Source: Streptomyces sp. f51
Lineage (GTDB): Bacteria > Actinomycetota > Actinomycetes > Streptomycetales > Streptomycetaceae
Direction of reading: 5' to 3'
NCBI RefSeq assembly: GCF_037940415.1
Contig: NZ_CP149798.1
Span: 6,729,001 to 6,793,000 of the forward strand
DNA length: 64,000 nt
Positions 1-64,000 of the stretch are shown in pieces. The position numbers were made by a program, and so were the translations under genes. The stretch's first letter is position 1. Each line of letters begins with the position of its first letter. A model generated the notes under the pieces. The model had not been told where the DNA came from. It ran no database searches and saw only the letters and a program-made list of their open reading frames with translations.

Positions 1-2
1 AG

Positions 3-827
3 GGGCCGGAGAGCGCCTCGCCCGTCGTGCGGTTCGCGCACGAGGGGCGCGAGCGGACGCTGATCTGCGACTGGGTGGTGGGCTGCGACGGCGGCCACGG
101 CGTCGCGCGCTCCGCGTTCCCGGCCGGAGCGGGCCGCTCGTACGCGCACGACTACCCGTACTCCTGGCTCGGCATCCTCGCCGATGTGCCGCCCTCCTGC
201 GAGGAGTTGATCTACGCCCGGGGTGCCGGGGGTTTCGCCCTGCACAGCATGCGTTCCCCGTCGGTGTCCCGGCTCTACCTCCAGGTCCCGAACGGCACCG
301 ACCCCGCCGACTGGCCCGACGGGCGCATCTGGGACGAACTGGCCGCGCGCTTCGCGGTCGACGGGGACTGGCGGCTGGAACGCGGGCCCGTCACGGCCAA
401 GTCGGTCACCCCCATGCGCAGTTGGGTGCACGAGCCGATGCGTCACGGGCGGGTGTTCCTGGCCGGCGATGCCGCCCACATCGTGCCGCCGACCGGCGCC
501 AAGGGCCTCAACCTCGCGGTGTCCGACGTACGGCTCCTGGCCCGCGCCTTCGAAGATCTGCACCGCACCGGATCAACCGAACTCCTCGACATCTATTCGG
601 AGTTGGCCCTCGAACGGGTGTGGCAGGCCACCCGCTTCTCGTACGACATGACTAGGATGTTGCACGCTCAACCAGATGGGGATGCCTTCGAACACCGGAT
701 GCAGCTCGCGCGACTGCGCCGGATCACGGTGTCCCGCCCCGCCGCCGCCGAACTGGCCGCGAACTACACGGGACTTCCGCTGCCCCGAGCCGCAGGGCCC
801 GCCGAGTCCCCCGCTGCTGATCAGTGA
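3..827 (+). CDS. pobA: 4-hydroxybenzoate 3-monooxygenase, 3' part (5' end outside window)
   Basis: FAD-dependent aromatic hydroxylase that converts 4-hydroxybenzoate to protocatechuate with NAD(P)H and O2. The reading frame is open from the window edge, so the N-terminal Rossmann GxGxxG segment is missing. Visible are the mid-protein DG motif (VGCDGGHGVAR) and the C-terminal FAD-binding block GRVFLAGDAAHIVPP followed by TGAKGLNLAVSDV, which is highly typical of PobA. The gene ends in TGA inside the overlap with the next reading frame, so it is probably cotranscribed with the aldehyde dehydrogenase. Together they suggest funnelling of aromatic aldehydes and acids to the protocatechuate pathway. 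Another class A hydroxylase is possible, but the GAKGLNLA block argues for PobA. Confidence 0.85.
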   Translation, partial: GPESASPVVRFAHEGRERTLICDWVVGCDGGHGVARSAFPAGAGRSYAHDYPYSWLGILADVPPSCEELIYARGAGGFALHSMRSPSVSRLYLQVPNGTDPADWPDGRIWDELAARFAVDGDWRLERGPVTAKSVTPMRSWVHEPMRHGRVFLAGDAAHIVPPTGAKGLNLAVSDVRLLARAFEDLHRTGSTELLDIYSELALERVWQATRFSYDMTRMLHAQPDGDAFEHRMQLARLRRITVSRPAAAELAANYTGLPLPRAAGPAESPAADQ

Positions 828-844
828 ACGATCGGAGAGCCGAC

Positions 845-2281
845 ATGCCGCTGCTCGACCCCACGACCTGGCAGTCCCACCCGCTCACGGGCGACGAGTA
901 CACCGTCACCGAGCCCGCCACCGGCGAGGGCCTCGGCACCCTCACGCTCGCCGGCGCCGAGGACATCGCGACGGCGGCGCGGACGGCCCGCGCCGCCCAG
1001 GGCGAATGGGCCAGGGCCCCGCACTTCGTCCGCGCCGCCGTCCTGCGCAGGGCGGGCGACCTCTTCACCGCGCACGCCGGCGAACTGCGCGACTGGATCG
1101 TGCGGGAGTCGGGCTCCATCCCCGGCAAGGCGGACTTCGAACTGCACGTGGCCGCCCAGGAGTGCTACGAGGCGGCCGCCCTCGCCTCACGCCCGACGGG
1201 CCAGGTCCTGCCCTCGGAGGCCCCGCGCCTGTCGTACACGCGCCGGGTCCCCGTCGGCGTCGTGGGGGTGATCGCGCCGTTCAACGCGCCGCTGATCCTC
1301 TCCATCCGCTCGGTCGCCCCCGCGCTCGCGCTCGGCAACGGCGTCGTGCTGAAGCCGGATCCCCGCACGGCCGTGTGCGGCGGCCTCGCGCTCGGGGCCG
1401 TGTTCGCCGAGGCGGGCCTGCCGGACGGGCTGCTCCAGGTGATGCCCGGCGGCCCCGAGGCCGGCCAGGCCCTGGTCGCCGACCCCCTGGTCCCGGTCGT
1501 CTCCTTCACCGGTTCGACCGCCGCGGGGCGTGCGGTCGGTGAAGCGGCCGGACGTCATCTCAAGCGCGCGCACCTGGAGTTGGGCGGGAACTCCGCCCTG
1601 ATCGTCCTGGAGGACGCCGATCTCGACGCGGTCATCTCCACGGCGGCCTGGGGCTCGTTCTTCCACCAGGGCCAGATCTGCATGACCACCGGCCGCCACC
1701 TGGTCCACGCCTCGCTGTACGAGGAGTACGTGGAACGGCTCGCCGCCAAGGCCGACTCGCTGGCCGTCGGCGACCCGCACCGCGAGCAGGTGCACCTCGG
1801 GCCCATCATCGACGAGGCCCAACTCGCCAAGATCCGGGGGCTGGTGGAGTCCAGCACCGCGAACGGCGCGAAACTGGCGGCGGGCGGCACGCACGAGCGG
1901 CTCTTCTACCGGCCGACCGTGCTCGCCGGCGTCGACGACACCACCCCGGCGTACGCGCAGGAGGTCTTCGGCCCGGTCGCGCCGGTCCGCTCCTTCGCCA
2001 CCCCGGACGAGGCGGCGGCCCTGGCCGCCGCGGGACCGTACGGCCTCTCCCTCGGCATCGTCACCCGGGACACTGCACGCGGCCTCGACCTCGCCGAGCG
2101 CATCCCGACCGGTATCGCGCACATCAATGATCAGACCGTCAACGACGAGGCCGTCGCGCCCTTCGGCGGTACGGCCGCCTCCGGCACCGGCGCCCGCTTC
2201 GGCGGCGAGGCGAATCTGGACGCCTTCACCGACCTGCGGTGGACGACGGTGCGGGGGGACGTGGCGGGCTACCCGTTCTAG
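845..2281 (+). CDS. NAD(P)-dependent aldehyde dehydrogenase (benzaldehyde/vanillin dehydrogenase type)
   Basis: Oxidises an aldehyde to its acid. The 478-residue protein has the family motifs: the NAD site FTGSTAAGRAVGEAAG, the catalytic glutamate in LELGGNS, the nucleophilic cysteine in GQICMTTGR, and EVFGPVAPV near the C terminus. I chose ATG 845 because GGAGAG lies just upstream; a GTG at 824 overlapping the pobA stop is the alternative and would couple the genes. Position directly after pobA favours an aromatic aldehyde substrate (4-hydroxybenzaldehyde, vanillin or benzaldehyde), but that is inference from context. Confidence 0.8.
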   Translation: MPLLDPTTWQSHPLTGDEYTVTEPATGEGLGTLTLAGAEDIATAARTARAAQGEWARAPHFVRAAVLRRAGDLFTAHAGELRDWIVRESGSIPGKADFELHVAAQECYEAAALASRPTGQVLPSEAPRLSYTRRVPVGVVGVIAPFNAPLILSIRSVAPALALGNGVVLKPDPRTAVCGGLALGAVFAEAGLPDGLLQVMPGGPEAGQALVADPLVPVVSFTGSTAAGRAVGEAAGRHLKRAHLELGGNSALIVLEDADLDAVISTAAWGSFFHQGQICMTTGRHLVHASLYEEYVERLAAKADSLAVGDPHREQVHLGPIIDEAQLAKIRGLVESSTANGAKLAAGGTHERLFYRPTVLAGVDDTTPAYAQEVFGPVAPVRSFATPDEAAALAAAGPYGLSLGIVTRDTARGLDLAERIPTGIAHINDQTVNDEAVAPFGGTAASGTGARFGGEANLDAFTDLRWTTVRGDVAGYPF

Positions 2282-2316
2282 GAGCTCCCGGCCCGGCGAC
2301 CGGGGTTCACCGGCCC

Positions 2317-2694
<378 letters not shown>

Positions 2695-2813
2695 TCCATT
2701 TCCCTCTTCCTCACGTCCGGGTCATGCCGGTCAGCACAACGCCACCCACCGGGGGCCTATTCCGGGCCCCTACCCGTGTGGCCACGGCGCACGCCAGCAA
2801 CCAGACTGGCCCC

Positions 2814-4247
2814 ATGACGGAAACGGAATCCATCGCCTACGACGTCGTGGTGCTCGGTGCCGGACCCGTGGGGGAGAACGTCGCCGACCGCGCACGCGCC
2901 GCCGGCCTCTCCACCGCGGTCGTGGAGAGCGAACTGGTCGGCGGCGAGTGCTCGTACTGGGCGTGCATGCCCAGCAAGGCCCTCCTCCGCCCGGCGATCG
3001 CCCGCGCCGACGCCCGCCGCGTACCCGGCCTCGCCGCCGCCGTGCAAGGCCCCCTCGACGCCTCCGCGGTGCTCGCCCACCGCGACTGGTTCACCTCGGA
3101 CTGGAAGGACGACGGCCAGCTCGCCTGGCTCGACGGCATCGGTGCCGACTTCCACCGCGGACACGGCCGGCTCACCGGACCGCGCACCGTGACGGTGGAA
3201 GGCCCCGACGGACAACGCACCGTGCTGACCGCCCGGCACGCGGTCGCGGTCTGCACCGGCACCCGCGCCCAGCTCCCCGACCTGCCGGGCCTCGCCCAGG
3301 TCAAGCCGTGGACGAGCCGCGAGGCGACCAGCGCCCACGCCGTGCCCGGACGGCTGATCGTGGTGGGCGGCGGTGTCGTGGCCGCCGAGATGGCCACGGC
3401 CTGGCTGGCGCTCGGCTCCCGGGTCACCCTCCTGGTCCGCGGCAAGGGCCTGCTGCCCCGCATGGAGCCCTTCGCCGGGGAACTCGTCGCCGAGGCGCTG
3501 ACCGAGGCGGGCGCGGACGTGCGCACCGGCACCTCGGTGACCGCCGTCTCGCGCGAGGGCTCCACCGTGGTCGCCCTCACGGACGCCGGCGACCGCATCG
3601 AGGCCGACGAGATCCTGTTCGCGACCGGCCGGGTGCCGCACACGGACGACATCGGCCTGGAGACCGTCGGCCTGGAGCCGGGCGGGTGGATCGAGGTCGA
3701 CGACAGCCTCCGGGTCATCGGCAGCGAATGGCTCTACGCCGTCGGCGACGTCAACCACCGTGCGCTGCTCACCCATCAGGGCAAGTACCAGGCCCGGATC
3801 GCGGGGGCCGCCATCGCGGCCCGCGCCGCGGGAGTACCGCTCCTGGAGACGGACCCCTGGGGCGCGCACTCGGCGACCGCCGACCACGCGGCCGTACCCC
3901 AGTGCGTCTTCACCGACCCGGAGGCGGCGGCCGTGGGCCTCTCCCTCGCGGAGGCCGAGCAGGCGGGTCACCGGGTCCGGGCCGTGGACGTCGACATGTC
4001 CTCGGTCGCGGGCGCGGGACTGTACGCGGACGGCTACCGCGGCAAGGCCCGCATGATCGTCGACCTCGACCGCCGGATCGTCCTCGGTCTCACGCTGGTC
4101 GGCCCCGGCGTCGGCGAACTGATCCACTCCGCGACCGTCGCCGTCGTCGGCCAGGTGCCGGTGGACCGCCTGTGGCACGCGGTCCCGTCCTATCCGACGG
4201 TCAGTGAGGTCTGGCTGCGGCTGCTGGAGGCGTACCGGGACGCGTGA
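2814..4247 (+). CDS. FAD-dependent pyridine nucleotide-disulfide oxidoreductase
   Basis: Class I flavoprotein disulfide reductase of 477 residues in the dihydrolipoamide dehydrogenase / mercuric reductase / glutathione reductase group. In order: N-terminal FAD Rossmann motif VVLGAGPVGENVADRA; the redox pair in GGECSYWACMPSKAL (two cysteines four residues apart); the NAD(P) motif VVGGGVVAAEMA; the second FAD motif LYAVGDVN; and the dimerisation domain ending in HAVPSYPTVSEV. The C-terminal HxxxE-type motif appears as HAVPSYPT, which differs from the classic HPTxxE. No mer genes or 2-oxoacid dehydrogenase genes are nearby, so the substrate is unknown. ATG 2814 was chosen over an upstream in-frame start because the preceding 30 codons look non-coding. 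Confidence 0.8.
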   Translation: MTETESIAYDVVVLGAGPVGENVADRARAAGLSTAVVESELVGGECSYWACMPSKALLRPAIARADARRVPGLAAAVQGPLDASAVLAHRDWFTSDWKDDGQLAWLDGIGADFHRGHGRLTGPRTVTVEGPDGQRTVLTARHAVAVCTGTRAQLPDLPGLAQVKPWTSREATSAHAVPGRLIVVGGGVVAAEMATAWLALGSRVTLLVRGKGLLPRMEPFAGELVAEALTEAGADVRTGTSVTAVSREGSTVVALTDAGDRIEADEILFATGRVPHTDDIGLETVGLEPGGWIEVDDSLRVIGSEWLYAVGDVNHRALLTHQGKYQARIAGAAIAARAAGVPLLETDPWGAHSATADHAAVPQCVFTDPEAAAVGLSLAEAEQAGHRVRAVDVDMSSVAGAGLYADGYRGKARMIVDLDRRIVLGLTLVGPGVGELIHSATVAVVGQVPVDRLWHAVPSYPTVSEVWLRLLEAYRDA

Positions 4248-4281
4248 GCCCCCGGGGCGGGGGCGGCGAGCCGTCGTGCCG

Positions 4282-4343
4282 CCGCCCCGCACGACCGGGT
4301 GCCGGCGCCTCACCGCCCCGCACGACCGGGTCCCGGCGCCTCC
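4282..4343. repeat. 31-bp tandem duplication, two copies
   Basis: Two adjacent 31-bp units (4282-4312 and 4313-4343) differ at two positions (one internal G/C and the last base). They lie between the convergent flavoprotein and ABC-F genes, just before the hairpin at 4360. No function is evident. Confidence 0.8.
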
Positions 4344-4359
4344 CCGGACCGGCCGGACC

Positions 4360-4393
4360 GGGGCCCCGGGCGGTCAGGACCGCCCGGGGCCCC
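4360..4393. terminator. bidirectional hairpin between convergent genes
   Basis: Perfect 16-bp inverted repeat (GGGGCCCCGGGCGGTC at 4360-4375 and its complement at 4378-4393) with only two bases between the arms. It lies between the flavoprotein stop at 4247 and the ABC-F stop at 4410. It has no U tract, as is common for Streptomyces terminators. Confidence 0.7.
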
Positions 4394-4409
4394 GCTCGTC
4401 AGGACACGG

Positions 4410-5996
4410 TCAGGACAGGGACACCAGCTCCCGGTACTCCTCGCTCCACAGGTCCTCGTCGGCGTCCGGGAGCAGCAGCACCCGGTCCGGGCGCAGCGCG
4501 TCGACGGCTCCCTGGTTGTGGGTGACCATGACGAGCGCGCCGGGATACGTGGCCACGGCGGCCAGGACCTCGGCGCGGGAGGCCGGGTCCAGGTTGTTGG
4601 TGGGCTCGTCCAGGAGGAGCACGTTCGCGCCCGAGTGGACGAGCCCGGCAAGCGCGAGCCTGGTCTTCTCACCCCCGGAGAGGGCCCCGATCCGCTTGTC
4701 GGCGTCGTCACCGGTGAACAGGAACGAGCCGAGCACCCCGCGTACCTCCCCGTCGCCGAGCTGCGGCGCGGCGGCGGCGAGGTGGCCGCGGACCGTTCCG
4801 GCCGGGTCCAGCGTGTCGTGCTCCTGCGCGAAGTAGCCGAGGCGCAGCCCGTGCCCGCGCACCACGCGCCCGCCGTCCGGGTCCTCGTGACCGGCGAGCA
4901 GCCGCAGCAGGGTGGTCTTGCCCGAGCCGTTCGGGCCGAGGACCACCAGCCTGCTGCCCCGGTCGACGGCGAGGTCGACGCCCCCGAGGACGCGCAGATC
5001 GCCGTACGACTTGGCCAGCGCGACCGCGCCGAGCGGCATGCGCCCGCACGGGGCCGGTTCGGGCAGCCGGATCCGGGCCGCCTTCTCCGTCCGCCGGACC
5101 GGTTCGAGACCGGCGAGCAGACGGTCGGCGCGGCGGTCCATGTTCCTCGCGGCCACGGCCGTCGCCACGTGCGAGCGCATCTTGTCGGCCTGGGCGTGCA
5201 GCGCCGCCGCCTTCCGCTCGGCGTTCGCCCGCTCCCGGGCGCGGCGCCGCTCGTCGGCGTCGCGCTGGGCGAGGTAGGCCGACCAGCCGGTGTTGTGGAC
5301 GTCGAGGGTGGCGCGGTGCGGGTCCAGATGGAAGACGCGGTTGACCACGTCGGCCAGCAGGGAGGTGTCGTGACTGATGAGGACGAGCCCCGCCCGGCGG
5401 CTCGCGAGGAACCCGCGCAGCCAGGCGACGGAGTCGGCGTCGAGGTGGTTCGTCGGCTCGTCGAGGAGCAGGACGCCGTCGTCCGCGAACAGGATGCGCG
5501 CCAGCTCGACCCTTCGCCGCTGTCCGCCGGACAGGGTGCCGACCCGCTGGTCCAGCACCCGGGCCGGCAGCCCGAGGCCCGCGGCGACCCGGGCCGCCTC
5601 GGCCTCGGCCGCGTACCCGCCGCGCGCCTGGAACTCGGCCTCGGCGCGCACGTAGGCGTTCATCGAGCGTTCGGATCCGTCGGCCATCGCGGCCTCGGCC
5701 GCGCGCAGCGCCCGTACGGCGCGGTCGAGACCGCGGGCCGAGAGGATCCGGGCGGTGACGGTGACGGCGGGGTCCGCCGCGGCCGGGTCCTGGGCGAGGT
5801 GGCCGACCGTGCCGGTAAGGGAGACGGAACCGGCGGAGGGGCGCCGGAGCCCGGCGAGGGTGCTGAGCAGCGTGGTCTTGCCGGCGCCGTTGCGGCCGAC
5901 CAGGCCGACGCGGTCGCCGGGGGAGACGGTGAAGGAGATGCCGGACAGCAGCAGACGGGCACCGACGCGCACGTCGGCACCGCGAACGGTGATCAT
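4410..5996 (-). CDS. ABC-F family ATPase (ribosome-associated type)
   Basis: A 528-residue protein with two ABC ATPase domains and no membrane segments. Domain 1 has Walker A GRNGAGKTTLL, signature LSGGQRRRVELARIL and Walker B VLLLDEPTNHLD. Domain 2 has GPNGSGKTTLLRLL, LSGGEKTRLALA and VLLLDEPTNNLD. A charged linker (many Arg, Ala and Glu) of about 80 residues joins them. ABC-F proteins act on the ribosome in translation factor or antibiotic-protection roles rather than in transport. The H/N residues after DEPTN are the usual ABC-F pattern. Nothing nearby identifies an antibiotic, so the specific role is open. Confidence 0.88.
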   Translation of the reverse strand: MITVRGADVRVGARLLLSGISFTVSPGDRVGLVGRNGAGKTTLLSTLAGLRRPSAGSVSLTGTVGHLAQDPAAADPAVTVTARILSARGLDRAVRALRAAEAAMADGSERSMNAYVRAEAEFQARGGYAAEAEAARVAAGLGLPARVLDQRVGTLSGGQRRRVELARILFADDGVLLLDEPTNHLDADSVAWLRGFLASRRAGLVLISHDTSLLADVVNRVFHLDPHRATLDVHNTGWSAYLAQRDADERRRARERANAERKAAALHAQADKMRSHVATAVAARNMDRRADRLLAGLEPVRRTEKAARIRLPEPAPCGRMPLGAVALAKSYGDLRVLGGVDLAVDRGSRLVVLGPNGSGKTTLLRLLAGHEDPDGGRVVRGHGLRLGYFAQEHDTLDPAGTVRGHLAAAAPQLGDGEVRGVLGSFLFTGDDADKRIGALSGGEKTRLALAGLVHSGANVLLLDEPTNNLDPASRAEVLAAVATYPGALVMVTHNQGAVDALRPDRVLLLPDADEDLWSEEYRELVSLS

Positions 5997-6192
5997 GGGA
6001 GAACGCTCCAGAGGTCAATCGGCTCAAGGACACACGTGTGGCGTGGAAGCGGGTCCTGGAGCTAAGAGACGCGGGGCGTTGACATGCGGGCAGGCTAACG
6101 GAGGCGGGGGCGGGGCGCTCGCGATTTATGTACGGGGGAGGCGCGGCGGTGCGATGCCCGTGGCCGTGCCGGGCCGTGCGGGGCGAGGCTGG

Positions 6193-6280
6193 CGCTACGG
6201 CGCTACGGCGCTACGGCGCTACGGCGCTACGGCGCTACGGGGCTACGGGGCTACGGGGCTACGGGGCTACGGGGCTACGG
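6193..6280. repeat. perfect 8-bp microsatellite, 11 units
   Basis: Six units of CGCTACGG (6193-6240) run directly into five units of GGCTACGG (6241-6280). The array sits in the 375-bp gene-free gap between the ABC-F start (5996) and the deformylase stop (6372); nothing else is recognisable in that gap. The unit is not a multiple of three and no gene crosses it. Confidence 0.95.
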
Positions 6281-6371
6281 CACGGCGCGGCGGGGTTGTG
6301 ACGGGGCGGGGCCGTGACCGGGGCTATGGCGCGGCGAGGCTGTGACCGGGCGGGCGGGTCGCGACCGGGGC

Positions 6372-7031
6372 TCAGTTCGGCAGGTCGAAGCCCAGGGCCT
6401 CGGCCGCCAGTTCCGGTGTCGGCTGGGACCACAGGTCCGCCGTCGCCTGGTTCGAGGACAGTGAGCGCAGCTCGGCATGGTCGAGGTAGAGGACGCCGTC
6501 CAGGTGGTCCGTCTCGTGCTGGACGATGCGCGCGGGCCAGCCGCTGAACACCTCGTCGACGGCTCGCCCGTGCTCGTCGAGCGCCGTCAGCCGCACCTGG
6601 TCGTGCCGGGCCACGACGGCCTGCCAGCCAGGAACGCTCAGGCAGCCCTCGAAGAACGCGGCCCGACCCGGACCGATCCCGTCGTACGACGGATTGACCA
6701 GCACGCGGTACGGCAGTGGCACCCGCCCGCGGACGAGGCGGACCTCGTCCGAGACCGGCGCCGGGTCCTCTATGACGGCGATCCGCAGCGGCACGCCGAC
6801 CTGGGGCGCGGCGAGACCGACACCGGGCGCCGCGTGCATCGTGGCGCGCAGGGCGGCGACGAACCGGTCCAGCAGTCCCGGGTCCAACTGCCCGTCGAAC
6901 GGCTCCGTTCGCCGGCGCAGCACGGGATCGCCGGCCGCGACGATCGGCAACGGCCCCTCGTGACCGAGGAGTTCTTCGACCAGGTCGCTGAGGGAGATGC
7001 GCGGGGGGCTGACGTCAGGTTCGGATCCCAT
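6372..7031 (-). CDS. def: peptide deformylase
   Basis: Metalloenzyme that removes the formyl group from the N-terminal methionine of new proteins. The 219-residue protein has all three deformylase motifs: GVGLAAPQVG, EGCLSVPGW (metal-ligand cysteine) and QHETDHLDG (the HExxH pair of metal-binding histidines with the catalytic glutamate). ATG 7031 gives a normal N terminus; the frame stays open further upstream but runs through non-coding DNA and the TPR gene. The N-terminal extension of about 40 residues before the core and the C-terminal tail beyond the last helix are common in actinobacterial copies. Streptomyces usually have several def paralogues. Confidence 0.93.
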   Translation of the reverse strand: MGSEPDVSPPRISLSDLVEELLGHEGPLPIVAAGDPVLRRRTEPFDGQLDPGLLDRFVAALRATMHAAPGVGLAAPQVGVPLRIAVIEDPAPVSDEVRLVRGRVPLPYRVLVNPSYDGIGPGRAAFFEGCLSVPGWQAVVARHDQVRLTALDEHGRAVDEVFSGWPARIVQHETDHLDGVLYLDHAELRSLSSNQATADLWSQPTPELAAEALGFDLPN

Positions 7032-7213
7032 CCCGCCAGGATGCCAAGCGGAAGCAAAGCGATCGAGGCGGCACGGGCGGAGTCGGACGACTTTCCTCGT
7101 ATGGCACCGGTCACAACGCGGGGCCGCGACGGTCGGGATCCGGCCCCGACGGCAGCCGGGGCCGGACCCGACATGGCCGGGTCCGGCCCCGTAACCACCG
7201 GCGGCGGCTCGTC

Positions 7214-7555
7214 TCAGGCCTCCTCGAACTCGCCCCCGAGCGCGGACGCGATCCGCAGATGCGAGGCCGCTTCCTCGGGGCGGCCGAGCCGTTGGAGGGT
7301 GCGGCCCAGCATCAGACGGGCGTAGTGCTCCACCGGGTCCCGCTCCACGATCGTGCGCAACTCGGTCTCGGCCCGGCGCAGTTGGGCCGAGTGGTAGTAG
7401 GAGCGCGCCAGCAGTAGCCGGGGTCCGGTCTGCTCCGGCACCTCCTCGACCAGTCCGCCCAGGACGCGCGCGGCCGCCGCGTAGTCCTTGGCCTCGAAGA
7501 ACATCCGCCCGCGCTCCCAGCGCTCCGCGGCCGTCCCGTGGTCGTAGTACGTCAT
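7214..7555 (-). CDS. tetratricopeptide-repeat protein
   Basis: A 113-residue, all-helical protein with about three TPR-like units (for example YYHSAQLRRAETELRTIV and YARLMLGRTLQRLGRPEEA), probably a protein-protein interaction scaffold. Start is ATG 7555. A GGAGG lies 12 bases upstream of it, and an in-frame GTG at 7561 has ideal spacing to that site, so the true start may be two codons earlier. It is followed on the same strand after a 180-bp gap by def; no function can be assigned. Confidence 0.75.
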   Translation of the reverse strand: MTYYDHGTAAERWERGRMFFEAKDYAAAARVLGGLVEEVPEQTGPRLLLARSYYHSAQLRRAETELRTIVERDPVEHYARLMLGRTLQRLGRPEEAASHLRIASALGGEFEEA

Positions 7556-7673
7556 GTCCACCACTGACCTCCTTCGACGGGCCACAACCAAGGCGATTGG
7601 TTGAAAATTCCACAAGCCCCCGAGGCTGCGGGCCGGAGAGCCCGCACGTGTGCAAGCCGTCGTGCCGGCGGGG

Positions 7674-8114
7674 TCACGCCCCGGCGAGTTCCTTGTTGGC
7701 CCGCTCCGTCACGAGGGCCAGGACGCGCCCCGCGGCGGCCAGGTCCTCGGCCGGGATCCCCGCGTACACCCGGGCCGCGATCTCGTCGCCCGCGGTGCGG
7801 ACCGACGCGAACAGCTCCCGGCCGGAGTCCGTCAGGGACAGCCGCCCCGGTGCCGGCTCCTCCAGGAGGCCCCGTGCCGTCAGCTCCTCGACGGTCCTGA
7901 GGGCCGCCGGCTCGTCGATCTTCAGGCTGGCGGTGAGCCGGTTCGTGACCCGGGCTCGTTCGGTGGTCCCGCCGTCGTCCGACACGGCCCGCAGGGCCAC
8001 CGACTGCTCGAACGTGGTGCCGCTGCGGGCCAGCACCCGCTCCAGGGCGGCGCGGGACGCGTAGTGGGCGAGGCCGATGACCTGGCCGTTGACAGGGGGA
8101 ACAGAGGTGGTCAT
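7674..8114 (-). CDS. MarR-like winged-helix protein
   Basis: A 146-residue protein with an N-terminal helical segment, a central helix-turn-helix-like stretch (RLTASLKIDEPAALRTVEELTARGLLEEP) and the wing LSLTDSGRELF, as in MarR-fold regulators. A C-terminal dimerisation helix follows. Start ATG 8114 lies two bases after the TAG stop of the upstream MarR gene, with GAGGAG spanning the junction, so the two are translationally coupled. It may act with the upstream regulator or be its regulated target. Confidence 0.7.
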   Translation of the reverse strand: MTTSVPPVNGQVIGLAHYASRAALERVLARSGTTFEQSVALRAVSDDGGTTERARVTNRLTASLKIDEPAALRTVEELTARGLLEEPAPGRLSLTDSGRELFASVRTAGDEIAARVYAGIPAEDLAAAGRVLALVTERANKELAGA

Positions 8115-8116
8115 GA

Positions 8117-8677
8117 CTACTCCTCGGGTGGAACCTCTTCGGAATGTCCGGAATGTTCGGAGGGTCGTGAAGCCCGGCCGGTGCGCGGCCCGGATCCGCT
8201 GGGCGGACCGAGCGGTAGGTCGAGGGGTACGTCGAGCAGGACGGCCAGCTCGCGGCTGAACGCCCGGGTGCGTTCCCCGCCGAGGCCGCCCAGGGGTTCG
8301 AGCAACTGCTCCAGGAGGCCCTGGACGACGGTGATGGCGCGCAGGGTGACCTCGCGCCCCTTGTCGGTGAGGGTCAACCGCACCGCTCGGGGGTCCGCCG
8401 GATCCCGGTCGCGGTCGAGAAGGCCGGCCGCCTCCAGGGAGCGGGCGAGTTTTGAGACGTAGAGCGGTTCGAGTCCGGTGTGGTCGGCGAGCCGGCGCTG
8501 GCTGGGGTGCTCTCCGGCCCGGTGCATGCCGTACAGCGACGCCACCAGTGAGTACTGCGCGTGTGTCAGGCCCAGCGGACCCACGGCGCGGTCCACCGCG
8601 ACGCGCCACTTCATCGACAGCCGCCAGACGAGGAAACCGGGCGTCGCGTTCTCGGAAACCGACTTCGCTGAACTCAT
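8117..8677 (-). CDS. MarR family transcriptional regulator
   Basis: A 186-residue DNA-binding repressor-type protein. It has the MarR core: dimerisation helix, LTHAQYSLVASLYGMHRAG, recognition region PSQRRLADHTGLEPLYVSKLARSLE, and the wing DPADPRAVRLTLTDKGRE. The last 35 residues are Pro/Gly/Ser-rich and probably disordered. It is the first gene of a two-gene unit with 7674-8114. The palindromic and direct repeats at 8691-8717, 14 bases upstream of the ATG, suggest autoregulation. Confidence 0.85.
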   Translation of the reverse strand: MSSAKSVSENATPGFLVWRLSMKWRVAVDRAVGPLGLTHAQYSLVASLYGMHRAGEHPSQRRLADHTGLEPLYVSKLARSLEAAGLLDRDRDPADPRAVRLTLTDKGREVTLRAITVVQGLLEQLLEPLGGLGGERTRAFSRELAVLLDVPLDLPLGPPSGSGPRTGRASRPSEHSGHSEEVPPEE

Positions 8678-8690
8678 GAAGGAAACGGTA

Positions 8691-8717
8691 CATGGATACT
8701 ATGTCCATGGCTACTAT
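8691..8717 (-). promoter_or_regulatory. candidate MarR operator overlapping the promoter
   Basis: CATGGA (8691-8696) and TCCATG (8704-8709) form an inverted repeat with a 7-base spacer. CATGGATACTAT (8691-8702) is also repeated directly, with one mismatch, at 8706-8717. On the minus strand a TAGTAT lies about 20 bases before the ATG of the MarR gene and could be its -10 element, so binding here would block transcription. This is inference from position and symmetry. Confidence 0.5.
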
Positions 8718-8724
8718 TTTGCTG

Positions 8725-8801
8725 CCACGAGCCACGAGCCACGAGCCACGAGCCACGAGCCACGAGCCACGAGCCACGAGCCACGAGCCACGAGCCACGA
8801 G
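8725..8801. repeat. perfect 7-bp microsatellite, 11 units
   Basis: Eleven uninterrupted copies of CCACGAG. The array begins 48 bases upstream of the MarR gene start, right next to the candidate operator, in the 289-bp gap before the pirin gene. Repetitive reading frames across it are artefacts of the repeat; nothing else is recognisable in the gap. Confidence 0.95.
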
Positions 8802-8966
8802 CCGACCAGCCGACGAGCCCGGTTCGACCTCGAACGGCCCCGGCCGTGGCGTGCGGGTCCGGTGGCCGGACGACCCGGGCCACCATGCCGGTTCTGGGTC
8901 AAGTGCCCCTCAATGCGCCGATCGATGGACTGACGGGAGGCCCCCGGCGGGTCTAGGTTGTGGGTC

Positions 8967-9932
8967 ATGAGCAATCTTGATCGGGAGCCGGTTCCCGCCC
9001 CCTGCGGCGGCCGCGGGTTCGTGGTGGCCGAGCCGGTGCGCGAACTCCTCAGCCCCCGCCGGGTCAAGCTCGGCGAGGCCACCGAGGTCCGTCGTCTGCT
9101 GCCCAACCTGGGCCGGCGCATGGTCGGCGCCTGGTGCTTCGTCGATCACTACGGACCCGACGACATCGCCGACGAACCCGGCATGCAGGTCCCGCCGCAC
9201 CCGCACATGGGCCTCCAGACCGTCAGCTGGCTGCACGAGGGCGAGGTGTTGCATCGTGACTCCACGGGCAGTCTCCAGACGATCCGCCCGCGCGAGCTCG
9301 GCCTCATGACCTCGGGCCGCGCCATCAGCCACTCCGAGGAGAGCCCCCGTGCTCACTCCCGCCTGCTGCACGGCGCCCAGCTCTGGGTCGCGCTGCCGGA
9401 CAGCCACCGGCACACCGACCCGCACTTCGAGCACCACGCCGAGCTGCCCGTCGTCACCGCCCCCGGCCTGCGGGCCACGCTCCTGCTGGGCACGCTCGAC
9501 GGCACGGCCTCGCCCGGCACGACGTACACGCCGATCGTCGGCGCCGACCTGGCCCTGACGGCCGGTGCGGACGTACGCCTGCCGCTGGAGCCCGACTTCG
9601 AGTACGCCGTCCTCGCCATGTCCGGCGAGGCCAGGGTCGACGGCGTACCGATGCTCCCCGGCTCGATGCTCTACCTCGGCTGCGGCCGCACCGAACTCCC
9701 GCTGCGCGCCGCGACCGACGCGGGCCTGATGCTGCTGGGCGGTGAGCCGTTCGAGGAAGAGCTGATCATGTGGTGGAACTTCATCGGCCGCACCCAGGAG
9801 GACATCGAACAGGCCCGGGAGGACTGGGCCAAGGGCGGGCGCTTCGGTGAGGTGAAGGGGTACGACGGGGCACCGCTGTCCGCCCCGGAACTGCCCCCAC
9901 TGCCGCTGAAGCCGCGCGGAAGGGTGCGCTGA
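8967..9932 (+). CDS. pirin family protein (bicupin, quercetinase-like)
   Basis: A 321-residue two-cupin protein. The N-terminal cupin has the metal-binding set seen in pirins: PPHPHMGLQTVSW with two histidines, and the later HSEESP with a histidine and glutamate. The C-terminal half has the pirin_C-like barrel (GGEPFEEELIMWWNFIGRT). Bacterial pirins act as quercetin 2,3-dioxygenases or as metal-dependent regulators; no substrate is indicated here. Start ATG 8967 was chosen over the ATG nine bases upstream. It is transcribed away from the MarR pair across a gap holding the operator-like repeats, so MarR could also control it. Confidence 0.88.
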   Translation: MSNLDREPVPAPCGGRGFVVAEPVRELLSPRRVKLGEATEVRRLLPNLGRRMVGAWCFVDHYGPDDIADEPGMQVPPHPHMGLQTVSWLHEGEVLHRDSTGSLQTIRPRELGLMTSGRAISHSEESPRAHSRLLHGAQLWVALPDSHRHTDPHFEHHAELPVVTAPGLRATLLLGTLDGTASPGTTYTPIVGADLALTAGADVRLPLEPDFEYAVLAMSGEARVDGVPMLPGSMLYLGCGRTELPLRAATDAGLMLLGGEPFEEELIMWWNFIGRTQEDIEQAREDWAKGGRFGEVKGYDGAPLSAPELPPLPLKPRGRVR

Positions 9933-10069
9933 CCCGGGGTTCCAGCTCTGGCGCACGCCTCCCGTGGGACACGGTGGTCCCTGCTCGGCACCCGGTGCTC
10001 CCGAGGCGCGATCGCACCTCGGGAACGCGTCGACGGGCAAAGCTGCGTTTTCCTAACGGAGCCTCAGCT

Positions 10070-10558
10070 GTGTTGTGGTGGTTTTGCAGTCGACGCCCCT
10101 TGGCCGTGGCGGCTGCTCTGGTCGTCGCCTCCGGCTGCTCGTCCCGGGACGACGAGGCCACACCCTCACATTCGACATCGTCACCCTCGAGTTCGGCATA
10201 TTCCGACGGGGCCCGTGAGGCCGTCGAAGCCTACGTGGACGCCCTGCACTCCCGCAGCGCCACCGACCTGATCGCCATCGGCGGTGTCAAGGACGAGAAG
10301 TGGTCGAGGCAGGAGGCCGCGCAGATCCTCGCCGCCCGGGGCGGGCGCGGATGCAAGGTCAAGGAGGTCCAGATCGAGCGCGACATGGGTTCGGACACCG
10401 GCTCGGCCCGCCTCGTTGCTGAGGACCGGTCGGGCAAACCCATGCGGGACACCTTCACCGTGATGCGGCAGAAGGGCACGTGGCACCTGGTGGTCTTCAC
10501 TCACCAGCCGACCGAGTTGGGTAAGGAACCCGCGTCAACGGACAAAGCTGGTTCCTGA
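10070..10558 (+). CDS. small lipoprotein of unknown function
   Basis: A 162-residue predicted exported lipoprotein. A positively charged start is followed by a hydrophobic stretch and the lipobox VASGC, then a Ser/Thr-rich linker. The folded part (about residues 45-150) looks like the small alpha+beta domains in which a helix (REAVEAYVDALHSR) precedes a sheet ending in GTWHLVVF, as in DUF4878-like or NTF2-like proteins. The start is inferred to be GTG 10070 after ACGGAG; no ATG fits. A strong terminator follows 12 bases after the stop. Confidence 0.65.
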   Translation: MLWWFCSRRPLAVAAALVVASGCSSRDDEATPSHSTSSPSSSAYSDGAREAVEAYVDALHSRSATDLIAIGGVKDEKWSRQEAAQILAARGGRGCKVKEVQIERDMGSDTGSARLVAEDRSGKPMRDTFTVMRQKGTWHLVVFTHQPTELGKEPASTDKAGS

Positions 10559-10569
10559 CGGCCACGTTG

Positions 10570-10607
10570 GGGCGGCGTGTGCCTCGCACTCGGGGCACAC
10601 GCCGCCC
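10570..10607 (+). terminator. intrinsic terminator after the lipoprotein gene
   Basis: Perfect 14-bp stem (GGGCGGCGTGTGCC at 10570-10583, complement at 10594-10607) with a 10-base loop, 12 bases after the stop codon. The rest of the gap to 11107 holds the attachment-like repeat at 10824-10970 and nothing else recognisable. Confidence 0.8.
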
Positions 10608-10823
10608 AGTGCCGTTGGGCTCCAGACGTTCTTCGACAGCCGTGACCGCAGCGCCGTGGTGGGTGGTCAGGGCGTGACCGGAGACGTCGCTGCTGTCGAT
10701 GTGCACGCTGAGCCGTACGGCCCTCAGCTTGTTGCAACTGGCGGCGCTCACTCAATCGAATTCTCCCCAGCTGGCAGCATGAAGCGTGGCGGACGCCATC
10801 CGATGCCTTGTGCTGAGAAGAGT

Positions 10824-10970
10824 AAACGGCTGCTTTCGGCGGCATCTACCTGCGCATGACCGTCGATACGCGAAGTCCCCGGCGCCAGCGTTTCCGCTGG
10901 TGACGGGGTCTTTGGGCACCTGATGAGGGGTGCCCCGGCAGGATTCGATCCTGCGCACACGGCTCCGGAG
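10824..10970 (-). repeat. left flanking direct repeat: tRNA-Arg(CCG)-like 3' half with terminator
   Basis: On the minus strand this holds, in order, the anticodon loop CTCCGGAG, a T-arm (GCAGG, loop, CCTGC), a truncated acceptor strand, and a hairpin like those found downstream of tRNA genes. It matches 22863-23010 at about 90 percent over its whole length. No 5' half is present, so it is not a functional tRNA gene. The T-loop reads ATCGAAT instead of TTCGAAT and the acceptor lacks one G, both signs of decay. Such 3' halves starting at the anticodon loop are typical scars of tyrosine-integrase insertion into tRNA genes. Confidence 0.7.
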
Positions 10971-11107
10971 CCCAGGTGAGACCGCAGGGGCATTGCTGCC
11001 CTGACCTGCGGCGAAGGCTCCGATCGTGCGAGTGCCGAGCAAGGTCATCACGCCCCTATTACGCGGGTGGCCTGTCGGGTGGTCGGTGCGGGCCGTATCG
11101 TCGAAGC

Positions 11108-12037
11108 ATGATCTCGGGCAGCAGCGAGGGAACGGGCAGCGGCGGCGCGGAGTTCACGGCGGAGGGCCTGGAGCCAGTCCTCCGGGAGGCATGCGCGACC
11201 GCCGGACTCGACTACCGCGGCGCCGAGTTGCTGCGGCTCGGATCGAACGCGGTCTACCGCCTCACGTCGTTACGCGTCATCGTCCGCATCGCGCGTGATC
11301 CGGCGGTTGAAGCGGAGATGGCTCGGGCCGTGGGCGTGGCTCGGTGGCTTGAGGAGCAGGACTTCCCGGCCACGCGTGTGCCGGCGTCCATCGCTCAACC
11401 GCTTGTTGTCGGGGGCCTGGTGGTCACCTTCTGGGAGAGCGTCCAGGAGACCGAGGAGTACGCGACGGTCGGTGAGCTGGCCGACCTCGTGCGCCGCTTG
11501 CACTGGCTCGAAGAGCCTGAGTTCCTGGGGCTGTCGTACTTCGATCCGCTGGCCAAGCTGGCGGCGTCGCTCGAAGGGCTGGACGGCGTCGCGGGGGAGG
11601 ACCGGACGTTCCTGGAGGAGCGAGCGGCGAGGCTCGCCAAGGATTACGACCGGTTGGACTTCGTTCTTCCCTTCGGCATGATCCATGGTGACGCCAGTAT
11701 CGGGAACATCCTCCGCCACCGGGACGGGCACGCGGTGCTCATCGACCTGGACGGCTTCGTCCTTGCTCCGCGTGAGTGGGACTTGATTCAGACGGCGATC
11801 TTCTACGACAGGTACGGCTGGCACACCAAGGCGGAGTACGCCGAGTTCGTGCACCGGTACGGCTTCGACCTGATGAACTGGCCGGGCTACAACACGCTCG
11901 CTGACCTGCGAGAGCTGATGATGGTCGCCTGGCTCGGCCACCAGGTCGCGACGAGTGAGCGGTCTGCCGCCGAATTCGCTCGGCGAGTGCACTCCCTCCG
12001 TACCGGGGAGGGCCGAGACGAGTGGGGCCCGTTCTGA
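11108..12037 (+). CDS. APH-fold phosphotransferase (aminoglycoside/choline kinase-like)
   Basis: A 309-residue kinase-like protein. The catalytic loop is MIHGDASIGNIL with the expected Asp and Asn, and the metal-binding aspartate follows in VLIDLDGFVLAPREWDL. The N-terminal lobe carries GSNAVYRL near residue 50, matching the nucleotide-loop region of the family. The phosphate acceptor cannot be read from sequence; many such proteins are not resistance enzymes. It is the first intact gene inside the repeat-bounded zone and is convergent with the HTH-TPR gene after 18 bp. Confidence 0.78.
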   Translation: MISGSSEGTGSGGAEFTAEGLEPVLREACATAGLDYRGAELLRLGSNAVYRLTSLRVIVRIARDPAVEAEMARAVGVARWLEEQDFPATRVPASIAQPLVVGGLVVTFWESVQETEEYATVGELADLVRRLHWLEEPEFLGLSYFDPLAKLAASLEGLDGVAGEDRTFLEERAARLAKDYDRLDFVLPFGMIHGDASIGNILRHRDGHAVLIDLDGFVLAPREWDLIQTAIFYDRYGWHTKAEYAEFVHRYGFDLMNWPGYNTLADLRELMMVAWLGHQVATSERSAAEFARRVHSLRTGEGRDEWGPF

Positions 12038-12055
12038 TCGGGCGGCTACGTGGGC

Positions 12056-13429
12056 TCAGACAGCGGCGTGAACACCGGAGGCTATCCACAGCCTGTGGTC
12101 TGTGACCTGTTCGGCGAACGCCTGGACATGAGCGCTGTCGCTGGCCCCTGCGAGGTTCTGTCGGAACTCGGCCAGGTAGCTGACGCACCGCGCCGACTTG
12201 AGCTGCTCGCCCAGGTCGAGCGCATCGAGCGCAACGCGACAAGCCTCCTCGACGTCCCCGGCCCGTAGGTGAGCGTCGGCGAGAACTATGGTCGCGAAGA
12301 AGTCGCTCCGTACATGGTTGCCGCTCATCGCGTTCTCGGCGTGGGCGACGGCCTGCCGGGCACTGTTGACGTCACGGAAGCAGTGGGCGGCCTCTGCTGC
12401 GAGCTCCGCCTCGTCGAAGTAGCTGATCCATTCGGGCTCGTCGTCGGTGTTCCTGCTCTCCAGCGCTTTCGTGGCCGCGCTCAAGGCGGCTTCGCAGGCT
12501 CGTACGTCCCCGGTCCGGGCAAGAGCGCGGGCCTCCATGGCGTGGAACTGGGCGCGGAGCGTGGGCGTGGCCACGGGAGAGATGCCCATGAGCGCAGCGC
12601 GGGCGAGCGTCGCAGCCTGGGTGTAGCGACCGAGGAACGTCGCCTGATGGCTCATGGCCGACAGGATGCTTCCGGCGAGCCGGCGGTCGTTGGCGTCCTG
12701 GGCCAAGCGGAGAGCTTGGAGGAAGTACCGCTGTGCCAGACCGTGACGGCAGGCGTCGTACGACATCCAACCGGCGAGGAGTGTGGCTTCCGCCGTGGTG
12801 GAGAGCAGCGCGCGGCCGACCTGTTCGGTGTACTGACCGCGCAGGAGCGGGGCGACTTGGGTGCTGAGGTATTGGATCGCCGCGTGCCGGGCGTGGTCAC
12901 CGCCGAACCGGTCGTCCAGTTCGGCGAACATGTCCGCGGTGGTCTTGATGGCGGCCACGTCTCCGAGACCGACGCGGATTCCGTCCCGGCGCTGCCGAGG
13001 GACGGTCGGCTCGGGTGCCACGAGCCACCGGAGGGATGCTTCGTTCCACGCGGGTTCGGACGGCTCGGCCTGTAAGAGGGGCTCGTACCGGTTTAGATCG
13101 GCGCGCCACAGTTGGCCGACCGCTTCGATCGCGTCGTCGGGGCTCGCTGGATAGCTGACGTCCATGAGCGAGGTATCCCGGCCGCTCTCGTGGTTCAGCC
13201 CCAGTTCGGCTGCGCTGAGGCCGTACGCATCGCACAGGAGCGGCCCGTAGAAGTCGTCCGGAACGCTGTGGCCGTTTTCCCAACTGGCAATACGTCGCTT
13301 GACGCTGGCGTCCGCCGGGAGCCGATGGCCACGGCGGGCCGCAGCCTGGCGCAGTTCGCGCACCAACCGCGGCTGACTCCACCCGCGATCCGAACGGGCC
13401 TGCCATAAGCGAACGCGGGTCGATTCCAT
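12056..13429 (-). CDS. HTH-XRE regulator with TPR-like C-terminal domain
   Basis: A 457-residue protein. Residues 1-75 resemble a Cro/C1-type helix-turn-helix (ARSDRGWSQPRLVREL, then ASVKRRIASWENGHSVP). The rest is a long alpha-helical solenoid of about 34-residue repeats (for example ARRYxx-type helices around AGSILSAMSHQATFLGRY and ALARTGDVRACEAALSAA). This layout is common in Streptomyces regulators of development and of integrated elements. It is divergent from the 13708 gene cluster, with a perfect 15-bp inverted repeat between them, which suggests it controls that promoter and its own. Confidence 0.75.
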   Translation of the reverse strand: MESTRVRLWQARSDRGWSQPRLVRELRQAAARRGHRLPADASVKRRIASWENGHSVPDDFYGPLLCDAYGLSAAELGLNHESGRDTSLMDVSYPASPDDAIEAVGQLWRADLNRYEPLLQAEPSEPAWNEASLRWLVAPEPTVPRQRRDGIRVGLGDVAAIKTTADMFAELDDRFGGDHARHAAIQYLSTQVAPLLRGQYTEQVGRALLSTTAEATLLAGWMSYDACRHGLAQRYFLQALRLAQDANDRRLAGSILSAMSHQATFLGRYTQAATLARAALMGISPVATPTLRAQFHAMEARALARTGDVRACEAALSAATKALESRNTDDEPEWISYFDEAELAAEAAHCFRDVNSARQAVAHAENAMSGNHVRSDFFATIVLADAHLRAGDVEEACRVALDALDLGEQLKSARCVSYLAEFRQNLAGASDSAHVQAFAEQVTDHRLWIASGVHAAV

Positions 13430-13569
13430 CGAAGACGTGACCGTCCTCTCCCGGTGAGTGAACTGGTGCGACCACTGGGACGCACGACTCTGAGGCCGTA
13501 CGACCGAATGTACGCGCGGTTCATGGCCGGATGCTCCAAGTAGCTGTAGATCGCCGGCGATTGAGCCAG

Positions 13570-13612
13570 GACGGGGGATGACGCGTCAACGAGTGAGGCG
13601 TCATCCCCCGTC
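13570..13612. promoter_or_regulatory. perfect 15-bp inverted repeat in a divergent promoter
   Basis: GACGGGGGATGACGC (13570-13584) pairs with 13598-13612 across a 13-base spacer. It lies between the divergent HTH-TPR gene (start 13429) and the 13708 gene. Position upstream of both genes argues for an operator rather than a terminator. CGTCATC/GATGACG heptamers recur in and just after it (to 13626), as expected of a multi-site operator. Confidence 0.5.
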
Positions 13613-13707
13613 ACCCCTCGTCATCTGCCCTGGCCAAGGTGGCGAGCGTGAGTCTGGAGACGGAGCGGCATTGGGGTCGCGACTGAGACTGACCGAGGTG
13701 AGATGAA

Positions 13708-14268
13708 GTGCAGAGGATGACGACCAGGGGCGTCGAATGGCTCTCCGCGGCGGCCGACGATCCGGCCAGTTGCCGGGCGACCTGGGCAGACGACCCACGC
13801 GCACCGTACGCGCTGGCGGCCGGTCGCTTCTTCGACGTGGTGACGGTCGAACAGAGGGTCGGCATGGAGACCTTCGACCAACTTCTGCACCGGGGGCTTC
13901 CGTTCGGGCCCGTGGTACTCGATCACAAGGCCCGGCGCGTGGGCTTCTTCCTCGGCTCGCGGAATCAGGAGACCTTCGTTCACTACCTCGACCAGGAAGA
14001 CGGCGCTCCGCCCGCGTACCGCTATCTGGGGCACGGCTCGGTAGTCGTCGTTCCGGGGCCCATGCCCATGAGCGGTGACCGCTACCAGTGGCTTCGGGCT
14101 CCGACTCGACGCCCCATCGCCAACCCACTGCGTCCGGTGGCTCTGGCCACCATGCTGATTGCCTCCGCCGAACTACTCGCCCGTGTGGACCGGTACGGCG
14201 AGCGCTACCCGTCTGCGGCTGCCCTCGCCCTCCCCATCTTCGAGGGGACTCCGACCGATGCGGGATGA
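13708..14268 (+). CDS. conserved hypothetical protein, possible primase/polymerase N-terminal domain relative
   Basis: A 186-residue soluble protein. The overall pattern (VEWLSAAADDPASCRATW at the start, FDVVTVEQRVGMETFDQL, then HGSVVVVPGPMPMSGDRYQW) recalls the N-terminal part of actinobacterial bifunctional primase/polymerase-like proteins of integrative elements, but I cannot see a full catalytic set and the protein is short. Start is GTG 13708 behind GAGGTGAG; ATG 13717 is possible. It heads a three-gene unit with 14258 and 14619 and is divergent from the HTH-TPR regulator. Confidence 0.6.
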   Translation: MQRMTTRGVEWLSAAADDPASCRATWADDPRAPYALAAGRFFDVVTVEQRVGMETFDQLLHRGLPFGPVVLDHKARRVGFFLGSRNQETFVHYLDQEDGAPPAYRYLGHGSVVVVPGPMPMSGDRYQWLRAPTRRPIANPLRPVALATMLIASAELLARVDRYGERYPSAAALALPIFEGTPTDAG

Positions 14269-14569
14269 CCCCACCCACCGGCAAGACGCTGCCACCTGGT
14301 CGCCTCTGGACACTGACGACTGGTACGCCGCGCGCAACGCCACGACTGCGCTTCGGGACGCTCTGCTCCGTGCCGGCCTGGAGAAGGACTTCCCGTACTT
14401 GCGAGCCGACTTGAACGCGTTCGGGCATGGTCTGGTCGACCTGGGCCGCATCTCGCCGACCACCGCCGAACGTTTAGCGGGATTGTTGCGACTGGCGCTT
14501 GCCGCGGGGCTACGGAGATTGGAAGAGAGCGGCGACGGGGCTGCCGAGCACCACGCAGGAGAGGACTGA
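14258..14569 (+). CDS. small hypothetical protein, tandem paralogue A
   Basis: A 103-residue acidic, helical protein. Its start ATG 14258 overlaps the end of the upstream gene by 11 bp, so the two are translationally linked. The core (helix ALRDALLRAGL, then KDFPYLRADLNAFGHGLVDL, then an LAGLLRLAL helix) matches the next gene position by position: GLExDFPxL, ADxN, GLVxLGxIxP. The two are therefore paralogues. No known function or catalytic motif is visible. Confidence 0.65.
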   Translation: MRDDPTHRQDAATWSPLDTDDWYAARNATTALRDALLRAGLEKDFPYLRADLNAFGHGLVDLGRISPTTAERLAGLLRLALAAGLRRLEESGDGAAEHHAGED

Positions 14570-14618
14570 CGTAATCACCGACCGACGGGGAGTCGTCGCC
14601 AAGCGCGCAGAGGACCTG

Positions 14619-14903
14619 ATGCCTGGCGTGCCGTACGTCCGGGGCTGGTCACAGGCTCGACGTGGCGCTGACGAGCTCGCTGCGCAACTGACCGTCCTGG
14701 GCCTGGAGCCGGACTTCCCTGGCCTCACGGCAGACGTGAACGTCTCGGGCGACGGCCTGGTACGCCTCGGTGTCATACGGCCTGATGCGGCCTTGATTTT
14801 GGCGGAGTTGATTGTGGCGGGCCTCGCGGCGGAGCTGCCGATGCATGCCGAGACGTTGACGCAAGAGGCGGGGAGAGCCCGACACAACTCGCCGGCTGCC
14901 TGA
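14619..14903 (+). CDS. small hypothetical protein, tandem paralogue B
   Basis: A 94-residue protein homologous to the preceding gene: GLEPDFPGLTADVNVSGDGL followed by VRLGVIRPDAALILAEL. The start is uncertain. ATG 14619 follows CAGAGG at fair spacing, but homology may begin further upstream, where the frame has no good start codon (a GTA occurs at the place where GTG would fit). A changed start codon is therefore possible. It is the last gene of the unit; the 382 bp after it hold only the anticodon-arm-like hairpin at 15154. Confidence 0.55.
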   Translation: MPGVPYVRGWSQARRGADELAAQLTVLGLEPDFPGLTADVNVSGDGLVRLGVIRPDAALILAELIVAGLAAELPMHAETLTQEAGRARHNSPAA

Positions 14904-15153
14904 CCGGCTCGACCCGAGAAACCCCGGTCGGTCGCGGTCCGAGCATGCTCGCGCGATCGGCCGGACTGGCCCCGTGCGTCACCGTTCCCGTCGGATGATG
15001 CGCGGGGCCTTCTGCTGTCCGCGAGTCCCGTCGTCTGTGGTCTGCCGCTCGGCCCGGACCGGCGCCCCAGCGCCGCAGCCCGGACGAACGGCAGACCCGC
15101 CACGCTTCGAAGGACGGACGTAGGGCTTGGAAAGGGATCCGCTCTGTAGGACA

Positions 15154-15170
15154 TCAGCTTGGGAAGCTGA
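15154..15170 (+). other. anticodon-arm-like hairpin, possible attachment core
   Basis: TCAGC-TTGGGAA-GCTGA folds as a perfect 5-bp stem with a 7-base loop, the geometry of a tRNA anticodon arm with anticodon GGG (Pro). No T-arm or acceptor stem follows, so it is not a tRNA gene. In a zone with other tRNA-derived fragments it may be an attP-type core. A GTTGC/GCAAC inverted repeat follows at about 15185-15207. Confidence 0.35.
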
Positions 15171-15285
15171 GGTGATCTGGCGCCAGTTGCGTCACTGACC
15201 TGCAACTAAGGGGCGTTGGAGTTCCCAGTGGCCGCTGAGTCAGTGCTCGCTATTCCCCGTGGTTCCCCGCACGACCTGGCACGCA

Positions 15286-15574
15286 TCATTCGTCGCACCT
15301 CTCCAGAACCAGGCTCGCAGACCCCTCTTCGAGTCCATTGTGCTCCTCCAGGTGGAGATGGGTGCCATCCGGCGTGCCGTCCTGGGCGAGTGTGAGCAGG
15401 TGTCCGGCCAGGGTTCTCAGCCCTGCGGCGTTGGCCTCGATCACGATTCTTTTCGCCCAGGGCGCGTACCTCGATGCGTGCGGCTTCCTCCCACATGAAG
15501 ACTCTGGTGATTCCATCGGTCACCGTACCGACGTGAGTGGTCATTGACGGAGCGATGTGGGGTTCAGGGACCAT
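15286..15574 (-). pseudogene. frameshifted Imm32-like small protein gene
   Basis: Two reading frames join into one plausible protein. The 5' frame reads MTTHVGTVTDGITRVFMWE to ALGEK, and the 3' frame continues VIEANAAGLRTLAGHLLTL, then TPDGTHLHLEEHNGLEEGS and SLVLERCDE at the C terminus. The 3' half resembles the Imm32 immunity-protein pattern (NAAGLxxLxxHLLxLA, HLHLE, LEEGS). The switch is at a GAAAAG run (TTTT at 15450-15453 on the plus strand); losing one A would restore the frame. It could be a decayed gene or a sequencing error. The family call rests on remembered pattern only, and the start (15574 or 15544) is uncertain. Confidence 0.55.
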
Positions 15575-15746
15575 GCTCAAGCGTCCCACCCCTCATCCAG
15601 GCCCGGGCTATCCGCCGTGATCACCGCAGGCGCACGCCTTTCAACTGTGGTGGTGGTTCCCGCTAGGCTCCCTGTGAACTTCAGCCTCGGCGCACGCCGG
15701 GGCTTCTTGCGCGGGTGCTCCGAGTCAGGGCACTGGGGAGGGGCGA

Positions 15747-16541
15747 ATGATGAATGCTTCCGCGTTCGGAAGACGGGTCGTTGCAGCGGCGGGTGCCGTG
15801 TCGGTGCTGGCGCTGACCGGCGCATGCGGTGCTGACAGCGGGGACGATGCTGGGGGAGGTGAGAAGTCTGCGACCGCCGAGTCCGCCTCGCCTGCGAACT
15901 CGGCGTCGCAGCGGGCATCCGGATCGCCCGCCTCCGAGGCTGGGAAGGGCCTCGACCAGAAGGGCCTCGACCGCTTGGCGTTGGCCGTGCACGATGTCCC
16001 CGGCTATACGGTCGACACCGTCACGGGCAAGGGCAACGCGGTGGACCACGACGTACTCACGACCTACCGCGCCGTCACGCCCGCACCTTGCCGACCCGTC
16101 TACGCAGCCGCGCAGTTGGGCAGCTTGCACGATTTCACGGCCCAGGTCAGCCAGGACGTCGTGTCCGCCTCCGACGATCTCGGGCAGCACGCGAGTGTCG
16201 GCCTGACGTCTTACGCCCTTGCCGACGCCCGCACGGTGATGGCCGAACTGCGTGCAGCGCTTCCGAAGTGCGGCACCGCCAAGATGCGCCCGTCCGCTGC
16301 CCACCCCGATACTGGGCTGGGGTATTCCGGTCCCCAGTCCCGGCCCGTTTCCGGTTACGGCGACGAGGCCCTCGCTTTCGACGCCACCCAGGTCATCGTC
16401 GGCGGGGGACCCAGCATCCCCGTCACCGTCCTGGTAGTCCGCCAGGACTCCACCATCGCTACCTTCCTGTCCCTCAACCCCTTGCAGCCCCCGACCATCC
16501 CCCAGGACGTCGTCGACGCGCAGCTGAAGAAGCTCGCCTGA
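15747..16541 (+). CDS. lipoprotein, sensor-domain-like
   Basis: A 264-residue predicted lipoprotein: charged N terminus, hydrophobic stretch and lipobox LTGAC at about residues 23-27, then a long Ser/Ala/Gly linker to residue 70. The folded domain alternates strands and helices (VHDVPGYTVDTVTG, PCRPVYAAAQLG, VGLTSYALADARTVMAELR, VTVLVVRQDSTIATFLSL) and has two cysteines. It resembles the PknH-sensor-like extracellular domains common in actinobacterial lipoproteins, but without confirmation. The 325-bp gap after it holds only the tRNA-Arg(CCT) fragment. Confidence 0.7.
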   Translation: MMNASAFGRRVVAAAGAVSVLALTGACGADSGDDAGGGEKSATAESASPANSASQRASGSPASEAGKGLDQKGLDRLALAVHDVPGYTVDTVTGKGNAVDHDVLTTYRAVTPAPCRPVYAAAQLGSLHDFTAQVSQDVVSASDDLGQHASVGLTSYALADARTVMAELRAALPKCGTAKMRPSAAHPDTGLGYSGPQSRPVSGYGDEALAFDATQVIVGGGPSIPVTVLVVRQDSTIATFLSLNPLQPPTIPQDVVDAQLKKLA

Positions 16542-16694
16542 CCTCGCCGGGCGGGGGCGATGATGTACGCGCCGCGGTTCACAGCACACCTTCGGCTAGA
16601 GGGTCCGGCCTCCACGCAGCTGTAGTGGCACGACCCCGGGTAGGACGAAGGGCCAGCCCGAGAGGAAACCCTCCTGAGCCGACCCTTCTGCCTG

Positions 16695-16736
16695 TGCCCC
16701 CAGCAGGATTCGAACCTGCGACACCCGCTTTAGGAG
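16695..16736 (-). other. tRNA-Arg(CCT)-like 3' fragment
   Basis: On the minus strand: anticodon loop CTCCTAA, then GCGGGTGTC, a canonical T-arm (GCAGG TTCGAAT CCTGC), acceptor TGGGGGC and discriminator A. The bases upstream do not form the 5' anticodon-stem strand, D-arm or 5' acceptor. It is therefore a 3' half beginning at the anticodon loop, the shape left by integration into a tRNA gene. It is distinct from the CCG-type fragments at 10.9 and 23.0 kb. Confidence 0.65.
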
Positions 16737-16866
16737 TTCGATCGGCACCTGCCCCTGGTGTCGTCGTCGCCAGGTCCGGCGGTCGTGCGGGGGCGCTGGC
16801 GTATGCCGCCGTCCGGCCTCGTTGATGTCAGCCGTGGATGTCAGACGGCTCTGACATCCTGCGCCA

Positions 16867-17340
16867 GTGAAAATGACATGGGCCGCCTTCTGGGCACTGA
16901 TAGCCACCCTGAACGGCGAAGCCACGGAGGCGAGCTGCCGGCACCTGGCCGAGGAGCTGAGCCGCCGTTCCGTCCCCGACATCATCGGCTTCGCGGAACG
17001 TCATGCCGAGGCTCTCTACCGCTTGGACCAAGAGAAGTTCGGGACGCTTCCGGTTGCCGACATGACGGACCGGAACGGCGAACCCTTCCCGCAGTCTGCC
17101 GACGGTTTCCTGTACGCCCGCTGCGCTGTCGTCGCCGCAGGCCAAACCGTGTGGGAAGGCGTCTTCTTCGACGTCGACAAGTTCGTCCCGTACACCTCCA
17201 CCCGGTTTGACGGGGAGTGGCTGCTGTACGTGCCGGATCAGGCGTACGAACTCGCTACCGGGAAGGAGTGGGACCGCTCGACCCGGTACTGCTCCGAGAG
17301 CTACTCCAACGGGGATGGATGGCCGGACCTGAAGAGCTGA
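16867..17340 (+). CDS. DUF4240 domain protein
   Basis: A 157-residue soluble protein. It begins MTWAAFWALIATLNGEATE and has the repeated L-x-x-L-S-x-x-x-v-x-d-I-x-x-F helix (AEELSRRSVPDIIGFAERH), an aromatic-rich middle (DGFLYARCAVVAAGQ, VWEGVFFDVDKF) and an acidic C terminus, a pattern I associate with DUF4240. These proteins are often found near mobile or competition-related genes, and their function is unknown. The start is GTG 16867; ATG 16873 is equally possible. Confidence 0.65.
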   Translation: MKMTWAAFWALIATLNGEATEASCRHLAEELSRRSVPDIIGFAERHAEALYRLDQEKFGTLPVADMTDRNGEPFPQSADGFLYARCAVVAAGQTVWEGVFFDVDKFVPYTSTRFDGEWLLYVPDQAYELATGKEWDRSTRYCSESYSNGDGWPDLKS

Positions 17341-17481
17341 GATGGACTACCGCTTGATCGGGCACGACTGGGGCGCGACACCTTCTGATCCGTAGCTCTA
17401 GAGAGATCGGTCATTGAAGGTCCTACAGGCCACTGAGGAACCCATGACGACCGGTGTGGGGTACTGCCGGTTGCCGAGGTT

Positions 17482-17544
17482 GCTGTACTTCGCTGCTGTA
17501 CGACCGCCCCGCCTCCTGGCCAACACGCTTTCCAACTGTGTTGG
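17482..17544 (-). other. attP-like region with tRNA-Ser(GGA)-type core and arm-type repeats
   Basis: On the minus strand the stretch TTGGAAAGCGTGTTGG (complement of 17520-17535) equals the anticodon loop, 3' anticodon stem and start of the variable arm of an actinobacterial tRNA-Ser(GGA) as I remember it. No other tRNA parts are present. GCTGTAC occurs twice, 13 bp apart (17482-17488, 17495-17501), like arm-type integrase sites. CCAACAC/GTGTTGG arms (17520-17526, 17538-17544) add symmetry. It lies in a 578-bp stretch (17341-17918) with no convincing gene. Confidence 0.4.
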
Positions 17545-17918
17545 TGGCCTCGTGGGCTGCATCCGGGGTCGTTCACCTGCGTTCATGGGCGGCTGGCGCG
17601 GGCGGCAACACCTGCTGACGGTCCCGTGTGAACGGTCCTGAATGGGGCTGAATGAGACGGGAACTGAGACGGGCGGCTCTACCGGGCAGGCTGCTGCCCC
17701 ACGTGAGGAAATGCGTGGACCCACCACCATGCAAGGGGATAGGTTCCGTCTGGTCATGCGTCGTCTAGCGGCCACGCGGAGTGCTGAGGCGGTTTGTACT
17801 ACTGCCGTAACAACCACTGCCGAACCCCGGCAGGCACGCGCGCCCGGGTGCCGGGGATGGCACTCTTTCCGCCTACGGCCCGTCAGGTCGGGCCAGTCAG
17901 AGGGGGAGTCTCTCCACG

Positions 17919-18395
17919 ATGCATCGCATGCGCGCCGCCGCGGCCGTTCTCGCCGCCGCAGGGCTCGTCGCCGCCACCCAGCTCGGTCTCGCCGGCACGG
18001 CATCGGCCGCGACCCCGGCTACGACGAGCACCGGCTGCCCGGTCAGCCTCGTCTACCCGGCGAGGTTCTACGTCGACTCGCACGGTTGGGTGACCAACGG
18101 CGGTCTGTACTTCGGGATCAAGAACAAGAGCACGACCAAGAGCTTCACGAAGGTCACGCTCACCGTCACGGACGTCGCGAATATCCGCTTCGGCACGGCC
18201 ACGCCCAAGAACGGCCGGGTCACCAACAAGACGTCGATGACGGTCTCCGTGTATACGGGGACCCTCAAGCCGAGCAGCAGCCTCGGCGTGAAGGTGCGGA
18301 CACACCTGCTCAACACCCACAGCTACAAGGTGAAGTTCGCCCTCCACGGCACCGGCTGGACCTGCGCCGTGAACCAGGGCACCTGGGGCGTCTGA
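17919..18395 (+). CDS. secreted protein of unknown function
   Basis: A 158-residue exported protein with a clear Sec signal peptide: MHRMR start, hydrophobic core AAAVLAAAGLVAATQLGLAG and a cleavage site TASA|AT near residue 30. The mature part is rich in Thr, Ser, Lys and Val with two cysteines (one near the N terminus, one near the C terminus in GTGWTCAVN) that could form a disulfide, and looks like an all-beta domain. GGGGAG precedes the ATG. The gene stands alone and is closed by a strong terminator at 18426. Confidence 0.75.
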   Translation: MHRMRAAAAVLAAAGLVAATQLGLAGTASAATPATTSTGCPVSLVYPARFYVDSHGWVTNGGLYFGIKNKSTTKSFTKVTLTVTDVANIRFGTATPKNGRVTNKTSMTVSVYTGTLKPSSSLGVKVRTHLLNTHSYKVKFALHGTGWTCAVNQGTWGV

Positions 18396-18425
18396 CCCCA
18401 AGTGCCCCTTCGGTCCGCAGGGCGT

Positions 18426-18464
18426 CGCGGGGCGCTGTCCATCGGTTCAGGACAGCGCCCCGCG
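18426..18464 (+). terminator. intrinsic terminator
   Basis: Perfect 15-bp stem (CGCGGGGCGCTGTCC at 18426-18440, complement at 18450-18464) with a 9-base loop, 30 bases after the secreted-protein stop. The next 330 bases hold no gene I recognise. Confidence 0.85.
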
Positions 18465-18799
18465 AGGCACAAGGGCTTTGAGGTCTGGCCTCATCTTTAT
18501 CAGGTCGACCACAGGGTCCTGTCAGCGTCGCTCAACCCGTCCCGCGTCTCACTCGATCGTCCATTGACGTCCCGCGTCGACCGCTCGTGTTCGTGCCTGT
18601 TGGTATCAGTCGCTGATGTCAGCCGGGCCCTATGGGTATCCGCGCGGTTCACCGTTGCACCCCGCTCGATCGGGTACGCGAGGGGCATGCTTACGGCCGC
18701 TTTGCCCTGTAGATCATGCGGCTGTACGACCTCATCGCCGACATGTCCGGCTCGCCGAGACGATCCGCCGCCGCAGTGCTCGTATGCGGATTTCACCGA

Positions 18800-19152
18800 G
18801 GAGTACGACGGGCTGAGTGCTATCCGACTGCCTGGTGCGTTGTCGCCGCAGACGTATCCCTCCGGGCCTGATGTGGATGTGATCCGCAGGAGTACCTCGT
18901 AGGACGAAATCCGTATGTGGCGTGTGCCGCCCGCTGCGATCGCTCTGAGGCTGACTTGCTCCGAGCACTCGTTGTCTCGTCGCCGGCACACCAGAAGACA
19001 CGCACGGCGTTGGGTGTGTTGTTCGCAAGGGTGATCGGGGCGACGTTCTCGGGATCGGTCGGATCCAGGTTGCAGCCGACAAGGCAGAGATAGGCCGGAC
19101 TCAGGAAGGCCAGCGTCACGCAACGAGAGACACGGTTGCTCAGAGACTTCAC
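18800..19152 (-). pseudogene. frameshifted small lipoprotein gene
   Basis: From GTG 19152 the frame reads KSLSNRVSRCVTLAFLSPAY, a membrane-type leader with lipobox LVGC, then NLDPTDPENVAPITLANNTP and NAVRVFWCAGDE. After this the coding character moves to another frame, which reads NECSEQVSLRAIAAGG, then ISSYEVLLRITSTSGPEGYV and GDNAPGSRIALS. The shift lies near the two glutamate codons around 18970. The left boundary is approximate. As it stands the lipoprotein would lack its proper C-terminal half. Confidence 0.5.
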
Positions 19153-19325
19153 TGCCCCCCGAAGGTCGCCACGCGAATCCGCACCGTATCGCAAGATCGA
19201 GTGTGCGGGTATGGCCTGACCTGGCAATACATCGACCGCAGCCTTCACGGCTGCCTCTACCCACCACTCACCCCGGCTCCCATCCCGTCTGCCGTCGACC
19301 CACACACCGTGGAGCGGGCGTGGTT

Positions 19326-19375
19326 CAGGGCGTCAAGGTGGAGCGCCCTGCCGGACGAACGACCTTGACGCCCTG
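19326..19375. repeat. 14-bp perfect inverted repeat with 22-base spacer
   Basis: CAGGGCGTCAAGGT (19326-19339) is complementary to 19362-19375, in the gene-free stretch 19153-19729. The hairpin is large enough to be a terminator or a structured RNA element; no adjacent intact gene explains it. The DNA from about 19570 to 19680 is a low-complexity GCGGAGC-rich run. Confidence 0.6.
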
Positions 19376-19729
19376 GGCCGCGACTGCTCGGCTCTGCCTG
19401 GGTCGACGGCGGACGGGATGGGAGCACCCCCGCGCACGCCACACTCGGCCGGCACCCGCGAACGGTGCCCCCGCCATCTCGGAGCCTGAGCGCCCCCGCC
19501 GGAGGCATGCTTGGACCGCTGCTGCAACGTGCAGTGATCAGCTCATTGCCATCGGCCCTATCCACATGTGGGCGCGCGTCGGCGCAGCGCGGGCGGAGCG
19601 GGCCGAAGGCAGGAGCGGCGCCCGCAGCGGAGCCGGGAGCGCGCCCGGCGGAGCGGAGCGCAGCCGGGGCTTGATGAGGTAGAGAAAGTCTGAGCCAACT
19701 GGGCTTCTGCTACAGCCTGAAGGAGGGCC

Positions 19730-19945
19730 CAGGTCGTTGCCTGGGAGGCGGAACTCCTCCAGTGCGAGCGGCTTCTCAGCCGCGGTGAGTGTCACGCGGA
19801 TGATGTGGAGCAGCGGGACGCCTTCGGGGAGTCGGAGGGACTGGGCCTGGTCCGGGAGCGGCATCCGGGTGCGGATGTACTCCGTGAAGCGGAGTTCGTG
19901 GCCCAGCTCGGCGAGCGCTGTGTAGAGCTCAGGGGCCGGCGGCAA
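19730..19945 (-). pseudogene. GntR-family regulator remnant, UTRA domain only
   Basis: The frame encodes the C-terminal ligand-binding (UTRA) part of a GntR/HutC regulator: ELRFTEYIRTRMPLP, PEGVPLLHIIRVTLTAAEKP and LALEEFRLPGNDL. The winged-helix DNA-binding domain is absent. At the 5' side the sequence runs directly into an oppositely oriented integrase fragment. After about residue 72 the frame loses homology and continues as low-complexity peptide. HutC-type regulators (KorSA-like) and integrases are hallmark genes of actinomycete integrative conjugative elements. Confidence 0.65.
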
Positions 19946-19950
19946 GCGGT

Positions 19951-20555
19951 CGGCGGCTGCGGGCGTTCTTCGGATGCCTGTACTACGCGGCCATGCGGCC
20001 GGGCGAGGCGCTCGGGCTCCGCCGGTCCGACTGCACGCTTCCGGCGTCGGGCTGGGGACGTATCGAGCTGGCGGAGACGCGTCCCTCGGCGGGGAAGGCG
20101 TGGACCGACTCCGGTGAGGCGCATGATCGGCGGGGGTTGAAGCAGCGGGCCCAGGGCGAGGTGCGCATCGTGCCGATTCCGCCTCCGCTGGTGTGCCTAC
20201 TGCGAGAGCACTTGAAGGAATTCGGTACGGCGAAGGACGGCCGGCTGTTCTCCAGCGAGCGGGGCAACGTGATCGCGGCCTCCTCGTACTCGCGTGCGTA
20301 GAAGCAGGCGCGGGAACTCGCCCTCGTCCCGATCAAGTGGCCTCGGTCCTCGCCTTCCGGCCGTACGACCTCCGTCACGCAGGAGTCTCCCAGTGGCTCA
20401 ACTCCGGCGTCCCGGCCCCGGAGGTCGCCGTCCGCGCGGGCCACTCGGTGGACGTCCTTCTGAAGATCTACGCCAAGTGCATCGACGGCCAGGAGCGGGA
20501 GATGAACGACCGGATCATGCAAGGACTGGGGGAGGAGGACGAACTCGCAGACTGA
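19951..20555 (+). pseudogene. tyrosine recombinase (integrase) remnant with stop and frameshift
   Basis: Fragment of the catalytic domain. The first frame reads RRLRAFFGCLYYAAMRPGEA with the first active-site arginine, up to SSYSRA, where TAG (20299-20301) replaces what is probably a Trp codon. A frameshift follows within about 45 bases, and the other frame resumes with FRPYDLRHAGVSQWL (H-x-x-R), VRAGHSVDVLLKIYAKCI (the GH and the tyrosine nucleophile) and an acidic C terminus. The N-terminal arm-binding domain is missing. The gene cannot make an active integrase. It abuts the GntR remnant head to head. Confidence 0.75.
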
Positions 20556-20570
20556 CACAACCACATGACC

Positions 20571-20618
20571 GCCGAACGGGAGCCCCGGACCTCCTTTGGT
20601 CCGGGGCTCCCGTTCGGC
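20571..20618. terminator. bidirectional terminator, perfect 21-bp stem
   Basis: The arms 20571-20591 and 20598-20618 are fully complementary across a 6-base loop (TCCTTT). It lies between the integrase remnant stop (20555) and the stop of the convergent membrane-protein gene (20626). Confidence 0.9.
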
Positions 20619-20625
20619 GTGCAGC

Positions 20626-21027
20626 TCACTCTGGTGACCCGAAAGCGTGATCGTGCGGTCGTCGGCGCGAGACCCGTGAGGCAATGAGTACCAAAAGGGC
20701 AGGTGAGACGGTGGCGCCGAGCGAGAGCAGCGTTCCGTTGGCTCGTGCTGCATAGAACATGGGGTATGCGCCGGCCGAGATGACAGAGGCGGCCCATACC
20801 GCTACGAACATGCCGCAGATTGCCAGGACCGCCCAGGAGGAACGGCGCGCGGAGTTTACGGCACGCTCGCGGTCACTGTTCCATACAGCGGCTGCTCTGA
20901 GCAGCGTTGCCGAACAGACGCCGAGCGCGACGGCAGCGGCGACAGATAGGAAAGCGGACCCAGTTCCGACCAATAGGACGGCGAGGAGGAAGTACCATAT
21001 TGCACACAGAATCAGGACCAGTCGCAT
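20626..21027 (-). CDS. small membrane protein of unknown function
   Basis: A 133-residue protein with four predicted membrane helices: LILCAIWYFLLAVLLVGTG, FLSVAAAVALGVCSATLL, AVLAICGMFVAVWAASVI and LLSLGATVSPALLVLIA. The loop between helices 2 and 3 is basic (WNSDRERAVNSARRSS), and the C terminus is Arg-rich. It follows two secreted-protein genes on the same strand (28-bp gap). There is no recognised family. Confidence 0.65.
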   Translation of the reverse strand: MRLVLILCAIWYFLLAVLLVGTGSAFLSVAAAVALGVCSATLLRAAAVWNSDRERAVNSARRSSWAVLAICGMFVAVWAASVISAGAYPMFYAARANGTLLSLGATVSPALLVLIASRVSRRRPHDHAFGSPE

Positions 21028-21054
21028 TCCGTTCCCCTTCCCCGCCAGTCGATG

Positions 21055-21426
21055 TCAGCCTGCTGCTGGAGCTGTCGGCGCCACGTCAACATGCTCGATG
21101 GTATGCCCCTCACTGTCGGTTTCAGTCCAACGCTTCGCATTGGGGTCGTCCGCAGCCCTACGGCCTAATCCAGGAGCGGGCGGCTGTACGCCGCTTGGCA
21201 CGTAGACCTGCTTACCGTCCTTGTCCTTAAGGGGGTTCCCGTCCGATCCCATGACGGGGAGCTTGTCGGGAACCTTGCTGACGTCGGTCGTTCCGTCGGC
21301 ATTTACCCACGCCGGCGGTGGCGGCGGCGTGTGCGGTGTATCGGTTGCCATCGCAGATGAAGCTGCTGCCCCACCGACGATGATGAGCGCTGCTGCGGCG
21401 ACGGCTCCGGTAAGAATCTTGCTCAT
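21055..21426 (-). CDS. secreted proline-rich protein of unknown function
   Basis: A 123-residue exported protein. MSKILTGAVAAAALIIVGGA is followed by ASSAMA|TD, a clear Sec signal with a cleavage site near residue 29. The mature part starts PHTPPPPPAW and then shows GSDGNPLKDKDGKQVYVPSG, a linker-like acidic domain. ATG 21426 starts 16 bases after the stop of the upstream secreted-protein gene, which suggests an operon. No family recognised. Confidence 0.65.
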   Translation of the reverse strand: MSKILTGAVAAAALIIVGGAAASSAMATDTPHTPPPPPAWVNADGTTDVSKVPDKLPVMGSDGNPLKDKDGKQVYVPSGVQPPAPGLGRRAADDPNAKRWTETDSEGHTIEHVDVAPTAPAAG

Positions 21427-21442
21427 GTGACTGCCTTTCGCT

Positions 21443-21964
21443 CTACGGCTCGATGAAGTGGGACCCGGACCAGATCGGGACGTTACGGCCGTACCAGGTG
21501 CCGCCGTAGTAGAGGCCAGAGCCCGCCTTGGTGGCGTAGTCGCCGCCTCCACACGGTGGGGCTATGCCGAAGTTGTAGCTGGTCGTGAGGATGCTGGTCT
21601 TCGCAGAGTTGTAGATGCCGCTCATGTACTCACGGCAGACGTACCATTTACCGCCGCCGTACTTCATGTACTGGTAGCCCACTTCGAGATCGCCAGCTGG
21701 GCGCTCATAGGGGAAAATGCAGCCGCCGATTCCGCTTCCGTTTTGTCCGGCATGGCCTTGAGTCTTCGTATAGCCGCCACTGCCACCGTGAGAGACCTCG
21801 GAATAGGTGTACTCACATTTTGAACTATCGGAGTTCGACCACACCTCCTCGTCCTCGTAGACAACGTGGGCGCTGGCAGAGGTGGATGTGGCAAGGCCTA
21901 GTACGGTGGCTGCACCGATGACGCCTGCGGCCTGCACTGCTTTGCGGACTCTGTCCTGTATCAA
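21443..21964 (-). CDS. secreted Gly/Tyr-rich protein of unknown function
   Basis: A 173-residue exported protein: signal peptide QDRVRKAVQAAGVIGAATVL to STSASA|HV, and a mature part rich in Gly, Tyr and Ser with four cysteines (SKCEY, GGCIF, YVCRE, PPCGG) that could form two disulfides. I chose TTG 21964, four bases after GGGGAGGG, because no ATG or GTG fits before the signal peptide; in-frame sequence further upstream looks non-coding. Lower GC and varied codon use compared with the core genes suggest horizontally acquired DNA. Confidence 0.6.
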   Translation of the reverse strand: MIQDRVRKAVQAAGVIGAATVLGLATSTSASAHVVYEDEEVWSNSDSSKCEYTYSEVSHGGSGGYTKTQGHAGQNGSGIGGCIFPYERPAGDLEVGYQYMKYGGGKWYVCREYMSGIYNSAKTSILTTSYNFGIAPPCGGGDYATKAGSGLYYGGTWYGRNVPIWSGSHFIEP

Positions 21965-22221
21965 TGACCCTCCCCGTGGTGGCTGTTTGGACCCGGCGCA
22001 CGCTAGCAGGGGGCTGATCATGCATTGGCAAAGTCGGTCATGTTTAGGACAAAATGGCTTTGAGTTCTTCTTAGTGTTTGATCGATTGGTGATTCCTCGC
22101 GAAGGGTTACGCACCGGCTGGTGTCGCGTTCGACGCTGCAACCGTGGATCGCCACCCGAGGGCGCTATCTATGTGCGGCCGGTTGATCGGATGTCATGGG
22201 CGGCTGGTTAAGCTCCCGGCC

Positions 22222-22740
22222 ATGGCGAAAGATCTAGGCTTCACCTGCTCATGTTGCGGGGAGTACCACGCGGAGCTTCCGATGGGTTGCTCGACCACGG
22301 CCCCTGACGTCTGGCACGAGAGCTTCGCGGACGATCCCGACAGCATGCTCTCTAGTGACCAGTGCATCATCAAAGGCCAGCACTACTTCATCAAGGGCCT
22401 GATCGAGATACCGGTGGTCGGCAGGGAAGACCCCTTTTCCTGGGGCGTCTGGGTCTCCTTGAGCCGGGACAGCTTCGCCCGAGCCCTGGACATGTGGAAC
22501 ACCCCTGGGCGTGAAGCTGAGAAACCGTACTTCGGCTGGCTGACCACTGAGCTGAGTCTGTATTCGCCCAGCACGCTCAACCTGAAGACGAACGCTCACA
22601 CTCGTCCCATCGGTCAGCGCCCCTTCATTGAGCTGGAACCCACCGATCATCCCCTCGCAGTCGATCAGCGGACCGGTATGACGTACGAGCGCGTGCGCGA
22701 GATTGCGGAGGCGGTTCTCCACCCCGGCGACAATGCGTGA
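22222..22740 (+). CDS. DUF2199 domain protein
   Basis: A 172-residue soluble protein. The N-terminal FTCSCCGEYHAELPMGC (zinc-ribbon-like cysteines and the H-x-x-LP motif) and the following DDPDSMLSSDQCIIKGQHYF, RGLIEIPV-type and WGVWVSLS segments are characteristic of DUF2199. Function unknown. ATG 22222 was chosen because the domain begins immediately after it. It is the last intact gene before the right flanking repeat. Confidence 0.8.
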   Translation: MAKDLGFTCSCCGEYHAELPMGCSTTAPDVWHESFADDPDSMLSSDQCIIKGQHYFIKGLIEIPVVGREDPFSWGVWVSLSRDSFARALDMWNTPGREAEKPYFGWLTTELSLYSPSTLNLKTNAHTRPIGQRPFIELEPTDHPLAVDQRTGMTYERVREIAEAVLHPGDNA

Positions 22741-22862
22741 TCCGAGTTGCGTGACCGGTGAGCCCTCGGTCCACGCCTCGACTCTCAGAGGACCGCGGAA
22801 CAGGTGCTGACGTGCCGTGAAGCCCCTCAAGATCAACACGTCATTACAACGTGATCACTGGC

Positions 22863-23010
22863 AAACGGCTGCTTTCGGCGGCATCTGCCTGCGCATGACC
22901 GTAGATACGCGAAGACCCCGGCCTCAGCGTTTCCGCTGGTGACGGGGTCTTTCGGCACCTCGTAAGGGGTGCCCCCGGCAGGATTCGAACCTGCGCACAG
23001 GGCTCCGGAG
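22863..23010 (-). repeat. right flanking direct repeat: tRNA-Arg(CCG)-like 3' half with terminator
   Basis: This is the second copy of the segment at 10824-10970, in the same orientation about 12.04 kb away. On the minus strand it has CTCCGGAG, T-arm GCAGG TTCGAAT CCTGC, acceptor CGGGGGC and discriminator A, then the hairpin with arms AAGACCCCG and CGGGGTCTT. The tRNA part is better preserved than in the left copy. Bases upstream of the anticodon loop do not form a D-arm or 5' acceptor, so this too is only a 3' half. The hairpin is positioned as a terminator for the tRNA strand. Confidence 0.75.
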
Positions 23011-24612
23011 TCCATGTGCCCGGGGACACCGAGGGTCCAGCACGGCGTCGACCTGCTGTGGTGGGGGCTGTGGTCGAGGGTGGGAAGCCGACGTTGGTGA
23101 TGTGCCGGAAGGTGATTTCCTCAGTGGTCGATGTCGCGGTGTCTACGGTGTAGATCGTGCTGCGGACGTTTTCGGGTGAGGGTATTTGAGCCTCTCGTGG
23201 TTGCGGTGGATCTGCCACCACGGCCAGCGCAGACGCCAGGTGGTCTTGAACCTGGCAGTCGTGGTCGGGGAGTCTCTGCGCGGCTAAGTCGTGCTCCGTG
23301 GCCGGCAGGTGACGTCGTGCCGTGAACACGACCAGGCGCTGCACTGTGCAGCTGCCGCTCCCTTCTGGTTGTGCAACGGGTTGCGCAGCCTGTCTGCGCA
23401 GTGCGCACTGAGGAGGGAAGGCTGTGCCGTCTTTCTGATGTCCTGCGGTTGGCTGTTCGGCAGAGTTGCGTAGTCGGGCTCGTGTGTGGAAAGCAGAGAC
23501 GAACACGCGGAGGGGCTGACGATGGGGAGAGCATTTCCCGCGTATCGTCCGCCTGCCCATCACGGAGTGAGACCGTTGTCGATGGCGCTGCGGTGGGACT
23601 GCGCAGCAAGGGACCTGCTGCCTACCGCCCGCGCAATCCGAGGAGTGTGGGCCCTGGTCCGTGGGGGATGGCACGGCCGCACCAGTCGGTTCCCTCGACC
23701 TCGGCTTGCTCGCGGTTGATCTGGTCTTGCATCTGATGTCGCGCGACGGGTACGGGAATCCGGCAGCGTCCGACCGGTGGCGTCGACCGCCATGCACTCC
23801 TGAGCTGGAGTCCGCCCCCGGGACTGAGACACCGCCCGGAGCGCAGCCGCTCCAGTACGCGCGGGTGACAATCGGCGCCGCGCGTCCGCGCTGCCTCGCC
23901 CTCAGCCGGGCGGGATCCGCCGCATCCTCGGGATCCCAGTCCGAGGGAGGCGGAGCGGAAGGGCATCCGTCAAGGGTTCTCGCGCCTCTCCCTTGGTCCA
24001 GCGGTTCGGTCGACCACGGCACCCGCAGGAAGAGCATCCACGGATCCGCGCGGACCTGACCGAGTTCGCCTCGGACGTCGACCAGAGCGGTACACCGATG
24101 CTACGGCCCTACGGAACTCCCGTTCGAAACGCGCCGCGACTGCACCTCGCGACGGCATCTCGTGCACCAACTCTTGCCGCATCTCATGCGAGATCTCTTG
24201 CGGCTTCTCTTGCTCGAGGATCGCCAACACAACGGCCTTCGTGCAGGTCGCTTCCCTCGTGAGCCAGTGGTCGGGGCTCTGACATCCCCGTTGCGACCGC
24301 TTTGCCCTTGGCTGAGTGAAGGGTGAGGAAGTGCGGAGGAGCGGCGCGGACGCGGCCGGGGATTAGGCGCGCTCACGGGTGTTGCGGACCGGGCGGAGCT
24401 GTGGGCCCCGACCGCCTGGTCATGTGACGAACGCCTGGCGACGGTTGTTGTGGCCGAGGTGCGGGAGGAAGACCGAAGTCCACGTGGCGGTGGATGAGGC
24501 GAAGCCCGGTCGGGGGACACCGTTCGGGTGCCGCCTGTGCGACCGGGCTCGCTCGACGGGGAGGAACCGGACCCGCCGCCTCCCTGGGCGTGCCGCAGTC
24601 CTGGGTGGGGGG
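23011..24612. other. 1.6-kb stretch with no recognisable gene
   Basis: Open frames here are short, lack ribosome sites and change coding character often. No domain, transposase motif or tRNA was recognised. One minus-strand frame (around 23090-23330) has mixed composition that could be decayed coding sequence, but nothing identifies it. The stretch separates the right flanking repeat from the core-like membrane-protein gene at 24613 and probably belongs to the degraded accessory zone. Confidence 0.6.
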
Positions 24613-25422
24613 TCAGACGGTCGGGATCTCGCCCGCCGAGTCGTTCTGGACGTCGCGGCGGGACAGGGCGAGGAAGGCGACGAAGCCGACGATGGCGACC
24701 GTCCAGGAGGCGGTGACCGGGCCGAGGCCGAGCGCGAGACCGCCGCGGGCGTGGCTGAGCGCCATCCAGTCGGCAACGGAAGCGCCGAGCGGGCGCGTGA
24801 TGACGTACGCGGTCCAGAACGCGGCGACCGCGTTCAGGGCACCCCACTTGTGGGCGATGGCCGGGACCGCGATGGCGACGGCGTACAGGACGGCCGAGCC
24901 CAGGTAGCCGAGGCCGATCGTGGCGGAGAGGTCGCCGGCCGCGGTGCCGAGCGCGAACGTGGCGAGCACGGTGGCCCAGTAGAACACCTCGCGGCGGCGG
25001 GTGCGGATGCTGTGGATGGAGAGCGTGCGCTCGCTGGCGTACCAGACGGCGAACACGGCGCCCAGGACGACCAGGAAGAGCGGCGTGGAGATCAGGTACG
25101 GAACACCGAGGCCGACGTGCAGGATGTCGGCGGCCATCGTGCCGAACACGCTGACCATGACGACCGCGGTCCAGTAGATCCAGGCCACGTAGCGGCGTAC
25201 GGCGAACTGGAGCACCAGGGAGGCCGCGAAGGCCACACCGCCGAGCCCCACGGCGGGAATCGGCCCGAGCGCGTGGGCCAGGAAGTCGGACGCCGTCTCA
25301 CCCATTCCGGTGGTCAATACCTTGATCACCCAGAAGTAGAGGGTGACTTCCGGGACCTTGCTCGCCAGGACGGCGGCGGAGGTGACGGGCGGGGATTGAC
25401 GGGTGACGTGCTCGGTGCTCAT
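24613..25422 (-). CDS. polytopic membrane protein, COG4705-like
   Basis: A 269-residue integral membrane protein with seven or eight helices. It shows an internal two-fold repeat: VTLYFWVIKVLTTGMGETAS with DFLAHALG in the first half, and VFYWATVLATFALGTAAGDL with SATIGLG in the second. The paired VI-K-x-L-T-T-G-x-G-E-T / FALGTAAGDL signatures match the uncharacterised COG4705 family of membrane-anchored proteins as I know it. ATG 25422 was chosen because the frame upstream is repeat-derived. No operon partners; the function is unknown. Confidence 0.7.
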   Translation of the reverse strand: MSTEHVTRQSPPVTSAAVLASKVPEVTLYFWVIKVLTTGMGETASDFLAHALGPIPAVGLGGVAFAASLVLQFAVRRYVAWIYWTAVVMVSVFGTMAADILHVGLGVPYLISTPLFLVVLGAVFAVWYASERTLSIHSIRTRRREVFYWATVLATFALGTAAGDLSATIGLGYLGSAVLYAVAIAVPAIAHKWGALNAVAAFWTAYVITRPLGASVADWMALSHARGGLALGLGPVTASWTVAIVGFVAFLALSRRDVQNDSAGEIPTV

Positions 25423-25648
25423 GCGCGGCACGATGGCATGCCCGACCCCTCGCGTCACAGAGGGCTTTGCCATGGCTTTGACGCTTCTGGAGCATGACTT
25501 GCCATGAGCCGCGCCGAGCCTGAACACAACCTGAACGGTCCTGGGGAATGCCTGGTCGGCGCCATGATCGCGATGATACGAAGGGAGGTCTCGCACCCGA
25601 CCCGCCCGGCCCGCCCCATACACTCTGGCCGACCCGACCTGGCCGACG

Positions 25649-25744
25649 CGCTCCAGCCACTCCGGCCGACCCGTCCGGCCCGCTCCAGCCACTCTGGCCG
25701 ACCCGTCCCGACCGCTCCCGCCACTCCGGCCGACCCGTCCCGGC
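25649..25744. repeat. degenerate 32-bp tandem repeat, three units
   Basis: Units at 25649-25680, 25681-25712 and 25713-25744 share most positions (each begins CGCTCC); a partial copy precedes them at about 25621. The array is in the 425-bp gap between the membrane-protein gene and lutC, followed by a GCCA microsatellite near 25770-25788. Nothing else is visible in that gap. Confidence 0.8.
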
Positions 25745-25847
25745 CAACCGGTCCCGGCCGACCCGCCCCAGCCAGCCAGCCAGCCAGCCGGTCCTGGCCG
25801 CCCCGCCCGGCAGCCGCCGCCAGGCGACCCGCCGAGCGCCGCACCCC

Positions 25848-26498
25848 TCACTTCCGGCTCACCAGCACCACCTCAAGCGTGCGGGGACCGTGCACCCCCT
25901 CCACCCGGTCCAGTTCGATGTCGCTGGTGGCGGACGGGCCGGAGATCCAGGTCAGTGGGCGGGCCGGGTCCAGGCGTTCCAGGGCCTGGGGCACGGAGGC
26001 CACCACCTGGTCGGGGACCCGGACGACGCAGATGTGGTGGTCCGGGATCAGAGTGATCCGGCGGCGGCCCTGGTCGGGGCCGCCGTCGAGGACGATCGTG
26101 CCCGTCTCGGCGACGGCGACGGCGCAGCCGGTCACCACGCTCTCCACCGCGTCGAGTTCCCGGGGCGTGCTGACGGCACGGTCGTGGACGCGGGTGGGGT
26201 CCGCCGCCGACATCCACGCGGGCGGCAGCCCCGGCGGCACGAGCACGTACCGGGAGCCGCGCTCCGCGAGCAACCGCATGACGACGTACGGCAGTTCCTC
26301 CTCGGTGGCGCGGTGCACGATCGCCCGGTAGTCCGCGAGGTTCTCCGCCAGGAGGTCCACCGTCTCCGCGACACCGCGCGCACCGTGCTCGCGCAGATAA
26401 CCCCGCCCGACCGCCCGCTCGTACGAGGTGCCGTCGTCCTCGGGCACGTCCGCGAGGGCCCGGCGCACCCGGCCGAGGATCTGATCCCTGCCGCTCAC
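25848..26498 (-). CDS. lutC: lactate utilization protein C (LUD domain)
   Basis: Third subunit of the LutABC L-lactate oxidising complex. The 216-residue protein consists of a LUD (DUF162) domain with conserved stretches AVAETGTIVLDGG, RRITLIPDHHICVV and WISGPSATSDIE. The GTG start at 26498 overlaps the lutB stop (GTGA), so translation is coupled. The gene ends the leftward operon lutA-lutB-lutC. In this context it would serve the last step of rhamnose breakdown (lactate to pyruvate) as well as general lactate use. Confidence 0.9.
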   Translation of the reverse strand: MSGRDQILGRVRRALADVPEDDGTSYERAVGRGYLREHGARGVAETVDLLAENLADYRAIVHRATEEELPYVVMRLLAERGSRYVLVPPGLPPAWMSAADPTRVHDRAVSTPRELDAVESVVTGCAVAVAETGTIVLDGGPDQGRRRITLIPDHHICVVRVPDQVVASVPQALERLDPARPLTWISGPSATSDIELDRVEGVHGPRTLEVVLVSRK

Positions 26499-27973
26499 TT
26501 CGTCACGTCCTTTCCGCCCCGCGTGCGCTGCCACCACTCACGGAACGACTCCGCCGGGACCGCGGGCAGTTCACGGGTCGCGCTCCACGCCCTGCCGGGC
26601 CCCGGCAGGGTCCGCGGGTGGAAGCGGCGGGTCCCGGACGCCAGCCGCTGCCCGGCGCGCAGCGCGCCGGGGCGTCCGAACGCCCAGCGGGCCGCGCGCA
26701 TCGCCGCCCGCTCCGCCGCGTGTCCCTTGGCCGGCCGCAGGACGACCGTGTTCCCGTCCCGGGTCGCCCGTCCGCCCTGCGCGATCCTCTCGCGCAGATG
26801 GACGAGGACCTCCGGGATGTCGATGGCGACCGGGCAGACCTCGTAGCAGGCGCCGCACAGTGAGGAGGCGTACGGCAGGGAGGCGTCGATCTCGCTCTCG
26901 GTGCCCCGGAGTTGGGGGCTGAGGATCGCGCCGATCGGCCCCGGGTAGACCGAGCCGTAGGCGTGGCCGCCCGCCCGCTCGTACACCGGGCAGACGTTCA
27001 GGCACGCGGAGCAGCGGATGCAGCGCAGCGCCTGGCGTCCGACCTCGTCGGCGAGCGTGTCGGTGCGGCCGTTGTCGAGCAGGACCAGATGGAAGGTCCG
27101 GGGCCCGTCCCCGTCCGTGGTGCCCGTCCACATCGAGGTGTACGGGTTCATGCGCTCGGCCGTCGACGAGCGGGGCAGCGTCTGGAGGAACACCTCCAGG
27201 TCCCGCCAGGTCGGGACGATCTTCTCGATGCCGACGACCGAGATCAGGGTCTCGGGCAGCGTCAGGCACATCCGGCCGTTGCCCTCGGACTCGACGACCA
27301 CGAGCGTGCCGGTCTCGGCGACCATGAAGTTGGCGCCGGAGACGCCGACCTTGGCCCGCAGGAACTTCTCGCGCAGATGCAGGCGGGCCGCCTCGGCCAG
27401 TTCGGCGGGGGTGTCGGTGAGTCCGTCGGGCGCCGCCCTGCCCCAGGCGCCCATCTCGCGGACGAAGATGTCCCGGATCTCGCCGCGGTTGCGGTGGATC
27501 GCCGGGACGAGGATGTGCGACGGCCTGTCCCTGCCCAACTGCACGATGAGTTCGGCGAGATCGGTCTCGTAGGCGTGGATGCCCGCAGCCTCAAGCGCCT
27601 CGTTGAGCCCGATCTCCTGCGTGGCCATCGACTTGACCTTGACGACCTCGCTCTCGCCGGTCGCCCTGACCAGTTCGGTGACGATGCGGTTGGCCTCCTC
27701 GGCGTCCGCGGCCCAGTGCACGACGCCACCGGCCGCGGTCACCGACTCCTCCAACTGCACGAGATAGCGGTCGAGATGACGGAGGGTGTGATCCTTGATC
27801 CGCTTGCCCGCCTCGCGCAGTTCCGCCCAGTCGGACACCTCGGCGACGGCCTTGGCGCGCTTGGCGCGGATGGTGTGGGTGGCGTGCCGCAGATTGCCGC
27901 GCAGGGTCGCGTTGCCGACGGCCTCGCGGGCCGCCTCCGGGAAGGCCGGCATGCCGACGAACGTTCCGCTCAT
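26495..27973 (-). CDS. lutB: iron-sulfur protein LutB of the lactate utilization complex
   Basis: A 492-residue protein. The N-terminal two thirds are a LUD domain (VVKVKSMATQEIGLNEALE, then VSGANFMVAETGTLVVVESE). A ferredoxin-like part follows with two 4Fe-4S motifs, CIRCSACLNVCPVY and CGACYEVCPVAIDIP, and then the C-terminal LutB helix region ending SFREWWQRTRGG. It oxidises L-lactate to pyruvate together with LutA and LutC. Its ATG overlaps the lutA stop (ATGA) and its stop overlaps the lutC start, a tight three-gene operon. Confidence 0.93.
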   Translation of the reverse strand: MSGTFVGMPAFPEAAREAVGNATLRGNLRHATHTIRAKRAKAVAEVSDWAELREAGKRIKDHTLRHLDRYLVQLEESVTAAGGVVHWAADAEEANRIVTELVRATGESEVVKVKSMATQEIGLNEALEAAGIHAYETDLAELIVQLGRDRPSHILVPAIHRNRGEIRDIFVREMGAWGRAAPDGLTDTPAELAEAARLHLREKFLRAKVGVSGANFMVAETGTLVVVESEGNGRMCLTLPETLISVVGIEKIVPTWRDLEVFLQTLPRSSTAERMNPYTSMWTGTTDGDGPRTFHLVLLDNGRTDTLADEVGRQALRCIRCSACLNVCPVYERAGGHAYGSVYPGPIGAILSPQLRGTESEIDASLPYASSLCGACYEVCPVAIDIPEVLVHLRERIAQGGRATRDGNTVVLRPAKGHAAERAAMRAARWAFGRPGALRAGQRLASGTRRFHPRTLPGPGRAWSATRELPAVPAESFREWWQRTRGGKDVTK

Positions 27974-28869
27974 GCCCTCGGCTCCTCTGCCGTGCTCGCC
28001 CGCGTGCCCGCTTCGGCGATCGCTCGCGAACCCGCGTCCGCACTCGCCTCCGTGCTCGCCGGACCCGCCTCCGTGCTCGCCGGACCCGCTTCCGTGCTCG
28101 CCGGACCCGCTTCCGTGCTCGCCGGACCCGCTTCCGTGCTCGCCAGGATCTCCGCGATGTGCACGGGCCGCATCCTCGTCCTGAGGCGGCCCATCGTGCC
28201 GCCGATGTGCATCAGACACGAGTTGTCCGCCGCGCACAGCACCTCGGCGCCCGTCGACTCGGCGTTGCGCACCTTGTCGGCGCCCATCGCGGCGGACACG
28301 TCGGGGTTCTTGAGGGCGAAGGTGCCACCGAAGCCACAGCACTCCTCGGCGCCGGGCAGCTCCCGCAGCTCAAGTCCCCTGACGGCCTCCAGCAGTCGGC
28401 GGGGCCGGTCGCCGAGTCCCAGACTCCGCAGCCCGTGACAGGTGGGGTGATAGGTCACCGTGTGCGGGAAGTACGCGCCGACGTCCGTCACCCCGAGGAC
28501 GTCGACCAGGAACTCGGTGAGCTCGTACGTTCTCGGCACGACCGGCGCAAGGGTCCGGGCCAGGGTGTCGCCGCGGCCTTCCGCGCGGGCCCGTTCACCC
28601 ATCCGCGGATACAGCTCCCGCACCATCGCCCCGCACGATCCGGACGGCGTCACGATCGCCTCGTACTCCCCGAACACCTCGGCGAAACGCCGGGCGAGCG
28701 GTTCGGCCTCGTGGCGGTAGCCGGTGTTGTAGTGCGCCTGGCCGCAACAGGTCTGCCCCATGGGGAAGTCGACCTCGACACCCAGTCTGGTCAGCAGGTT
28801 CACCACGGCGCGGCCGGTGTCCGGATACAGCGTGTCGTTGACACAGGTCAGGAACAGGGCGACACGCAT
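27970..28869 (-). CDS. lutA: LutA, CCG-domain subunit of the lactate utilization complex
   Basis: A 299-residue protein with two cysteine-rich (CCG) domains, as in heterodisulfide reductase B-type and glycolate oxidase GlpC-type subunits: TCCGQAHYNTG plus TPSGSCGAMV, then YHPTCHGLRSLGL and ECCGFGGTFALKNP. Start ATG 28869 gives the usual MRVALFLTCVND N terminus. The last 50 residues are unusual: four or more in-frame copies of ASTEAGP made by a 21-bp tandem repeat, followed by an Ala/Glu-rich tail not normally part of LutA. The gene begins about 170 bp after rhaB on the same strand. Confidence 0.92.
   Translation of the reverse strand: MRVALFLTCVNDTLYPDTGRAVVNLLTRLGVEVDFPMGQTCCGQAHYNTGYRHEAEPLARRFAEVFGEYEAIVTPSGSCGAMVRELYPRMGERARAEGRGDTLARTLAPVVPRTYELTEFLVDVLGVTDVGAYFPHTVTYHPTCHGLRSLGLGDRPRRLLEAVRGLELRELPGAEECCGFGGTFALKNPDVSAAMGADKVRNAESTGAEVLCAADNSCLMHIGGTMGRLRTRMRPVHIAEILASTEAGPASTEAGPASTEAGPASTEAGPASTEASADAGSRAIAEAGTRASTAEEPRA
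28046..28145 (-). repeat. 21-bp in-frame tandem repeat in the 3' end of lutA
   Basis: Four full units (28046-28066, 28067-28087, 28088-28108, 28109-28129) and a partial fifth. Units differ only by a C/T at one third-codon position. Each encodes ASTEAGP in the lutA frame, so copy-number change alters tail length without frameshift. Confidence 0.95.
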
Positions 28870-29041
28870 CGCGGCTCCTCTGGGTCGGTCATGGATGGGT
28901 GCAGGGTACGTGGCGGGCGTCCGCCGGACGGGAGGCGCGCGCCCGCCGTCCGGAGGCCGTGCGGCCCGCCGCGGTCGGGGAAGCACGCCCGGCCGCGTGC
29001 TTCACGGTGCCGGGGTGCGGGGGTCGGGCCCCGCCGCAGCC

Positions 29042-30487
29042 TCACGGTCTGCCGAGCCGTGCCTCCGCCGCGCGCCACGCCGCCGTGTCGCCGCGCGGCT
29101 CGTAGCGGCGGAGCGGCTGGGTGCGCGCGACCAGCAGGCGCATGTCGGCACGGTCGCCGACCAGTCCGTCCGCCCGGGCCTGGACGAGGACGTTGCCGAG
29201 CGCGGCCGCCTCCGCCGGACCCGCTACGACCGGCAGTCCGCAGGCGTCGGCGGTCAGCCGGCACAGCAGTTCGTTGCGGGTGCCGCCGCCGACGAGGTGC
29301 ACGACGTCGACCGGATGGCCGGCCAGCGCCTGTGCCTGCTCGACGGCCCGGTGGTGCGCGAGCGCGAGGGAGTCCAGGATGCAGCGGGTGATCTCCGCAC
29401 GGGACTCCGGCACCGGCTGCCCCGTGGCGCGGCAGGCGTCCGCGATCCGCGCCGGCATCCGGCCCGGCGCCAGGAACACCGCGTCCCCCGCGTCCACGAC
29501 GGACCGCAGCGGCGCCACCTCGGCGGCGGCCGCGAGGAGTTGACCCAGATCGGGGTCGCCCCACTCCCGTACGCACTCCTGGAGCAGCCACAGGCCCATG
29601 ATGTTGCGGAGATAGCGGACCGTGCCGTCCAGGCCCAGTTCGTTGGTGAAGTTGGCGGCCCGGCTCGCCTCGCCGAGGACGGGAGCCTCCAGCTCCAGGC
29701 CCGCCAGGGACCAGGTGCCGGTGCAGATGTAGGCGAACCGCTCCCCGGTCGCGGGAACGGCGGCCACCGCGGACGCCGTGTCGTGCGAACCGACCGCCGT
29801 CACCCGCACCGGGCCGGACAACCCGGTCTCCTCCAGCACCCGCGGCAGCAGGGTTCCGGCCCGGTCGCCGGGACGGCGCAGCGGCGGGAACAGGCCCAGG
29901 TCGATCCCGAGCCGCTCCGCGAGGCCGTACGACCAGTCGCGGGTCCTCGGATCGATCAGCTGCGTGGTGGAGGCGTTGGTCAGCTCGGTGCCCAACTCGC
30001 CCGTGAGCCAGTACGCCAGCAGGTCCGGGATGAGCAACAAGTGCTTTGCGGAAGCGAGTTGGGTCGATGCGCGGGCGGCGACGAGCTGGTACAGGGTGTT
30101 GAAGGGCGCGTACTGGAGTCCTGTGGCCGCGTACAGCTCGGCCGCGGGCACACTCGCCCACACCTTCTCCGCGACGCCCTCGGTGCGGGCGTCGCGGTAG
30201 TGCACCGGGTTGCCGAGCAGCGTTCCGTCGGCGTCCAGCAGTCCGTAGTCCACCGCCCAGCTGTCGACGCCGACGGAGTCGACCGGCCCCGCCGCGCGCA
30301 GTCCGTCGAGGACCCCCGCGTACAGCCCGAGGACGTCCCAGCGCAGTCCCTCGGGGACGCGGACCGGCCGGTTCGGGAAGCGGTGCGCCTCGGTCAGGCC
30401 GAGGGTGTCCGGCCCGACGCGGCCGACCATGACGCGCCCGCTGGACGCGCCGAGGTCGACGGCGGCGTACGTCTTGCGGGCCGTCAT
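29042..30487 (-). CDS. rhaB: rhamnulokinase
   Basis: Phosphorylates L-rhamnulose at O1 with ATP. The 481-residue FGGY-family kinase has the N-terminal phosphate-1 motif AAVDLGASSGRVMVG, VGVDSWAVDYGLLD, the metal and substrate region VGSHDTASAVAAVPA, the CTGTWSLAGLEL block and the C-terminal adenosine motif VHLVGGGTRNELLCRL. The DSWAVDYGLL and GSHDTASAV blocks are typical of RhaB rather than of xylulose or glycerol kinases. Its ATG overlaps the stop of the upstream aldolase gene (ATGA), and lutA follows about 170 bp later. Confidence 0.95.
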   Translation of the reverse strand: MTARKTYAAVDLGASSGRVMVGRVGPDTLGLTEAHRFPNRPVRVPEGLRWDVLGLYAGVLDGLRAAGPVDSVGVDSWAVDYGLLDADGTLLGNPVHYRDARTEGVAEKVWASVPAAELYAATGLQYAPFNTLYQLVAARASTQLASAKHLLLIPDLLAYWLTGELGTELTNASTTQLIDPRTRDWSYGLAERLGIDLGLFPPLRRPGDRAGTLLPRVLEETGLSGPVRVTAVGSHDTASAVAAVPATGERFAYICTGTWSLAGLELEAPVLGEASRAANFTNELGLDGTVRYLRNIMGLWLLQECVREWGDPDLGQLLAAAAEVAPLRSVVDAGDAVFLAPGRMPARIADACRATGQPVPESRAEITRCILDSLALAHHRAVEQAQALAGHPVDVVHLVGGGTRNELLCRLTADACGLPVVAGPAEAAALGNVLVQARADGLVGDRADMRLLVARTQPLRRYEPRGDTAAWRAAEARLGRP

Positions 30488-32523
30488 CGCAGGAACGCGG
30501 CGGCCACGCCGGCGTCCACCGGGATGTGCAGACCCGTCGTGTGCGTCAAGTCCCCGCCGGTCAGGGCGAATACGGCGCTCGCGACATGCTCGGGCAGCAC
30601 CTCGCGCTTGAGGATGGTCCGCTGGGCGTAGAACTCGCCGAGCTTCTCCTCCTCGATGCCGTACGTCGCCGCCCGCTGCGCGCCCCAGCCGCCCGCGAAG
30701 ATGCCCGAGCCGCGCACGACACCGTCCGGGTTGACGCCGTTGACCCGGATGCCGTGGGCGCCCAACTCGGCTGCCAGAAGGCGTACTTGGTGCGCCTGGT
30801 CGGCCTTGGTCGCGGAGTAGGCGATGTTGTTCGGACCCGCGAAGACCGCGTTCTTGGACGCGATGTAGACGATGTCGCCGCCCAGCCCCTGCGCGATCAT
30901 GACCCGGGCCGCCTCGCGCGAGACGAGGAAGGAACCGCGCGCCATGATGTCGTGCTGGAGGTCCCAGTCCTTCGCGGTGGTCTCCAGGAGCGGTTTGGAG
31001 ATGGAGATGCCCGCGTTGTTGACCACCAGGTCGACACCGCCGAAGGCCAGTGCCGCGGACGTGAAGGCCTCGGCGATCTGTTCCTCGGAGGTGACGTCCA
31101 TACCCACGGCGACGGCCTGGTCGGGACCGCCGAGCTCGGCGGCGACCCGTTCGGCGCCCTCGATGTTCAGGTCGGCGATCACGACGCACGCGCCCTCGGC
31201 CACCAGCCGTTCCGCGACGGCCCGGCCGATGCCGCTGCCCCCGCCGGTGACCAGGGCGACCCGGGTGGCGAGCGGCTTGGGCGCGGGCATCCGCCGGAGC
31301 TTGGCCTCCTCCAGGGCCCAGTACTCGATACGGAACTTCTCCGACTCCTCGATGGGCGCGTACGCCGACACGGCCTCGGCGCCCCGCATCACGTTGATCG
31401 CGTTGACGTAGAACTCGCCCGCCACCCGGGCCGTCTGCTTGTCCTTGCCGAAGGAGAACATGCCGACCCCGGGGACCAGCACGATCGCCGGGTCGGCGCC
31501 GCGCATCGCGGGGGAGTCGGGCAGCGCGTGCCGCTCGTAGTAGGCCGCGTACTCGGCGCGGTACCCGGCGTGCAGCTCGGCGAGCCGGGCTACCGCCTCG
31601 TCGAGGGGGGCGGCCGGCGGAAGGTCGAGGACGAGCGGCCTGACCTTGGTGCGCAGGAAGTGGTCGGGGCACGAGGTGCCGAGGGCCGCGAGGCGCCCGT
31701 GCTCGGCGCGGGAGAGGAAGTCGAGCACCTCGTCGGAGTCGGTGAAGTGGCCGACCTGCGGGCGGTCCTGGGAGGCGACGGCCCGGATGTGAGGGGCCAG
31801 CGCGGCGGCCCGCTCACGGCGTTCCCGCGGGGCGAGGGCCTCGTACCCCTCGACGACCGGCCCGAACGGTTCCGCCTTCCCGCGCTCGGCGAGGAAGGCC
31901 TCGGCGGTGCGGATGACGTACAGCGAGTTGCGCTCGCACTCCTCGGCGGTGGCGCCCCACGCGGTGATGCCGTGGCCGCCCAGGACGCAGCCGACGGCCT
32001 GCGGGTTGGCCTCCTTGACCGCCGCGATGTCCAGTCCCAGCTGGAACCCGGGCCGGCGCCAGGGAACCCACACGACCCGGTCGCCGAAGCACTCGGCGGT
32101 CAGCTTCTCCCCGTCGGCCGCGCAGGCGAGCGCGATCCCCGAGTCCGGGTGCAGATGGTCGACGTGCGGGGCGTCGACCAGACCGTGCATCGCCGTGTCG
32201 ATCGACGGCGCGGCGCCGCCCTTGCCGTGCAGGCAGTAGTCGAACGCGGCGACCATCTCGTCCTCGCGCTCGACGCCCGGGTACACCTCGGTCATCGCGC
32301 GCAACCGGTCGAGTCGCAGCACCGCGAGTCCGGCCTCGGTGAGGGTGCCGAGGTCTCCACCCGACCCCTTCACCCACATCAGCTCCACGTCGCCGCCGGT
32401 CACGGGGTCGGTGCCGGTGCCCTTCGCGGACGTGTTGCCGCCCGCGTAGTTGGTGTTGCGAGGATCGCCGCCGAGCCGCCGCGACCGCGCCAACAGAGCC
32501 TCGGCTTCGGGATGGGGTGCCAT
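30484..32523 (-). CDS. rhaEW: bifunctional rhamnulose-1-phosphate aldolase / lactaldehyde dehydrogenase
   Basis: A 679-residue fusion. Residues about 1-400 are a class II aldolase-like domain (NYAGGNTSAKG, the zinc-ligand segment PHVDHLHPDSG, and VLGGHGITAWG) that cleaves L-rhamnulose-1-phosphate into DHAP and L-lactaldehyde. Residues about 425-679 are a short-chain dehydrogenase (VALVTGGGSGIGRAVAERL, NNAGIS, and the YSATK active site) that would oxidise lactaldehyde to L-lactate with NAD. This layout matches the RhaEW type. It forms one unit with rhaB through an ATGA overlap. A 271-bp gap with repeats separates it from rhaI. Confidence 0.9.
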   Translation of the reverse strand: MAPHPEAEALLARSRRLGGDPRNTNYAGGNTSAKGTGTDPVTGGDVELMWVKGSGGDLGTLTEAGLAVLRLDRLRAMTEVYPGVEREDEMVAAFDYCLHGKGGAAPSIDTAMHGLVDAPHVDHLHPDSGIALACAADGEKLTAECFGDRVVWVPWRRPGFQLGLDIAAVKEANPQAVGCVLGGHGITAWGATAEECERNSLYVIRTAEAFLAERGKAEPFGPVVEGYEALAPRERRERAAALAPHIRAVASQDRPQVGHFTDSDEVLDFLSRAEHGRLAALGTSCPDHFLRTKVRPLVLDLPPAAPLDEAVARLAELHAGYRAEYAAYYERHALPDSPAMRGADPAIVLVPGVGMFSFGKDKQTARVAGEFYVNAINVMRGAEAVSAYAPIEESEKFRIEYWALEEAKLRRMPAPKPLATRVALVTGGGSGIGRAVAERLVAEGACVVIADLNIEGAERVAAELGGPDQAVAVGMDVTSEEQIAEAFTSAALAFGGVDLVVNNAGISISKPLLETTAKDWDLQHDIMARGSFLVSREAARVMIAQGLGGDIVYIASKNAVFAGPNNIAYSATKADQAHQVRLLAAELGAHGIRVNGVNPDGVVRGSGIFAGGWGAQRAATYGIEEEKLGEFYAQRTILKREVLPEHVASAVFALTGGDLTHTTGLHIPVDAGVAAAFLR

Positions 32524-32555
32524 GTTCCGGGTCCTTTGAGAGAGGGGGAGGAGAA

Positions 32556-32751
32556 GCGCCCGTCAGGGGCGCGGGGAACTGCGCGACCAGCCCCGACGAG
32601 CCGGGCCCCCGGCGAAGCACCGATCGGGCAGACGCGAGGCGGCCTGGCCTAAGAGGGAGGTCACGGACAGCGCCCGTCAGGGGCGCGAGGAACTGCGCGA
32701 CCAGCCCCGACGAGCCGCGCGCCCGGCGAACCACCGATCGGGGCAGACGCG
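32556..32751. repeat. two direct copies of a Streptomyces-type extragenic repeat
   Basis: Copies of about 82 bp at 32556-32637 and 32670-32751, roughly 90 percent identical, both starting GCGCCCGTCAGGGGCGCG and containing AACTGCGCGACCAGCC. The first part is an inverted repeat (GCGCCC/GGGGCGC). Segments beginning this way recur between genes in many Streptomyces genomes. Here they lie between rhaI and rhaEW and may weaken read-through or stabilise mRNA ends. Confidence 0.75.
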
Positions 32752-32794
32752 CCGCCGGGTCGGCCGGCCCGGGAAACCCGGCCGGACAAGGGGC

Positions 32795-33955
32795 CTAGGC
32801 CCCCCACCCCGCCTGCTCACCCCCCACCCGCTCCGCGGCAATCCGCTCAGCCCAGCCGGACCGGCGATACGCGGCCACGGGATCGGGGTCGAGCCCCAGC
32901 TCGGTGCGGACCTCCGCGAGCAGCGGCCGCACGTCCGTGTTGTACGCGTCCATCAGCACGGCGTTCGCGGCCAGTACGTCCCCGCTCCGCTGTGCCTCGG
33001 CGAGCGCGGCGCCGTCGACGAGGAGCGCCTTGGCGGTGGCCTCCTGCACGTTCATCACCGACCGGATGATCGCCGGGATCTTCGCCTCGATGTTGTGGCA
33101 CTGGTCGAGCATGAAGGCGACGTCCGGGGTGAAGCCGCCGCCGCGGATCACCTCGTACATGATCCGGAACAGCTGGAAGGGGTCGGCGGCGCCCACCATC
33201 AGGTCGTCGTCGGCGTAGAACCGCGAGTTGAAGTCGAACGCGCCGAGCTTGTTCTCGCGCAGCAGCGTGGCGACGATGAACTCGATGTTGGTGCCGGGAG
33301 CGTGGTGGCCGGTGTCGACCACGACCTGCGCCTTGGGGCCGAGCTTGAGGCAGTGCGCGTACGCCGTGCCCCAGTCGGGGACGTCCGTGGCGTAGAAGGC
33401 GGGCTCGAAGAACTTGTACTCGAGCAGCATCCGCTGGCCGTCGCCGAGGCGCGCGTAGACCTGCGCCAGCGCCTCCGCGAGCCGGTCCTGACGGGCGCGC
33501 AGGTCGTCCTGGCCGGGATAGTTCGTCCCGTCGGCGAACCACAGCTTCAGGTCCCTCGAACCCGTCGCGTCCATGATGTCGACGCATTCGAGGAGGTGGC
33601 CGACGGCCTTGCGGCGCACGGCCGCGTCCGGGTGGCAGACGGAGCCGAGCCGGTAGTCGTCGTCCTGGAAGGTGTTGGAGTTGATCGCGCCCAGCCTCAG
33701 CCCGCGCTCCTCGGCGTGCTTGGCGAGCGCCGCGTAGTCGTCGGTCCTGTCCCAGGGGATGTGCAGGGCGACGGTCGGGGCCGCGCCGGTGAACTCGTGC
33801 ACCTTGGCCGCGTCGTCCAGCTTCTCCTGAGGCGTCCTCGGCACTCCCGGTTGCGCGAACACCTTGAACCGGGTGCCCGAGTTCCCGTACGCCCACGACG
33901 GCGTCTCGACGGCCTGGGTCTTGAGCGCGGCCTTCACCGCGGCGAGGTCGGTCAC
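32795..33955 (-). CDS. rhaI: L-rhamnose isomerase (TIM-barrel, RhaI type)
   Basis: Converts L-rhamnose to L-rhamnulose. The 386-residue TIM-barrel enzyme matches the Pseudomonas-type RhaI group (LEYKFFEPAFYATDVPDWG, VVVDTGHHAPGTNIE, FDFNSRFYADDDLMVG) with metal ligands spread over these blocks. It is not the E. coli RhaA type. I chose GTG 33955 because AGGAG lies seven bases upstream; the frame stays open to 33997. It is the first gene leftward from the divergent promoter, where LacI-like palindromes occur. Confidence 0.93.
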   Translation of the reverse strand: MTDLAAVKAALKTQAVETPSWAYGNSGTRFKVFAQPGVPRTPQEKLDDAAKVHEFTGAAPTVALHIPWDRTDDYAALAKHAEERGLRLGAINSNTFQDDDYRLGSVCHPDAAVRRKAVGHLLECVDIMDATGSRDLKLWFADGTNYPGQDDLRARQDRLAEALAQVYARLGDGQRMLLEYKFFEPAFYATDVPDWGTAYAHCLKLGPKAQVVVDTGHHAPGTNIEFIVATLLRENKLGAFDFNSRFYADDDLMVGAADPFQLFRIMYEVIRGGGFTPDVAFMLDQCHNIEAKIPAIIRSVMNVQEATAKALLVDGAALAEAQRSGDVLAANAVLMDAYNTDVRPLLAEVRTELGLDPDPVAAYRRSGWAERIAAERVGGEQAGWGA

Positions 33956-34005
33956 TTCGGGACTCCTACGACTTCGGATGCGACAGCTTCCTGACACGGA
34001 TCGCT

Positions 34006-34019
34006 CTGAAACGATTCAG
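34006..34019. promoter_or_regulatory. LacI-type operator candidate upstream of rhaI
   Basis: CTGAAACGATTCAG is a near-perfect palindrome centred on CG (one mismatch between half sites), the standard shape of LacI-family operators. It lies 51 bases upstream of the rhaI start. The LacI-family regulator at 39710 is the obvious candidate to bind it. Confidence 0.6.
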
Positions 34020-34170
34020 CAGCGAAGTTATGAGCCCCCCGAAGGGCTGTCAACCCCTCCGGCGCGGGTCGATCACCGTGACCCTCTTGTGACGCACGGA
34101 CGTCCAAGAATTTCGACGCGAACCCATTGACGCGACCTGGGTGGCATGCCTAACGTCCCGGCAATCCAAT

Positions 34171-34182
34171 TGAAACCTTTCA
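34171..34182. promoter_or_regulatory. second LacI-like palindrome upstream of the rhamnose transporter
   Basis: TGAAACCTTTCA has perfect TGAAA/TTTCA half sites around CC and resembles the palindrome at 34006 (shared TGAAAC core). It lies 45 bases before the ATPase start at 34227. The 271-bp divergent promoter region holds both sites and no other gene. Confidence 0.5.
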
Positions 34183-34226
34183 CGACGCTGTGGGGCCGTC
34201 CCGCCGGCGTTGTCGAGGAGCCCCTC

Positions 34227-35744
34227 ATGACCCACCCGTCCGACACGGGACCGGCCCCGGTGCTGGCGCTGAAGGACATCTCGAAGTCCTTCGGCGCCGT
34301 GCGCGCCCTGCGGGACGTGTCCCTGGAACTGTTCCCCGGCGAGGTGCACGCGCTCGCCGGAGAGAACGGCGCGGGCAAGTCGACCCTCATCAAGACGCTC
34401 GCCGGCGTGCACCGACCGGACGCCGGCCAGGTGCTGCTGGACGGCGAACCCACCGTCTTCCACGGCCCCGCCGACGCCCGCGACGCGGGCATCGCGGTGA
34501 TCTACCAGGAGCCGACCCTCTTCCCCGACCTGTCCATCGCCGAGAACATCTTCATGGGCCGTCAGCCCCGGCGCGCCCTTCGCCGCATCGACCACAAGGC
34601 CACCCACGCCGCGACCGCGGCCCTCATGAAGCGCCTCGGCGTAGAACTCGACCCCGAGCGCCCGGCGCGCGGACTGTCCATCGCCGACCAGCAGATCGTG
34701 GAGATCGCCAAGGCCCTCTCCTTCGACGCCCGCGTCCTGATCATGGACGAGCCGACCGCCGCCCTCACCGGAAGCGAGGTGGCCCGGCTGTTCGGCGTGG
34801 TCCGGGCCCTGCGCGAGCAGGGCTCCGCGGTGCTGTTCATCTCGCACCGGCTGGAGGAGATCTTCCGGATCTGCGGGCGCGTCACGACCCTGCGCGACGG
34901 GGCCCTCATCTCCAGCGAGCCGCTGGAGGGCATGACGGAGGACGACCTGGTACGCCGGATGGTCGGCCGCGATCTCGACGAGCTCTATCCCAAGCAGCAC
35001 GTCGAGGCGGGCGAAGTCGCCCTCAGCGTGCGCCGGCTGACCCGGGAGGGCGTCTTCACCGACGTCTCCTTCGACGTCCGGCGCGGCGAGATCGTCGGAC
35101 TCGCCGGGCTCGTCGGCGCCGGCCGCACCGAGGTCGCGCGGTCGGTGTTCGGCGTGGACCGCTGGGATGCCGGCGAGGTCGAGATCGACGGCCGCCCGCT
35201 GACGAACGGGGCCCCGTCCACGGCCATGGCCGCCGGGCTCGCCCTCGTCCCCGAGGACCGGCGCGCCCAGGGCCTGGTGATGGGCATGTCCATCGAGCGC
35301 AACATCGGTCTGACCGGGCTGCGTTCGACGGTCAGGGCGGGCCTGATGGACCGAGGGGCCGAACGCAGCCGCTCCCTCGACTGGGCGGTCAGGCTCCAGG
35401 TGAAGTACGCCCGGATCGCCGACACCGTCGCCACGCTCTCCGGCGGCAACCAGCAGAAGGTCGTCCTCGCCAAATGGCTGGCCACCGGCCCCAAGGTGCT
35501 GATCGTCGACGAGCCCACCCGGGGCATCGACGTCGGTACGAAGGCCGAAGTGCACCGGCTGCTCAGCGAGTTGGCCGCCGATGGCGTGGCCGTCCTGATG
35601 ATCTCCTCGGATCTCCCCGAGATCCTCGGCATGGCCGACCGCGTGCTCGTGATGCACGAGGGCCGGCTCACCGCCGAGATACCGCGCTCCGAAGCCACCG
35701 AGGAGTCCGTGATGGCCGCCGCCACCGGGAGGGCCGCCGCATGA
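34227..35744 (+). CDS. rhamnose ABC importer, duplicated ATP-binding protein
   Basis: Energy-coupling protein of a RbsA/AraG-type sugar importer, 505 residues with two ABC domains. Domain 1 has Walker [17 protein letters not shown], signature [15 protein letters not shown] and Walker [14 protein letters not shown]. Domain 2 has a degenerate Walker A ([13 protein letters not shown]), signature [15 protein letters not shown] and [14 protein letters not shown], the normal pattern of this subfamily. GAGGAG precedes ATG 34227. The C terminus ends GRAAA, a sequence echoed by the two micro-ORFs that follow. Rhamnose specificity is inferred from the gene neighbourhood. Confidence 0.9.
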
Positions 35745-35830
35745 CATCCGCAGAGAGGGCCGCCCGTACGGCAGTTGCCGAGAGGGCTCCCCGCGTGACC
35801 TCGCTCATCCCCCGGAGGGCCGCCGCATGA
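35741..35830 (+). CDS. 29-residue micro-ORF in the ATPase-permease junction
   Basis: The start ATG overlaps the ATPase stop (ATGA) and its own stop overlaps the next micro-ORF (ATGA). It is preceded by GGGAGGGCCGCCGC and ends with the same module, so it carries a ribosome site at both ends. The peptide is Ala/Arg-rich, starts [11 protein letters not shown] and ends RRAAA, like the ATPase C terminus (GRAAA). It looks like a duplicated gene junction rather than a folded protein; a role in translational coupling is possible. Confidence 0.45.
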
Positions 35831-35886
35831 CAGCCGTCGAGAGGGCCGCCCGAATGACCCCGACCTCCCGGAGGGCCGCCGCATGA
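35827..35886 (+). CDS. 19-residue micro-ORF in the ATPase-permease junction
   Basis: A second copy of the junction module: ATG overlaps the previous micro-ORF stop and its stop overlaps the permease start (both ATGA). The peptide reads [19 protein letters not shown] and shares ERAAR and RRAAA with the first micro-ORF. The ribosome-site module GGAGGGCCGCCGCATGAC occurs three times: before 35741 (as GGGAGGG), before 35827 and before 35883. Confidence 0.45.
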   Translation: MTAVERAARMTPTSRRAAA

Positions 35887-36923
35887 CGGTCACCGCGCCC
35901 ACCCCCGCCCCCGCCACCGAGGTGCCCAGGTCCAGCGGCGCCCGGCTCGTGGACCGCGTCTTCAAGATGCGCGAACTCGCCATCCTGGCCGTCTTCCTGG
36001 TGATGATCGCCGTCACCCAGCTGGGCAACAGCGAGTTCCTGTCCGAACAGGGCGTCAAGGACCTGCTGCTGAACGCGACCATCCTCGTGCTGGTCGCCAC
36101 CGGCCAGTCCCTCGTCGTCATCACCCGCAACGTCGACCTGTCGGTCGGCTCGACCCTCGGCATCAGCGCCTTCGCGGCCGGTACGTACCTCCAGGGCGGC
36201 GGCAACCCCGTCGTCGCGGTCCTCCTCGCGGTGCTGCTCGGCATCGGGTGCGGACTGGTCAACGGCATGCTCGTCAGCCTCGGCCAGGTGCCCGCCCTCG
36301 TCGTCACCCTCGGCACGCTCTACATCATCCGCGGCGTCGACTCCATCTGGGTCGGCTCCCGGCAGATCACGGCGGCCGATCTCCCCGGCGGCTTCGTCGA
36401 CTTCGGCTCCGGCGGCATCTCGGCCGTCCCGTATCTCGCGCTGATCGCCCTGGCCGTCCTGGTGGTCGCCGCGTACTACCTCAAGCACTTCGGCAGCGGC
36501 CGCGAGCTGTACGCGCTCGGCTCCAACCCGGAGGCCGCGCGGCTCGCCGGCATCCCGGTCCGCAAGCGCATCCTCACCGCGTACGTCGTCTGCGGCGGCC
36601 TCGCGGGACTCGCGGGCGCCCTCTACCTCGCCCGGTTCGGCAACGTCGACTCCGGCACCGGCACCGGCTACGAACTCACCGTCGTCAGCGCGGTCGTGGT
36701 CGGCGGCGTCGTCTTCACCGGCGGCTCGGGCAGCGTCTACGGAGCCGCCCTCGGCGCCCTGCTGCTCACCTCCGTCAACAGCGTCCTGCCCGCCCTCGGT
36801 GTCAGCTCCGTCTGGGTGCTCGCCATCAACGGCGTCCTGCTCATCCTCGCCATCGCGGTCGACCGGATCGTCGCGCTGCGCGTGGCCTCCGCACTGAAGA
36901 AGAGGAACGCCCGCCATGGCTGA
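35883..36923 (+). CDS. rhamnose ABC importer, permease 1
   Basis: A 346-residue inner-membrane permease of the RbsC/AraH type (BPD_transp_2) with about ten helices. Typical segments are TGQSLVVITRNVDLSVGS, VPALVVTLGTLYIIRG (the coupling-type loop) and a C-terminal GGSGSVYGAALGALLL. The first 35 residues are cytosolic and Pro/Ala-rich. It starts at the last of three ATGA junctions and overlaps the second permease gene by 8 bp. It would form the translocation pore with the second permease. Confidence 0.9.
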   Translation: MTVTAPTPAPATEVPRSSGARLVDRVFKMRELAILAVFLVMIAVTQLGNSEFLSEQGVKDLLLNATILVLVATGQSLVVITRNVDLSVGSTLGISAFAAGTYLQGGGNPVVAVLLAVLLGIGCGLVNGMLVSLGQVPALVVTLGTLYIIRGVDSIWVGSRQITAADLPGGFVDFGSGGISAVPYLALIALAVLVVAAYYLKHFGSGRELYALGSNPEAARLAGIPVRKRILTAYVVCGGLAGLAGALYLARFGNVDSGTGTGYELTVVSAVVVGGVVFTGGSGSVYGAALGALLLTSVNSVLPALGVSSVWVLAINGVLLILAIAVDRIVALRVASALKKRNARHG

Positions 36924-37917
36924 CTCCGCTCTCGCGCGCGCCGTCCGCTGGGACACGGTCGTCGGCGCCCTCCTCATCGTCCTGCTGCTTTTCTCCTTCT
37001 CCTTCGTGGACGGCTTCGGCAACGCCCTCAACCTGTCGTTCCTGATCGGCAACACCCTGCCGATCGCGCTGATCGCCCTGCCCATGACCCTGCTCGTGGT
37101 CGCCGGCGAGATCGACCTGTCCGTGGCCTCCACGGCCGGGCTCTCCGGGTCGGTGATGGGCGCCCTGTGGAACCAGGGCATGGCGATCGAGACGATCATC
37201 CCGCTCTGTCTCGTGCTCGGCGTGGTGTGCGGGCTCGTCAACGGCCTGCTGGTGACCCGGCTCGGCCTGCCCTCCCTCGCCGTCACCATCGGCACGCTCG
37301 CCGCCTACCGGGGCATCGCGCAGATCGTGCTCGGCTCCGACGCCGTCACCGACTTCCCCACCCAGTACCAGGACTTCGCGGCCGGACGCATCGGGGACAC
37401 GTTCGTGCCCCAGGCCCTCCCGGTCTTCCTGGTGCTGCTCGCCGTCGCCGTGGTCGTCCTGCACGCCACCCCCTTCGGGAGGTCGGCGTTCGCGATCGGC
37501 GCCAACGAGGAGGCCGCCCGCTTCGCCGGTGTCCGGGTCAAGCGGCAGAAGCTGATCCTGTTCGTCGCGACCGGCCTCATGGCCTCCCTGACCGGCGTGT
37601 TCTGGGCGCTGCACTACGCCAGCGCCCGCTACGACAACGCCACCGGGCTCGAACTGTCCGTCGTGGCCGCCGTCCTGCTCGGCGGGATCGACTTCGACGG
37701 CGGCAGGGGCACGCTCGGCGGCGCGATCGGGGGAGTCTTCCTGCTCGGCTCGCTCCAGAACGTGATGAGCCTGCTCAACGTCTCCGCGCAGTCGCAGATC
37801 GTCGTCACCGGCGTCCTGCTCGTCGTCTCCGTGCTCGGCCCCCGGGTCGGGCGCCAGATCTCCGTGGCGCGGGCGGGCCGCAGAGCCGCCGCCCCGACCC
37901 CGGCCCCGATTCCGTAA
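36916..37917 (+). CDS. rhamnose ABC importer, permease 2
   Basis: A 333-residue paralogue of permease 1, same family (LLVVAGEIDLSVASTAGLSG, LPSLAVTIGTLAAYRG, GGIDFDGGRGTLGGAIGG). The start ATG lies inside the end of the preceding gene, with AGGAACGCCCGCC upstream. Two distinct RbsC-like permeases plus a duplicated ATPase are the usual set for RhaSTPQ-type rhamnose importers. The 95-bp gap to the binding-protein gene contains a short CGGCCCCGTAC direct repeat. Confidence 0.9.
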   Translation: MADSALARAVRWDTVVGALLIVLLLFSFSFVDGFGNALNLSFLIGNTLPIALIALPMTLLVVAGEIDLSVASTAGLSGSVMGALWNQGMAIETIIPLCLVLGVVCGLVNGLLVTRLGLPSLAVTIGTLAAYRGIAQIVLGSDAVTDFPTQYQDFAAGRIGDTFVPQALPVFLVLLAVAVVVLHATPFGRSAFAIGANEEAARFAGVRVKRQKLILFVATGLMASLTGVFWALHYASARYDNATGLELSVVAAVLLGGIDFDGGRGTLGGAIGGVFLLGSLQNVMSLLNVSAQSQIVVTGVLLVVSVLGPRVGRQISVARAGRRAAAPTPAPIP

Positions 37918-38012
37918 CCCCGCCCGGCCCGGCCCCGTACCCGTCGTCCCGGCCGGCTCGGCCCCGTACTCGTCACCCCGGTCCGCTCACCGTCGCAAAG
38001 GAACCCTCAGCC

Positions 38013-39101
38013 ATGCGCACAACATCGATCCGCCGTACCTGCGCGGCGCTCGCCGCCGTCACCTCCCTCGCCCTGGCCGTCACGGCCTGCGGCGGCACCA
38101 CCAAGAACGACGTCAAGGACTCGGGCGGCTCCGGCGCAGCCGCCGCCGGTGCCACGGCGGACCCGAACGCGGCCACGAAGAAGGGCCTCACGGTCGGTTT
38201 CCTGCCCAAGGCGGTCAACAACCCGTACTTCACCTCCTCGGACAAGGGCGGCGAGAAGGCGCTGACGGAACTGGGCTCGAAGTACAAGGAGGTGGGCACC
38301 AACAGCGCCACCGACACGAGCGGCCAGGTGAGTTACGTCAACACGCTCACCCAGCAGCAGGTCGACGCGATCGCGGTCTCCGCCCAGGACCCGGGTGCCC
38401 TGTGCACCGCGCTCAAGCAGGCCATGACCAACAAGATCAAGGTCGTCACCTACGACTCCGACACCAAGACCGACTGCCGCGACGCCTTCGTCTCGCAGGC
38501 GAGCGCGGAGGACCTGGGCCGCACCGAGGTGCAGCTGCTCGCCCAGCAGATCGGCTACAAGGGCGAGATCGCGATCCTGTCCGCCGCGCAGACCGCGACG
38601 AACCAGAACACCTGGATCGACTACATGAAGGACGAGCTGAAGGATCCCAAGTACAAGGACGTGAAGCTGGTCAAGGTCGCCTACGGCAACGACGAGGCCC
38701 AGCAGTCCTTCCAGCAGACGCAGGGCCTGCTCCAGGAGCACCCGAACCTGAAGGGGATCATCTCCCCGACCACCGTCGGCATCAAGGCGGCCGCCCAGTA
38801 CCTGTCCGGCTCCAAGTACAAGGGCAAGGTCAAGCTGACCGGCCTCGGCACCCCCAACGACATGCGCAAGTACGTCAAGAACGGCACGGTCGAGGCCTTC
38901 GAGCTGTGGGACCCGGCCAAGCTGGGCGAGCTGGCCGCCCGCACGGCCGTCGCGCTCGCCTCGGGGCAGATCACCGGCAAGGAGGGCGAGACCTTCAAGG
39001 CCGGCGGCATGGGCTCGTTCACGATCGGCAAGGACGGCGTGATCAGCCTCGGCAAGCCGACCGTGTTCAACGCGAAGAACATCGACCAGTTCGACTTCTG
39101 A
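38013..39101 (+). CDS. rhaS: rhamnose ABC importer, substrate-binding lipoprotein
   Basis: Extracellular sugar receptor of 362 residues, periplasmic-binding-protein type 1 (ribose/rhamnose group). The N terminus has Arg residues, a hydrophobic core and lipobox AVTAC near residues 22-26, so the mature protein is lipid-anchored. The ligand-binding core shows VGFLPKAVNNPYFTSSDKGG, QVDAIAVSAQDPGALC and VVTYDSDTKTDCRDAFVSQA, characteristic of RhaS-like receptors. AAGGAA precedes ATG 38013. It follows the two permeases and precedes the mutarotase. Confidence 0.92.
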   Translation: MRTTSIRRTCAALAAVTSLALAVTACGGTTKNDVKDSGGSGAAAAGATADPNAATKKGLTVGFLPKAVNNPYFTSSDKGGEKALTELGSKYKEVGTNSATDTSGQVSYVNTLTQQQVDAIAVSAQDPGALCTALKQAMTNKIKVVTYDSDTKTDCRDAFVSQASAEDLGRTEVQLLAQQIGYKGEIAILSAAQTATNQNTWIDYMKDELKDPKYKDVKLVKVAYGNDEAQQSFQQTQGLLQEHPNLKGIISPTTVGIKAAAQYLSGSKYKGKVKLTGLGTPNDMRKYVKNGTVEAFELWDPAKLGELAARTAVALASGQITGKEGETFKAGGMGSFTIGKDGVISLGKPTVFNAKNIDQFDF

Positions 39102-39166
39102 CGGTGTGCCGGGCCGGTGCTCCCGCCACCGCGCCGGCCCGGCTCCCAGGCCCCGGAGGGTCATCG

Positions 39167-39487
39167 ATGCAACGGGTGTGCTTTCTGCTGAAGGTCCGTG
39201 CGGACCGCCTCGACGCGTACCGCGAGCGGCACGCCGCCGTGTGGCCCGAGATGCTGGACGCGCTCTCGGCCACCGGCTGGCACAACTACTCGCTCTTTCT
39301 GCGCGAGGACGGACTGCTGGTCGGCTATCTGGAGACCGAGGACTTCACGGCCGCTCGGGCCGCCATGGAGGCCACCGACGTCAACGCCCGCTGGCAGGAG
39401 GAGATGGCGCCGTACTTCACCGCACTGGACGGCGCCAGGCCCGACGAGGCGATGACACCCCTCACCGAGGTGTTCCACCTCGCCTGA
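39167..39487 (+). CDS. rhaM: L-rhamnose mutarotase
   Basis: A 106-residue cytoplasmic enzyme that interconverts alpha and beta anomers of L-rhamnose. It has the RhaM signatures: YRERHAAVWPEMLDAL (active-site histidine), GWHNYSLFLREDGLLVGYLE, and the C-terminal EMAPYFTALDGARPDEA. GGAGGG precedes ATG 39167. It is the expected companion of an isomerase that uses one anomer, and sits between the importer and the regulator. Confidence 0.95.
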   Translation: MQRVCFLLKVRADRLDAYRERHAAVWPEMLDALSATGWHNYSLFLREDGLLVGYLETEDFTAARAAMEATDVNARWQEEMAPYFTALDGARPDEAMTPLTEVFHLA

Positions 39488-39524
39488 CCGCTCCACCCGC
39501 CCGGAACGATTCGAGGAGCCGTAC

Positions 39525-39710
39525 ATGAGACCGCGCCGCAATGACGACGGACCCTGCCCGGTGCCGTGGGGAGACGTCCGCCGGGACCACTCCTCCGGCC
39601 CCGGACGTCATCGTTCTCCGGCTGCCCGCACGACCACCGGTTCCGGCGCCCTCGCGGGTAATCTGAGGGCCGGCCTGCCGCTTCTCGTTCTCCTGGAGGT
39701 TCCCGCCTGA
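39525..39710 (+). CDS. possible 61-residue short ORF before the LacI gene
   Basis: ATG 39525 has an excellent ribosome site (GAGGAG, six-base spacing), and the stop TGA (39708-39710) overlaps the LacI start as TGATG. The peptide is Arg/Gly/Pro-rich with no recognisable domain and composition little different from non-coding DNA. It may be a leader ORF that couples translation to the regulator, the remnant of a deleted gene, or chance. It fills the 222-bp rhaM-regulator gap. Confidence 0.3.
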   Translation: MRPRRNDDGPCPVPWGDVRRDHSSGPGRHRSPAARTTTGSGALAGNLRAGLPLLVLLEVPA

Positions 39711-40735
39711 TGGCCCAGTCGGTGGGTATCAAGGACGTCGCCCGTGCCGCCGGAGTCTCCGTCGGCACGGTCTCGAACGTGATCAACCGCCCGGACTCGG
39801 TGGCCTCCGAGACCAGGGCGCGCGTCCAGTCCGCCATCGACCGGCTCGGCTACGTGCGCAGCGAGTCGGCCCGCCAGCTGCGGGCCGGGCGCAGCCGGAT
39901 CATGGGTCTTCTCGTGCTCGACATGGGCAACCCGTTCTTCGTGGACGTCGCGCGCGGCGCCGAGCGCGCCGCGCGGGAGACCGGACTCGGGGTGATGGTC
40001 TGCAACAGCGCGCAGTCCCCGAGCGAGGAGGCCGACTATCTGTCGCTCTTCGCCGAGCAGCGGGTGCGCGGGGTGCTGCTGACCCCGTCGGACGCGAGCG
40101 GGCGCAACATCGAGGCGTTCCGCCGCAACGGCATCCCCTTCGTCCTGGTCGACCGGGTCGCCGAGGGCACCACCGAGTGCTCGGTCTCGGTCGACGACGT
40201 GGCAGGCGGCGCGCTCGCCGTGCGGCACCTCGTGGACGCCGGACACCGTTCCATCGCGTACGTCAGCGGACCGCCCGGGCTCAGCCAGGTGAGGGACCGC
40301 CGTACGGGCGCGCTGAACGCCCTGCGCGAGGCGGGCCTGGGCCCGGAGCGGCTGCGCGAGCTGCCCACCGAGCGGCTGGACGTGGCCGCCGGACGCGACG
40401 CCGGAGCCCGGCTCCTGGGCCTCGCCGAACGGCCCACCGCCGTCTTCTGCGCCAACGACCTGCTCGCCCTCGGCGTCCTCCAGGCCATGTACGCGGCCGG
40501 GGTCGGCGTGCCCGACGACCTCGCGATCGTCGGCTACGACGACATCGAGTTCGCCGCGGCGGCGGTCGTCCCGCTCACCTCCGTGCGCCAGCCGGCGGTG
40601 ACCATGGGCGCCCTCGCGGCCGAGCTGCTGCTTGAGGAGATCGACGCGGAGACCGCGCCCGTGCCGCACGAGCACCGGCGGGTCGTGCTCCAGCCGGAGC
40701 TGGTGGTGCGCCACTCGAGCCTGGCGGCGCGCTGA
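39710..40735 (+). CDS. LacI-family transcriptional regulator (likely rhamnose repressor)
   Basis: A 341-residue regulator. The N-terminal LacI helix-turn-helix and hinge read IKDVARAAGVSVGTVSNVIN, then RVQSAIDRLGYVRSESARQL. The rest is a PBP1-type ligand domain (IMGLLVLDMGNPFFVDVARG, FCANDLLALGVLQAMYAAGV, VGYDDIEFAAAAVVPLTSVR). It is the last gene of the rightward rhamnose unit. By context it should bind the palindromes at 34006 and 34171 and release them when rhamnose or a derivative is present; the effector is not known. Confidence 0.88.
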   Translation: MAQSVGIKDVARAAGVSVGTVSNVINRPDSVASETRARVQSAIDRLGYVRSESARQLRAGRSRIMGLLVLDMGNPFFVDVARGAERAARETGLGVMVCNSAQSPSEEADYLSLFAEQRVRGVLLTPSDASGRNIEAFRRNGIPFVLVDRVAEGTTECSVSVDDVAGGALAVRHLVDAGHRSIAYVSGPPGLSQVRDRRTGALNALREAGLGPERLRELPTERLDVAAGRDAGARLLGLAERPTAVFCANDLLALGVLQAMYAAGVGVPDDLAIVGYDDIEFAAAAVVPLTSVRQPAVTMGALAAELLLEEIDAETAPVPHEHRRVVLQPELVVRHSSLAAR

Positions 40736-40868
40736 CCAGCGGTTCAGTTCCCCGTCACCGGACTGCTGAGTCACTGTTCAGTTCATTTTCCCGGTCCCCG
40801 GGCCGCGGAGCCCGGCCGACATGTGCTCAACTGGGACAGCCTGGAATCCGTACGTCTCGGGAGACCTG

Positions 40869-42170
40869 TTGACCGTCAGCTACCGCCAGCCCGGTGTCGT
40901 CCTCACCGACCACCGCTTCACCGTGCCTCTGGACCACGACCGGCCCGCGGGCGAGAGCATCGAACTGTTCGCCCGCGAGGTCGTCGCGAGCGACAAGGCG
41001 CACCGGAACCTGCCCTGGATGGTCTATCTCCAGGGCGGCCCCGGCTTCGGGGCGAATCGTTTCGTCGGCCGTCAGGCCTGGCTCGACCGAGCCCTGGAGG
41101 ACTTCCGTGTGCTGCTGCTCGACCAGCGCGGCACCGGCCATTCCACCCCCGCCAACCGGCAGACGCTGCCGCTGCGCGGCGGCCCCCGCGAGCAGGCCGA
41201 GTACCTCGCGCACTTCCGCGCCGACTCCATCGTCCGGGACTGCGAGGCCATCAGGCCCGGGCTGACCGGCGGCGCGCCCTGGACGGTGCTCGGCCAGAGC
41301 TTCGGCGGCTTCTGCACCGTGCGCTACCTCTCCAGCGCCCCCGAGGGACTGAGCGCCGCCGTCGTCACCGGCGGTCTGCCCTCCCTCGACGGACACGCGG
41401 ACGACGTCTACCGCGCCGCCTACCCGCGCATCGAGCGCAAGGTCGCCGCGCACTACGCCCGCTACCCGCAGGACGTCGAGCGCGCCCGCCGGATCGCGGA
41501 GTACCTGCTCCAGCACGAGCCCGTGCTCAGCGGCGGCTACCGCCTGACCGCCGAGGCCTTCCAGTCGCTCGGCATCCTGCTCGGCGGCAGCGACGGCAGC
41601 CACCGTCTGCACTTCCTGCTGGAGGACGCCTTCGTCCGCACCCCGCAGGGCCCCGCCCTCTCCGACGCGTTCCAGGAGGAGGTCCAGGCGCTGCTGTCGT
41701 ACGCGGGCCACCCCCTGTACGCGCTGGTCCACGAGGCCATCTACGCCCAGGGCGGCCGCCCCACCGACTGGTCCGCCGAACGCGTACGCGCCGAGTTCCC
41801 CCAGTTCGACGCGGCCAAGACCCTCGCGGACGACGGGCCCCTGCTCTTCACCGGCGAGTCCGTGCACCCCTGGATGTTCGAGACCGACCCGGCCCTGCGC
41901 CCGCTGCGCGACACCGCCGAGGAACTGGCCGCCCGCACCGACTGGGCGCCGCTGTACGACCCGGCCCGCCTCGCCGCGAACGAGGTGCCCGTCGCGGCGG
42001 CCGTCTACCACGACGACATGTACGTCGACGCGGACCACGCGCTGCGCACCGCCCGCGCCATCCGGGGCCTGCGCACCTGGGTGACCGACGAGTTCGAGCA
42101 CGACGGGGTACGGGCCGGCGGCCCGCGCGTGCTGGACCGGCTGCTGGCGCTCACGCGCGACGACGTCTGA
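40869..42170 (+). CDS. alpha/beta hydrolase, proline iminopeptidase-like (family S33)
   Basis: A 433-residue cytoplasmic hydrolase. The oxyanion motif is YLQGGPGFGANR, followed by LLLDQRGTGHSTPAN and the nucleophile elbow VLGQSFGGFC. The C-terminal part includes a helical cap and a probable His in FEHDG. The length and the QGGPG and DQRGTG motifs match prolyl aminopeptidases that release N-terminal proline. The start is uncertain: TTG 40869 follows GGGAGA at good spacing, while ATG 40821 would add 16 residues of non-conserved sequence. Confidence 0.8.
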   Translation: MTVSYRQPGVVLTDHRFTVPLDHDRPAGESIELFAREVVASDKAHRNLPWMVYLQGGPGFGANRFVGRQAWLDRALEDFRVLLLDQRGTGHSTPANRQTLPLRGGPREQAEYLAHFRADSIVRDCEAIRPGLTGGAPWTVLGQSFGGFCTVRYLSSAPEGLSAAVVTGGLPSLDGHADDVYRAAYPRIERKVAAHYARYPQDVERARRIAEYLLQHEPVLSGGYRLTAEAFQSLGILLGGSDGSHRLHFLLEDAFVRTPQGPALSDAFQEEVQALLSYAGHPLYALVHEAIYAQGGRPTDWSAERVRAEFPQFDAAKTLADDGPLLFTGESVHPWMFETDPALRPLRDTAEELAARTDWAPLYDPARLAANEVPVAAAVYHDDMYVDADHALRTARAIRGLRTWVTDEFEHDGVRAGGPRVLDRLLALTRDDV

Positions 42171-42216
42171 GCCGCCGGCGCTTCCCGCCTCTCTTCGCCA
42201 TCATCCGTTCTCCTCT

Positions 42217-42243
42217 AGGATTCTGACGGCCTGTCAGGATCCT
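42217..42243. promoter_or_regulatory. 27-bp palindrome upstream of the enoyl-CoA hydratase gene
   Basis: Arms AGGATTCTGAC (42217-42227) and GTCAGGATCCT (42233-42243) match at 10 of 11 positions around a GGCCT spacer, ending 12 bases before the ATG. The inner CTGAC/GTCAG with short spacer is typical of TetR-type operators. Confidence 0.6.
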
Positions 42244-42255
42244 GAGGGGGCACGG

Positions 42256-43089
42256 ATGATCGACACCACCCGCACGGACATTCCCAAGGGCGAGGAGCGG
42301 CTCCGCCTCGACGTGGAGGACGGCGTCGCCGTCCTCACCCTGTGCCGGCCGGCGAAGCTCAACGCCTGGAGCTGGGAGTCCACCCGCCAACTCGGCCTGT
42401 TCGCCGACCGGATCCGCTTCGACCCCGCGGTCCGCGCGGTGCTGCTGCGGGCCGAGGGCCGCGCCTTCTGCGCGGGGATCGACGTGAGCGCCCCGGGCGG
42501 AGCCATCACCGGCCGCTCGGGTTCCGAGCGGGCCCGCGCCTACTACGAGGGCATCCGCTGGGCCCATGAGCGCTTCGCCGCCTTCGCACGGCTGCCGCAG
42601 CCCGTCGTCGCGGCGGTCCAGGGCTACTGCCTCGGCTTCGGCTTCGAGCTCGCCCTGATGGCGGACATCAGGATCGCCGCACGCGACGCCCTGTTCGCCC
42701 TGCCCGAGGCCCAGTTGGGGCTCGCCGTGGACGCGGGCGGAGATCTGCGGATCGCCCGCGAGGCAGGCGCGGGGTGGGCGAAGTACCTGGCGCTGACCGG
42801 AAGAAGGCTGGACGCGCCGACGGCCGAACGCCTCCACCTCGTCCAACTCCTCGCGGAGGAGGGCGAGCTGGACGCCACGGCCCGGACCGTCGCCGCCGAG
42901 ATCGCGGCGAACGCGCCGCTCGCGGTCCAGGGCGTCAAGCACGGCATCGACGCCTACGCCGAGACCCCCGTGACCGCGGCACTCGACCGGAGCGCCCTGT
43001 CCGCCGCGCTCACCCTCACCTCCGACGACGCGGCGGAGGGATACGCGGCCAGGGGCGCCCGGCGCGCGCCCCGCTTCGAGGGGAAGTGA
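42256..43089 (+). CDS. enoyl-CoA hydratase/isomerase family protein
   Basis: A 277-residue crotonase-fold enzyme. VLTLCRPAKLNAWSWEST and VLLRAEGRAFCAGIDVS (first oxyanion-hole residue), then AAVQGYCLGFGFELALMADI (second oxyanion-hole glycine) and FALPEAQLGLAVDAGG are diagnostic. The usual catalytic Glu near ALPEAQLGL is present, supporting hydratase activity; the exact acyl-CoA is unknown. GAGGGGG precedes ATG 42256. The start lies just after a strong palindrome, so the gene is likely controlled by a TetR-type regulator that is not encoded next to it. Confidence 0.85.
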   Translation: MIDTTRTDIPKGEERLRLDVEDGVAVLTLCRPAKLNAWSWESTRQLGLFADRIRFDPAVRAVLLRAEGRAFCAGIDVSAPGGAITGRSGSERARAYYEGIRWAHERFAAFARLPQPVVAAVQGYCLGFGFELALMADIRIAARDALFALPEAQLGLAVDAGGDLRIAREAGAGWAKYLALTGRRLDAPTAERLHLVQLLAEEGELDATARTVAAEIAANAPLAVQGVKHGIDAYAETPVTAALDRSALSAALTLTSDDAAEGYAARGARRAPRFEGK

Positions 43090-43139
43090 CCCACGTGTTT
43101 TGATCGGTCACTGCCGCGTACGACGAGACAGGGGGAGCG

Positions 43140-44045
43140 ATGTCCGACAGTGAACTGCTCGCGAAGGAGTTCGAGGAGCACCGGGGCCGGCTGCGAGCGG
43201 TGGCGTACCGGATGCTCGGATCGCTGAGCGAGGCGGACGACGCCGTCCAGGAGACATGGCTCAAGCTCGGCCGCACCGACGCCGGTGAGATCAAGAACCT
43301 GGGCGGCTGGCTGACCACTGTGACCGGCCGGGTGTGCCTGGACATGCTGCGCTCCCGCGCCGCGCGCAGGGAGGACCCGCTGGAACCCTCGGGCACCTTC
43401 GTCCCCGACCCCGTGGTCAGCCCCCTGGACCGCATCGACCCCGAACAGGAGGTCCTGCTGGCCGACTCGGTCGGGCTCGCCCTCCTCGTCGTCCTGGAGA
43501 CCCTGGAACCGGCCGAGCGGCTCGCGTTCGTGCTGCACGACATGTTCGCGGTGCCCTTCGACGACATCGCGCCCGTCGTCGGCCGCAACGCGGCCGCCAC
43601 CCGTCAGCTCGCCAGCCGGGCCCGCCGCCGGGTCAAGGGAGCCGCGCCCGAGCCCGAGCGGGACGTCGTGCGGCAGCGTGAGGTCCTCGGCGCCTTCCTC
43701 GCGGCCTCGCGCGACGGGGACTTCGAGGCGCTCGTCACCGTCCTCGATCCCGATGTCGTCCTGCGCGCCGACGCGGGCGACCTGGTCGGCGGCGTGACCG
43801 TGTCCAAGCTGGTGCGCGGCGCCGAGGCGGTGGCCCGGCAGGCGCTCGCCTTCCGCCGGTTCGCGGCGAGTTCGCGGCTCGTCCGGGTCAACGGGGAGCT
43901 GGGGGTCGTCGCGATCGTGGACGGCAGGCCGCGGTCCGTCATGGGTGTCTCGATCGCCGACGGCAGGATCGTCGCCCTGTTCATCCTGGCCGACCCCGAA
44001 CGGCTCGCCCGCCTCGATCTCGCGGGGGAGCGGCCGGGAGAGTGA
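43140..44045 (+). CDS. ECF sigma factor with C-terminal SnoaL-like domain (SigJ/ECF41 type)
   Basis: A 301-residue RNA polymerase sigma factor. Region 2 reads EEHRGRLRAVAYRMLGSLSE, ADDAVQETWLKL; region 4 reads LEPAERLAFVLHDMFAVPFD with IAPVVGRNAAATRQLASRAR. After residue 180 comes an NTF2/SnoaL-like extension (FEALVTVLDPDVVLRADAG, and RVNGELGVVAIVDGRP). In ECF41-type factors this extension modulates activity in place of a separate anti-sigma factor. There is no COE-type target enzyme gene immediately adjacent. GGGGGAGCG precedes the ATG. Confidence 0.9.
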   Translation: MSDSELLAKEFEEHRGRLRAVAYRMLGSLSEADDAVQETWLKLGRTDAGEIKNLGGWLTTVTGRVCLDMLRSRAARREDPLEPSGTFVPDPVVSPLDRIDPEQEVLLADSVGLALLVVLETLEPAERLAFVLHDMFAVPFDDIAPVVGRNAAATRQLASRARRRVKGAAPEPERDVVRQREVLGAFLAASRDGDFEALVTVLDPDVVLRADAGDLVGGVTVSKLVRGAEAVARQALAFRRFAASSRLVRVNGELGVVAIVDGRPRSVMGVSIADGRIVALFILADPERLARLDLAGERPGE

Positions 44046-44063
44046 CGGACTGAGGAGCGACGG

Positions 44064-45080
44064 TCAGCCGGTGAAGGGACCACGCCCCAGCTGGTCCCGC
44101 ACCGGCGTGACCGGCGGCGCGACCAGATCCCTGCGCTGCCAGTTGGCGCCGTCCACCACCAGGGTGTGACCGGTGATGAAACGGGCGTAGGGGGAGGCCA
44201 GGAACGTGGCGGCCCAGCCGAGTTCACGGGGCGCGCCGACGCGCAGGGCGGGCTGCCGCCGGTCCAGCGCGCCGCGCCCCCAGCCGCCCTCGCCTCCGCC
44301 GCCGCCCTCCGAGCCCTCCCCGGCCCGCGCGGTCCCGCCGTTCCCGGTACGCCCGCTGTCCGTCGCACCGGGTGCGGTGGAGGCCCGGGTCAGATTGCCT
44401 CGGATGGCGTCCGTCATGTCCTCGTGCGGCATCAGCCCCGGCACCAGTGCGTTGACCTGGATGCCGTACGGCCCCCACTCGACGGCCAGGGTCCGCACCA
44501 GGCTCTCCACGCCCGCCTTGGCCGCCGCGCTGTGCGCGAAACCGGGACCGCCGGTCCAGGCGTAGGACGCGCCGACGTCGATGACCGAGCCCGGCGTACC
44601 CGCCGCCAGATGCCTGCGGCCGAACTCACGGGTCATCAGAAACGTGCCCGTGAGCGTGATGTCGACGACCGCCTGCCAGGCGTTGGGGGACATGTCCTCC
44701 GTGGGGACGGGGAAGTTGGCGGCCGCGTTGTTGACCAGGACGTCGGGCAGCGCGCATCCGTCGAACACCTCGGAGATCCGCTTCGGATCCCGGACGTCGC
44801 AGACGGCGGAGTCGACCCGGGTGCCCAGCCCCGCCAACTCCGCCCGGGCGCGCGAGAGATGACGTTCGCGGCGGCTGACGATCAGAAGGTCGGCGCCCAG
44901 CCGGGCGAACTCCGCCGCGATCGCCTTCCCGAGTCCCGTGCCGCCGCCCGTGACGAGCACGAGCGAGCCGTCGTACGTCCCGGGAGGCAGGGCGCTCGCG
45001 CCCAGCGGGGGAGGAGTGGGGAGACCGGGGAACGCGGTGTCGTCCATGGCGGAGTCGATACCCGGTGTGACGTGAAACAT
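44064..45080 (-). CDS. SDR oxidoreductase, 2,4-dienoyl-CoA reductase-like, with Gly-rich insertion
   Basis: A 338-residue SDR protein. The NAD(P) motif is LVLVTGGGTGLGKAIAAEF, followed by VNNAAANFPVP and AKAGVESLVRTLAVEWGPYG. The active-site stretch reads GFAHSAAAK, so the usual SDR Tyr is His, as in the dienoyl-CoA reductase (DECR) subgroup. An extra 30-35 residue segment of Gly, Glu, Arg and Ala (about residues 240-275) separates the core from the C-terminal LGWAATFLASPYARFITGHT. A start at ATG 45047 (MDDTAFPGLP) is as likely as 45080. It is convergent with the sigma-factor gene. Confidence 0.8.
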   Translation of the reverse strand: MFHVTPGIDSAMDDTAFPGLPTPPPLGASALPPGTYDGSLVLVTGGGTGLGKAIAAEFARLGADLLIVSRRERHLSRARAELAGLGTRVDSAVCDVRDPKRISEVFDGCALPDVLVNNAAANFPVPTEDMSPNAWQAVVDITLTGTFLMTREFGRRHLAAGTPGSVIDVGASYAWTGGPGFAHSAAAKAGVESLVRTLAVEWGPYGIQVNALVPGLMPHEDMTDAIRGNLTRASTAPGATDSGRTGNGGTARAGEGSEGGGGGEGGWGRGALDRRQPALRVGAPRELGWAATFLASPYARFITGHTLVVDGANWQRRDLVAPPVTPVRDQLGRGPFTG

Positions 45081-45171
45081 CCGGAGCGCGAGCCCGCCGG
45101 TCGCCGCGCCGCGGGCAAGCCGTCAAGTCGGCCCAGTTCAGCGGGCCTGCGAGGTCGGTAGGCTGGAGGAC

Positions 45172-46017
45172 ATGCCAGAAGAAGTCAGCACATCCCCGGG
45201 CCCTCGTGACGAACTGCGCGCCGACTGCGGTCAGTGCTTCGGGCTGTGCTGCGTCGCCCTGCCCTTCTCCCGCTCGGCCGACTTCGCGATCGACAAGGCC
45301 GCGGGCGAACCCTGCCCGAACCTGCGCGGCGACTCCCGGTGCGGCATCCACACCCGGCTGCGGCAGAAGGGGTTCACGGGCTGCACGGTCTACGACTGCT
45401 TCGGCGCGGGGCAGCACGTCTCCCAGGTGACCTTCCACGGCGTGGACTGGCGCTCGGGGTCCGAGGAGCAGGCCCGGCTGATGTTCGACGTGTTCCCCGT
45501 CGTACGCCATCTCCACGAAATGCTCTGGTACTTGAACGAGGCACTCACGCTCCCCGCCGCCCGTCCGGTGCACGCGGACGTCCGGCGTCTGCTCTCGGCG
45601 ACCGAGCGTCTCGCCGGGGGGACCCCGCAGGAGCTGGCCGCGCTGGACGTGGGCGCGCACCGGCAGAAGACCGGCGAACTGCTGCTGAAGGTCAGTGAAC
45701 TCGTCCGGGCGGGGACCGGAGCCGGCAGGAGGAAGGACCGGCGCGGCGCCGATCTGATGGGTGCCCGGCTCAAGGGCGCCGACCTGCGCGGCGCGAGTCT
45801 GCGCGGAGCCCTGCTCATCGCGGCCGACCTCACCGGGGCCGACCTGCGCTGTGCCGATCTGCTCGGCGCCGACCTCCGGGACACCGACCTCACCGACGCC
45901 GATCTCACCGGGGCCCTCTTCCTCACGCAGCCACAGCTCGACGCGGCCCGCGGCGGCGCCGGCACCCGGCTCCCGGACTCGGTCGGCCGCCCCGGCCACT
46001 GGACCGACCGGAACTGA
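45172..46017 (+). CDS. cysteine-rich N-terminal domain fused to pentapeptide repeats
   Basis: A 281-residue protein. Residues 18-80 carry seven or more cysteines (CGQCFGLCCVALPF, then CPNLRGDSRCGIH and GCTVYDCFG), a pattern like YkgJ/Fe-S or zinc-cluster domains. Residues about 190-255 are pentapeptide repeats of the A(D/N)LxG type (ADLMGARLKGADLRGASLRG, ADLTGADLRCADLLGADLRD), which fold as a right-handed beta-helix. Neither part reveals an enzymatic function. It is divergent from the SDR gene and convergent with the P450 gene. Confidence 0.8.
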   Translation: MPEEVSTSPGPRDELRADCGQCFGLCCVALPFSRSADFAIDKAAGEPCPNLRGDSRCGIHTRLRQKGFTGCTVYDCFGAGQHVSQVTFHGVDWRSGSEEQARLMFDVFPVVRHLHEMLWYLNEALTLPAARPVHADVRRLLSATERLAGGTPQELAALDVGAHRQKTGELLLKVSELVRAGTGAGRRKDRRGADLMGARLKGADLRGASLRGALLIAADLTGADLRCADLLGADLRDTDLTDADLTGALFLTQPQLDAARGGAGTRLPDSVGRPGHWTDRN

Positions 46018-46062
46018 GCGGGCCCCTGGAGAACTCGGGCCCGGCGGCCCGGGGGCCCTGTC

Positions 46063-47547
46063 TCACTCGGCCGCGCGGGCCAGGTCCGCCTCCCGCCCCG
46101 CTTCCACGGGCGTGCGCCGATCGAGGTGCAGGCGCAGCCCCTCCGGCATCAGCGTCAGCCGCTCGGCCACCCGCAGCCGGTAGCCGGGGTCGGGCCGCAG
46201 GTCGTAGCGGCGCAGCAGCAGGCCGAGGACCAGGGTCGCCTCGTGCAGCGCGAACTGGCGGCCGATACAGGCGCGCGCCCCGGTGCCGAACGGCTTGAAG
46301 GTGTGCGCGGGCCTGGCCCGTACCGCCTTCGCGTCGAAGCGGTCCGGGTCGAACTCCTCCGCGTCTGCGCCCCAGACCTGCGGGTCGCGGTGCAGCATCG
46401 GGGTCAGGACCAGCGCCCAAGCGCCCCGGCGCATCGGATGGACACCGCCGAGCACGGTGTCCTGCCGGGCCTCGCGCGCGAACGCCGGTGCCGTCGGCCA
46501 CAGCCGCAGCGACTCGTCCAGGACCCGCCGTACGTAGCGGAGCCGGGCGACCTGCTCGTAGCCCGGCCGCTCCGTGCCGCCCCAGACCCGTTCGACCTCG
46601 GCCCGCGCGCGGGCGGCGGCCTGCGGGTGCCGGGCGAGGTAGTGCAGGGCGAAGGACAGGGCGCCCGAGGTGGTCTCGTGGCCGGCGATCAGGAAGGTGA
46701 TGACCTGGCGGCGGATGTTCTCCGGGGTCAGCCGCTCCCCGGTGGCGGGGTGGGCCGTCTCCAGCATCCGGTCGAGCAGGTCGCCGCCACCGCCGCCCCC
46801 GGCACGGCGGGAGGCCACCACGGCGTCGACCGTGCGGTTGAGGTAAGCCATGTCCGCCGCGTTGCGCCGGGATGCGCCCCGCAGCAGGAACGGCGCCAGC
46901 GGGACCGGGACGACGTTGAGGCGCTGCGCGTAGGTCAGCGTGCCCACCATCGCGTCCACGAAGGGGTGCGGCCGGGAGCGCTCGAAGGAGGCGAAGTCAT
47001 GGCCGAAGCCGGTCCTGGCGATGGTCTCCAGCGTCAGCTTCGTCATGTCGCCCGGCACGTCCACCGCGCGGCCCGCCGCCTGTTCCCGGTCCCAGTGGTC
47101 CGTCAGCCGCTCGGTCACGGCCAGCATCATCGGGTGGTAGCCCTCCATGGCCTCGCGGCTGAACCCGGGGGCCAGCACGTCGTGCGCCAACTGCCAGTTG
47201 GGCTCGTGGTTGTAGGCGGTGAACAGTCCGTCCCCGGCGACCGGGCGGAGGTTGGCGACCCCAAGGCCCACGTGCTTGGCGAAGCGTGTCTCGTCGGCCA
47301 GTTCGGCCGCGAGTCCGGCGCCCCAGACGAAGACGATCTCGTTGCGGAAGGCCCGGCGCCGGAAGATCGGTCCGAGCCTGCGCCCGAACTTCATGGAGTC
47401 CTGGAGCGGGGAACGGACGTCGGCGCCGAGCACATCGCCGACCAGGGGGACACGGCGCGGCGGGTGCGGGATGCGGTGCAGCTCGGGCCAGCCCAGTTCC
47501 GCGCTGCGGAACCCCTTGGGCCGCGCCCCCTCCTTCGTGTCCGCCAT
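46063..47547 (-). CDS. cytochrome P450, CYP102-like heme domain without reductase
   Basis: A 494-residue heme monooxygenase. Visible are the I-helix oxygen-activation motif FLIAGHETTSGALSFALHYL, the ExxR motif in VLDESLRLWP, the PERF-type region DPDRFDAKAVR, and the heme loop FKPFGTGARACIGRQFALHE with the axial cysteine near residue 427. The ACIGRQFALHEATLVLG block and overall length resemble the heme half of CYP102 (P450-BM3) fatty-acid hydroxylases, but no FMN/FAD reductase is fused, so it must take electrons from separate partners. It is divergent from a TetR gene (108-bp shared promoter). Confidence 0.85.
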   Translation of the reverse strand: MADTKEGARPKGFRSAELGWPELHRIPHPPRRVPLVGDVLGADVRSPLQDSMKFGRRLGPIFRRRAFRNEIVFVWGAGLAAELADETRFAKHVGLGVANLRPVAGDGLFTAYNHEPNWQLAHDVLAPGFSREAMEGYHPMMLAVTERLTDHWDREQAAGRAVDVPGDMTKLTLETIARTGFGHDFASFERSRPHPFVDAMVGTLTYAQRLNVVPVPLAPFLLRGASRRNAADMAYLNRTVDAVVASRRAGGGGGGDLLDRMLETAHPATGERLTPENIRRQVITFLIAGHETTSGALSFALHYLARHPQAAARARAEVERVWGGTERPGYEQVARLRYVRRVLDESLRLWPTAPAFAREARQDTVLGGVHPMRRGAWALVLTPMLHRDPQVWGADAEEFDPDRFDAKAVRARPAHTFKPFGTGARACIGRQFALHEATLVLGLLLRRYDLRPDPGYRLRVAERLTLMPEGLRLHLDRRTPVEAGREADLARAAE

Positions 47548-47655
47548 GACGCCATCTCCCTTGTGATCCGGGCCGGTTGAGCCTGTTGTACGCGAGTTCA
47601 ATAGCGGTTCCCAGTCTGATCCCGTCGCTGAACCCGCGTCAAGTAAGGTGCGGGC

Positions 47656-48264
47656 ATGACGGGGAGGCAGGGGGAACGCGCACGCCGCCGGCTCAGTACC
47701 GCGGAGCGCCGGGAGCAGTTGCTGTCGGTCGGCGCCCGCCTGTTCTCGGAGAGCCCGTACGACGACGTCTGGATCGAGCAGGTCGCCGAGATCGCGGGGG
47801 TCTCGCGCGGTCTGCTGTACCACTACTTCCCGACGAAGCGGGACTTCTTCGCCGCCGTGGTCGAGCGGGAGAGCGGGCGGATGCTGCGGATGACCGCGGC
47901 GGTGCCCGGTGTCCCGGTGCGCGAGCAACTGGGCGCGGGCCTGGACGTCTTCCTCGGGTACGTGCAGGAGCACGCGCACGGATTCCGCGCCTTCCACCGC
48001 GCCGACGCGGCCGGCGACCAGGCCGTGCGCCGGGTCTATCAGCAGGCGCTGGCCGCGCAGGAGCGGCAGATCCTCCAGGCCCTGGCCGCGGACCCCGAGC
48101 TCGGCCGGTCCGCCGAGGACCGGCCCGAACTCCGCGTCGCCGTACGCGGCTGGCTCGCCTTCACCACGGCCGTGTGCCTGGAGTGGCTCCGGGGCGCCGA
48201 CCTGACCCGTGACCAGGTGCGGGACCTGTGCGCGCGGGCACTGCTCGGCGCGATCACCGGCTGA
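47656..48264 (+). CDS. TetR family transcriptional regulator
   Basis: A 202-residue regulator. The N-terminal TetR helix-turn-helix reads RREQLLSVGARLFSE, VWIEQVAEIAGVSRGLLYHY and FPTKRDFFAAVVERES. The C-terminal helical ligand domain includes GFRAFHRADAAGDQAVRRVY. It is divergently transcribed from the CYP102-like gene, the classic arrangement for a repressor that controls its neighbour. Sequences GTTCAATAGCG and CGCTGAAC in the shared promoter are possible half sites but are not clearly palindromic. Confidence 0.87.
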   Translation: MTGRQGERARRRLSTAERREQLLSVGARLFSESPYDDVWIEQVAEIAGVSRGLLYHYFPTKRDFFAAVVERESGRMLRMTAAVPGVPVREQLGAGLDVFLGYVQEHAHGFRAFHRADAAGDQAVRRVYQQALAAQERQILQALAADPELGRSAEDRPELRVAVRGWLAFTTAVCLEWLRGADLTRDQVRDLCARALLGAITG

Positions 48265-48314
48265 CATCCCCTCCGGGCGAGGCGTGGTTGGCGTACGGCT
48301 CGATCTCCGATAGG

Positions 48315-48333
48315 TTAGGCAAGCCTTACCTAA
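48315..48333 (+). promoter_or_regulatory. iron box (DmdR/IdeR-type)
   Basis: TTAGGCAAGCCTTACCTAA matches the 19-bp actinobacterial iron-box consensus TTAGGTTAGGCTAACCTAA at about 15 positions, including both outer TTAGG/CCTAA arms. It ends 11 bases before ATG 48345 and overlaps the ribosome-site region. Iron-loaded DmdR would repress the gene. Confidence 0.75.
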
Positions 48334-48344
48334 GGAGGAAGTCG

Positions 48345-49073
48345 ATGGGTGACCGTCACACCTGGACCGCCGCGCCCGGCGCCGCGGAGCACGCCCGCTC
48401 GGTGCTCGCCGCGGCCTGGTCCTGCGCCGTGAGCGCCGAGGGCGGCCGGGAGGAGTTCGTCGGCTCGCACTCCGTCACCGAGGACGGTCGGGTGCTCCTG
48501 GACGTGCCCGAGGACAGCGCGCTGTCGGCCGCCGCCCTCTGCTCGCCGCGCGGAGAGCCGTCCGCCGTCCTGGAGTTCGCCGACGTCGCGCCCGTCCCCG
48601 TACGGAACCGGATCCGGGCCCGGCTCTGGCTCGCCGGCCGGTTCGTCCCCGAGGACCGGCGGCTGGCGTTCCGCACCACCCGCGCGGTGCTGCGCCGGCC
48701 CGGCGGAACCGTGGTGGTCGACCTGGACGAACTGGCCGAGGCCCGCCCCGATCCGCTCGCCCTCGCCGAGGCCCACCTCCTGACCCATCTCGCCGACGCC
48801 CACCCGGACGCCGTCGAGCGGCTCACCCGGCTCGTCGAACCGGACAGCCTGCACGGCGCGGTGCGCGTCCAGCCCCTCGCCGTCGACCGCCACGGACTCA
48901 CCCTGCGCATCGAACGGGCCCGCGGCAACGGCGACGTACGCCTGCCCTTCCACGCGCCCGCCGACGACGTCTCCCAGCTCACGGAGCGCATGCACGTCCT
49001 ACTCACCCAGGCGGGCCTCGCCGCCTCCTGCCACCGCCCGCTACAGCGGCAGCGCACAGACCGCGAGGGGTGA
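48345..49073 (+). CDS. DUF2470 domain protein, iron-regulated
   Basis: A 242-residue protein. The C-terminal part (ALAEAHLLTHLADAHPDAVE, TRLVEPDSLHGAVRVQPLAV and GLTLRIE) is a DUF2470 domain, known from the end of HugZ-type heme-degrading proteins. The N-terminal part (EHARSVLAAAWSCAVSAE, PVPVRNRIRARLWLAG) looks like a divergent split-barrel half. This fits a role in heme or iron handling. AAGGAGGA precedes the ATG, directly after an iron box. Its 3' end overlaps the convergent lactonase gene by 33 bp. Confidence 0.8.
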   Translation: MGDRHTWTAAPGAAEHARSVLAAAWSCAVSAEGGREEFVGSHSVTEDGRVLLDVPEDSALSAAALCSPRGEPSAVLEFADVAPVPVRNRIRARLWLAGRFVPEDRRLAFRTTRAVLRRPGGTVVVDLDELAEARPDPLALAEAHLLTHLADAHPDAVERLTRLVEPDSLHGAVRVQPLAVDRHGLTLRIERARGNGDVRLPFHAPADDVSQLTERMHVLLTQAGLAASCHRPLQRQRTDREG

Positions 49074-50285
49074 GGCGAACGGGTCGCCCGTGCGGCGGAG
49101 TTCACCGCTGTCCCGGTCGACCTCGAAGACCGTGACCGTGCTCGACCGCTGGTTCGCCGCGAACAGCAGCCGTTCGTCGGGCGAGAACGCGATGTGGCGG
49201 GGGAAGTCGCCGCCGGCCGGGACCGTGTCCAGGAGCCGCAGCCGGGCGCCGTCCGCCTCGATCGCGTACCGCGTCAGGCTGTTGTGGCCCCGGTTGGCGA
49301 GAAACGCGAACGAGCCGTTCGACGTCACCAGGATCTCGGCCGGATAGTTCGTACCGCCTCCCGTGCCCGTGGACTGCGGCTCGCCCACGGTGAGGCGCCC
49401 GGTCGCCGGGTCGTAGCCGCAGACCGTCACCGAGTCGTCCACCTCGTTGGCCAGGTACGCGTACCGGCCGCCGGGGTGGAACGTGAGGTGACGCGGGCCC
49501 GCGCCCGGCCTCGTCCGCGCACGGGAGACCTCGGTGAGCGTCCCCCGGGTCTCGTCCAGGCGGTAGGTGTACACCGTGTCGGTGCCCAGGTCGACGGCGA
49601 GCAGATGCCCGCCGTCCGGAGCCGTGACGAACTGGTGGGCGTGCGGGCCCTGTTGGCCCGGACCCGGAGCGGGGGAGGTGTGCGTCACCAGATCGGTGCG
49701 CTCGCCGGGCGCGCCGGACGCGTCGAGGGGGTGCACCGCGACGCTCCCCGAGCCGTAGTTCGCGCTCAGCAGCCAGCGGCCGCCCGGATGCACGGACAGA
49801 TGGCAGGGACCCGACCCCCCGGTGGACCGGCTGCCGAGCACCTCGTTCCCCGGGAGCCGGACGGCGGTCACGGCGCCCGGGGCCTGCTCGTCGACCGCGT
49901 ACAGCGTCCGGCCGTCCGGGTGCACCGCGAGGAACGACGGATTGGCCACGCCCGTCACCACGCCACCGCCGGTGATCGCGCCGGTCGCCGTGTCGTACGT
50001 GGCGACACCGATCCCTCCGCCGGAGCCGTCGCCCGAGGTGTACGTGCCCAGGAACAGCGGACGCGGACCGGAGCGCGGAGCCGGGGACGAAGGCGCCGAC
50101 GCGGACGCCGTGGGGCCGGCCGGGGGCGCCTTCGGGAGCGGGGCCGCGACGGCGGGTCCGCCGGGCCGGGGCGCGGCCGGTGCCGGGACCGTCGCGATCG
50201 CGGCGGCCCCCGCCAGCGCGCCGACGAAGCGGCGTCTGCTCAGGCCGCCGCCCGTGCCGCGCGTCGGCCGTGCACCACTGCTCAT
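49041..50285 (-). CDS. exported lactonase-family beta-propeller protein
   Basis: A 414-residue protein. The N terminus has a twin-arginine signal (LSRRRFVGALAGAAAIATVP), so export of the folded protein by Tat is likely. A Pro/Ala/Ser linker is followed by a seven-bladed propeller of the 6-phosphogluconolactonase/YbhE type (LFLGTYTSGDGSGGGIGVAT, PSFLAVHPDGRTLYAVDE, GPRHLTFHPGGRYAYLANE, FPRHIAFSPDERLLFAANQ). Whether it is an active lactonase cannot be judged; Tat-exported members are usually uncharacterised. Convergent overlap of 33 bp with the DUF2470 gene. Confidence 0.85.
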   Translation of the reverse strand: MSSGARPTRGTGGGLSRRRFVGALAGAAAIATVPAPAAPRPGGPAVAAPLPKAPPAGPTASASAPSSPAPRSGPRPLFLGTYTSGDGSGGGIGVATYDTATGAITGGGVVTGVANPSFLAVHPDGRTLYAVDEQAPGAVTAVRLPGNEVLGSRSTGGSGPCHLSVHPGGRWLLSANYGSGSVAVHPLDASGAPGERTDLVTHTSPAPGPGQQGPHAHQFVTAPDGGHLLAVDLGTDTVYTYRLDETRGTLTEVSRARTRPGAGPRHLTFHPGGRYAYLANEVDDSVTVCGYDPATGRLTVGEPQSTGTGGGTNYPAEILVTSNGSFAFLANRGHNSLTRYAIEADGARLRLLDTVPAGGDFPRHIAFSPDERLLFAANQRSSTVTVFEVDRDSGELRRTGDPFASPLAVCALPL

Positions 50286-50430
50286 GCCTGCACCTCGGAG
50301 TGTCGGTTGCCTCGGGTGTGACGGCCACCTTGGCGTGCGGCACCCCGGAAGGGCAAGAACGGCACTGCGCGCTGCGCCTCACGCAACGCCGGGAACCGCC
50401 GGCCCGTCACGGGGAGCGACGGGAGGCGGC

Positions 50431-51660
50431 TCAGCGGTTCCGGTTCCGGCGGGGCCGGCGCAGCCGGTTCCGCAGCCGGGTCAGGCGCGGCCGGCGCTCC
50501 CGCTGCTCACGGGTGCAGCGGTCCAGCTCCTCGAACAGCCTGCGGGTGCGGTGCTCGGTGTCGAGCTCGTCGATGATGCGGTTGGTCTCGGCCAGGACGG
50601 ATCCGTGCAGCTGCCACTGGCTCGGGTCGCGCTGGATCTCCTCCAGGAACAGCTGGGCCAGTTTGTCGCGGGTGGCGGCCGCCGTGGCGAGTTCCGCGCT
50701 GAGCCGCTCCTCGGCGGACACGGCGTTGCGGGTGACGTCGGTGGTCACCAGCACCGCGAAGCTGACGATCGCGTCGGCGATCTCGGACAGCAGCTCCTGG
50801 AGGACGGCCCCGGCCTGTGGTTCGAACAGGGGGCTGGGTTCCCGCTCCTTGGCCAGGTCGGTGAGGCTGCGCGCGAGGACCCGCAGGACCACCGTGCAGA
50901 TCTCCAGGGTGTCCAGGCCGGTGCGCAGCACGACGCGGTGCATCAGTCCTTCGCGCACCCGCGGGTTGAGCTTCAGACTGTCCTCGGCCTGCCGCAGGGC
51001 CGCGTCCACCCCGGCGATGTCGTTGTCGAGCCGGCGGGCCTCGTGCAGCCGCTCGGCCGCCACGTGGAAGGGGGTGTGCGCTGCGGCCCCCTCGCCGACC
51101 CGCAGCATCAGCTGCCGCATCCGGCGCGCCAGGTCCTCGATCTGCTCCCCGGCCATGTCGACCCACACGGGTGGTGCGAGCACGAGGTTGCAGGCGAGGC
51201 CCACGACCGCGCCGATCAGTGTCTCCAGGACCCGGGCCCAGGCCGTACTGCCCACCCGGGTGACACCGAGGACCAGCATGGCGCTGATCGCCACCTCGGG
51301 CACGAACTCGCTGACCCGGACCAGATGCCCCACCGCCAGCGAGGCGAGGATGATCAGCCCGAGACTCCACCAGGTCAGACCCACCAGACTGCTGAATCCG
51401 ATGGCGATGACGACACCCACCACCACGGAGTTCACCCGCCGGATCGCGGTGGTGATCGTCGAGTACAGGGTGACCTGGACGACCAGCAGCGCGGTCAGGG
51501 GAGCGGTCAGCGGGGCGGGCTCGGGGCTGAGATGGATGGCCACCACGTACGCGATCGTCGCGGCGGCCGTCGAACGAAGTGTCTGGACGACCACCGGCTC
51601 CCGGCGTCGCTCCACGATCTTCGCGACGGATGCCGTCCACTCACCTCGTGCCTCGTACAT
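50431..51660 (-). CDS. FUSC/aromatic acid exporter family membrane protein
   Basis: A 409-residue protein. The first half has about six membrane helices (STAAATIAYVVAIHL, LTALLVVQVTLYSTITTAI, VVVGVVIAIGFSSLVGLTWW, SAMLVLGVTRVGSTA). The second half is a long cytoplasmic helical domain with Arg/Glu-rich coiled-coil character, ending in a very basic tail (RLRNRLRRPRRNRNR). This matches FUSC/ArAE-type proteins thought to export aromatic or organic acids; the substrate is unknown. ATG 51660 was chosen because the upstream in-frame extension overlaps the divergent gene. Confidence 0.8.
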   Translation of the reverse strand: MYEARGEWTASVAKIVERRREPVVVQTLRSTAAATIAYVVAIHLSPEPAPLTAPLTALLVVQVTLYSTITTAIRRVNSVVVGVVIAIGFSSLVGLTWWSLGLIILASLAVGHLVRVSEFVPEVAISAMLVLGVTRVGSTAWARVLETLIGAVVGLACNLVLAPPVWVDMAGEQIEDLARRMRQLMLRVGEGAAAHTPFHVAAERLHEARRLDNDIAGVDAALRQAEDSLKLNPRVREGLMHRVVLRTGLDTLEICTVVLRVLARSLTDLAKEREPSPLFEPQAGAVLQELLSEIADAIVSFAVLVTTDVTRNAVSAEERLSAELATAAATRDKLAQLFLEEIQRDPSQWQLHGSVLAETNRIIDELDTEHRTRRLFEELDRCTREQRERRPRLTRLRNRLRRPRRNRNR

Positions 51661-51779
51661 CCTTGGGGCCTTCCCGTTTAACACGGGTACCGAACGTGCT
51701 GATCGCGGACCCTGTCTGTCCGCAAGGGGTCCTAGATTGAAGGCATCGACTGGGTCGTACCGCATCGAGAGGCACCGGA

Positions 51780-52385
51780 ATGAGCGCAACGAGCAACGTC
51801 CAGGGCATCGAACTGCTGACGCTGTCGCACGACCGGCTGCGCGCCGTGGTCGCCGGGGTGCCGGAGAACTCCTGGAGCGCGCCGACGCCGTGCGGCGAGT
51901 GGACGGTGGCCCAGGTGCTCAACCACGCCCGGCTCGACCAGCAGGCGTACGGCGCGGCGGTGACCGGCACCGGGTGGCCCGAGTCGGACGCCTTCCACCC
52001 GGACGGGACCCTGGAGGCCGGCGTGACGGCGGAGCTCGACAAGGTCCTCGCCCAGGTCGCCGACGCCTACGCGGGGCTGCGCGCGGACGCGGAGGAGGTG
52101 GCCACACCGCTCGGGCCGCTGCCCTTCGGTGTGGCCGCCGCCGCGGCCGCCATGGACGCGGGCGTGCACGCCTGGGACATCGCCGTGGCGACCGGCCAGG
52201 CGTCCCCCCTCGACGACGAGCTGGCCGGCGGCATCCGGCTCGCGGCGGACCGGCTGGCCGACCACCTGCGCGAGGCGTTCGGCGTGTTCGCCCCCGCGCG
52301 CGAGGTGCCCCAGGGTGCCGGCCGGGCCGAGGCGCTGCTCGCCTTCCTGGGCCGCGACCCGCACTGGACGCCCGCCGGATCCTGA
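51780..52385 (+). CDS. TIGR03086/DinB-fold metal-binding protein
   Basis: A 201-residue four-helix-bundle protein (mycothiol-dependent maleylpyruvate isomerase N-terminal fold). Visible are DRLRAVVAGVPENSWSAPTP, CGEWTVAQVLNHA with a metal-ligand histidine, and the later AMDAGVHAWDIAVATG, whose H-x-W-D motif is typical. Such proteins bind a divalent metal and may use mycothiol. The 175-bp gap after it has GGGAGCC-type short repeats and no gene. It is divergent from the FUSC gene. Confidence 0.85.
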   Translation: MSATSNVQGIELLTLSHDRLRAVVAGVPENSWSAPTPCGEWTVAQVLNHARLDQQAYGAAVTGTGWPESDAFHPDGTLEAGVTAELDKVLAQVADAYAGLRADAEEVATPLGPLPFGVAAAAAAMDAGVHAWDIAVATGQASPLDDELAGGIRLAADRLADHLREAFGVFAPAREVPQGAGRAEALLAFLGRDPHWTPAGS

Positions 52386-52559
52386 CGAGCGCCCGGCGCG
52401 GGAGTCGCGGCCGAGGAGCGCCTGGCAGGGGAGCCTCGGCCGTGGAGCGCCTGGCACGGGAGCCGCGGCCGACGGGCCCCGGCACACGGGAGCCACGCCC
52501 GGCGTCCCGCGCGCAGAGCCGCGGCCGGCATGCCCCGGTCATGGTGCGGCGGTCGTGGT

Positions 52560-53054
52560 TCAGTCGCGCAGCTTCGCCAGGAAGGAGGACAGTCGGTCGA
52601 CCGTCCGGGTGATCTGCTCCTGTGTCGTCAGGGTCTCCTCGAAGCGGCTTCCCGCCCGGAGGGGCTTCCTGCCCCGGACGTAGAGGGAGCAGTCGAGGTC
52701 GGCGCAGATGTGGAGGCCGACCGAGTTGCCCTCGCGGCCCGCCGCGCCCGCCTTGCGGGCCGTCATCAGCGAGACCCCGTCCCCCGGGTGCGTGGTCAGG
52801 CACAGCGAGCACATGCTGCGGTGCTGAGACCCGCGCCGGGAGGACGGGAGGCGCAGGGTGACCCCCATGAGCCCGCCGTCCTGTTCGGACACCAGATAGC
52901 TCCGGTCGGGAGACCCCGGATCCCGCCAGCCCAGGAAGTCCAGGTCGTCCCAGGGCCGCTCGTCGAGATCACGCGGTGTCGCGAGCCGCTTCGCCTCGCC
53001 CCTGGAGCAGTTGACGAACGAGGTGCGGATGTCCTGCTCGGTGAGCGGTCTCAT
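52560..53054 (-). CDS. FBP domain protein (treble-clef zinc finger)
   Basis: A 164-residue protein. It starts MRPLTEQDIRTSFVNCSRGE and has the zinc-finger cysteines CSLCLTTHPGDGVSLMTARK and LHICADLDCSLYVRGRKPL, characteristic of the FBP C-terminal domain related to the elongation factor-G-binding protein of fusidic-acid resistance. This one is a stand-alone copy that may bind EF-G. A perfect 21-bp palindrome lies 24 bases upstream of the ATG. Confidence 0.85.
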   Translation of the reverse strand: MRPLTEQDIRTSFVNCSRGEAKRLATPRDLDERPWDDLDFLGWRDPGSPDRSYLVSEQDGGLMGVTLRLPSSRRGSQHRSMCSLCLTTHPGDGVSLMTARKAGAAGREGNSVGLHICADLDCSLYVRGRKPLRAGSRFEETLTTQEQITRTVDRLSSFLAKLRD

Positions 53055-53077
53055 GGAGCCTCCCGGTGCCGGTGACC

Positions 53078-53098
53078 AAACCTAGGGGTCCTAGGTTT
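53078..53098. promoter_or_regulatory. perfect 21-bp palindrome upstream of the FBP gene
   Basis: AAACCTAGG (53078-53086) and CCTAGGTTT (53090-53098) flank a GGT spacer; a further ACCTAG occurs at about 53110. It sits where the promoter of the FBP gene should be and so is likely an operator. Confidence 0.6.
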
Positions 53099-53208
53099 TG
53101 AACGAAGGTACCTAGTCGCGGGATCGGGAGCCAGCGGATTTCCGGGGATCCGTGGACGCCGTCACACGGGGGCTGCGGACGCGCGGGGTCACCTGGCACA
53201 GTGACCTC

Positions 53209-54219
53209 ATGGGCGAGGGGGACGCGGGAGCCGGAGCGGACGAGTGGGAGCGGGCCGGGCGGGCCCTTCGGGAGGCCGGACTGCCGTCCGGGAGCCTGGT
53301 CGGCCGCCGTGTCCTGTCCGGGGGCACGTACAACGCCGTCGAGGAACTGACGCTGGCCGACGGCAGCCGCTACGTGCTGAAGGTTCCGCCCCCGCGCACC
53401 GTTCCCGCCCTCGCCTACGAGCGGCAACTCCTGCTCTCCGAGGCGGAGTTCTACCGCCAGGCCGGCGCCGTCGGCGTACCGGCGCCCTCGCCGGTGGGCG
53501 ACCACCGCGACGGCCACCTGCTGATGACGCACTGCCCGGGCGAGCCCTGGGCGGACCTGCCCGAGGGCGAACGCGGCCCGCTCCGCAGGGAGTTGGGTCA
53601 CCTCGTGGCCCGGCTGCACAGGGTGACGGGACCGGGCTTCGGCTACCCCTCCGGCGCACTCGGTCCGCTCGCGCCCGACTGGCGCACCGCCTTCACCGGG
53701 ATGTACGAGGCGCTCCTGGACGACGCCCGCGGCTACGGCGCCTGGCTGCCCCGTCCCGTGGAGGAGGTGGCCCGGATCGCGCGGGGCGCCTTCGCGGCCC
53801 TGGAGGAGGTCACCGTCCCCCGGCTCGTCCACTTCGACCTGTGGAGGGGGAACATCCTGGTCGAGCGCACGGAGGCGGGACCGCGCATCGGCGGTCTGAT
53901 CGACGGCGAGCGCATGTTCTGGGGGGACCCGCTCGCCGACTTCGTCTCCCTGGCCCTGCTCGGGGACATCCGCCGGGACGCCGACTTCCTGACGGGCTAC
54001 CAAGAAGGCGGCGGAACGGTCGAGTTCGGTGGCGCACCCGGGCAACGCCTCGCCCTGTACCGCAGTTACCTCTACCTGATCATGCTGATCGAGACCGTCC
54101 CCCGCGCCTCCGGCGACGAACGGGCCGCCTGGGTGCGCGAGGTGGTGGCCCCGAAGCTGACGGCCGCCCTCGACGAGATCGGCCGGGGCGCGAACGCCCC
54201 GGCCGACACAGGTTCCTAG
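53209..54219 (+). CDS. APH-fold phosphotransferase (sugar/aminoglycoside kinase-like)
   Basis: A 336-residue kinase-like protein. The N-lobe has VGRRVLSGGTYNAVEELTLA and the lysine motif YVLKVPPP. The catalytic loop is LVHFDLWRGNIL, and the metal aspartate follows in GLIDGERMFWGDPLADFV. The substrate is not evident; related proteins include fructosamine and homoserine kinases and unknown resistance-like enzymes. ATG 53209 was chosen over 53152 as the upstream part looks non-coding. It is convergent with the beta-glucosidase gene after 15 bp. Confidence 0.78.
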   Translation: MGEGDAGAGADEWERAGRALREAGLPSGSLVGRRVLSGGTYNAVEELTLADGSRYVLKVPPPRTVPALAYERQLLLSEAEFYRQAGAVGVPAPSPVGDHRDGHLLMTHCPGEPWADLPEGERGPLRRELGHLVARLHRVTGPGFGYPSGALGPLAPDWRTAFTGMYEALLDDARGYGAWLPRPVEEVARIARGAFAALEEVTVPRLVHFDLWRGNILVERTEAGPRIGGLIDGERMFWGDPLADFVSLALLGDIRRDADFLTGYQEGGGTVEFGGAPGQRLALYRSYLYLIMLIETVPRASGDERAAWVREVVAPKLTAALDEIGRGANAPADTGS

Positions 54220-54234
54220 GGTTCCGGCGAGGTT

Positions 54235-55593
54235 CTAGGCCGCCCTGCTCGCGCGCCCGAGGTGCTCGCGGACGATCTCCGCGTAGCGGTGACCGCTGCC
54301 CTTGATCGTCCGGACCTGCGTCTTGTAGTCGACGTGCACGAGACCGAACCGCTTGTCGTAGCCGTACGCCCACTCGAAGTTGTCGAGCAGCGACCAGGCG
54401 AAGTAGCCGGCCAGCGGAACACCCTTGCGGACCGCCGAGGCGCAGGCCGCCAGGTGCTGTTCGAGATAGGCGACCCGCTCGGGGTCGTGGACGGTGCCGT
54501 CGGGGCGTACGACGTCGGGGTAGGCGGAGCCGTTCTCCGTGACGTACAGCTTGCGGGCGCCGTACTCGTTCGTCAGGCGCAGCAGCAGACGCTCGATCCC
54601 GGCGGCCTCGACCTCCCAGTCCATGGCCGTGACGGGCACGCCTGGCCGGCTGACCTGCCGGGCGTGGGGGGCCGGGCCGGTCGGGTCGTCGACCACGCTG
54701 GACGGGAAGTAGTAGTTCAGACCCAGCCAGTCGAGCGGCTGGGCCATCGTCTCCAGGTCGCCCGCGACCTCGGGGAGCTCGACGCCGTAGACCTCGACCA
54801 TGTCGGCGGGGAAGCCGCGGCCGTGCACCGGGTCGAGCCACCAGCGGTTGGTGTGCCCGTCCTGCCGCCTCGCCGCCGCGATGTCCTCCGGGCGGTCGGT
54901 GGCGGCCTCGATGCTGCCCAGGTTGTTGACGATGCCGACCTGCGCGCCCGGCACGGCCGCGCGGATCGCCTGCGTGGCGAGTCCGTGGCCGAGCAGCAGG
55001 TGGTAGGAGGCCCGGACCGCGGCCGTGACGTCGGTCAGACCGGGGGCCATCCGGCCCTCCAGGTGGCCGATCCAGGCCGAGCACAGCGGCTCGTTGAGGG
55101 TGGTCCAGTGCTGGACGCGGTCGCCGAGCCGCTCCGCGACCGCCGACGCGTAGGCGGCGAGGTGGTGCGCGGTGTCACGGGCCGGCCAGCCGCCCCGGTC
55201 CTGGAGCACCTGGGGCAGGTCCCAGTGGTAGAGGGTGACCGAGGGCGTGATGCCCGCCTCCAGCAGACCGTCGATCAGCGCGTCGTAGTAGTCGAGCCCC
55301 TTGGCGTTGACCGGGCCGTCGCCGCCGGGCATCACCCGGGGCCAGGCGACGGACAGCCGGTAGGCGTTGGTGCCGAGCCGGCGCATGAGACCGATGTCCT
55401 CGCGCCAGCGGTGGTAGTGATCGCAGGCGATGTCCCCGTCGTCGCCGTTGTCGATCTTGCCGGGCGTGTGCGAGAAGGTGTCCCAGATGGACGGGGAGCG
55501 GCCGTCCTCGCTGACGGCGCCCTCGATCTGGTAGGCCGACGTGGCCGTGCCCCACAGGAAGTCCTCGGGGAGGGCGGCAAGGTCGATGGTCAC
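54235..55593 (-). CDS. beta-glucosidase, glycoside hydrolase family 1
   Basis: A 452-residue cytoplasmic retaining glycosidase. The acid/base glutamate is in [13 protein letters not shown] and the nucleophile in [13 protein letters not shown]. The N-terminal signature [15 protein letters not shown] and the C-terminal [20 protein letters not shown] complete the GH1 pattern. The GTG start at 55593 follows GAAGGGA. It is the last gene of a leftward operon with a binding protein and two permeases, so it probably hydrolyses an imported beta-linked oligosaccharide such as cellobiose. Confidence 0.94.
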
Positions 55594-55640
55594 TGAAGTC
55601 CCTTCGTCATCAATGGGGCCGATGTCCTCGGCGGGGCCGG

Positions 55641-56513
55641 TCACTTGACGGCTCCCGCCGTGAGACCGGCGACGAGATAGCGCTGGAGCAGCAGGAAGCC
55701 GGCCACCACGGGGACGCTGACGACCAGCGAGGCGGCCATGATCTGGTTCCAGTACACGTCGTTGAGCGTGGAGTAGCCCTGGAGGCCGACGGCGAGGGTG
55801 CGGGTGGCGTCGTTGGTCATGACCGACGCGAACAGCACTTCGCCCCAGGCGGTCATGAAGGCGTAGACGGCGACCGCGACGATGCCGGGGATGGCCGCCG
55901 GGACGACGACACGGAACAGCGCCCCGAGCGGTCCGCAGCCGTCCACGAGAGCAGCCTCGTCGAGATCGCGGGGCACCGAGTCGAAGTACCCGATCAGCAT
56001 CCAGATCGAGAACGGCAGCGAGAAGGTCAGATACGTGAGGATCAGACCGCCGCGCGAGCCGAACAGCGCGATCCCGGTGGCATTGCCGATGTTGACGTAG
56101 ATGAGGAACAGCGGCAGCAGGAAGAGGATGCCGGGGAACATCTGCGTGGACAGCACGGTGACCGTGAAGACGCGCTTGCCGCGGAAGTCGTAGCGGCTGA
56201 CGGCGTAGGCCGAGAAGACGGCGATCACGACCGAGCAGATCGTGGCCGCCCCCGCCACGATCAGCGAGTTCACGAAGTACTTCGCCAGCGGCACGGTCGA
56301 CCAGATGTCGACGTACGGCCGCAGGGTCAGACCGCTCGGGATCCAGCGGAACTTCCCCGACACGTCCGCGAGCGGCTTCAGCGAGCTGGAGACCATGACG
56401 TAGACGGGCACGAGGACGAAGCTCGTGAGCAGGGTGAGGAAGATCCGCCGGGACCACAGGAAGGACCGCGGCGGGGCCATCGGGGAGCGGTGCGTGGTGG
56501 AGGCGCTAGACAT
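55641..56513 (-). CDS. sugar ABC importer permease, MalG type
   Basis: A 290-residue inner-membrane protein with six helices ([20 protein letters not shown] at the start). The coupling-helix motif EAA reads [20 protein letters not shown]. The C terminus ends AGLTAGAVK, typical of MalG-type components. Its start overlaps the end of the upstream permease gene by 8 bp. It pairs with the MalF-type protein to form the translocation pore. No dedicated ATPase gene is present; in Streptomyces such importers commonly share the MsiK ATPase encoded elsewhere. Confidence 0.92.
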
Positions 56514-57525
56514 CGGCCGTCTTCCTTCCCCGGGAGGTCAGCAGCAGGTAGGCGCCGGTCACCACGAGCAGGAAGAGCAGCAGCAGGACGGACATCGCCG
56601 AGCCGGTGCCGAAGTTCCAGGTGACGAAGGACGCCTGGTAGATGTGGACCGAGATGAGGTCCGCGGAGTCCGGGGCGGTCCTGCCGAACAGGACGAACGG
56701 CGTGTTGAAGTCGTTGAACGTCCACAGGAACAGCACCAGCACCAGCACCTGGTTGACCGGACGCAGCGACGGCAGGGTGATGCGGCGCAGCTGCTGCCAC
56801 AGTCCGGCACCGTCCAGGGCCGCGGCCTCGTACAGCTCGCCCGGGATGTTCTGGAGGCCCGCCATGACGATCAGGAAGGCGAACGGCCAGCCCTTCCATA
56901 CGGACACGGTGAGCAGGGCGTAGAAGCTGTTGTCGCCGATCAGCCAGAACGACGGCTTGTCGGTGAGGTGCAGCTGGTCGTGCAGGACGTGGTTCACCAG
57001 GCCGTTGTCGTGCTGGAACATGAACACCCAGGTGATCACGGCCGCGTAGACGGGCAGTGCGTACGGCACCAGGAACAGGGCCCGCAGCACACCGCGTCCG
57101 ACGAAGTTGTCCTGCATGTAGACGGCTGCCGCCGTGCCGATCAGCCAGCACAGGCCGACCGAGAGCAGGGTGAAGGCGATGGTGACGAAGAAGGAGTGCA
57201 GCAGCGCCTTGCCGACGGGCTCGTCGAAGTGCACCGAGACCGAGTAGTTGTCGAAGCCGGCCCAGGGCGCCGTGCCCCAGTCACGGATGTAGAACTGCGT
57301 GAGCTCCTTGAAGCTCATCACGATGCCGATCACCATCGGCACCAGGTGCACCAGGAGTTCGAGCACCAGCGCGGGCAGAAGCAGCAGGTAGGGGAGGCCG
57401 ATGCGCTTGATCCGCCCGGTGCGGCGCGGGCCGCGCGCCGCACCGGGGGAGCTCTTGCGCACCGTCCGCTCGCCGGGTTCGGCGGAAGCGGCGGTCGTGG
57501 TGGTCATGAGGGTGTCCGCACTCAC
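56506..57525 (-). CDS. sugar ABC importer permease, MalF type
   Basis: A 339-residue inner-membrane protein with six or seven helices (GLPYLLLLPALVLELLVHLV first). The EAA motif is YEAAALDGAGLWQQLRRITL. The GTG at 57525 overlaps the binding-protein stop (GTGA), which suggests coupled translation; ATG 57507 is an alternative. The first 40 residues are a charged, Ser/Ala-rich cytosolic segment. It is the second gene of the operon. Confidence 0.92.
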   Translation of the reverse strand: MSADTLMTTTTAASAEPGERTVRKSSPGAARGPRRTGRIKRIGLPYLLLLPALVLELLVHLVPMVIGIVMSFKELTQFYIRDWGTAPWAGFDNYSVSVHFDEPVGKALLHSFFVTIAFTLLSVGLCWLIGTAAAVYMQDNFVGRGVLRALFLVPYALPVYAAVITWVFMFQHDNGLVNHVLHDQLHLTDKPSFWLIGDNSFYALLTVSVWKGWPFAFLIVMAGLQNIPGELYEAAALDGAGLWQQLRRITLPSLRPVNQVLVLVLFLWTFNDFNTPFVLFGRTAPDSADLISVHIYQASFVTWNFGTGSAMSVLLLLFLLVVTGAYLLLTSRGRKTADV

Positions 57526-58835
57526 TTCTTCGGCATCTGCTGCTGGGCCTTCTCGAGCGCCGCCTTCACCGACGCGGTGGTCACCGCGCGGCCGCCGGCC
57601 GCGTCGGCGAACAGGCCCTTGATGGCCGTACCCACCGCGGTCTCGAACTGCGACTCGTCGGCGACCTGCGGCAGCGCCGCCGCGCTCTTGGCCAGGGTGT
57701 CCTTCAGAACCGCGTTCGAGGGGGAGTTGAACGCGGTGTCCGTCTGGGCGGTCTTGACCGGCGGGATCGAGGTGTAGGCGCCGTTGAGGATCTTCTGCTC
57801 GGCGTCACTGGTCAGGAACTTCACGAACTTCGTGGCGCCGTCGAGGTTCTTGGTGTTCCTGAACACCGCGAGGTTGATGCCCGCGACCATCGAGTTGACG
57901 TTCGTGCCCGTTCCCGGGGTGCCGGACTGCACGGGCACCGGGGCGATGCCGTACGCGTCGTCGGCCATGCCCTGCGACTTGAGGTTGGCGGCCGCGGACT
58001 GCCACAGCAGCATGGCGTTCTTGCCCTTGGCGAAGTCGCTCACCGACTGGTTCTGGGCGTACTCGGCGTTGCCCGGGGCGATGATCTTGTCCTTCGCCAT
58101 CAGGTCGACGTACTGCTTGACCGCGGCGACGACCCCGTCGTTGGTGAAGTCGGCCTGGCCGTCGGAGGTGAAGAAGTCGGCGCCGTGCTGCTTGGCGAAG
58201 ACGAAGGCGTGGTGGATGTTCTCCGAGGCGTTCGACCCCTCCGCGCCGAGGCCCCAGTGGCCGCCCTTGGAGAGCTTCTTGCCGTCGGCGATCAGCTCGG
58301 CCCAGGTGGCCGGCGGGTTGGCGATGCCGGCTTCGGCGAACATCTTCTTGTTGTAGTAGAGCGCGTACGCCATCGAGTACAGCGGGACCGCGGCGGGGTC
58401 CTTGCCCTCGGCGCCGGTCGAGCCGAGCGCGGAGTCGACGAAGCGGTCCTTGCCGCCGATCTTGGCGAAGTTCTTCGCGTCCCAGGGCAGCAGCGCGCCG
58501 GTGGCCTGGAGCGAGGCGCTCCAGGTGTTGCCTATGTTGAGCACGTCCGGGCCCTGGCCCGAGGTGGTGGCGGTGAGGATCCGGTTCAGCAGGTCGGACC
58601 AGGGCACGACCTCCAGCTTCACCTTGATGCCGGTCTGCTTCTCGAACTTGGCCAGTTCGGGGGCGAGCGTCTTCTTGTCGATCTCGATGCTGGCGCCCTG
58701 GTTGGACGCCCAGTACGTGAGTGTCTTCGGCGAGGCGTTGGACCCGCCGCTCGACGAGCCGCCGCCACAGGCGGTCGCGGCGGTCAGCAGAGAGATGGTG
58801 ACCGCACCTGCGGCCGCGGCTCGGATTCTGCGCAT
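57522..58835 (-). CDS. sugar ABC importer, extracellular binding lipoprotein
   Basis: A 437-residue family 1 solute-binding protein. The N terminus MRRIRAAAAGAVTISLLTAA with lipobox AATAC marks a lipoprotein; a Gly/Ser linker follows. The mature part shows the class features TLTYWASNQG, PDVLNIGNTWSASLQATGAL, ALYYNKKMFAEAGIANPPAT and GINLAVFRNTKN. The ligand is unknown; beta-glucosides are inferred from the GH1 gene in the operon. First gene of the unit, divergent from the ROK regulator. Confidence 0.92.
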   Translation of the reverse strand: MRRIRAAAAGAVTISLLTAATACGGGSSSGGSNASPKTLTYWASNQGASIEIDKKTLAPELAKFEKQTGIKVKLEVVPWSDLLNRILTATTSGQGPDVLNIGNTWSASLQATGALLPWDAKNFAKIGGKDRFVDSALGSTGAEGKDPAAVPLYSMAYALYYNKKMFAEAGIANPPATWAELIADGKKLSKGGHWGLGAEGSNASENIHHAFVFAKQHGADFFTSDGQADFTNDGVVAAVKQYVDLMAKDKIIAPGNAEYAQNQSVSDFAKGKNAMLLWQSAAANLKSQGMADDAYGIAPVPVQSGTPGTGTNVNSMVAGINLAVFRNTKNLDGATKFVKFLTSDAEQKILNGAYTSIPPVKTAQTDTAFNSPSNAVLKDTLAKSAAALPQVADESQFETAVGTAIKGLFADAAGGRAVTTASVKAALEKAQQQMPKK

Positions 58836-58906
58836 GGCTGCTTATGTCCCTTTCCCGGAGGGAGCGATGACGGCGTCCGCGTTCACTTCCCGAACGACCC
58901 TCATGG

Positions 58907-58929
58907 CTTAATTTAGGACGTGAGTTAAG
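58907..58929. promoter_or_regulatory. candidate ROK operator in the divergent promoter
   Basis: CTTAA (58907-58911) and TTAAG (58925-58929) are inverted repeats 13 bases apart inside an AT-rich patch that stands out in this GC-rich DNA. The patch lies between the binding-protein gene (start 58835) and the ROK gene (start 59003). Confidence 0.45.
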
Positions 58930-59002
58930 ACCCGGAAGAAAGTCGCGTCAAGGGATCGCGCAGGGGTATCTTGCAGGTCGGGCAGGCCGGAAGGGACATC
59001 AC

Positions 59003-60325
59003 ATGGCGGGGCGGAACGGTCGGACAGTGCGTGACCTGCGGCGGGGCAACCGGACCGCCGTACTACAACGGTTGTATTTCGACGGGCCGATGAGCCGCTA
59101 CGAACTCGGTCCCGCGACCGGGCTGAGTTCCGGATCCATCAGCAACGTGGTCGCCGAACTCGTCGCCGACGGTCTGGTCGAGGAGGCCGGAAGCGTCGAC
59201 TCCGACGGCGGCCGCCCCCGCACCCTGCTGCGTGTCGTGCCCGGCAGCGGCCACATGATCGGCGTCGATGTCGGCGAAACCCGCGTCCGTGTCGAGCTGT
59301 TCGACCTGACCCTCACCGAACTCGCCCGTGTCGAGCGGCCGTTGGAGCACCCGGGGTACGAGACCGACCGGCCGCTGCGGCGTCAGGAGTACGACGTCGA
59401 CGTCATCGTCGGCCATATCCGCGACGGCATCGCCGAGGTCCTCGCCGAGGCGGACATCGCCCCCGCACAGCTCCTCGGTGTCGGCATCGGAGTGCCCGGC
59501 ATCGTCGCCCGCACGCCCGAGCAGGGCGCGGTCGTGCACGGCCAGACCATCGGCTGGGACGCCGTCCCGCTGGAGTCCCTGCTCCGCTCCGCCTGCGAAC
59601 TCCCCGACACCGTCCCGTACTTCGCGGACAACGGCGCCCGCACCCTCGGCCAGGCCGAGATGTGGTTCGGCGCCGGACGCGGCGCCCGCAACGCGGTGGT
59701 CGTGCTCTTCGGCTCCGGCGTCGGCGCCTGCCTCGTCACCGAGGACGTCGAGAACGGCCGGTCCGTCGAATGGGGGCACCTGACCGTACGCGTCAGGGGC
59801 CGCCGCTGCCGCTGCGGCGCCCTCGGCTGCCTGGAGGCGTACGCGGGGGCCGAGGCACTGCTGGACCGCTGGCGCGAGGAGGGCGGACGGCCCCCGGAGG
59901 GCACCGACGAGGAGACCGCGCTCACCGCGATGCTCGCCGCCGCCTACCCGCCCGAGGGAACCGAGCCGGACCCGATCGCGCTCGCCGTCCTGGAGGAGAC
60001 CGCGGAGTACCTGGGCGCGGGCCTTTCCGACCTGATCAACCTCTTCCAGCCCGAACGCATCCTCATCGGCGGCTGGGCCGGACTCCAGCTCGGCTCCCGC
60101 TTCCTGCCCGCGGTCCGCCGGTACGCCTCCTCGTACGCCCTGCGCTACCCGGCCCAGCACGTCACGGTGGACCTCGGCCGGCTCGGCCCCGACGCCGTCA
60201 CGGTCGGTGCCGCGATCCTGCCGCTGGCCGACTTCTTCGCCCGCGGCGGCCGGCGGGCGGAACCCGCGCCGACGGGACCTTCCCCCGCCTGGCGCACGGC
60301 CCTGGAGGAACGGGCGCCGCACTGA
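59003..60325 (+). CDS. ROK family transcriptional regulator
   Basis: A 440-residue protein. The N-terminal winged helix (RTVRDLRRGNRTAVLQRLYF, SRYELGPATGLSSGSISNVV) precedes a ROK domain with phosphate-type motif IGVDVGETRVRVELF, VGIGVPGIVARTPEQG, and the zinc-binding CRCGALGCLEAYAG. The HTH marks it as a NagC/XylR-type sugar-responsive repressor rather than a glucokinase. It is divergent from the sugar importer and beta-glucosidase operon and is its likely regulator. Confidence 0.9.
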   Translation: MAGRNGRTVRDLRRGNRTAVLQRLYFDGPMSRYELGPATGLSSGSISNVVAELVADGLVEEAGSVDSDGGRPRTLLRVVPGSGHMIGVDVGETRVRVELFDLTLTELARVERPLEHPGYETDRPLRRQEYDVDVIVGHIRDGIAEVLAEADIAPAQLLGVGIGVPGIVARTPEQGAVVHGQTIGWDAVPLESLLRSACELPDTVPYFADNGARTLGQAEMWFGAGRGARNAVVVLFGSGVGACLVTEDVENGRSVEWGHLTVRVRGRRCRCGALGCLEAYAGAEALLDRWREEGGRPPEGTDEETALTAMLAAAYPPEGTEPDPIALAVLEETAEYLGAGLSDLINLFQPERILIGGWAGLQLGSRFLPAVRRYASSYALRYPAQHVTVDLGRLGPDAVTVGAAILPLADFFARGGRRAEPAPTGPSPAWRTALEERAPH

Positions 60326-60446
60326 GGCCGGGACCCGGTACCGCGCGTCCGCATGACCTCCGGGGTAATCGACCCGTTCGCCGCCTCCCGGAACCATGAA
60401 GGGCACCAGAGCCCGAACGCGTACCACCGGATCCCGGGAGGACCCC

Positions 60447-61388
60447 ATGCCGTACTTCGCGAGCCCCGTCGACGGCGCCCAGCTGCACTTCGTCGACCAC
60501 GGCCCCGCCGACGGCCCGGTGGCCGTCTTCGTCAACAGCGCCTACTTCGGGACGGAGATGTGGGAGTACCAGATGCTGCCGCTCGCCGAAGCCGGTCACC
60601 GCTGTGTCGGGTTCGACCGGCGCGGGCACGGCCGGTCCGACGACGTCTGGGGAGGGTTCGACCTCGACAGCCTCGCCGACGACGTCGACGGACTGCTCCG
60701 GCACCTCGATCTGCGGGAGGTCACCCTGATCGGACACTCCGTGGGCACCGCCGAGCTGGTCCGCTGCCTGACCCGGCACGGGGCCGGGCGGGTGGCGAGG
60801 ATCGCGCTCGTCGCCGGTCTGGCGCCGGGCCCCGCGCGGACCGTGAACCATCCGGGCGGCGTCGACCCGGCGCTCGTCGAGGAGGGCAACCGGCGGTTCC
60901 GCCAGGACCGGGCCGCGTTCTTCGCGGACGGCGCCGACGCGTTCTTCGCCCGCGGCCTGCCAGGCAACGACCTCTCCGAGGCGTACGTACGCTCCATGGT
61001 CGACCGCTGCCACGGCGCGACCGCGCGGGCCGGAGCCGCCCTCGGCGACCTCGTCGTCACCCTGGACGTCGCCCCCGAACTGGCCCTGATCGACCTGCCC
61101 GCCCTGGTCGTCCACGGCACCCACGACGCCTCGGCGCCCCTGGACCTGACCGGCCGCCGGGCCGCGGACCTGCTGCCCGACAGCACGCTCAAGGTCTACG
61201 AGAACGCCGGGCACGGCCTGTTCGCCACCCACCGCGAACAACTCACCGCGGATCTGCGGGATTTCATGGCGAACGACGGTCGTTCCCGGCGCTCGGGCCC
61301 GGACGCGGCTCAGCCGAAGGCGTTCACGCCGGTCAGCTCGGCCGACAACTCCCACAGCCGCGCGGCCTGTTCGGGATCGGTCGCATAG
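60447..61388 (+). CDS. alpha/beta hydrolase
   Basis: A 313-residue hydrolase. The motifs are VGFDRRGHGRSDDVW, the nucleophile elbow LIGHSVGTAELV, an acid residue in VVHGTHDASAPLD and the catalytic histidine in YENAGHGLF. This is close to the chloroperoxidase/3-oxoadipate enol-lactonase-like group; the substrate is unknown. GGGAGGACCCC precedes ATG 60447. The last 40 residues after the final helix are low in conservation signals and overlap the convergent SDR gene by 79 bp. Confidence 0.83.
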   Translation: MPYFASPVDGAQLHFVDHGPADGPVAVFVNSAYFGTEMWEYQMLPLAEAGHRCVGFDRRGHGRSDDVWGGFDLDSLADDVDGLLRHLDLREVTLIGHSVGTAELVRCLTRHGAGRVARIALVAGLAPGPARTVNHPGGVDPALVEEGNRRFRQDRAAFFADGADAFFARGLPGNDLSEAYVRSMVDRCHGATARAGAALGDLVVTLDVAPELALIDLPALVVHGTHDASAPLDLTGRRAADLLPDSTLKVYENAGHGLFATHREQLTADLRDFMANDGRSRRSGPDAAQPKAFTPVSSADNSHSRAACSGSVA

Positions 61389-62269
61389 GCGCTCACGCCG
61401 GTCCGGGTGCCGTCCGCCGGAGCCGGTTCGGCGATGTCGCAGTCCTCGCAGTACACCCCGCCCAGGCCGGCGAGCCGGGGCGAGGTCGCGGCCCACACCT
61501 GGGTGGCCGCACCCTGCTCGGGCGTCTTGAAGCCCTCCGGGTTCAGCGGGGTGCCGTCCTCGTCGATCCAGCCGCGCTCGACCATCTCCGCCCTGGGCAG
61601 GTGCCGCTGGAGCGGGGTGAGGATGCCGCCGGGGTGCAGCGAGAAGGCCCGTACGCCGAAGTCCCGTCCCCGCCGGTCGAGTTCCACGGCGAAGAGCACG
61701 TTCGCCGTCTTCGCCTGCCCGTAGGCCTCCCACTTGTCGTAACCGGTCCGCCAGTGCACGTCGTCCCAGCGGATGCCGGAGTTGTGGTGGCCGGCGGATG
61801 ACACGGACACGACCCGCGCGCCGCCCGGGGCGATCGCCGGCCAGAGCCGGTTGACCAGCGCGAAGTGGCCGAGGTGATTGGTCGCGAACTGCGCCTCCCA
61901 GCCCGGGCCGACCCGCGTCTCCGGGCAGGCCATGACGCCCGCGCTGTCGATGACGATGTCGACGACACGGCCCGAGGCGAGGAACCGCTCGGCGAAGGCG
62001 CGCACGCTGTCCAGGTCGGCGAGATCGAGTTCGTCGGTCTCGGCGCCGTCGATGCCGGCCAGCGCCTCGCGCGCGGTCGCCGGGCGCCGCGCGGGGACCA
62101 CGACCCGGGCACCCGCCTTGGCCAGGGCCCGGGTCGTCTCCAGGCCGAGCCCCGAGTAGCCGCCCGTGACGATCGCGAGCTTCCCGGAGAGGTCGACGCC
62201 CTCCAGGACGTCGTCCGCGGTGCTCCGGGCGCCGAATCCCGAACCGATCCTGTGCTGTGCAGTGCTCAT
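61310..62269 (-). CDS. SDR-family oxidoreductase (retinol dehydrogenase/WW-type)
   Basis: A 319-residue protein. The NAD(P) site is LAIVTGGYSGLGLETTRALA and the active-site region reads HHNSGIRWDDVHWRTGYDKW with EAYGQAKTANVLF, the Y-x-x-x-K replaced by YGQAK at the usual position. DIVIDSAGVMACPE is the NNAG-type segment. This is typical of SDR proteins annotated as light-dependent protochlorophyllide-reductase-like or retinol-dehydrogenase-like. The substrate is unknown. The 3' end overlaps the convergent hydrolase gene. Confidence 0.85.
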   Translation of the reverse strand: MSTAQHRIGSGFGARSTADDVLEGVDLSGKLAIVTGGYSGLGLETTRALAKAGARVVVPARRPATAREALAGIDGAETDELDLADLDSVRAFAERFLASGRVVDIVIDSAGVMACPETRVGPGWEAQFATNHLGHFALVNRLWPAIAPGGARVVSVSSAGHHNSGIRWDDVHWRTGYDKWEAYGQAKTANVLFAVELDRRGRDFGVRAFSLHPGGILTPLQRHLPRAEMVERGWIDEDGTPLNPEGFKTPEQGAATQVWAATSPRLAGLGGVYCEDCDIAEPAPADGTRTGVSAYATDPEQAARLWELSAELTGVNAFG

Positions 62270-62350
62270 GCCCGCACGCTACGAATTGGAGCGGACTCGA
62301 AGTCAAGCGGACACGGCCGCGGCGGCGAACGGCCGGCCCGGCACGAGAAA

Positions 62351-62385
62351 GACCCCGACCGGATGGGGGAATCACGGTCGGGGTC
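62351..62385 (-). terminator. intrinsic terminator after the PHP-domain gene
   Basis: GACCCCGACC (62351-62360) pairs with GGTCGGGGTC (62376-62385) across a 15-base loop. Read on the minus strand the stem is followed by TTTCTCG, a weak U tract. It lies between the PHP gene (ends 62569) and the SDR start (62269), so it would separate the two leftward units. The stretch 62386-62568 contains nothing else I recognise. Confidence 0.7.
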
Positions 62386-62568
62386 GTCTGTGTGGGCGCC
62401 GATGGCGGTCGCCTCGCGGCGAAACGCTCCACAGGGCTTCAGCCGGACGATCGTCCCTGCGGGCTTGGGTGAGGCCCGGGGACACTGTCCCATCCACACC
62501 CACGGTTTGTTCAACGGGTAACTACCTGTGGGTGTTCCCGGGAACGGGCCCGTCGCCGGTGACCTGTG

Positions 62569-63588
62569 TCACGGTCTCTCGCGGGTCCGGGCCCAGGTCA
62601 GCACCTGCTCCAGGGTCCACGTGGTGACCACACGCTCCGGCGGCACCCCGCACTCCTCGGCCCGCGCGCACCCGTGGATCTGCCAGTCGAGCTGTCCCGG
62701 CGCGTGCGCGTCGGTGTCGAGGGAGAACAGAACACCCGCGTCGACCGCCTGGCGCAGCAGCCGGCGCGGCGGGTCGAGGCGCTCCGGGCGGCTGTTGATC
62801 TCGACCGCCGTACCCGACTCCGCGCAGGCCGCGAAGACGGCGTCCGCGTCGAACTCGGACTCGGGCCGGCCGCGCCCTTCGATCAGCCGGCCGGTGCAGT
62901 GGCCGAGGATGTCCGCGTGCGGATCGCGGACGGCGGCGATCATGCGCCGGGTCATCGGCCGCGACTCCATCCGGAGCTTGGAGTGCACCGACACGACCAC
63001 CACGTCCAGCTGCTCCAGCAGCTCCGGCTCCTGGTCGAGCGATCCGTCGTCGAGGATGTCGCATTCGATGCCGGTGAGCAGGCGGAAGGGGGCCCAGCGT
63101 TCGTTCAGCTCGGCGACGACCGCCAGCTGCTCGCGCAGCCGTTCCGGTGACAGGCCGTTCGCCACGGTCAGCCGGGGCGAGTGGTCGGTGAGCACCGCCC
63201 ACTCGTGGCCCAGCCGTGCCGCCGTACGCCCCATCTCCTCGATCGGGCTGCCGCCGTCCGACCAGTCCGAGTGCAGATGACAGTCCCCCCGCAGCAGCGC
63301 CCGCAGTCCCTCACCGCCCTCGGCGAGCGGCCCCGCGGACTCGCGCTCCACCTTCTCCAGGTAGCCGGGCACCTCGCCGGCCAGCGCCTCCCGTACCACC
63401 TGCGCGGTCTTCGGGCCGATGCCCTTGAGCGACTCCAGCGTGCCGTTCTCGGCGCGTTCACGGACCTCGTCGGCGGACAGCCCGGCGAGCAGGGTCCGCG
63501 CGGTCCTGAAGGCCCGTACGCGATAGGTGGGCGCCAGGCTCCGCTCCAGCAGGAACGCGATCCGGTCCAGGGCCTCGACGGGGTCCAT
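62569..63588 (-). CDS. PHP-domain protein with N-terminal HhH region (PolX C-terminal-like)
   Basis: A 339-residue metal-dependent phosphoesterase-like protein. The N terminus (AFRTARTLLAGLSADEVRER, LESLKGIGPKTAQVVREALA) is a helix-hairpin-helix DNA-binding-type module as in DNA polymerase X. The PHP domain has the metal ligands in GDCHLHSDWSDGG, WAVLTDHSPRL, LTGIECDILDD, ILGHCTGRL and FSLDTDAHAP. It lacks a polymerase domain. Such proteins may act as 3'-5' exonuclease or phosphoesterase in DNA repair. ATG 63588 was chosen over an upstream frame start. Confidence 0.87.
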   Translation of the reverse strand: MDPVEALDRIAFLLERSLAPTYRVRAFRTARTLLAGLSADEVRERAENGTLESLKGIGPKTAQVVREALAGEVPGYLEKVERESAGPLAEGGEGLRALLRGDCHLHSDWSDGGSPIEEMGRTAARLGHEWAVLTDHSPRLTVANGLSPERLREQLAVVAELNERWAPFRLLTGIECDILDDGSLDQEPELLEQLDVVVVSVHSKLRMESRPMTRRMIAAVRDPHADILGHCTGRLIEGRGRPESEFDADAVFAACAESGTAVEINSRPERLDPPRRLLRQAVDAGVLFSLDTDAHAPGQLDWQIHGCARAEECGVPPERVVTTWTLEQVLTWARTRERP

Positions 63589-63841
63589 CGGCACTCCTTT
63601 CCGCGCTCGCGCCGGCCGTCGCACGCTCTCCCAGAGTTGCCCAGCCGCCGCCCGCCCGCACGGCGGGTGCCACCTCGGGCGGGCGGCGGGCCGGGGCGGG
63701 GTCCGCGGGGAGCCGGGTCACCCGGCCGGGCGAACGTCCGGAGCCCCACCGCTGCGCCCCTGCCCGGCGGCACGGGCGGCGGGCGTCCGGCGTGTCACCG
63801 CTGACCAGCGGGAACGACGGGAATCGCCTTACGCTTTTGTC

Positions 63842-64000
63842 ATGACCGAAAGCGCGAGCCCTCACATCTCCCACCCACGGATCATGGTGCTCGGGGTGCA
63901 GCCGGGCACGCCCCCGTTCCGGATCATGGAGATCGACGGCGAGATGGTGGGCGAGGCGAAGGCGATCACGGACGTCCTGGAGTACGCGGCGGCGTACGGC
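63842..64000 (+). CDS. hypothetical protein, 5' part (continues outside window)
   Basis: Only the first 53 residues are present. The start ATG 63842 is followed by MTESASPHISHPRIMVLGVQ, then PFRIMEIDGEMVGEAKAITD and VLEYAAAYG at the window edge. It looks like a small conserved Streptomyces protein of unknown function. A TTACGCTTTTGTC just upstream may hold a promoter very close to the start, which would make a short or absent leader. Confidence 0.6.
   Translation, partial: MTESASPHISHPRIMVLGVQPGTPPFRIMEIDGEMVGEAKAITDVLEYAAAYG

Follow-up and report, generated by a model that had tools for sequence, protein, structure and literature searches.

Integron cassette arrays hold single genes between recombination sites of one polarity, and the order of the genes is shuffled. 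Among elements that target tRNA genes, accounts of AICEs, in the passages drawn on here, cover flanking repeats and variable cargo and not internal heterologous att arrays (PMC9513070, PMC3218068), and accretion is described there as uniting elements of one specificity (PMC9513070). For tRNA-dependent lysogeny, the pertinent part of the source describes tyrosine integrases with a core of 8-10 bp that do not rebuild the tRNA, and it reports that some actinophage integrases work with a common core of this length (PMC10865867).

This work describes a locus from Streptomyces sp. f51, located in a stretch of 64,000 nucleotides (NZ_CP149798.1, positions 6,729,001 to 6,793,000; hereafter the window, numbered from its first base). 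We consider it probable that the locus is a decayed Arg-CCG AICE carrying an integron-like, one-way att array of multiple specificities, with cargo exchanged at like cores. One-way arrays of this kind may be an undescribed route for shuffling cargo genes; a limited literature search found no earlier description of them.

An Arg-CCG element in decay

The segment between 10.9 and 23.0 kb reads as one decayed AICE between two Arg-CCG att sites. These sites, at 10970 and 23010, lie on the same strand as direct repeats bounding the element, and the tyrosine integrase that an AICE carries beside att at one end is represented by a frameshifted remnant (19942-20555) at a distance of ∼2.4 kb from att. 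A 20,952-bp Streptomyces plasmid record, a direct relative (NZ_CP109278.1, Streptomyces sp. NBC_01635; here L211), contains a related element that includes tra, rep, and integrase genes; the record has the Arg-CCG att type near both ends, and its integrase gene is an uninterrupted CDS. The gene order common to both is APH, regulator, Prim-Pol, small genes, cargo, GntR, (tra-rep-xis), int, and att. The features of the segment are as follows (tRNA matches are from BLAST against the tRNAs of the same genome).

10866-10932, minus: P'-side flank, lying 3' of the Arg-CCG core, of the type downstream of tRNA-Arg-CCG; 10866-10973 and the tRNA-Arg-CCG region in genome G129 share 86% identity, and 10824-10970 shares 80% with L211 20813-20950
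10933-10970, minus: Arg-CCG att core at the distal AICE end, 38 nt from the anticodon loop (10970-10933, 37/38, E=2e-14)
11108-12037, plus: APH-fold kinase gene, first at the distal end (Pfam PF01636, 3e-17; 11108 is a guessed start codon in an ORF open from 10976); 10866-12037 is 83% identical to L211 7-1179
12056-13429, minus: NsdA-family TPR regulator (NCBIfam NF053720, 1e-125; 88% protein identity in L211)
13702-14268, plus: Prim-Pol domain protein (Pfam PF09250, 2.5e-10; 84% protein identity in L211)
15038-15097, no strand: palindromic noncoding element ahead of the array, the anchor (DNA fold z=-3.4)
15154-15286, minus: Gly-CCC short att site (arm 15166-15286, 12-nt core 15165-15154; arm-plus-core model E=1e-29, the site being among the model seeds)
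15747-16541, plus: cargo gene, predicted lipoprotein (supported by GC bias and its reading frame); genome G108 has a counterpart of 15656-16632 at 89% identity
16694-16843, minus: Arg-CCT att site (43-nt core 16736-16694, 42/43, E=2e-17; arm 16737-16843, with matches in other genomes)
16867-17340, plus: cargo gene, DUF4240 protein (Pfam PF14024, 2.7e-17), also found beside an Arg-CCT arm in other genomes
17380-17501, minus: Arg-ACG short att site (core 17395-17380, 16/16; arm 17396-17501)
17520-17684, minus: Ser-GGA short att site (core 17535-17520, 16/16; arm 17536-17684; E=4e-48, site among the model seeds)
17919-18395, plus: cargo gene, predicted secreted protein, in the cassette between the Ser and Ile cores
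18422-18468, no strand: strong, terminator-like hairpin at the cassette end (z=-7.5 for 18415-18475)
18486-18645, minus: Ile-GAT short att site (core 18504-18486, 18/19; arm 18505-18645; E=3e-33, site among the model seeds)
19699-19941, minus: GntR/UTRA (HutC-type) regulator remnant; 19599-19942 is 82% identical to L211 13528-13861
19942-20555, plus: C-terminal AICE integrase remnant, frameshifted (87% DNA and 93-94% protein identity to the L211 integrase)
22807-23010, minus: Arg-CCG att site at the integrase end (core 23010-22969, 41/42, E=8e-17), 84% identical to L211 20757-20950

The original prediction had named a dead integrase and a HutC-type regulator stub in this zone. Both are recovered by comparison with L211: the former is homologous to the annotated integrase and frameshifted, and the latter (about 19699-19941) is homologous to the end of the annotated GntR gene. 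The decay that was proposed is also borne out: compared to L211, the 19941/19942 joint lacks ∼5.6 kb, in which traB, rep, xis, and half of int would lie. Since tra and rep fall within the missing part, the window copy is a decayed derivative and no working AICE; correspondingly, a search of 10-24 kb of the window for an FtsK-like TraB and a replication initiator gave no match to the tra and rep ORFs of L211.

The remainder of that prediction, several nested tRNA-targeted insertions that make up a hot landing zone and not a single element, is not supported: the two Arg-CCG sites bound a single AICE-like block, and the inner sites are unpaired and point one way. Colinearity of the segment with core genes in all relatives, which had been listed as a counterindication, was not found, and flank spacing varies. 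The best matches of the flanking genes (putative orthologues) lie ∼8 kb apart in genome G022, 31 kb in G011, and 80 kb in G007; in the remaining genomes, they are farther apart, in inverted orientation, or located on different contigs. Comparison of the flanks yielded no clean empty site. Accretion of att sites at one tRNA was rejected, given the mixed site types and the lack of a tRNA gene here.

tRNA-derived fragments as att-type sites

When 57 distinct tRNA sequences from the same genome were compared to the window with BLAST, all fragments were on the minus strand. Fragments start within 1 base of the first anticodon-loop base in every case except Gly-CCC, for which the match (15170-15154, minus, 17/17) is the anticodon arm with both stem strands covered. 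As such, tRNA-derived fragments of at least three types (Arg-CCG twice, Arg-CCT, and Ser-GGA) are confirmed, as is the reading of the clearer ones as 3' parts beginning at the anticodon loop. A possible Pro-GGG fragment was discarded; the signal found for it is T-arm identity of the Arg-CCT fragment. ARAGORN detected no intact tRNA within 10-24 kb of the window; the chromosome outside the stretch gave 69 tRNA matches. A loop-anchored scan of the window returned 7 matches with scores of ≥13, all minus and all inside 10.9-23.0 kb, a count that includes a Met-like match (15498-15481, 17/18) later dropped as probably coincidental because it lies inside an ORF and that misses the Ile-GAT fragment. 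In the control, drawn from 20 other sites in this genome (400 kb in total, true tRNAs removed), 3 matches scored 12-13 and none ≥14. An RNA family was rejected as an explanation, with no Rfam match at gathering score.

The inner fragments are att-type sites in the cargo zone of the AICE, and each bears a conserved arm on its anticodon side. They represent five specificities (Gly-CCC, Arg-CCT, Arg-ACG, Ser-GGA, and Ile-GAT), and most are separated by single cargo genes; they occur singly rather than as attL/attR pairs, share one orientation, and have short cores in four of five cases. Each site has three parts: the arm (∼110-150 bp), the left flank of the core, and the core itself, which runs from the anticodon loop; most cores are 12-19 nt, i.e., the anticodon loop, the 3' stem strand, and a few bases. 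The core ends sharply. Among the matches listed in 29 similarity-fetched loci, 28/28 sites with complete ends are short, a count that keeps one row (L242, 5/12) with probably no real core; in the same loci, short sites match on average 11.3 of 12 core bases and then 3.7 of 12 beyond. An origin of the short sites in secondary-site integration is disfavored, since it would replace the core with target sequence, yet the core is intact.

That the fragments derive from att material of tRNA-targeting tyrosine-integrase elements is upheld by the Arg-CCT fragment, which is 97.7% identical to attP as annotated in phages VWB and RP3. Arms group in families by type; Arg-CCT has four families, and the Ala-CGC and Arg-ACG arms are related. 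Members of these families include att sites from elements that sit at the cognate tRNA and have an integrase alongside (L167, L168, and L169); the Arg-ACG family, for instance, has 10 seed sites, including L168 8956 of an element at tRNA-Arg-ACG in genome G140. The arm models, which were built partly from sites that they then find, gave no match in 400 kb of own-genome control DNA. Cores of Arg-ACG sites were not placed by the arm model, which overran the core, and those rows were not used. Direct repeats within arms were insignificant in 7 of 8 flanks and reached 0.01 in one, although this test is weak.

The palindromic anchor is present in 26 of 31 distinct loci examined, with a mean identity of 95% among 13 anchors. 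A site follows within 60 bp in 16 of the 26 loci, and none was detected at that distance in the other 10. Within classes of Gly anchors, identity is 92% for the core, 62% for the arm, and 49-56% for the spacer; cores are mutated in 4 of 13.

Polarity and identity switches in related genomes

Arrays of one polarity recur in other genomes of the genus, where same-kind sites occupy the same zone of related elements and up to five modeled specificities are mixed. Across 30 loci chosen for similarity or cores, i.e., because sites were present, 109 of 110 sites agree. Among the matches listed for loci fetched by backbone, 27/27 sites have the same polarity (29 loci, of which 3 without backbone were excluded from this count; the query contained the Gly site). 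Similarity searches of the genomes scored two candidates per genome, and their counts are to be read as "at least". Loci fetched by pattern gave 25/25 in the 20 examined among the pattern matches. Exact-core pairs of different types <10 kb apart comprise 32 in the same orientation (10 in the window cluster) and 2 in opposite orientation, versus 2.2 expected at random in all; native tRNAs are included in this count, the G036 Arg-ACG row (contig C2) is left out, and positions were matched without contig names. Exceptions are Ser-TGA fragments oriented against the array in 7 loci and one reversed Gly site in G091.

Identity between selected arrays switches at cores. In seven hand-picked array pairs, for which the random mean is 0.55, identity rises from 0.63 to 0.98 at the Ile core (window/L117), from 0.64 to 0.86-0.93 at the Gly core (L118/L183), and from 0.62 to 0.80 at the Gly core (window/L211), with reverse switches at the Ser core (window/L118) and the Arg-CCT core (window/L120). 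At the Ser end of window/L117, the switch lies ∼9 nt beyond the core, and the core itself differs. The cassette at 17515-18508 has a 97.7% identical copy at 2.128 Mb of the same chromosome; compared to genome G095, a block of 94.8% identity extends into the Ile arm, where identity drops to 0.69 and the arm remains alignable. Homology ends within 15 bp of a core in 23 of 430 cases versus 5.0 expected, an enrichment that is partly built in because arm homology stops at the core by construction.

Proposed exchange at like cores, its rivals, and known systems

Anatomy, polarity, the sharp core end, and homology of the block to AICEs are observed, as are identity switches at cores in selected pairs; to these, the exchange model adds a process: cargo cassettes would be swapped between arrays by recombination at like anticodon-loop cores, catalyzed in trans by integrases of other AICEs or phages, and the sites may be kept because they are useful. 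Recombination between like cores would keep orientation and leave mosaic joints at the cores. Two considerations weigh against the model: neighboring sites differ in specificity, so that each cassette move would take two events or enzymes, and a short core cannot rebuild the tRNA, which precludes safe integration into an essential tRNA gene. The exchange model rests on sequences, from which we infer the recombination itself. A broader proposal, in which Streptomyces AICEs carry an integron-like cassette platform of minimal anticodon-arm cores plus integrase arms, lacking their own integrases and having single-gene cassettes exchanged by resident AICE or phage integrases, is offered tentatively, as somewhat less likely than not.

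A competing and rather unlikely view treats the sites as passive fossils, whereby repeated swaps of integrase-attP modules leave old attPs behind, homologous recombination shuffles the blocks, and no present function remains. Old attPs would share an orientation because backbone order is fixed, so that the uniform polarity and the intact arms are explained. In support, Choufa et al. describe, in the part used here, replacement of the integrase with a change in AICE specificity (PMC9513070); the integrase of the window is dead; and an integrase profile gave no match in many of the fetched 8-20 kb array stretches. However, this view does not explain the loss of identity close to where the anticodon stem ends, the persistence of Gly anchor cores beside a diverged arm and spacer, or the identity switches at cores; moreover, a viable, tRNA-restoring attP would be expected to hold the full tRNA half.

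It is very improbable that the array primarily acts as a decoy that would bind or divert competing AICE and phage integrases, shielding element or host, with exchange as a side effect. Coverage of several specificities together would suit this role, as would defense-type cargo (AIPR and AbiV) in two plasmid-record arrays, but PADLOC found no defense family among 10 window ORFs, and a decoy does not need polarity. Least credible of all are independent nested insertions of several tRNA elements at a hot spot followed by decay, which would accommodate the several specificities, the dead integrase, and the variable flank spacing but predict mixed orientation and paired ends, whereas one AICE explains the whole block, window sites are single and of one polarity, and zone and polarity are repeated in other genomes.

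If exchange at like cores is correct, it would explain transposon-free shuffling of AICE cargo genes among Streptomyces and the clustering of tRNA scraps in islands far from tRNA genes. An arm, a loop-and-stem core, and one polarity would provide a simple signature delimiting cargo cassettes, and integrase action in trans on heterologous sites becomes directly testable.

Compared to known systems, the arrays share short cores with tRNA-dependent lysogeny, which, in the part of the account cited, involves one phage, one attP, and a phage-supplied tRNA and does not describe arrays (PMC10865867); the window element has no tRNA in 10-24 kb by ARAGORN. Tandem accretion and CIMEs likewise have repeated att sites in direct orientation, as seen at tRNA-Arg-CCT in genomes G104 and G124, but the inner sites of the window are unlike their neighbors in type, and sites of a single type, Arg-CCG, flank only the element as a whole. 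The tripartite ICE3 of Mesorhizobium resembles the arrays in having several integrases act on one element but, as far as the cited part describes it, consists of three dispersed regions with their own integrases and excisionases and no cargo array (PMC5882170). The AICE of NZ_CP109278.1 shares gene order, Arg-CCG att type, and an integrase 93-94% identical in the surviving part and differs in that the window copy is decayed. Finally, relative to the integron array, window-type arrays have many specificities, tRNA anticodon-arm sites, and long arms, and no dedicated integrase was found in the window other than the AICE remnant; common to both are single genes with sites between them, one polarity, shuffled order, and a recurrent anchor by a conserved backbone.

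The decayed element and its tRNA fragments

From its sequence, the region from 10.87 to 23.01 kb is read as a single decayed actinomycete integrative and conjugative element (AICE), because it matches NZ_CP109278.1 and has lost ∼5.6 kb relative to that record at a joint at 19941/19942. NZ_CP109278.1, a 20,952-bp plasmid record from Streptomyces sp. NBC_01635, carries a related element with the gene order APH, hypothetical, Prim-Pol, small genes, cargo, GntR, FtsK/SpoIIIE-domain protein, replication initiator, HTH protein, and integrase; the hypothetical gene occupies the place of the window's NsdA-type regulator, and an Arg-CCG att core lies close to each record end. The matching window segments (10866-12037, 12152-15169, 19599-19942, 19941-20537, and 22807-23010) show 82 to 87% DNA identity, and the absent ∼5.6 kb comprises part of GntR, tra, rep, xis, and the N-terminal half of int. 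Some window genes in 20.6-22.7 kb have no counterpart in NZ_CP109278.1. The original prediction had proposed separate, repeated insertions; this match favors one AICE instead. Of the plasmid records matching the zone, 19 of 20 are from Streptomyces. The window covers 6,729,001-6,793,000 of an 8.09-Mb chromosome; the genome's own tRNA-Arg-CCG gene lies at 5.10 Mb, away from the element, and the flanking genes have best matches in relatives at varying distances from each other. A long hairpin element (19251-19691; DNA fold z = -6.25 for 19290-19420) adjoins the GntR remnant and recurs in other loci fetched for comparison (e.g., L117, L120, L121, and L128).

No intact tRNA was found in 10-24 kb of the window. 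The genome's own tRNAs (69 genomic matches, giving 57 distinct sequences) were compared with the window plus 10 kb on each side, yielding three long and four short fragments, all within 10.9-23.0 kb.

tRNA fragments identified by comparison with the genome's own tRNAs
10970, minus strand: Arg-CCG fragment
15170, minus strand: Gly-CCC fragment
16736, minus strand: Arg-CCT fragment
17395, minus strand: Arg-ACG fragment
17535, minus strand: Ser-GGA fragment
18504, minus strand: Ile-GAT fragment
23010, minus strand: Arg-CCG fragment

The tRNA 3' fragments of at least three types that had been predicted (Arg-CCG twice, Arg-CCT, and Ser-GGA-like) are present, along with Arg-ACG, Ile-GAT, and Gly-CCC; the fragments enclosed by the two Arg-CCG sites fall within the cargo zone of the AICE. 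An anticodon-loop-anchored scan of 400 kb from 20 other places in the genome gave no non-tRNA hits with a score of at least 14.

Att-type sites and their shared polarity

The Arg-CCT fragment differs by one base from the annotated attP of phage VWB and by one base from the phage RP3 sequence annotated within "core of attP." On the anticodon side of the examined fragments, a flank of ∼110 to 150 bp is conserved in other genomes. Clustering divided these flanks into families by tRNA type, with four families for Arg-CCT and with related Ala-CGC and Arg-ACG arms. Since members of these families include att sites from elements that sit at their matching tRNA and have an integrase gene alongside (tRNA-Ser-GGA in loci L167 and L169; tRNA-Arg-ACG in L168), we read the flanks as putative integrase arm regions.

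Arm-plus-core models for 10 site families, with seed sites counted among the hits, gave 121 hits in 1.18 Mb and none in 400 kb of the genome's own control DNA. In 30 loci with at least two hits each, chosen by window similarity or exact cores and including some adjacent stretches of the same genome, 109 of 110 hits shared the polarity of their locus. A second set was fetched with a query holding the AICE backbone plus the Gly site: among the matches listed, 26 of 29 loci had the backbone, 17 of these 26 had sites, and all 27 sites pointed the same way with respect to the backbone. In 20 loci taken via a 17-base Ser-site pattern, 25/25 other sites agreed in polarity. In 45 genomes, exact cores belonging to five types formed 32 different-type pairs within 10 kb in the same orientation (10 belonging to the window) versus 2 in opposite orientation, where 2.2 in all would be expected at random. 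Site order varies among arrays, and abutting sites occur. Exceptions to the polarity are one Gly site in genome G091 and Ser-TGA 3'-half fragments, which have the reverse orientation in each of the seven loci that showed them beside arrays (L117, L121, L124, L127, L172, L212, and L214). Across 391 genomes of the order, the Ser-site pattern is present in 82, every one of them Streptomyces, and in none of the 23 genomes outside the genus; the reversed pattern, used as a control, had no occurrences.

Similar one-way arrays lie on large linear plasmid records (L212, 1.04 Mb; L214, 0.79 Mb), the L214 stretch having AIPR, AbiV, PIN-domain, and restriction endonuclease genes. The chromosome itself has further sites or arrays at 2.116-2.136 (L117), 2.486-2.506 (L183), and 7.176-7.196 Mb (L184): one near tRNA-Val-TAC, one ∼8 kb from tRNA-Arg-TCT, and one whose fetched 20-kb stretch contains no tRNA. 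Two atypical tRNAs of this genome, at 7,448,658 and 7,476,542 (Met-CAT-like and Trp-CCA-like), have D- and T-arm sequence in common, and a similar Trp tRNA sits within array stretch L121.

Core lengths, identity joints, and the Gly anchor

Some sites, mostly terminal, are full, retaining the tRNA 3' half in whole or in large part (38 to 57 nt). In most internal sites, the tRNA-derived part consists of the anticodon loop and the 3' strand of its stem, sometimes with a few extra bases, before unrelated sequence begins. In the 29 backbone-search loci (among the matches listed), 28/28 complete-end sites were short: bases were kept at 11.3 of 12 core positions, at 3.7 of the following 12, and at 4.0 of 16 further on. 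Of 20 sites in the Ser-pattern loci, 14 were short and 6 were full; internal Arg-CCT sites are frequently full (the window and genomes G049 and G101).

In hand-picked pairs of loci, identity changes at or near these cores. The Ile-Ser intercore cassette of the window is 97 to 98% identical to that of the genome's own 2.128-Mb locus and 96 to 98% identical to that of genome G095; beyond it, identity is 63 to 69% in the Ile arms and 55 to 62% past the Ser core, against a random baseline with a mean of 55% and a maximum of 64%. In the window/2.128-Mb pair, identity drops ∼9 nt beyond the Ser core. A like switch occurs at the Gly core in L118/L183 and window/L211 (NZ_CP109278.1), the 84% identity of the latter pair ending no more than 4 bp from the Gly loop, and one from the opposite side occurs at the Arg-CCT core in window/L120; the seven pairs showing switches were hand-picked. 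Across all array pairs, 23 of 430 homology ends lay within 15 bp of a core versus 5.0 expected (maximum of 13 in 500 draws), an enrichment that is partly built in, since arms end at cores.

A ∼60-bp palindrome (15038-15097), which may serve as a transfer locus, a replication signal, or a bidirectional terminator, is present in 26 of 31 distinct loci of this AICE family. A site of array polarity follows within 60 bp in 16 of the 26 (Gly, 14; Arg-CCT, 1; Pro, 1), and none was detected within that distance in the other 10. Across 13 Gly anchors, identity is 95% in the palindrome, 92% in the core (mutated in 4 of 13), 62% in the arm, and near random in the spacer within spacing classes. Within anchor classes, the palindrome is 93 to 98% identical versus 72 to 79% for the neighboring gene region.

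Proposed recombination at array sites and known systems

If like cores in direct orientation recombined, everything on one side would be swapped, with polarity kept and joints at cores. No intact integrase was found at the window locus; integrases from elsewhere would have to act in trans on the array sites, which we infer to be possible because the same genome has integrase genes near tRNA-Ser-GGA, tRNA-Arg-ACG, and tRNA-Val-TAC. Since a short site is unable to restore a tRNA, it could recombine safely with other array sites or with displaced att sites. Cores of 8 to 10 bp work for actinophage integrases that do not rebuild the tRNA (PMC10865867). Serial replacement of integrase modules, a passive alternative reported for AICEs (PMC9513070), would account for site polarity but leaves unexplained why the cores end sharply, why anchor cores persist, and why joints fall at cores.

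A cargo zone holding heterologous att sites in a polarized array was not found described in the open-licence full-text literature covered, which is weak evidence that no such description exists. That literature does describe single-specificity accretion, tandem AICEs, and integrase replacement.
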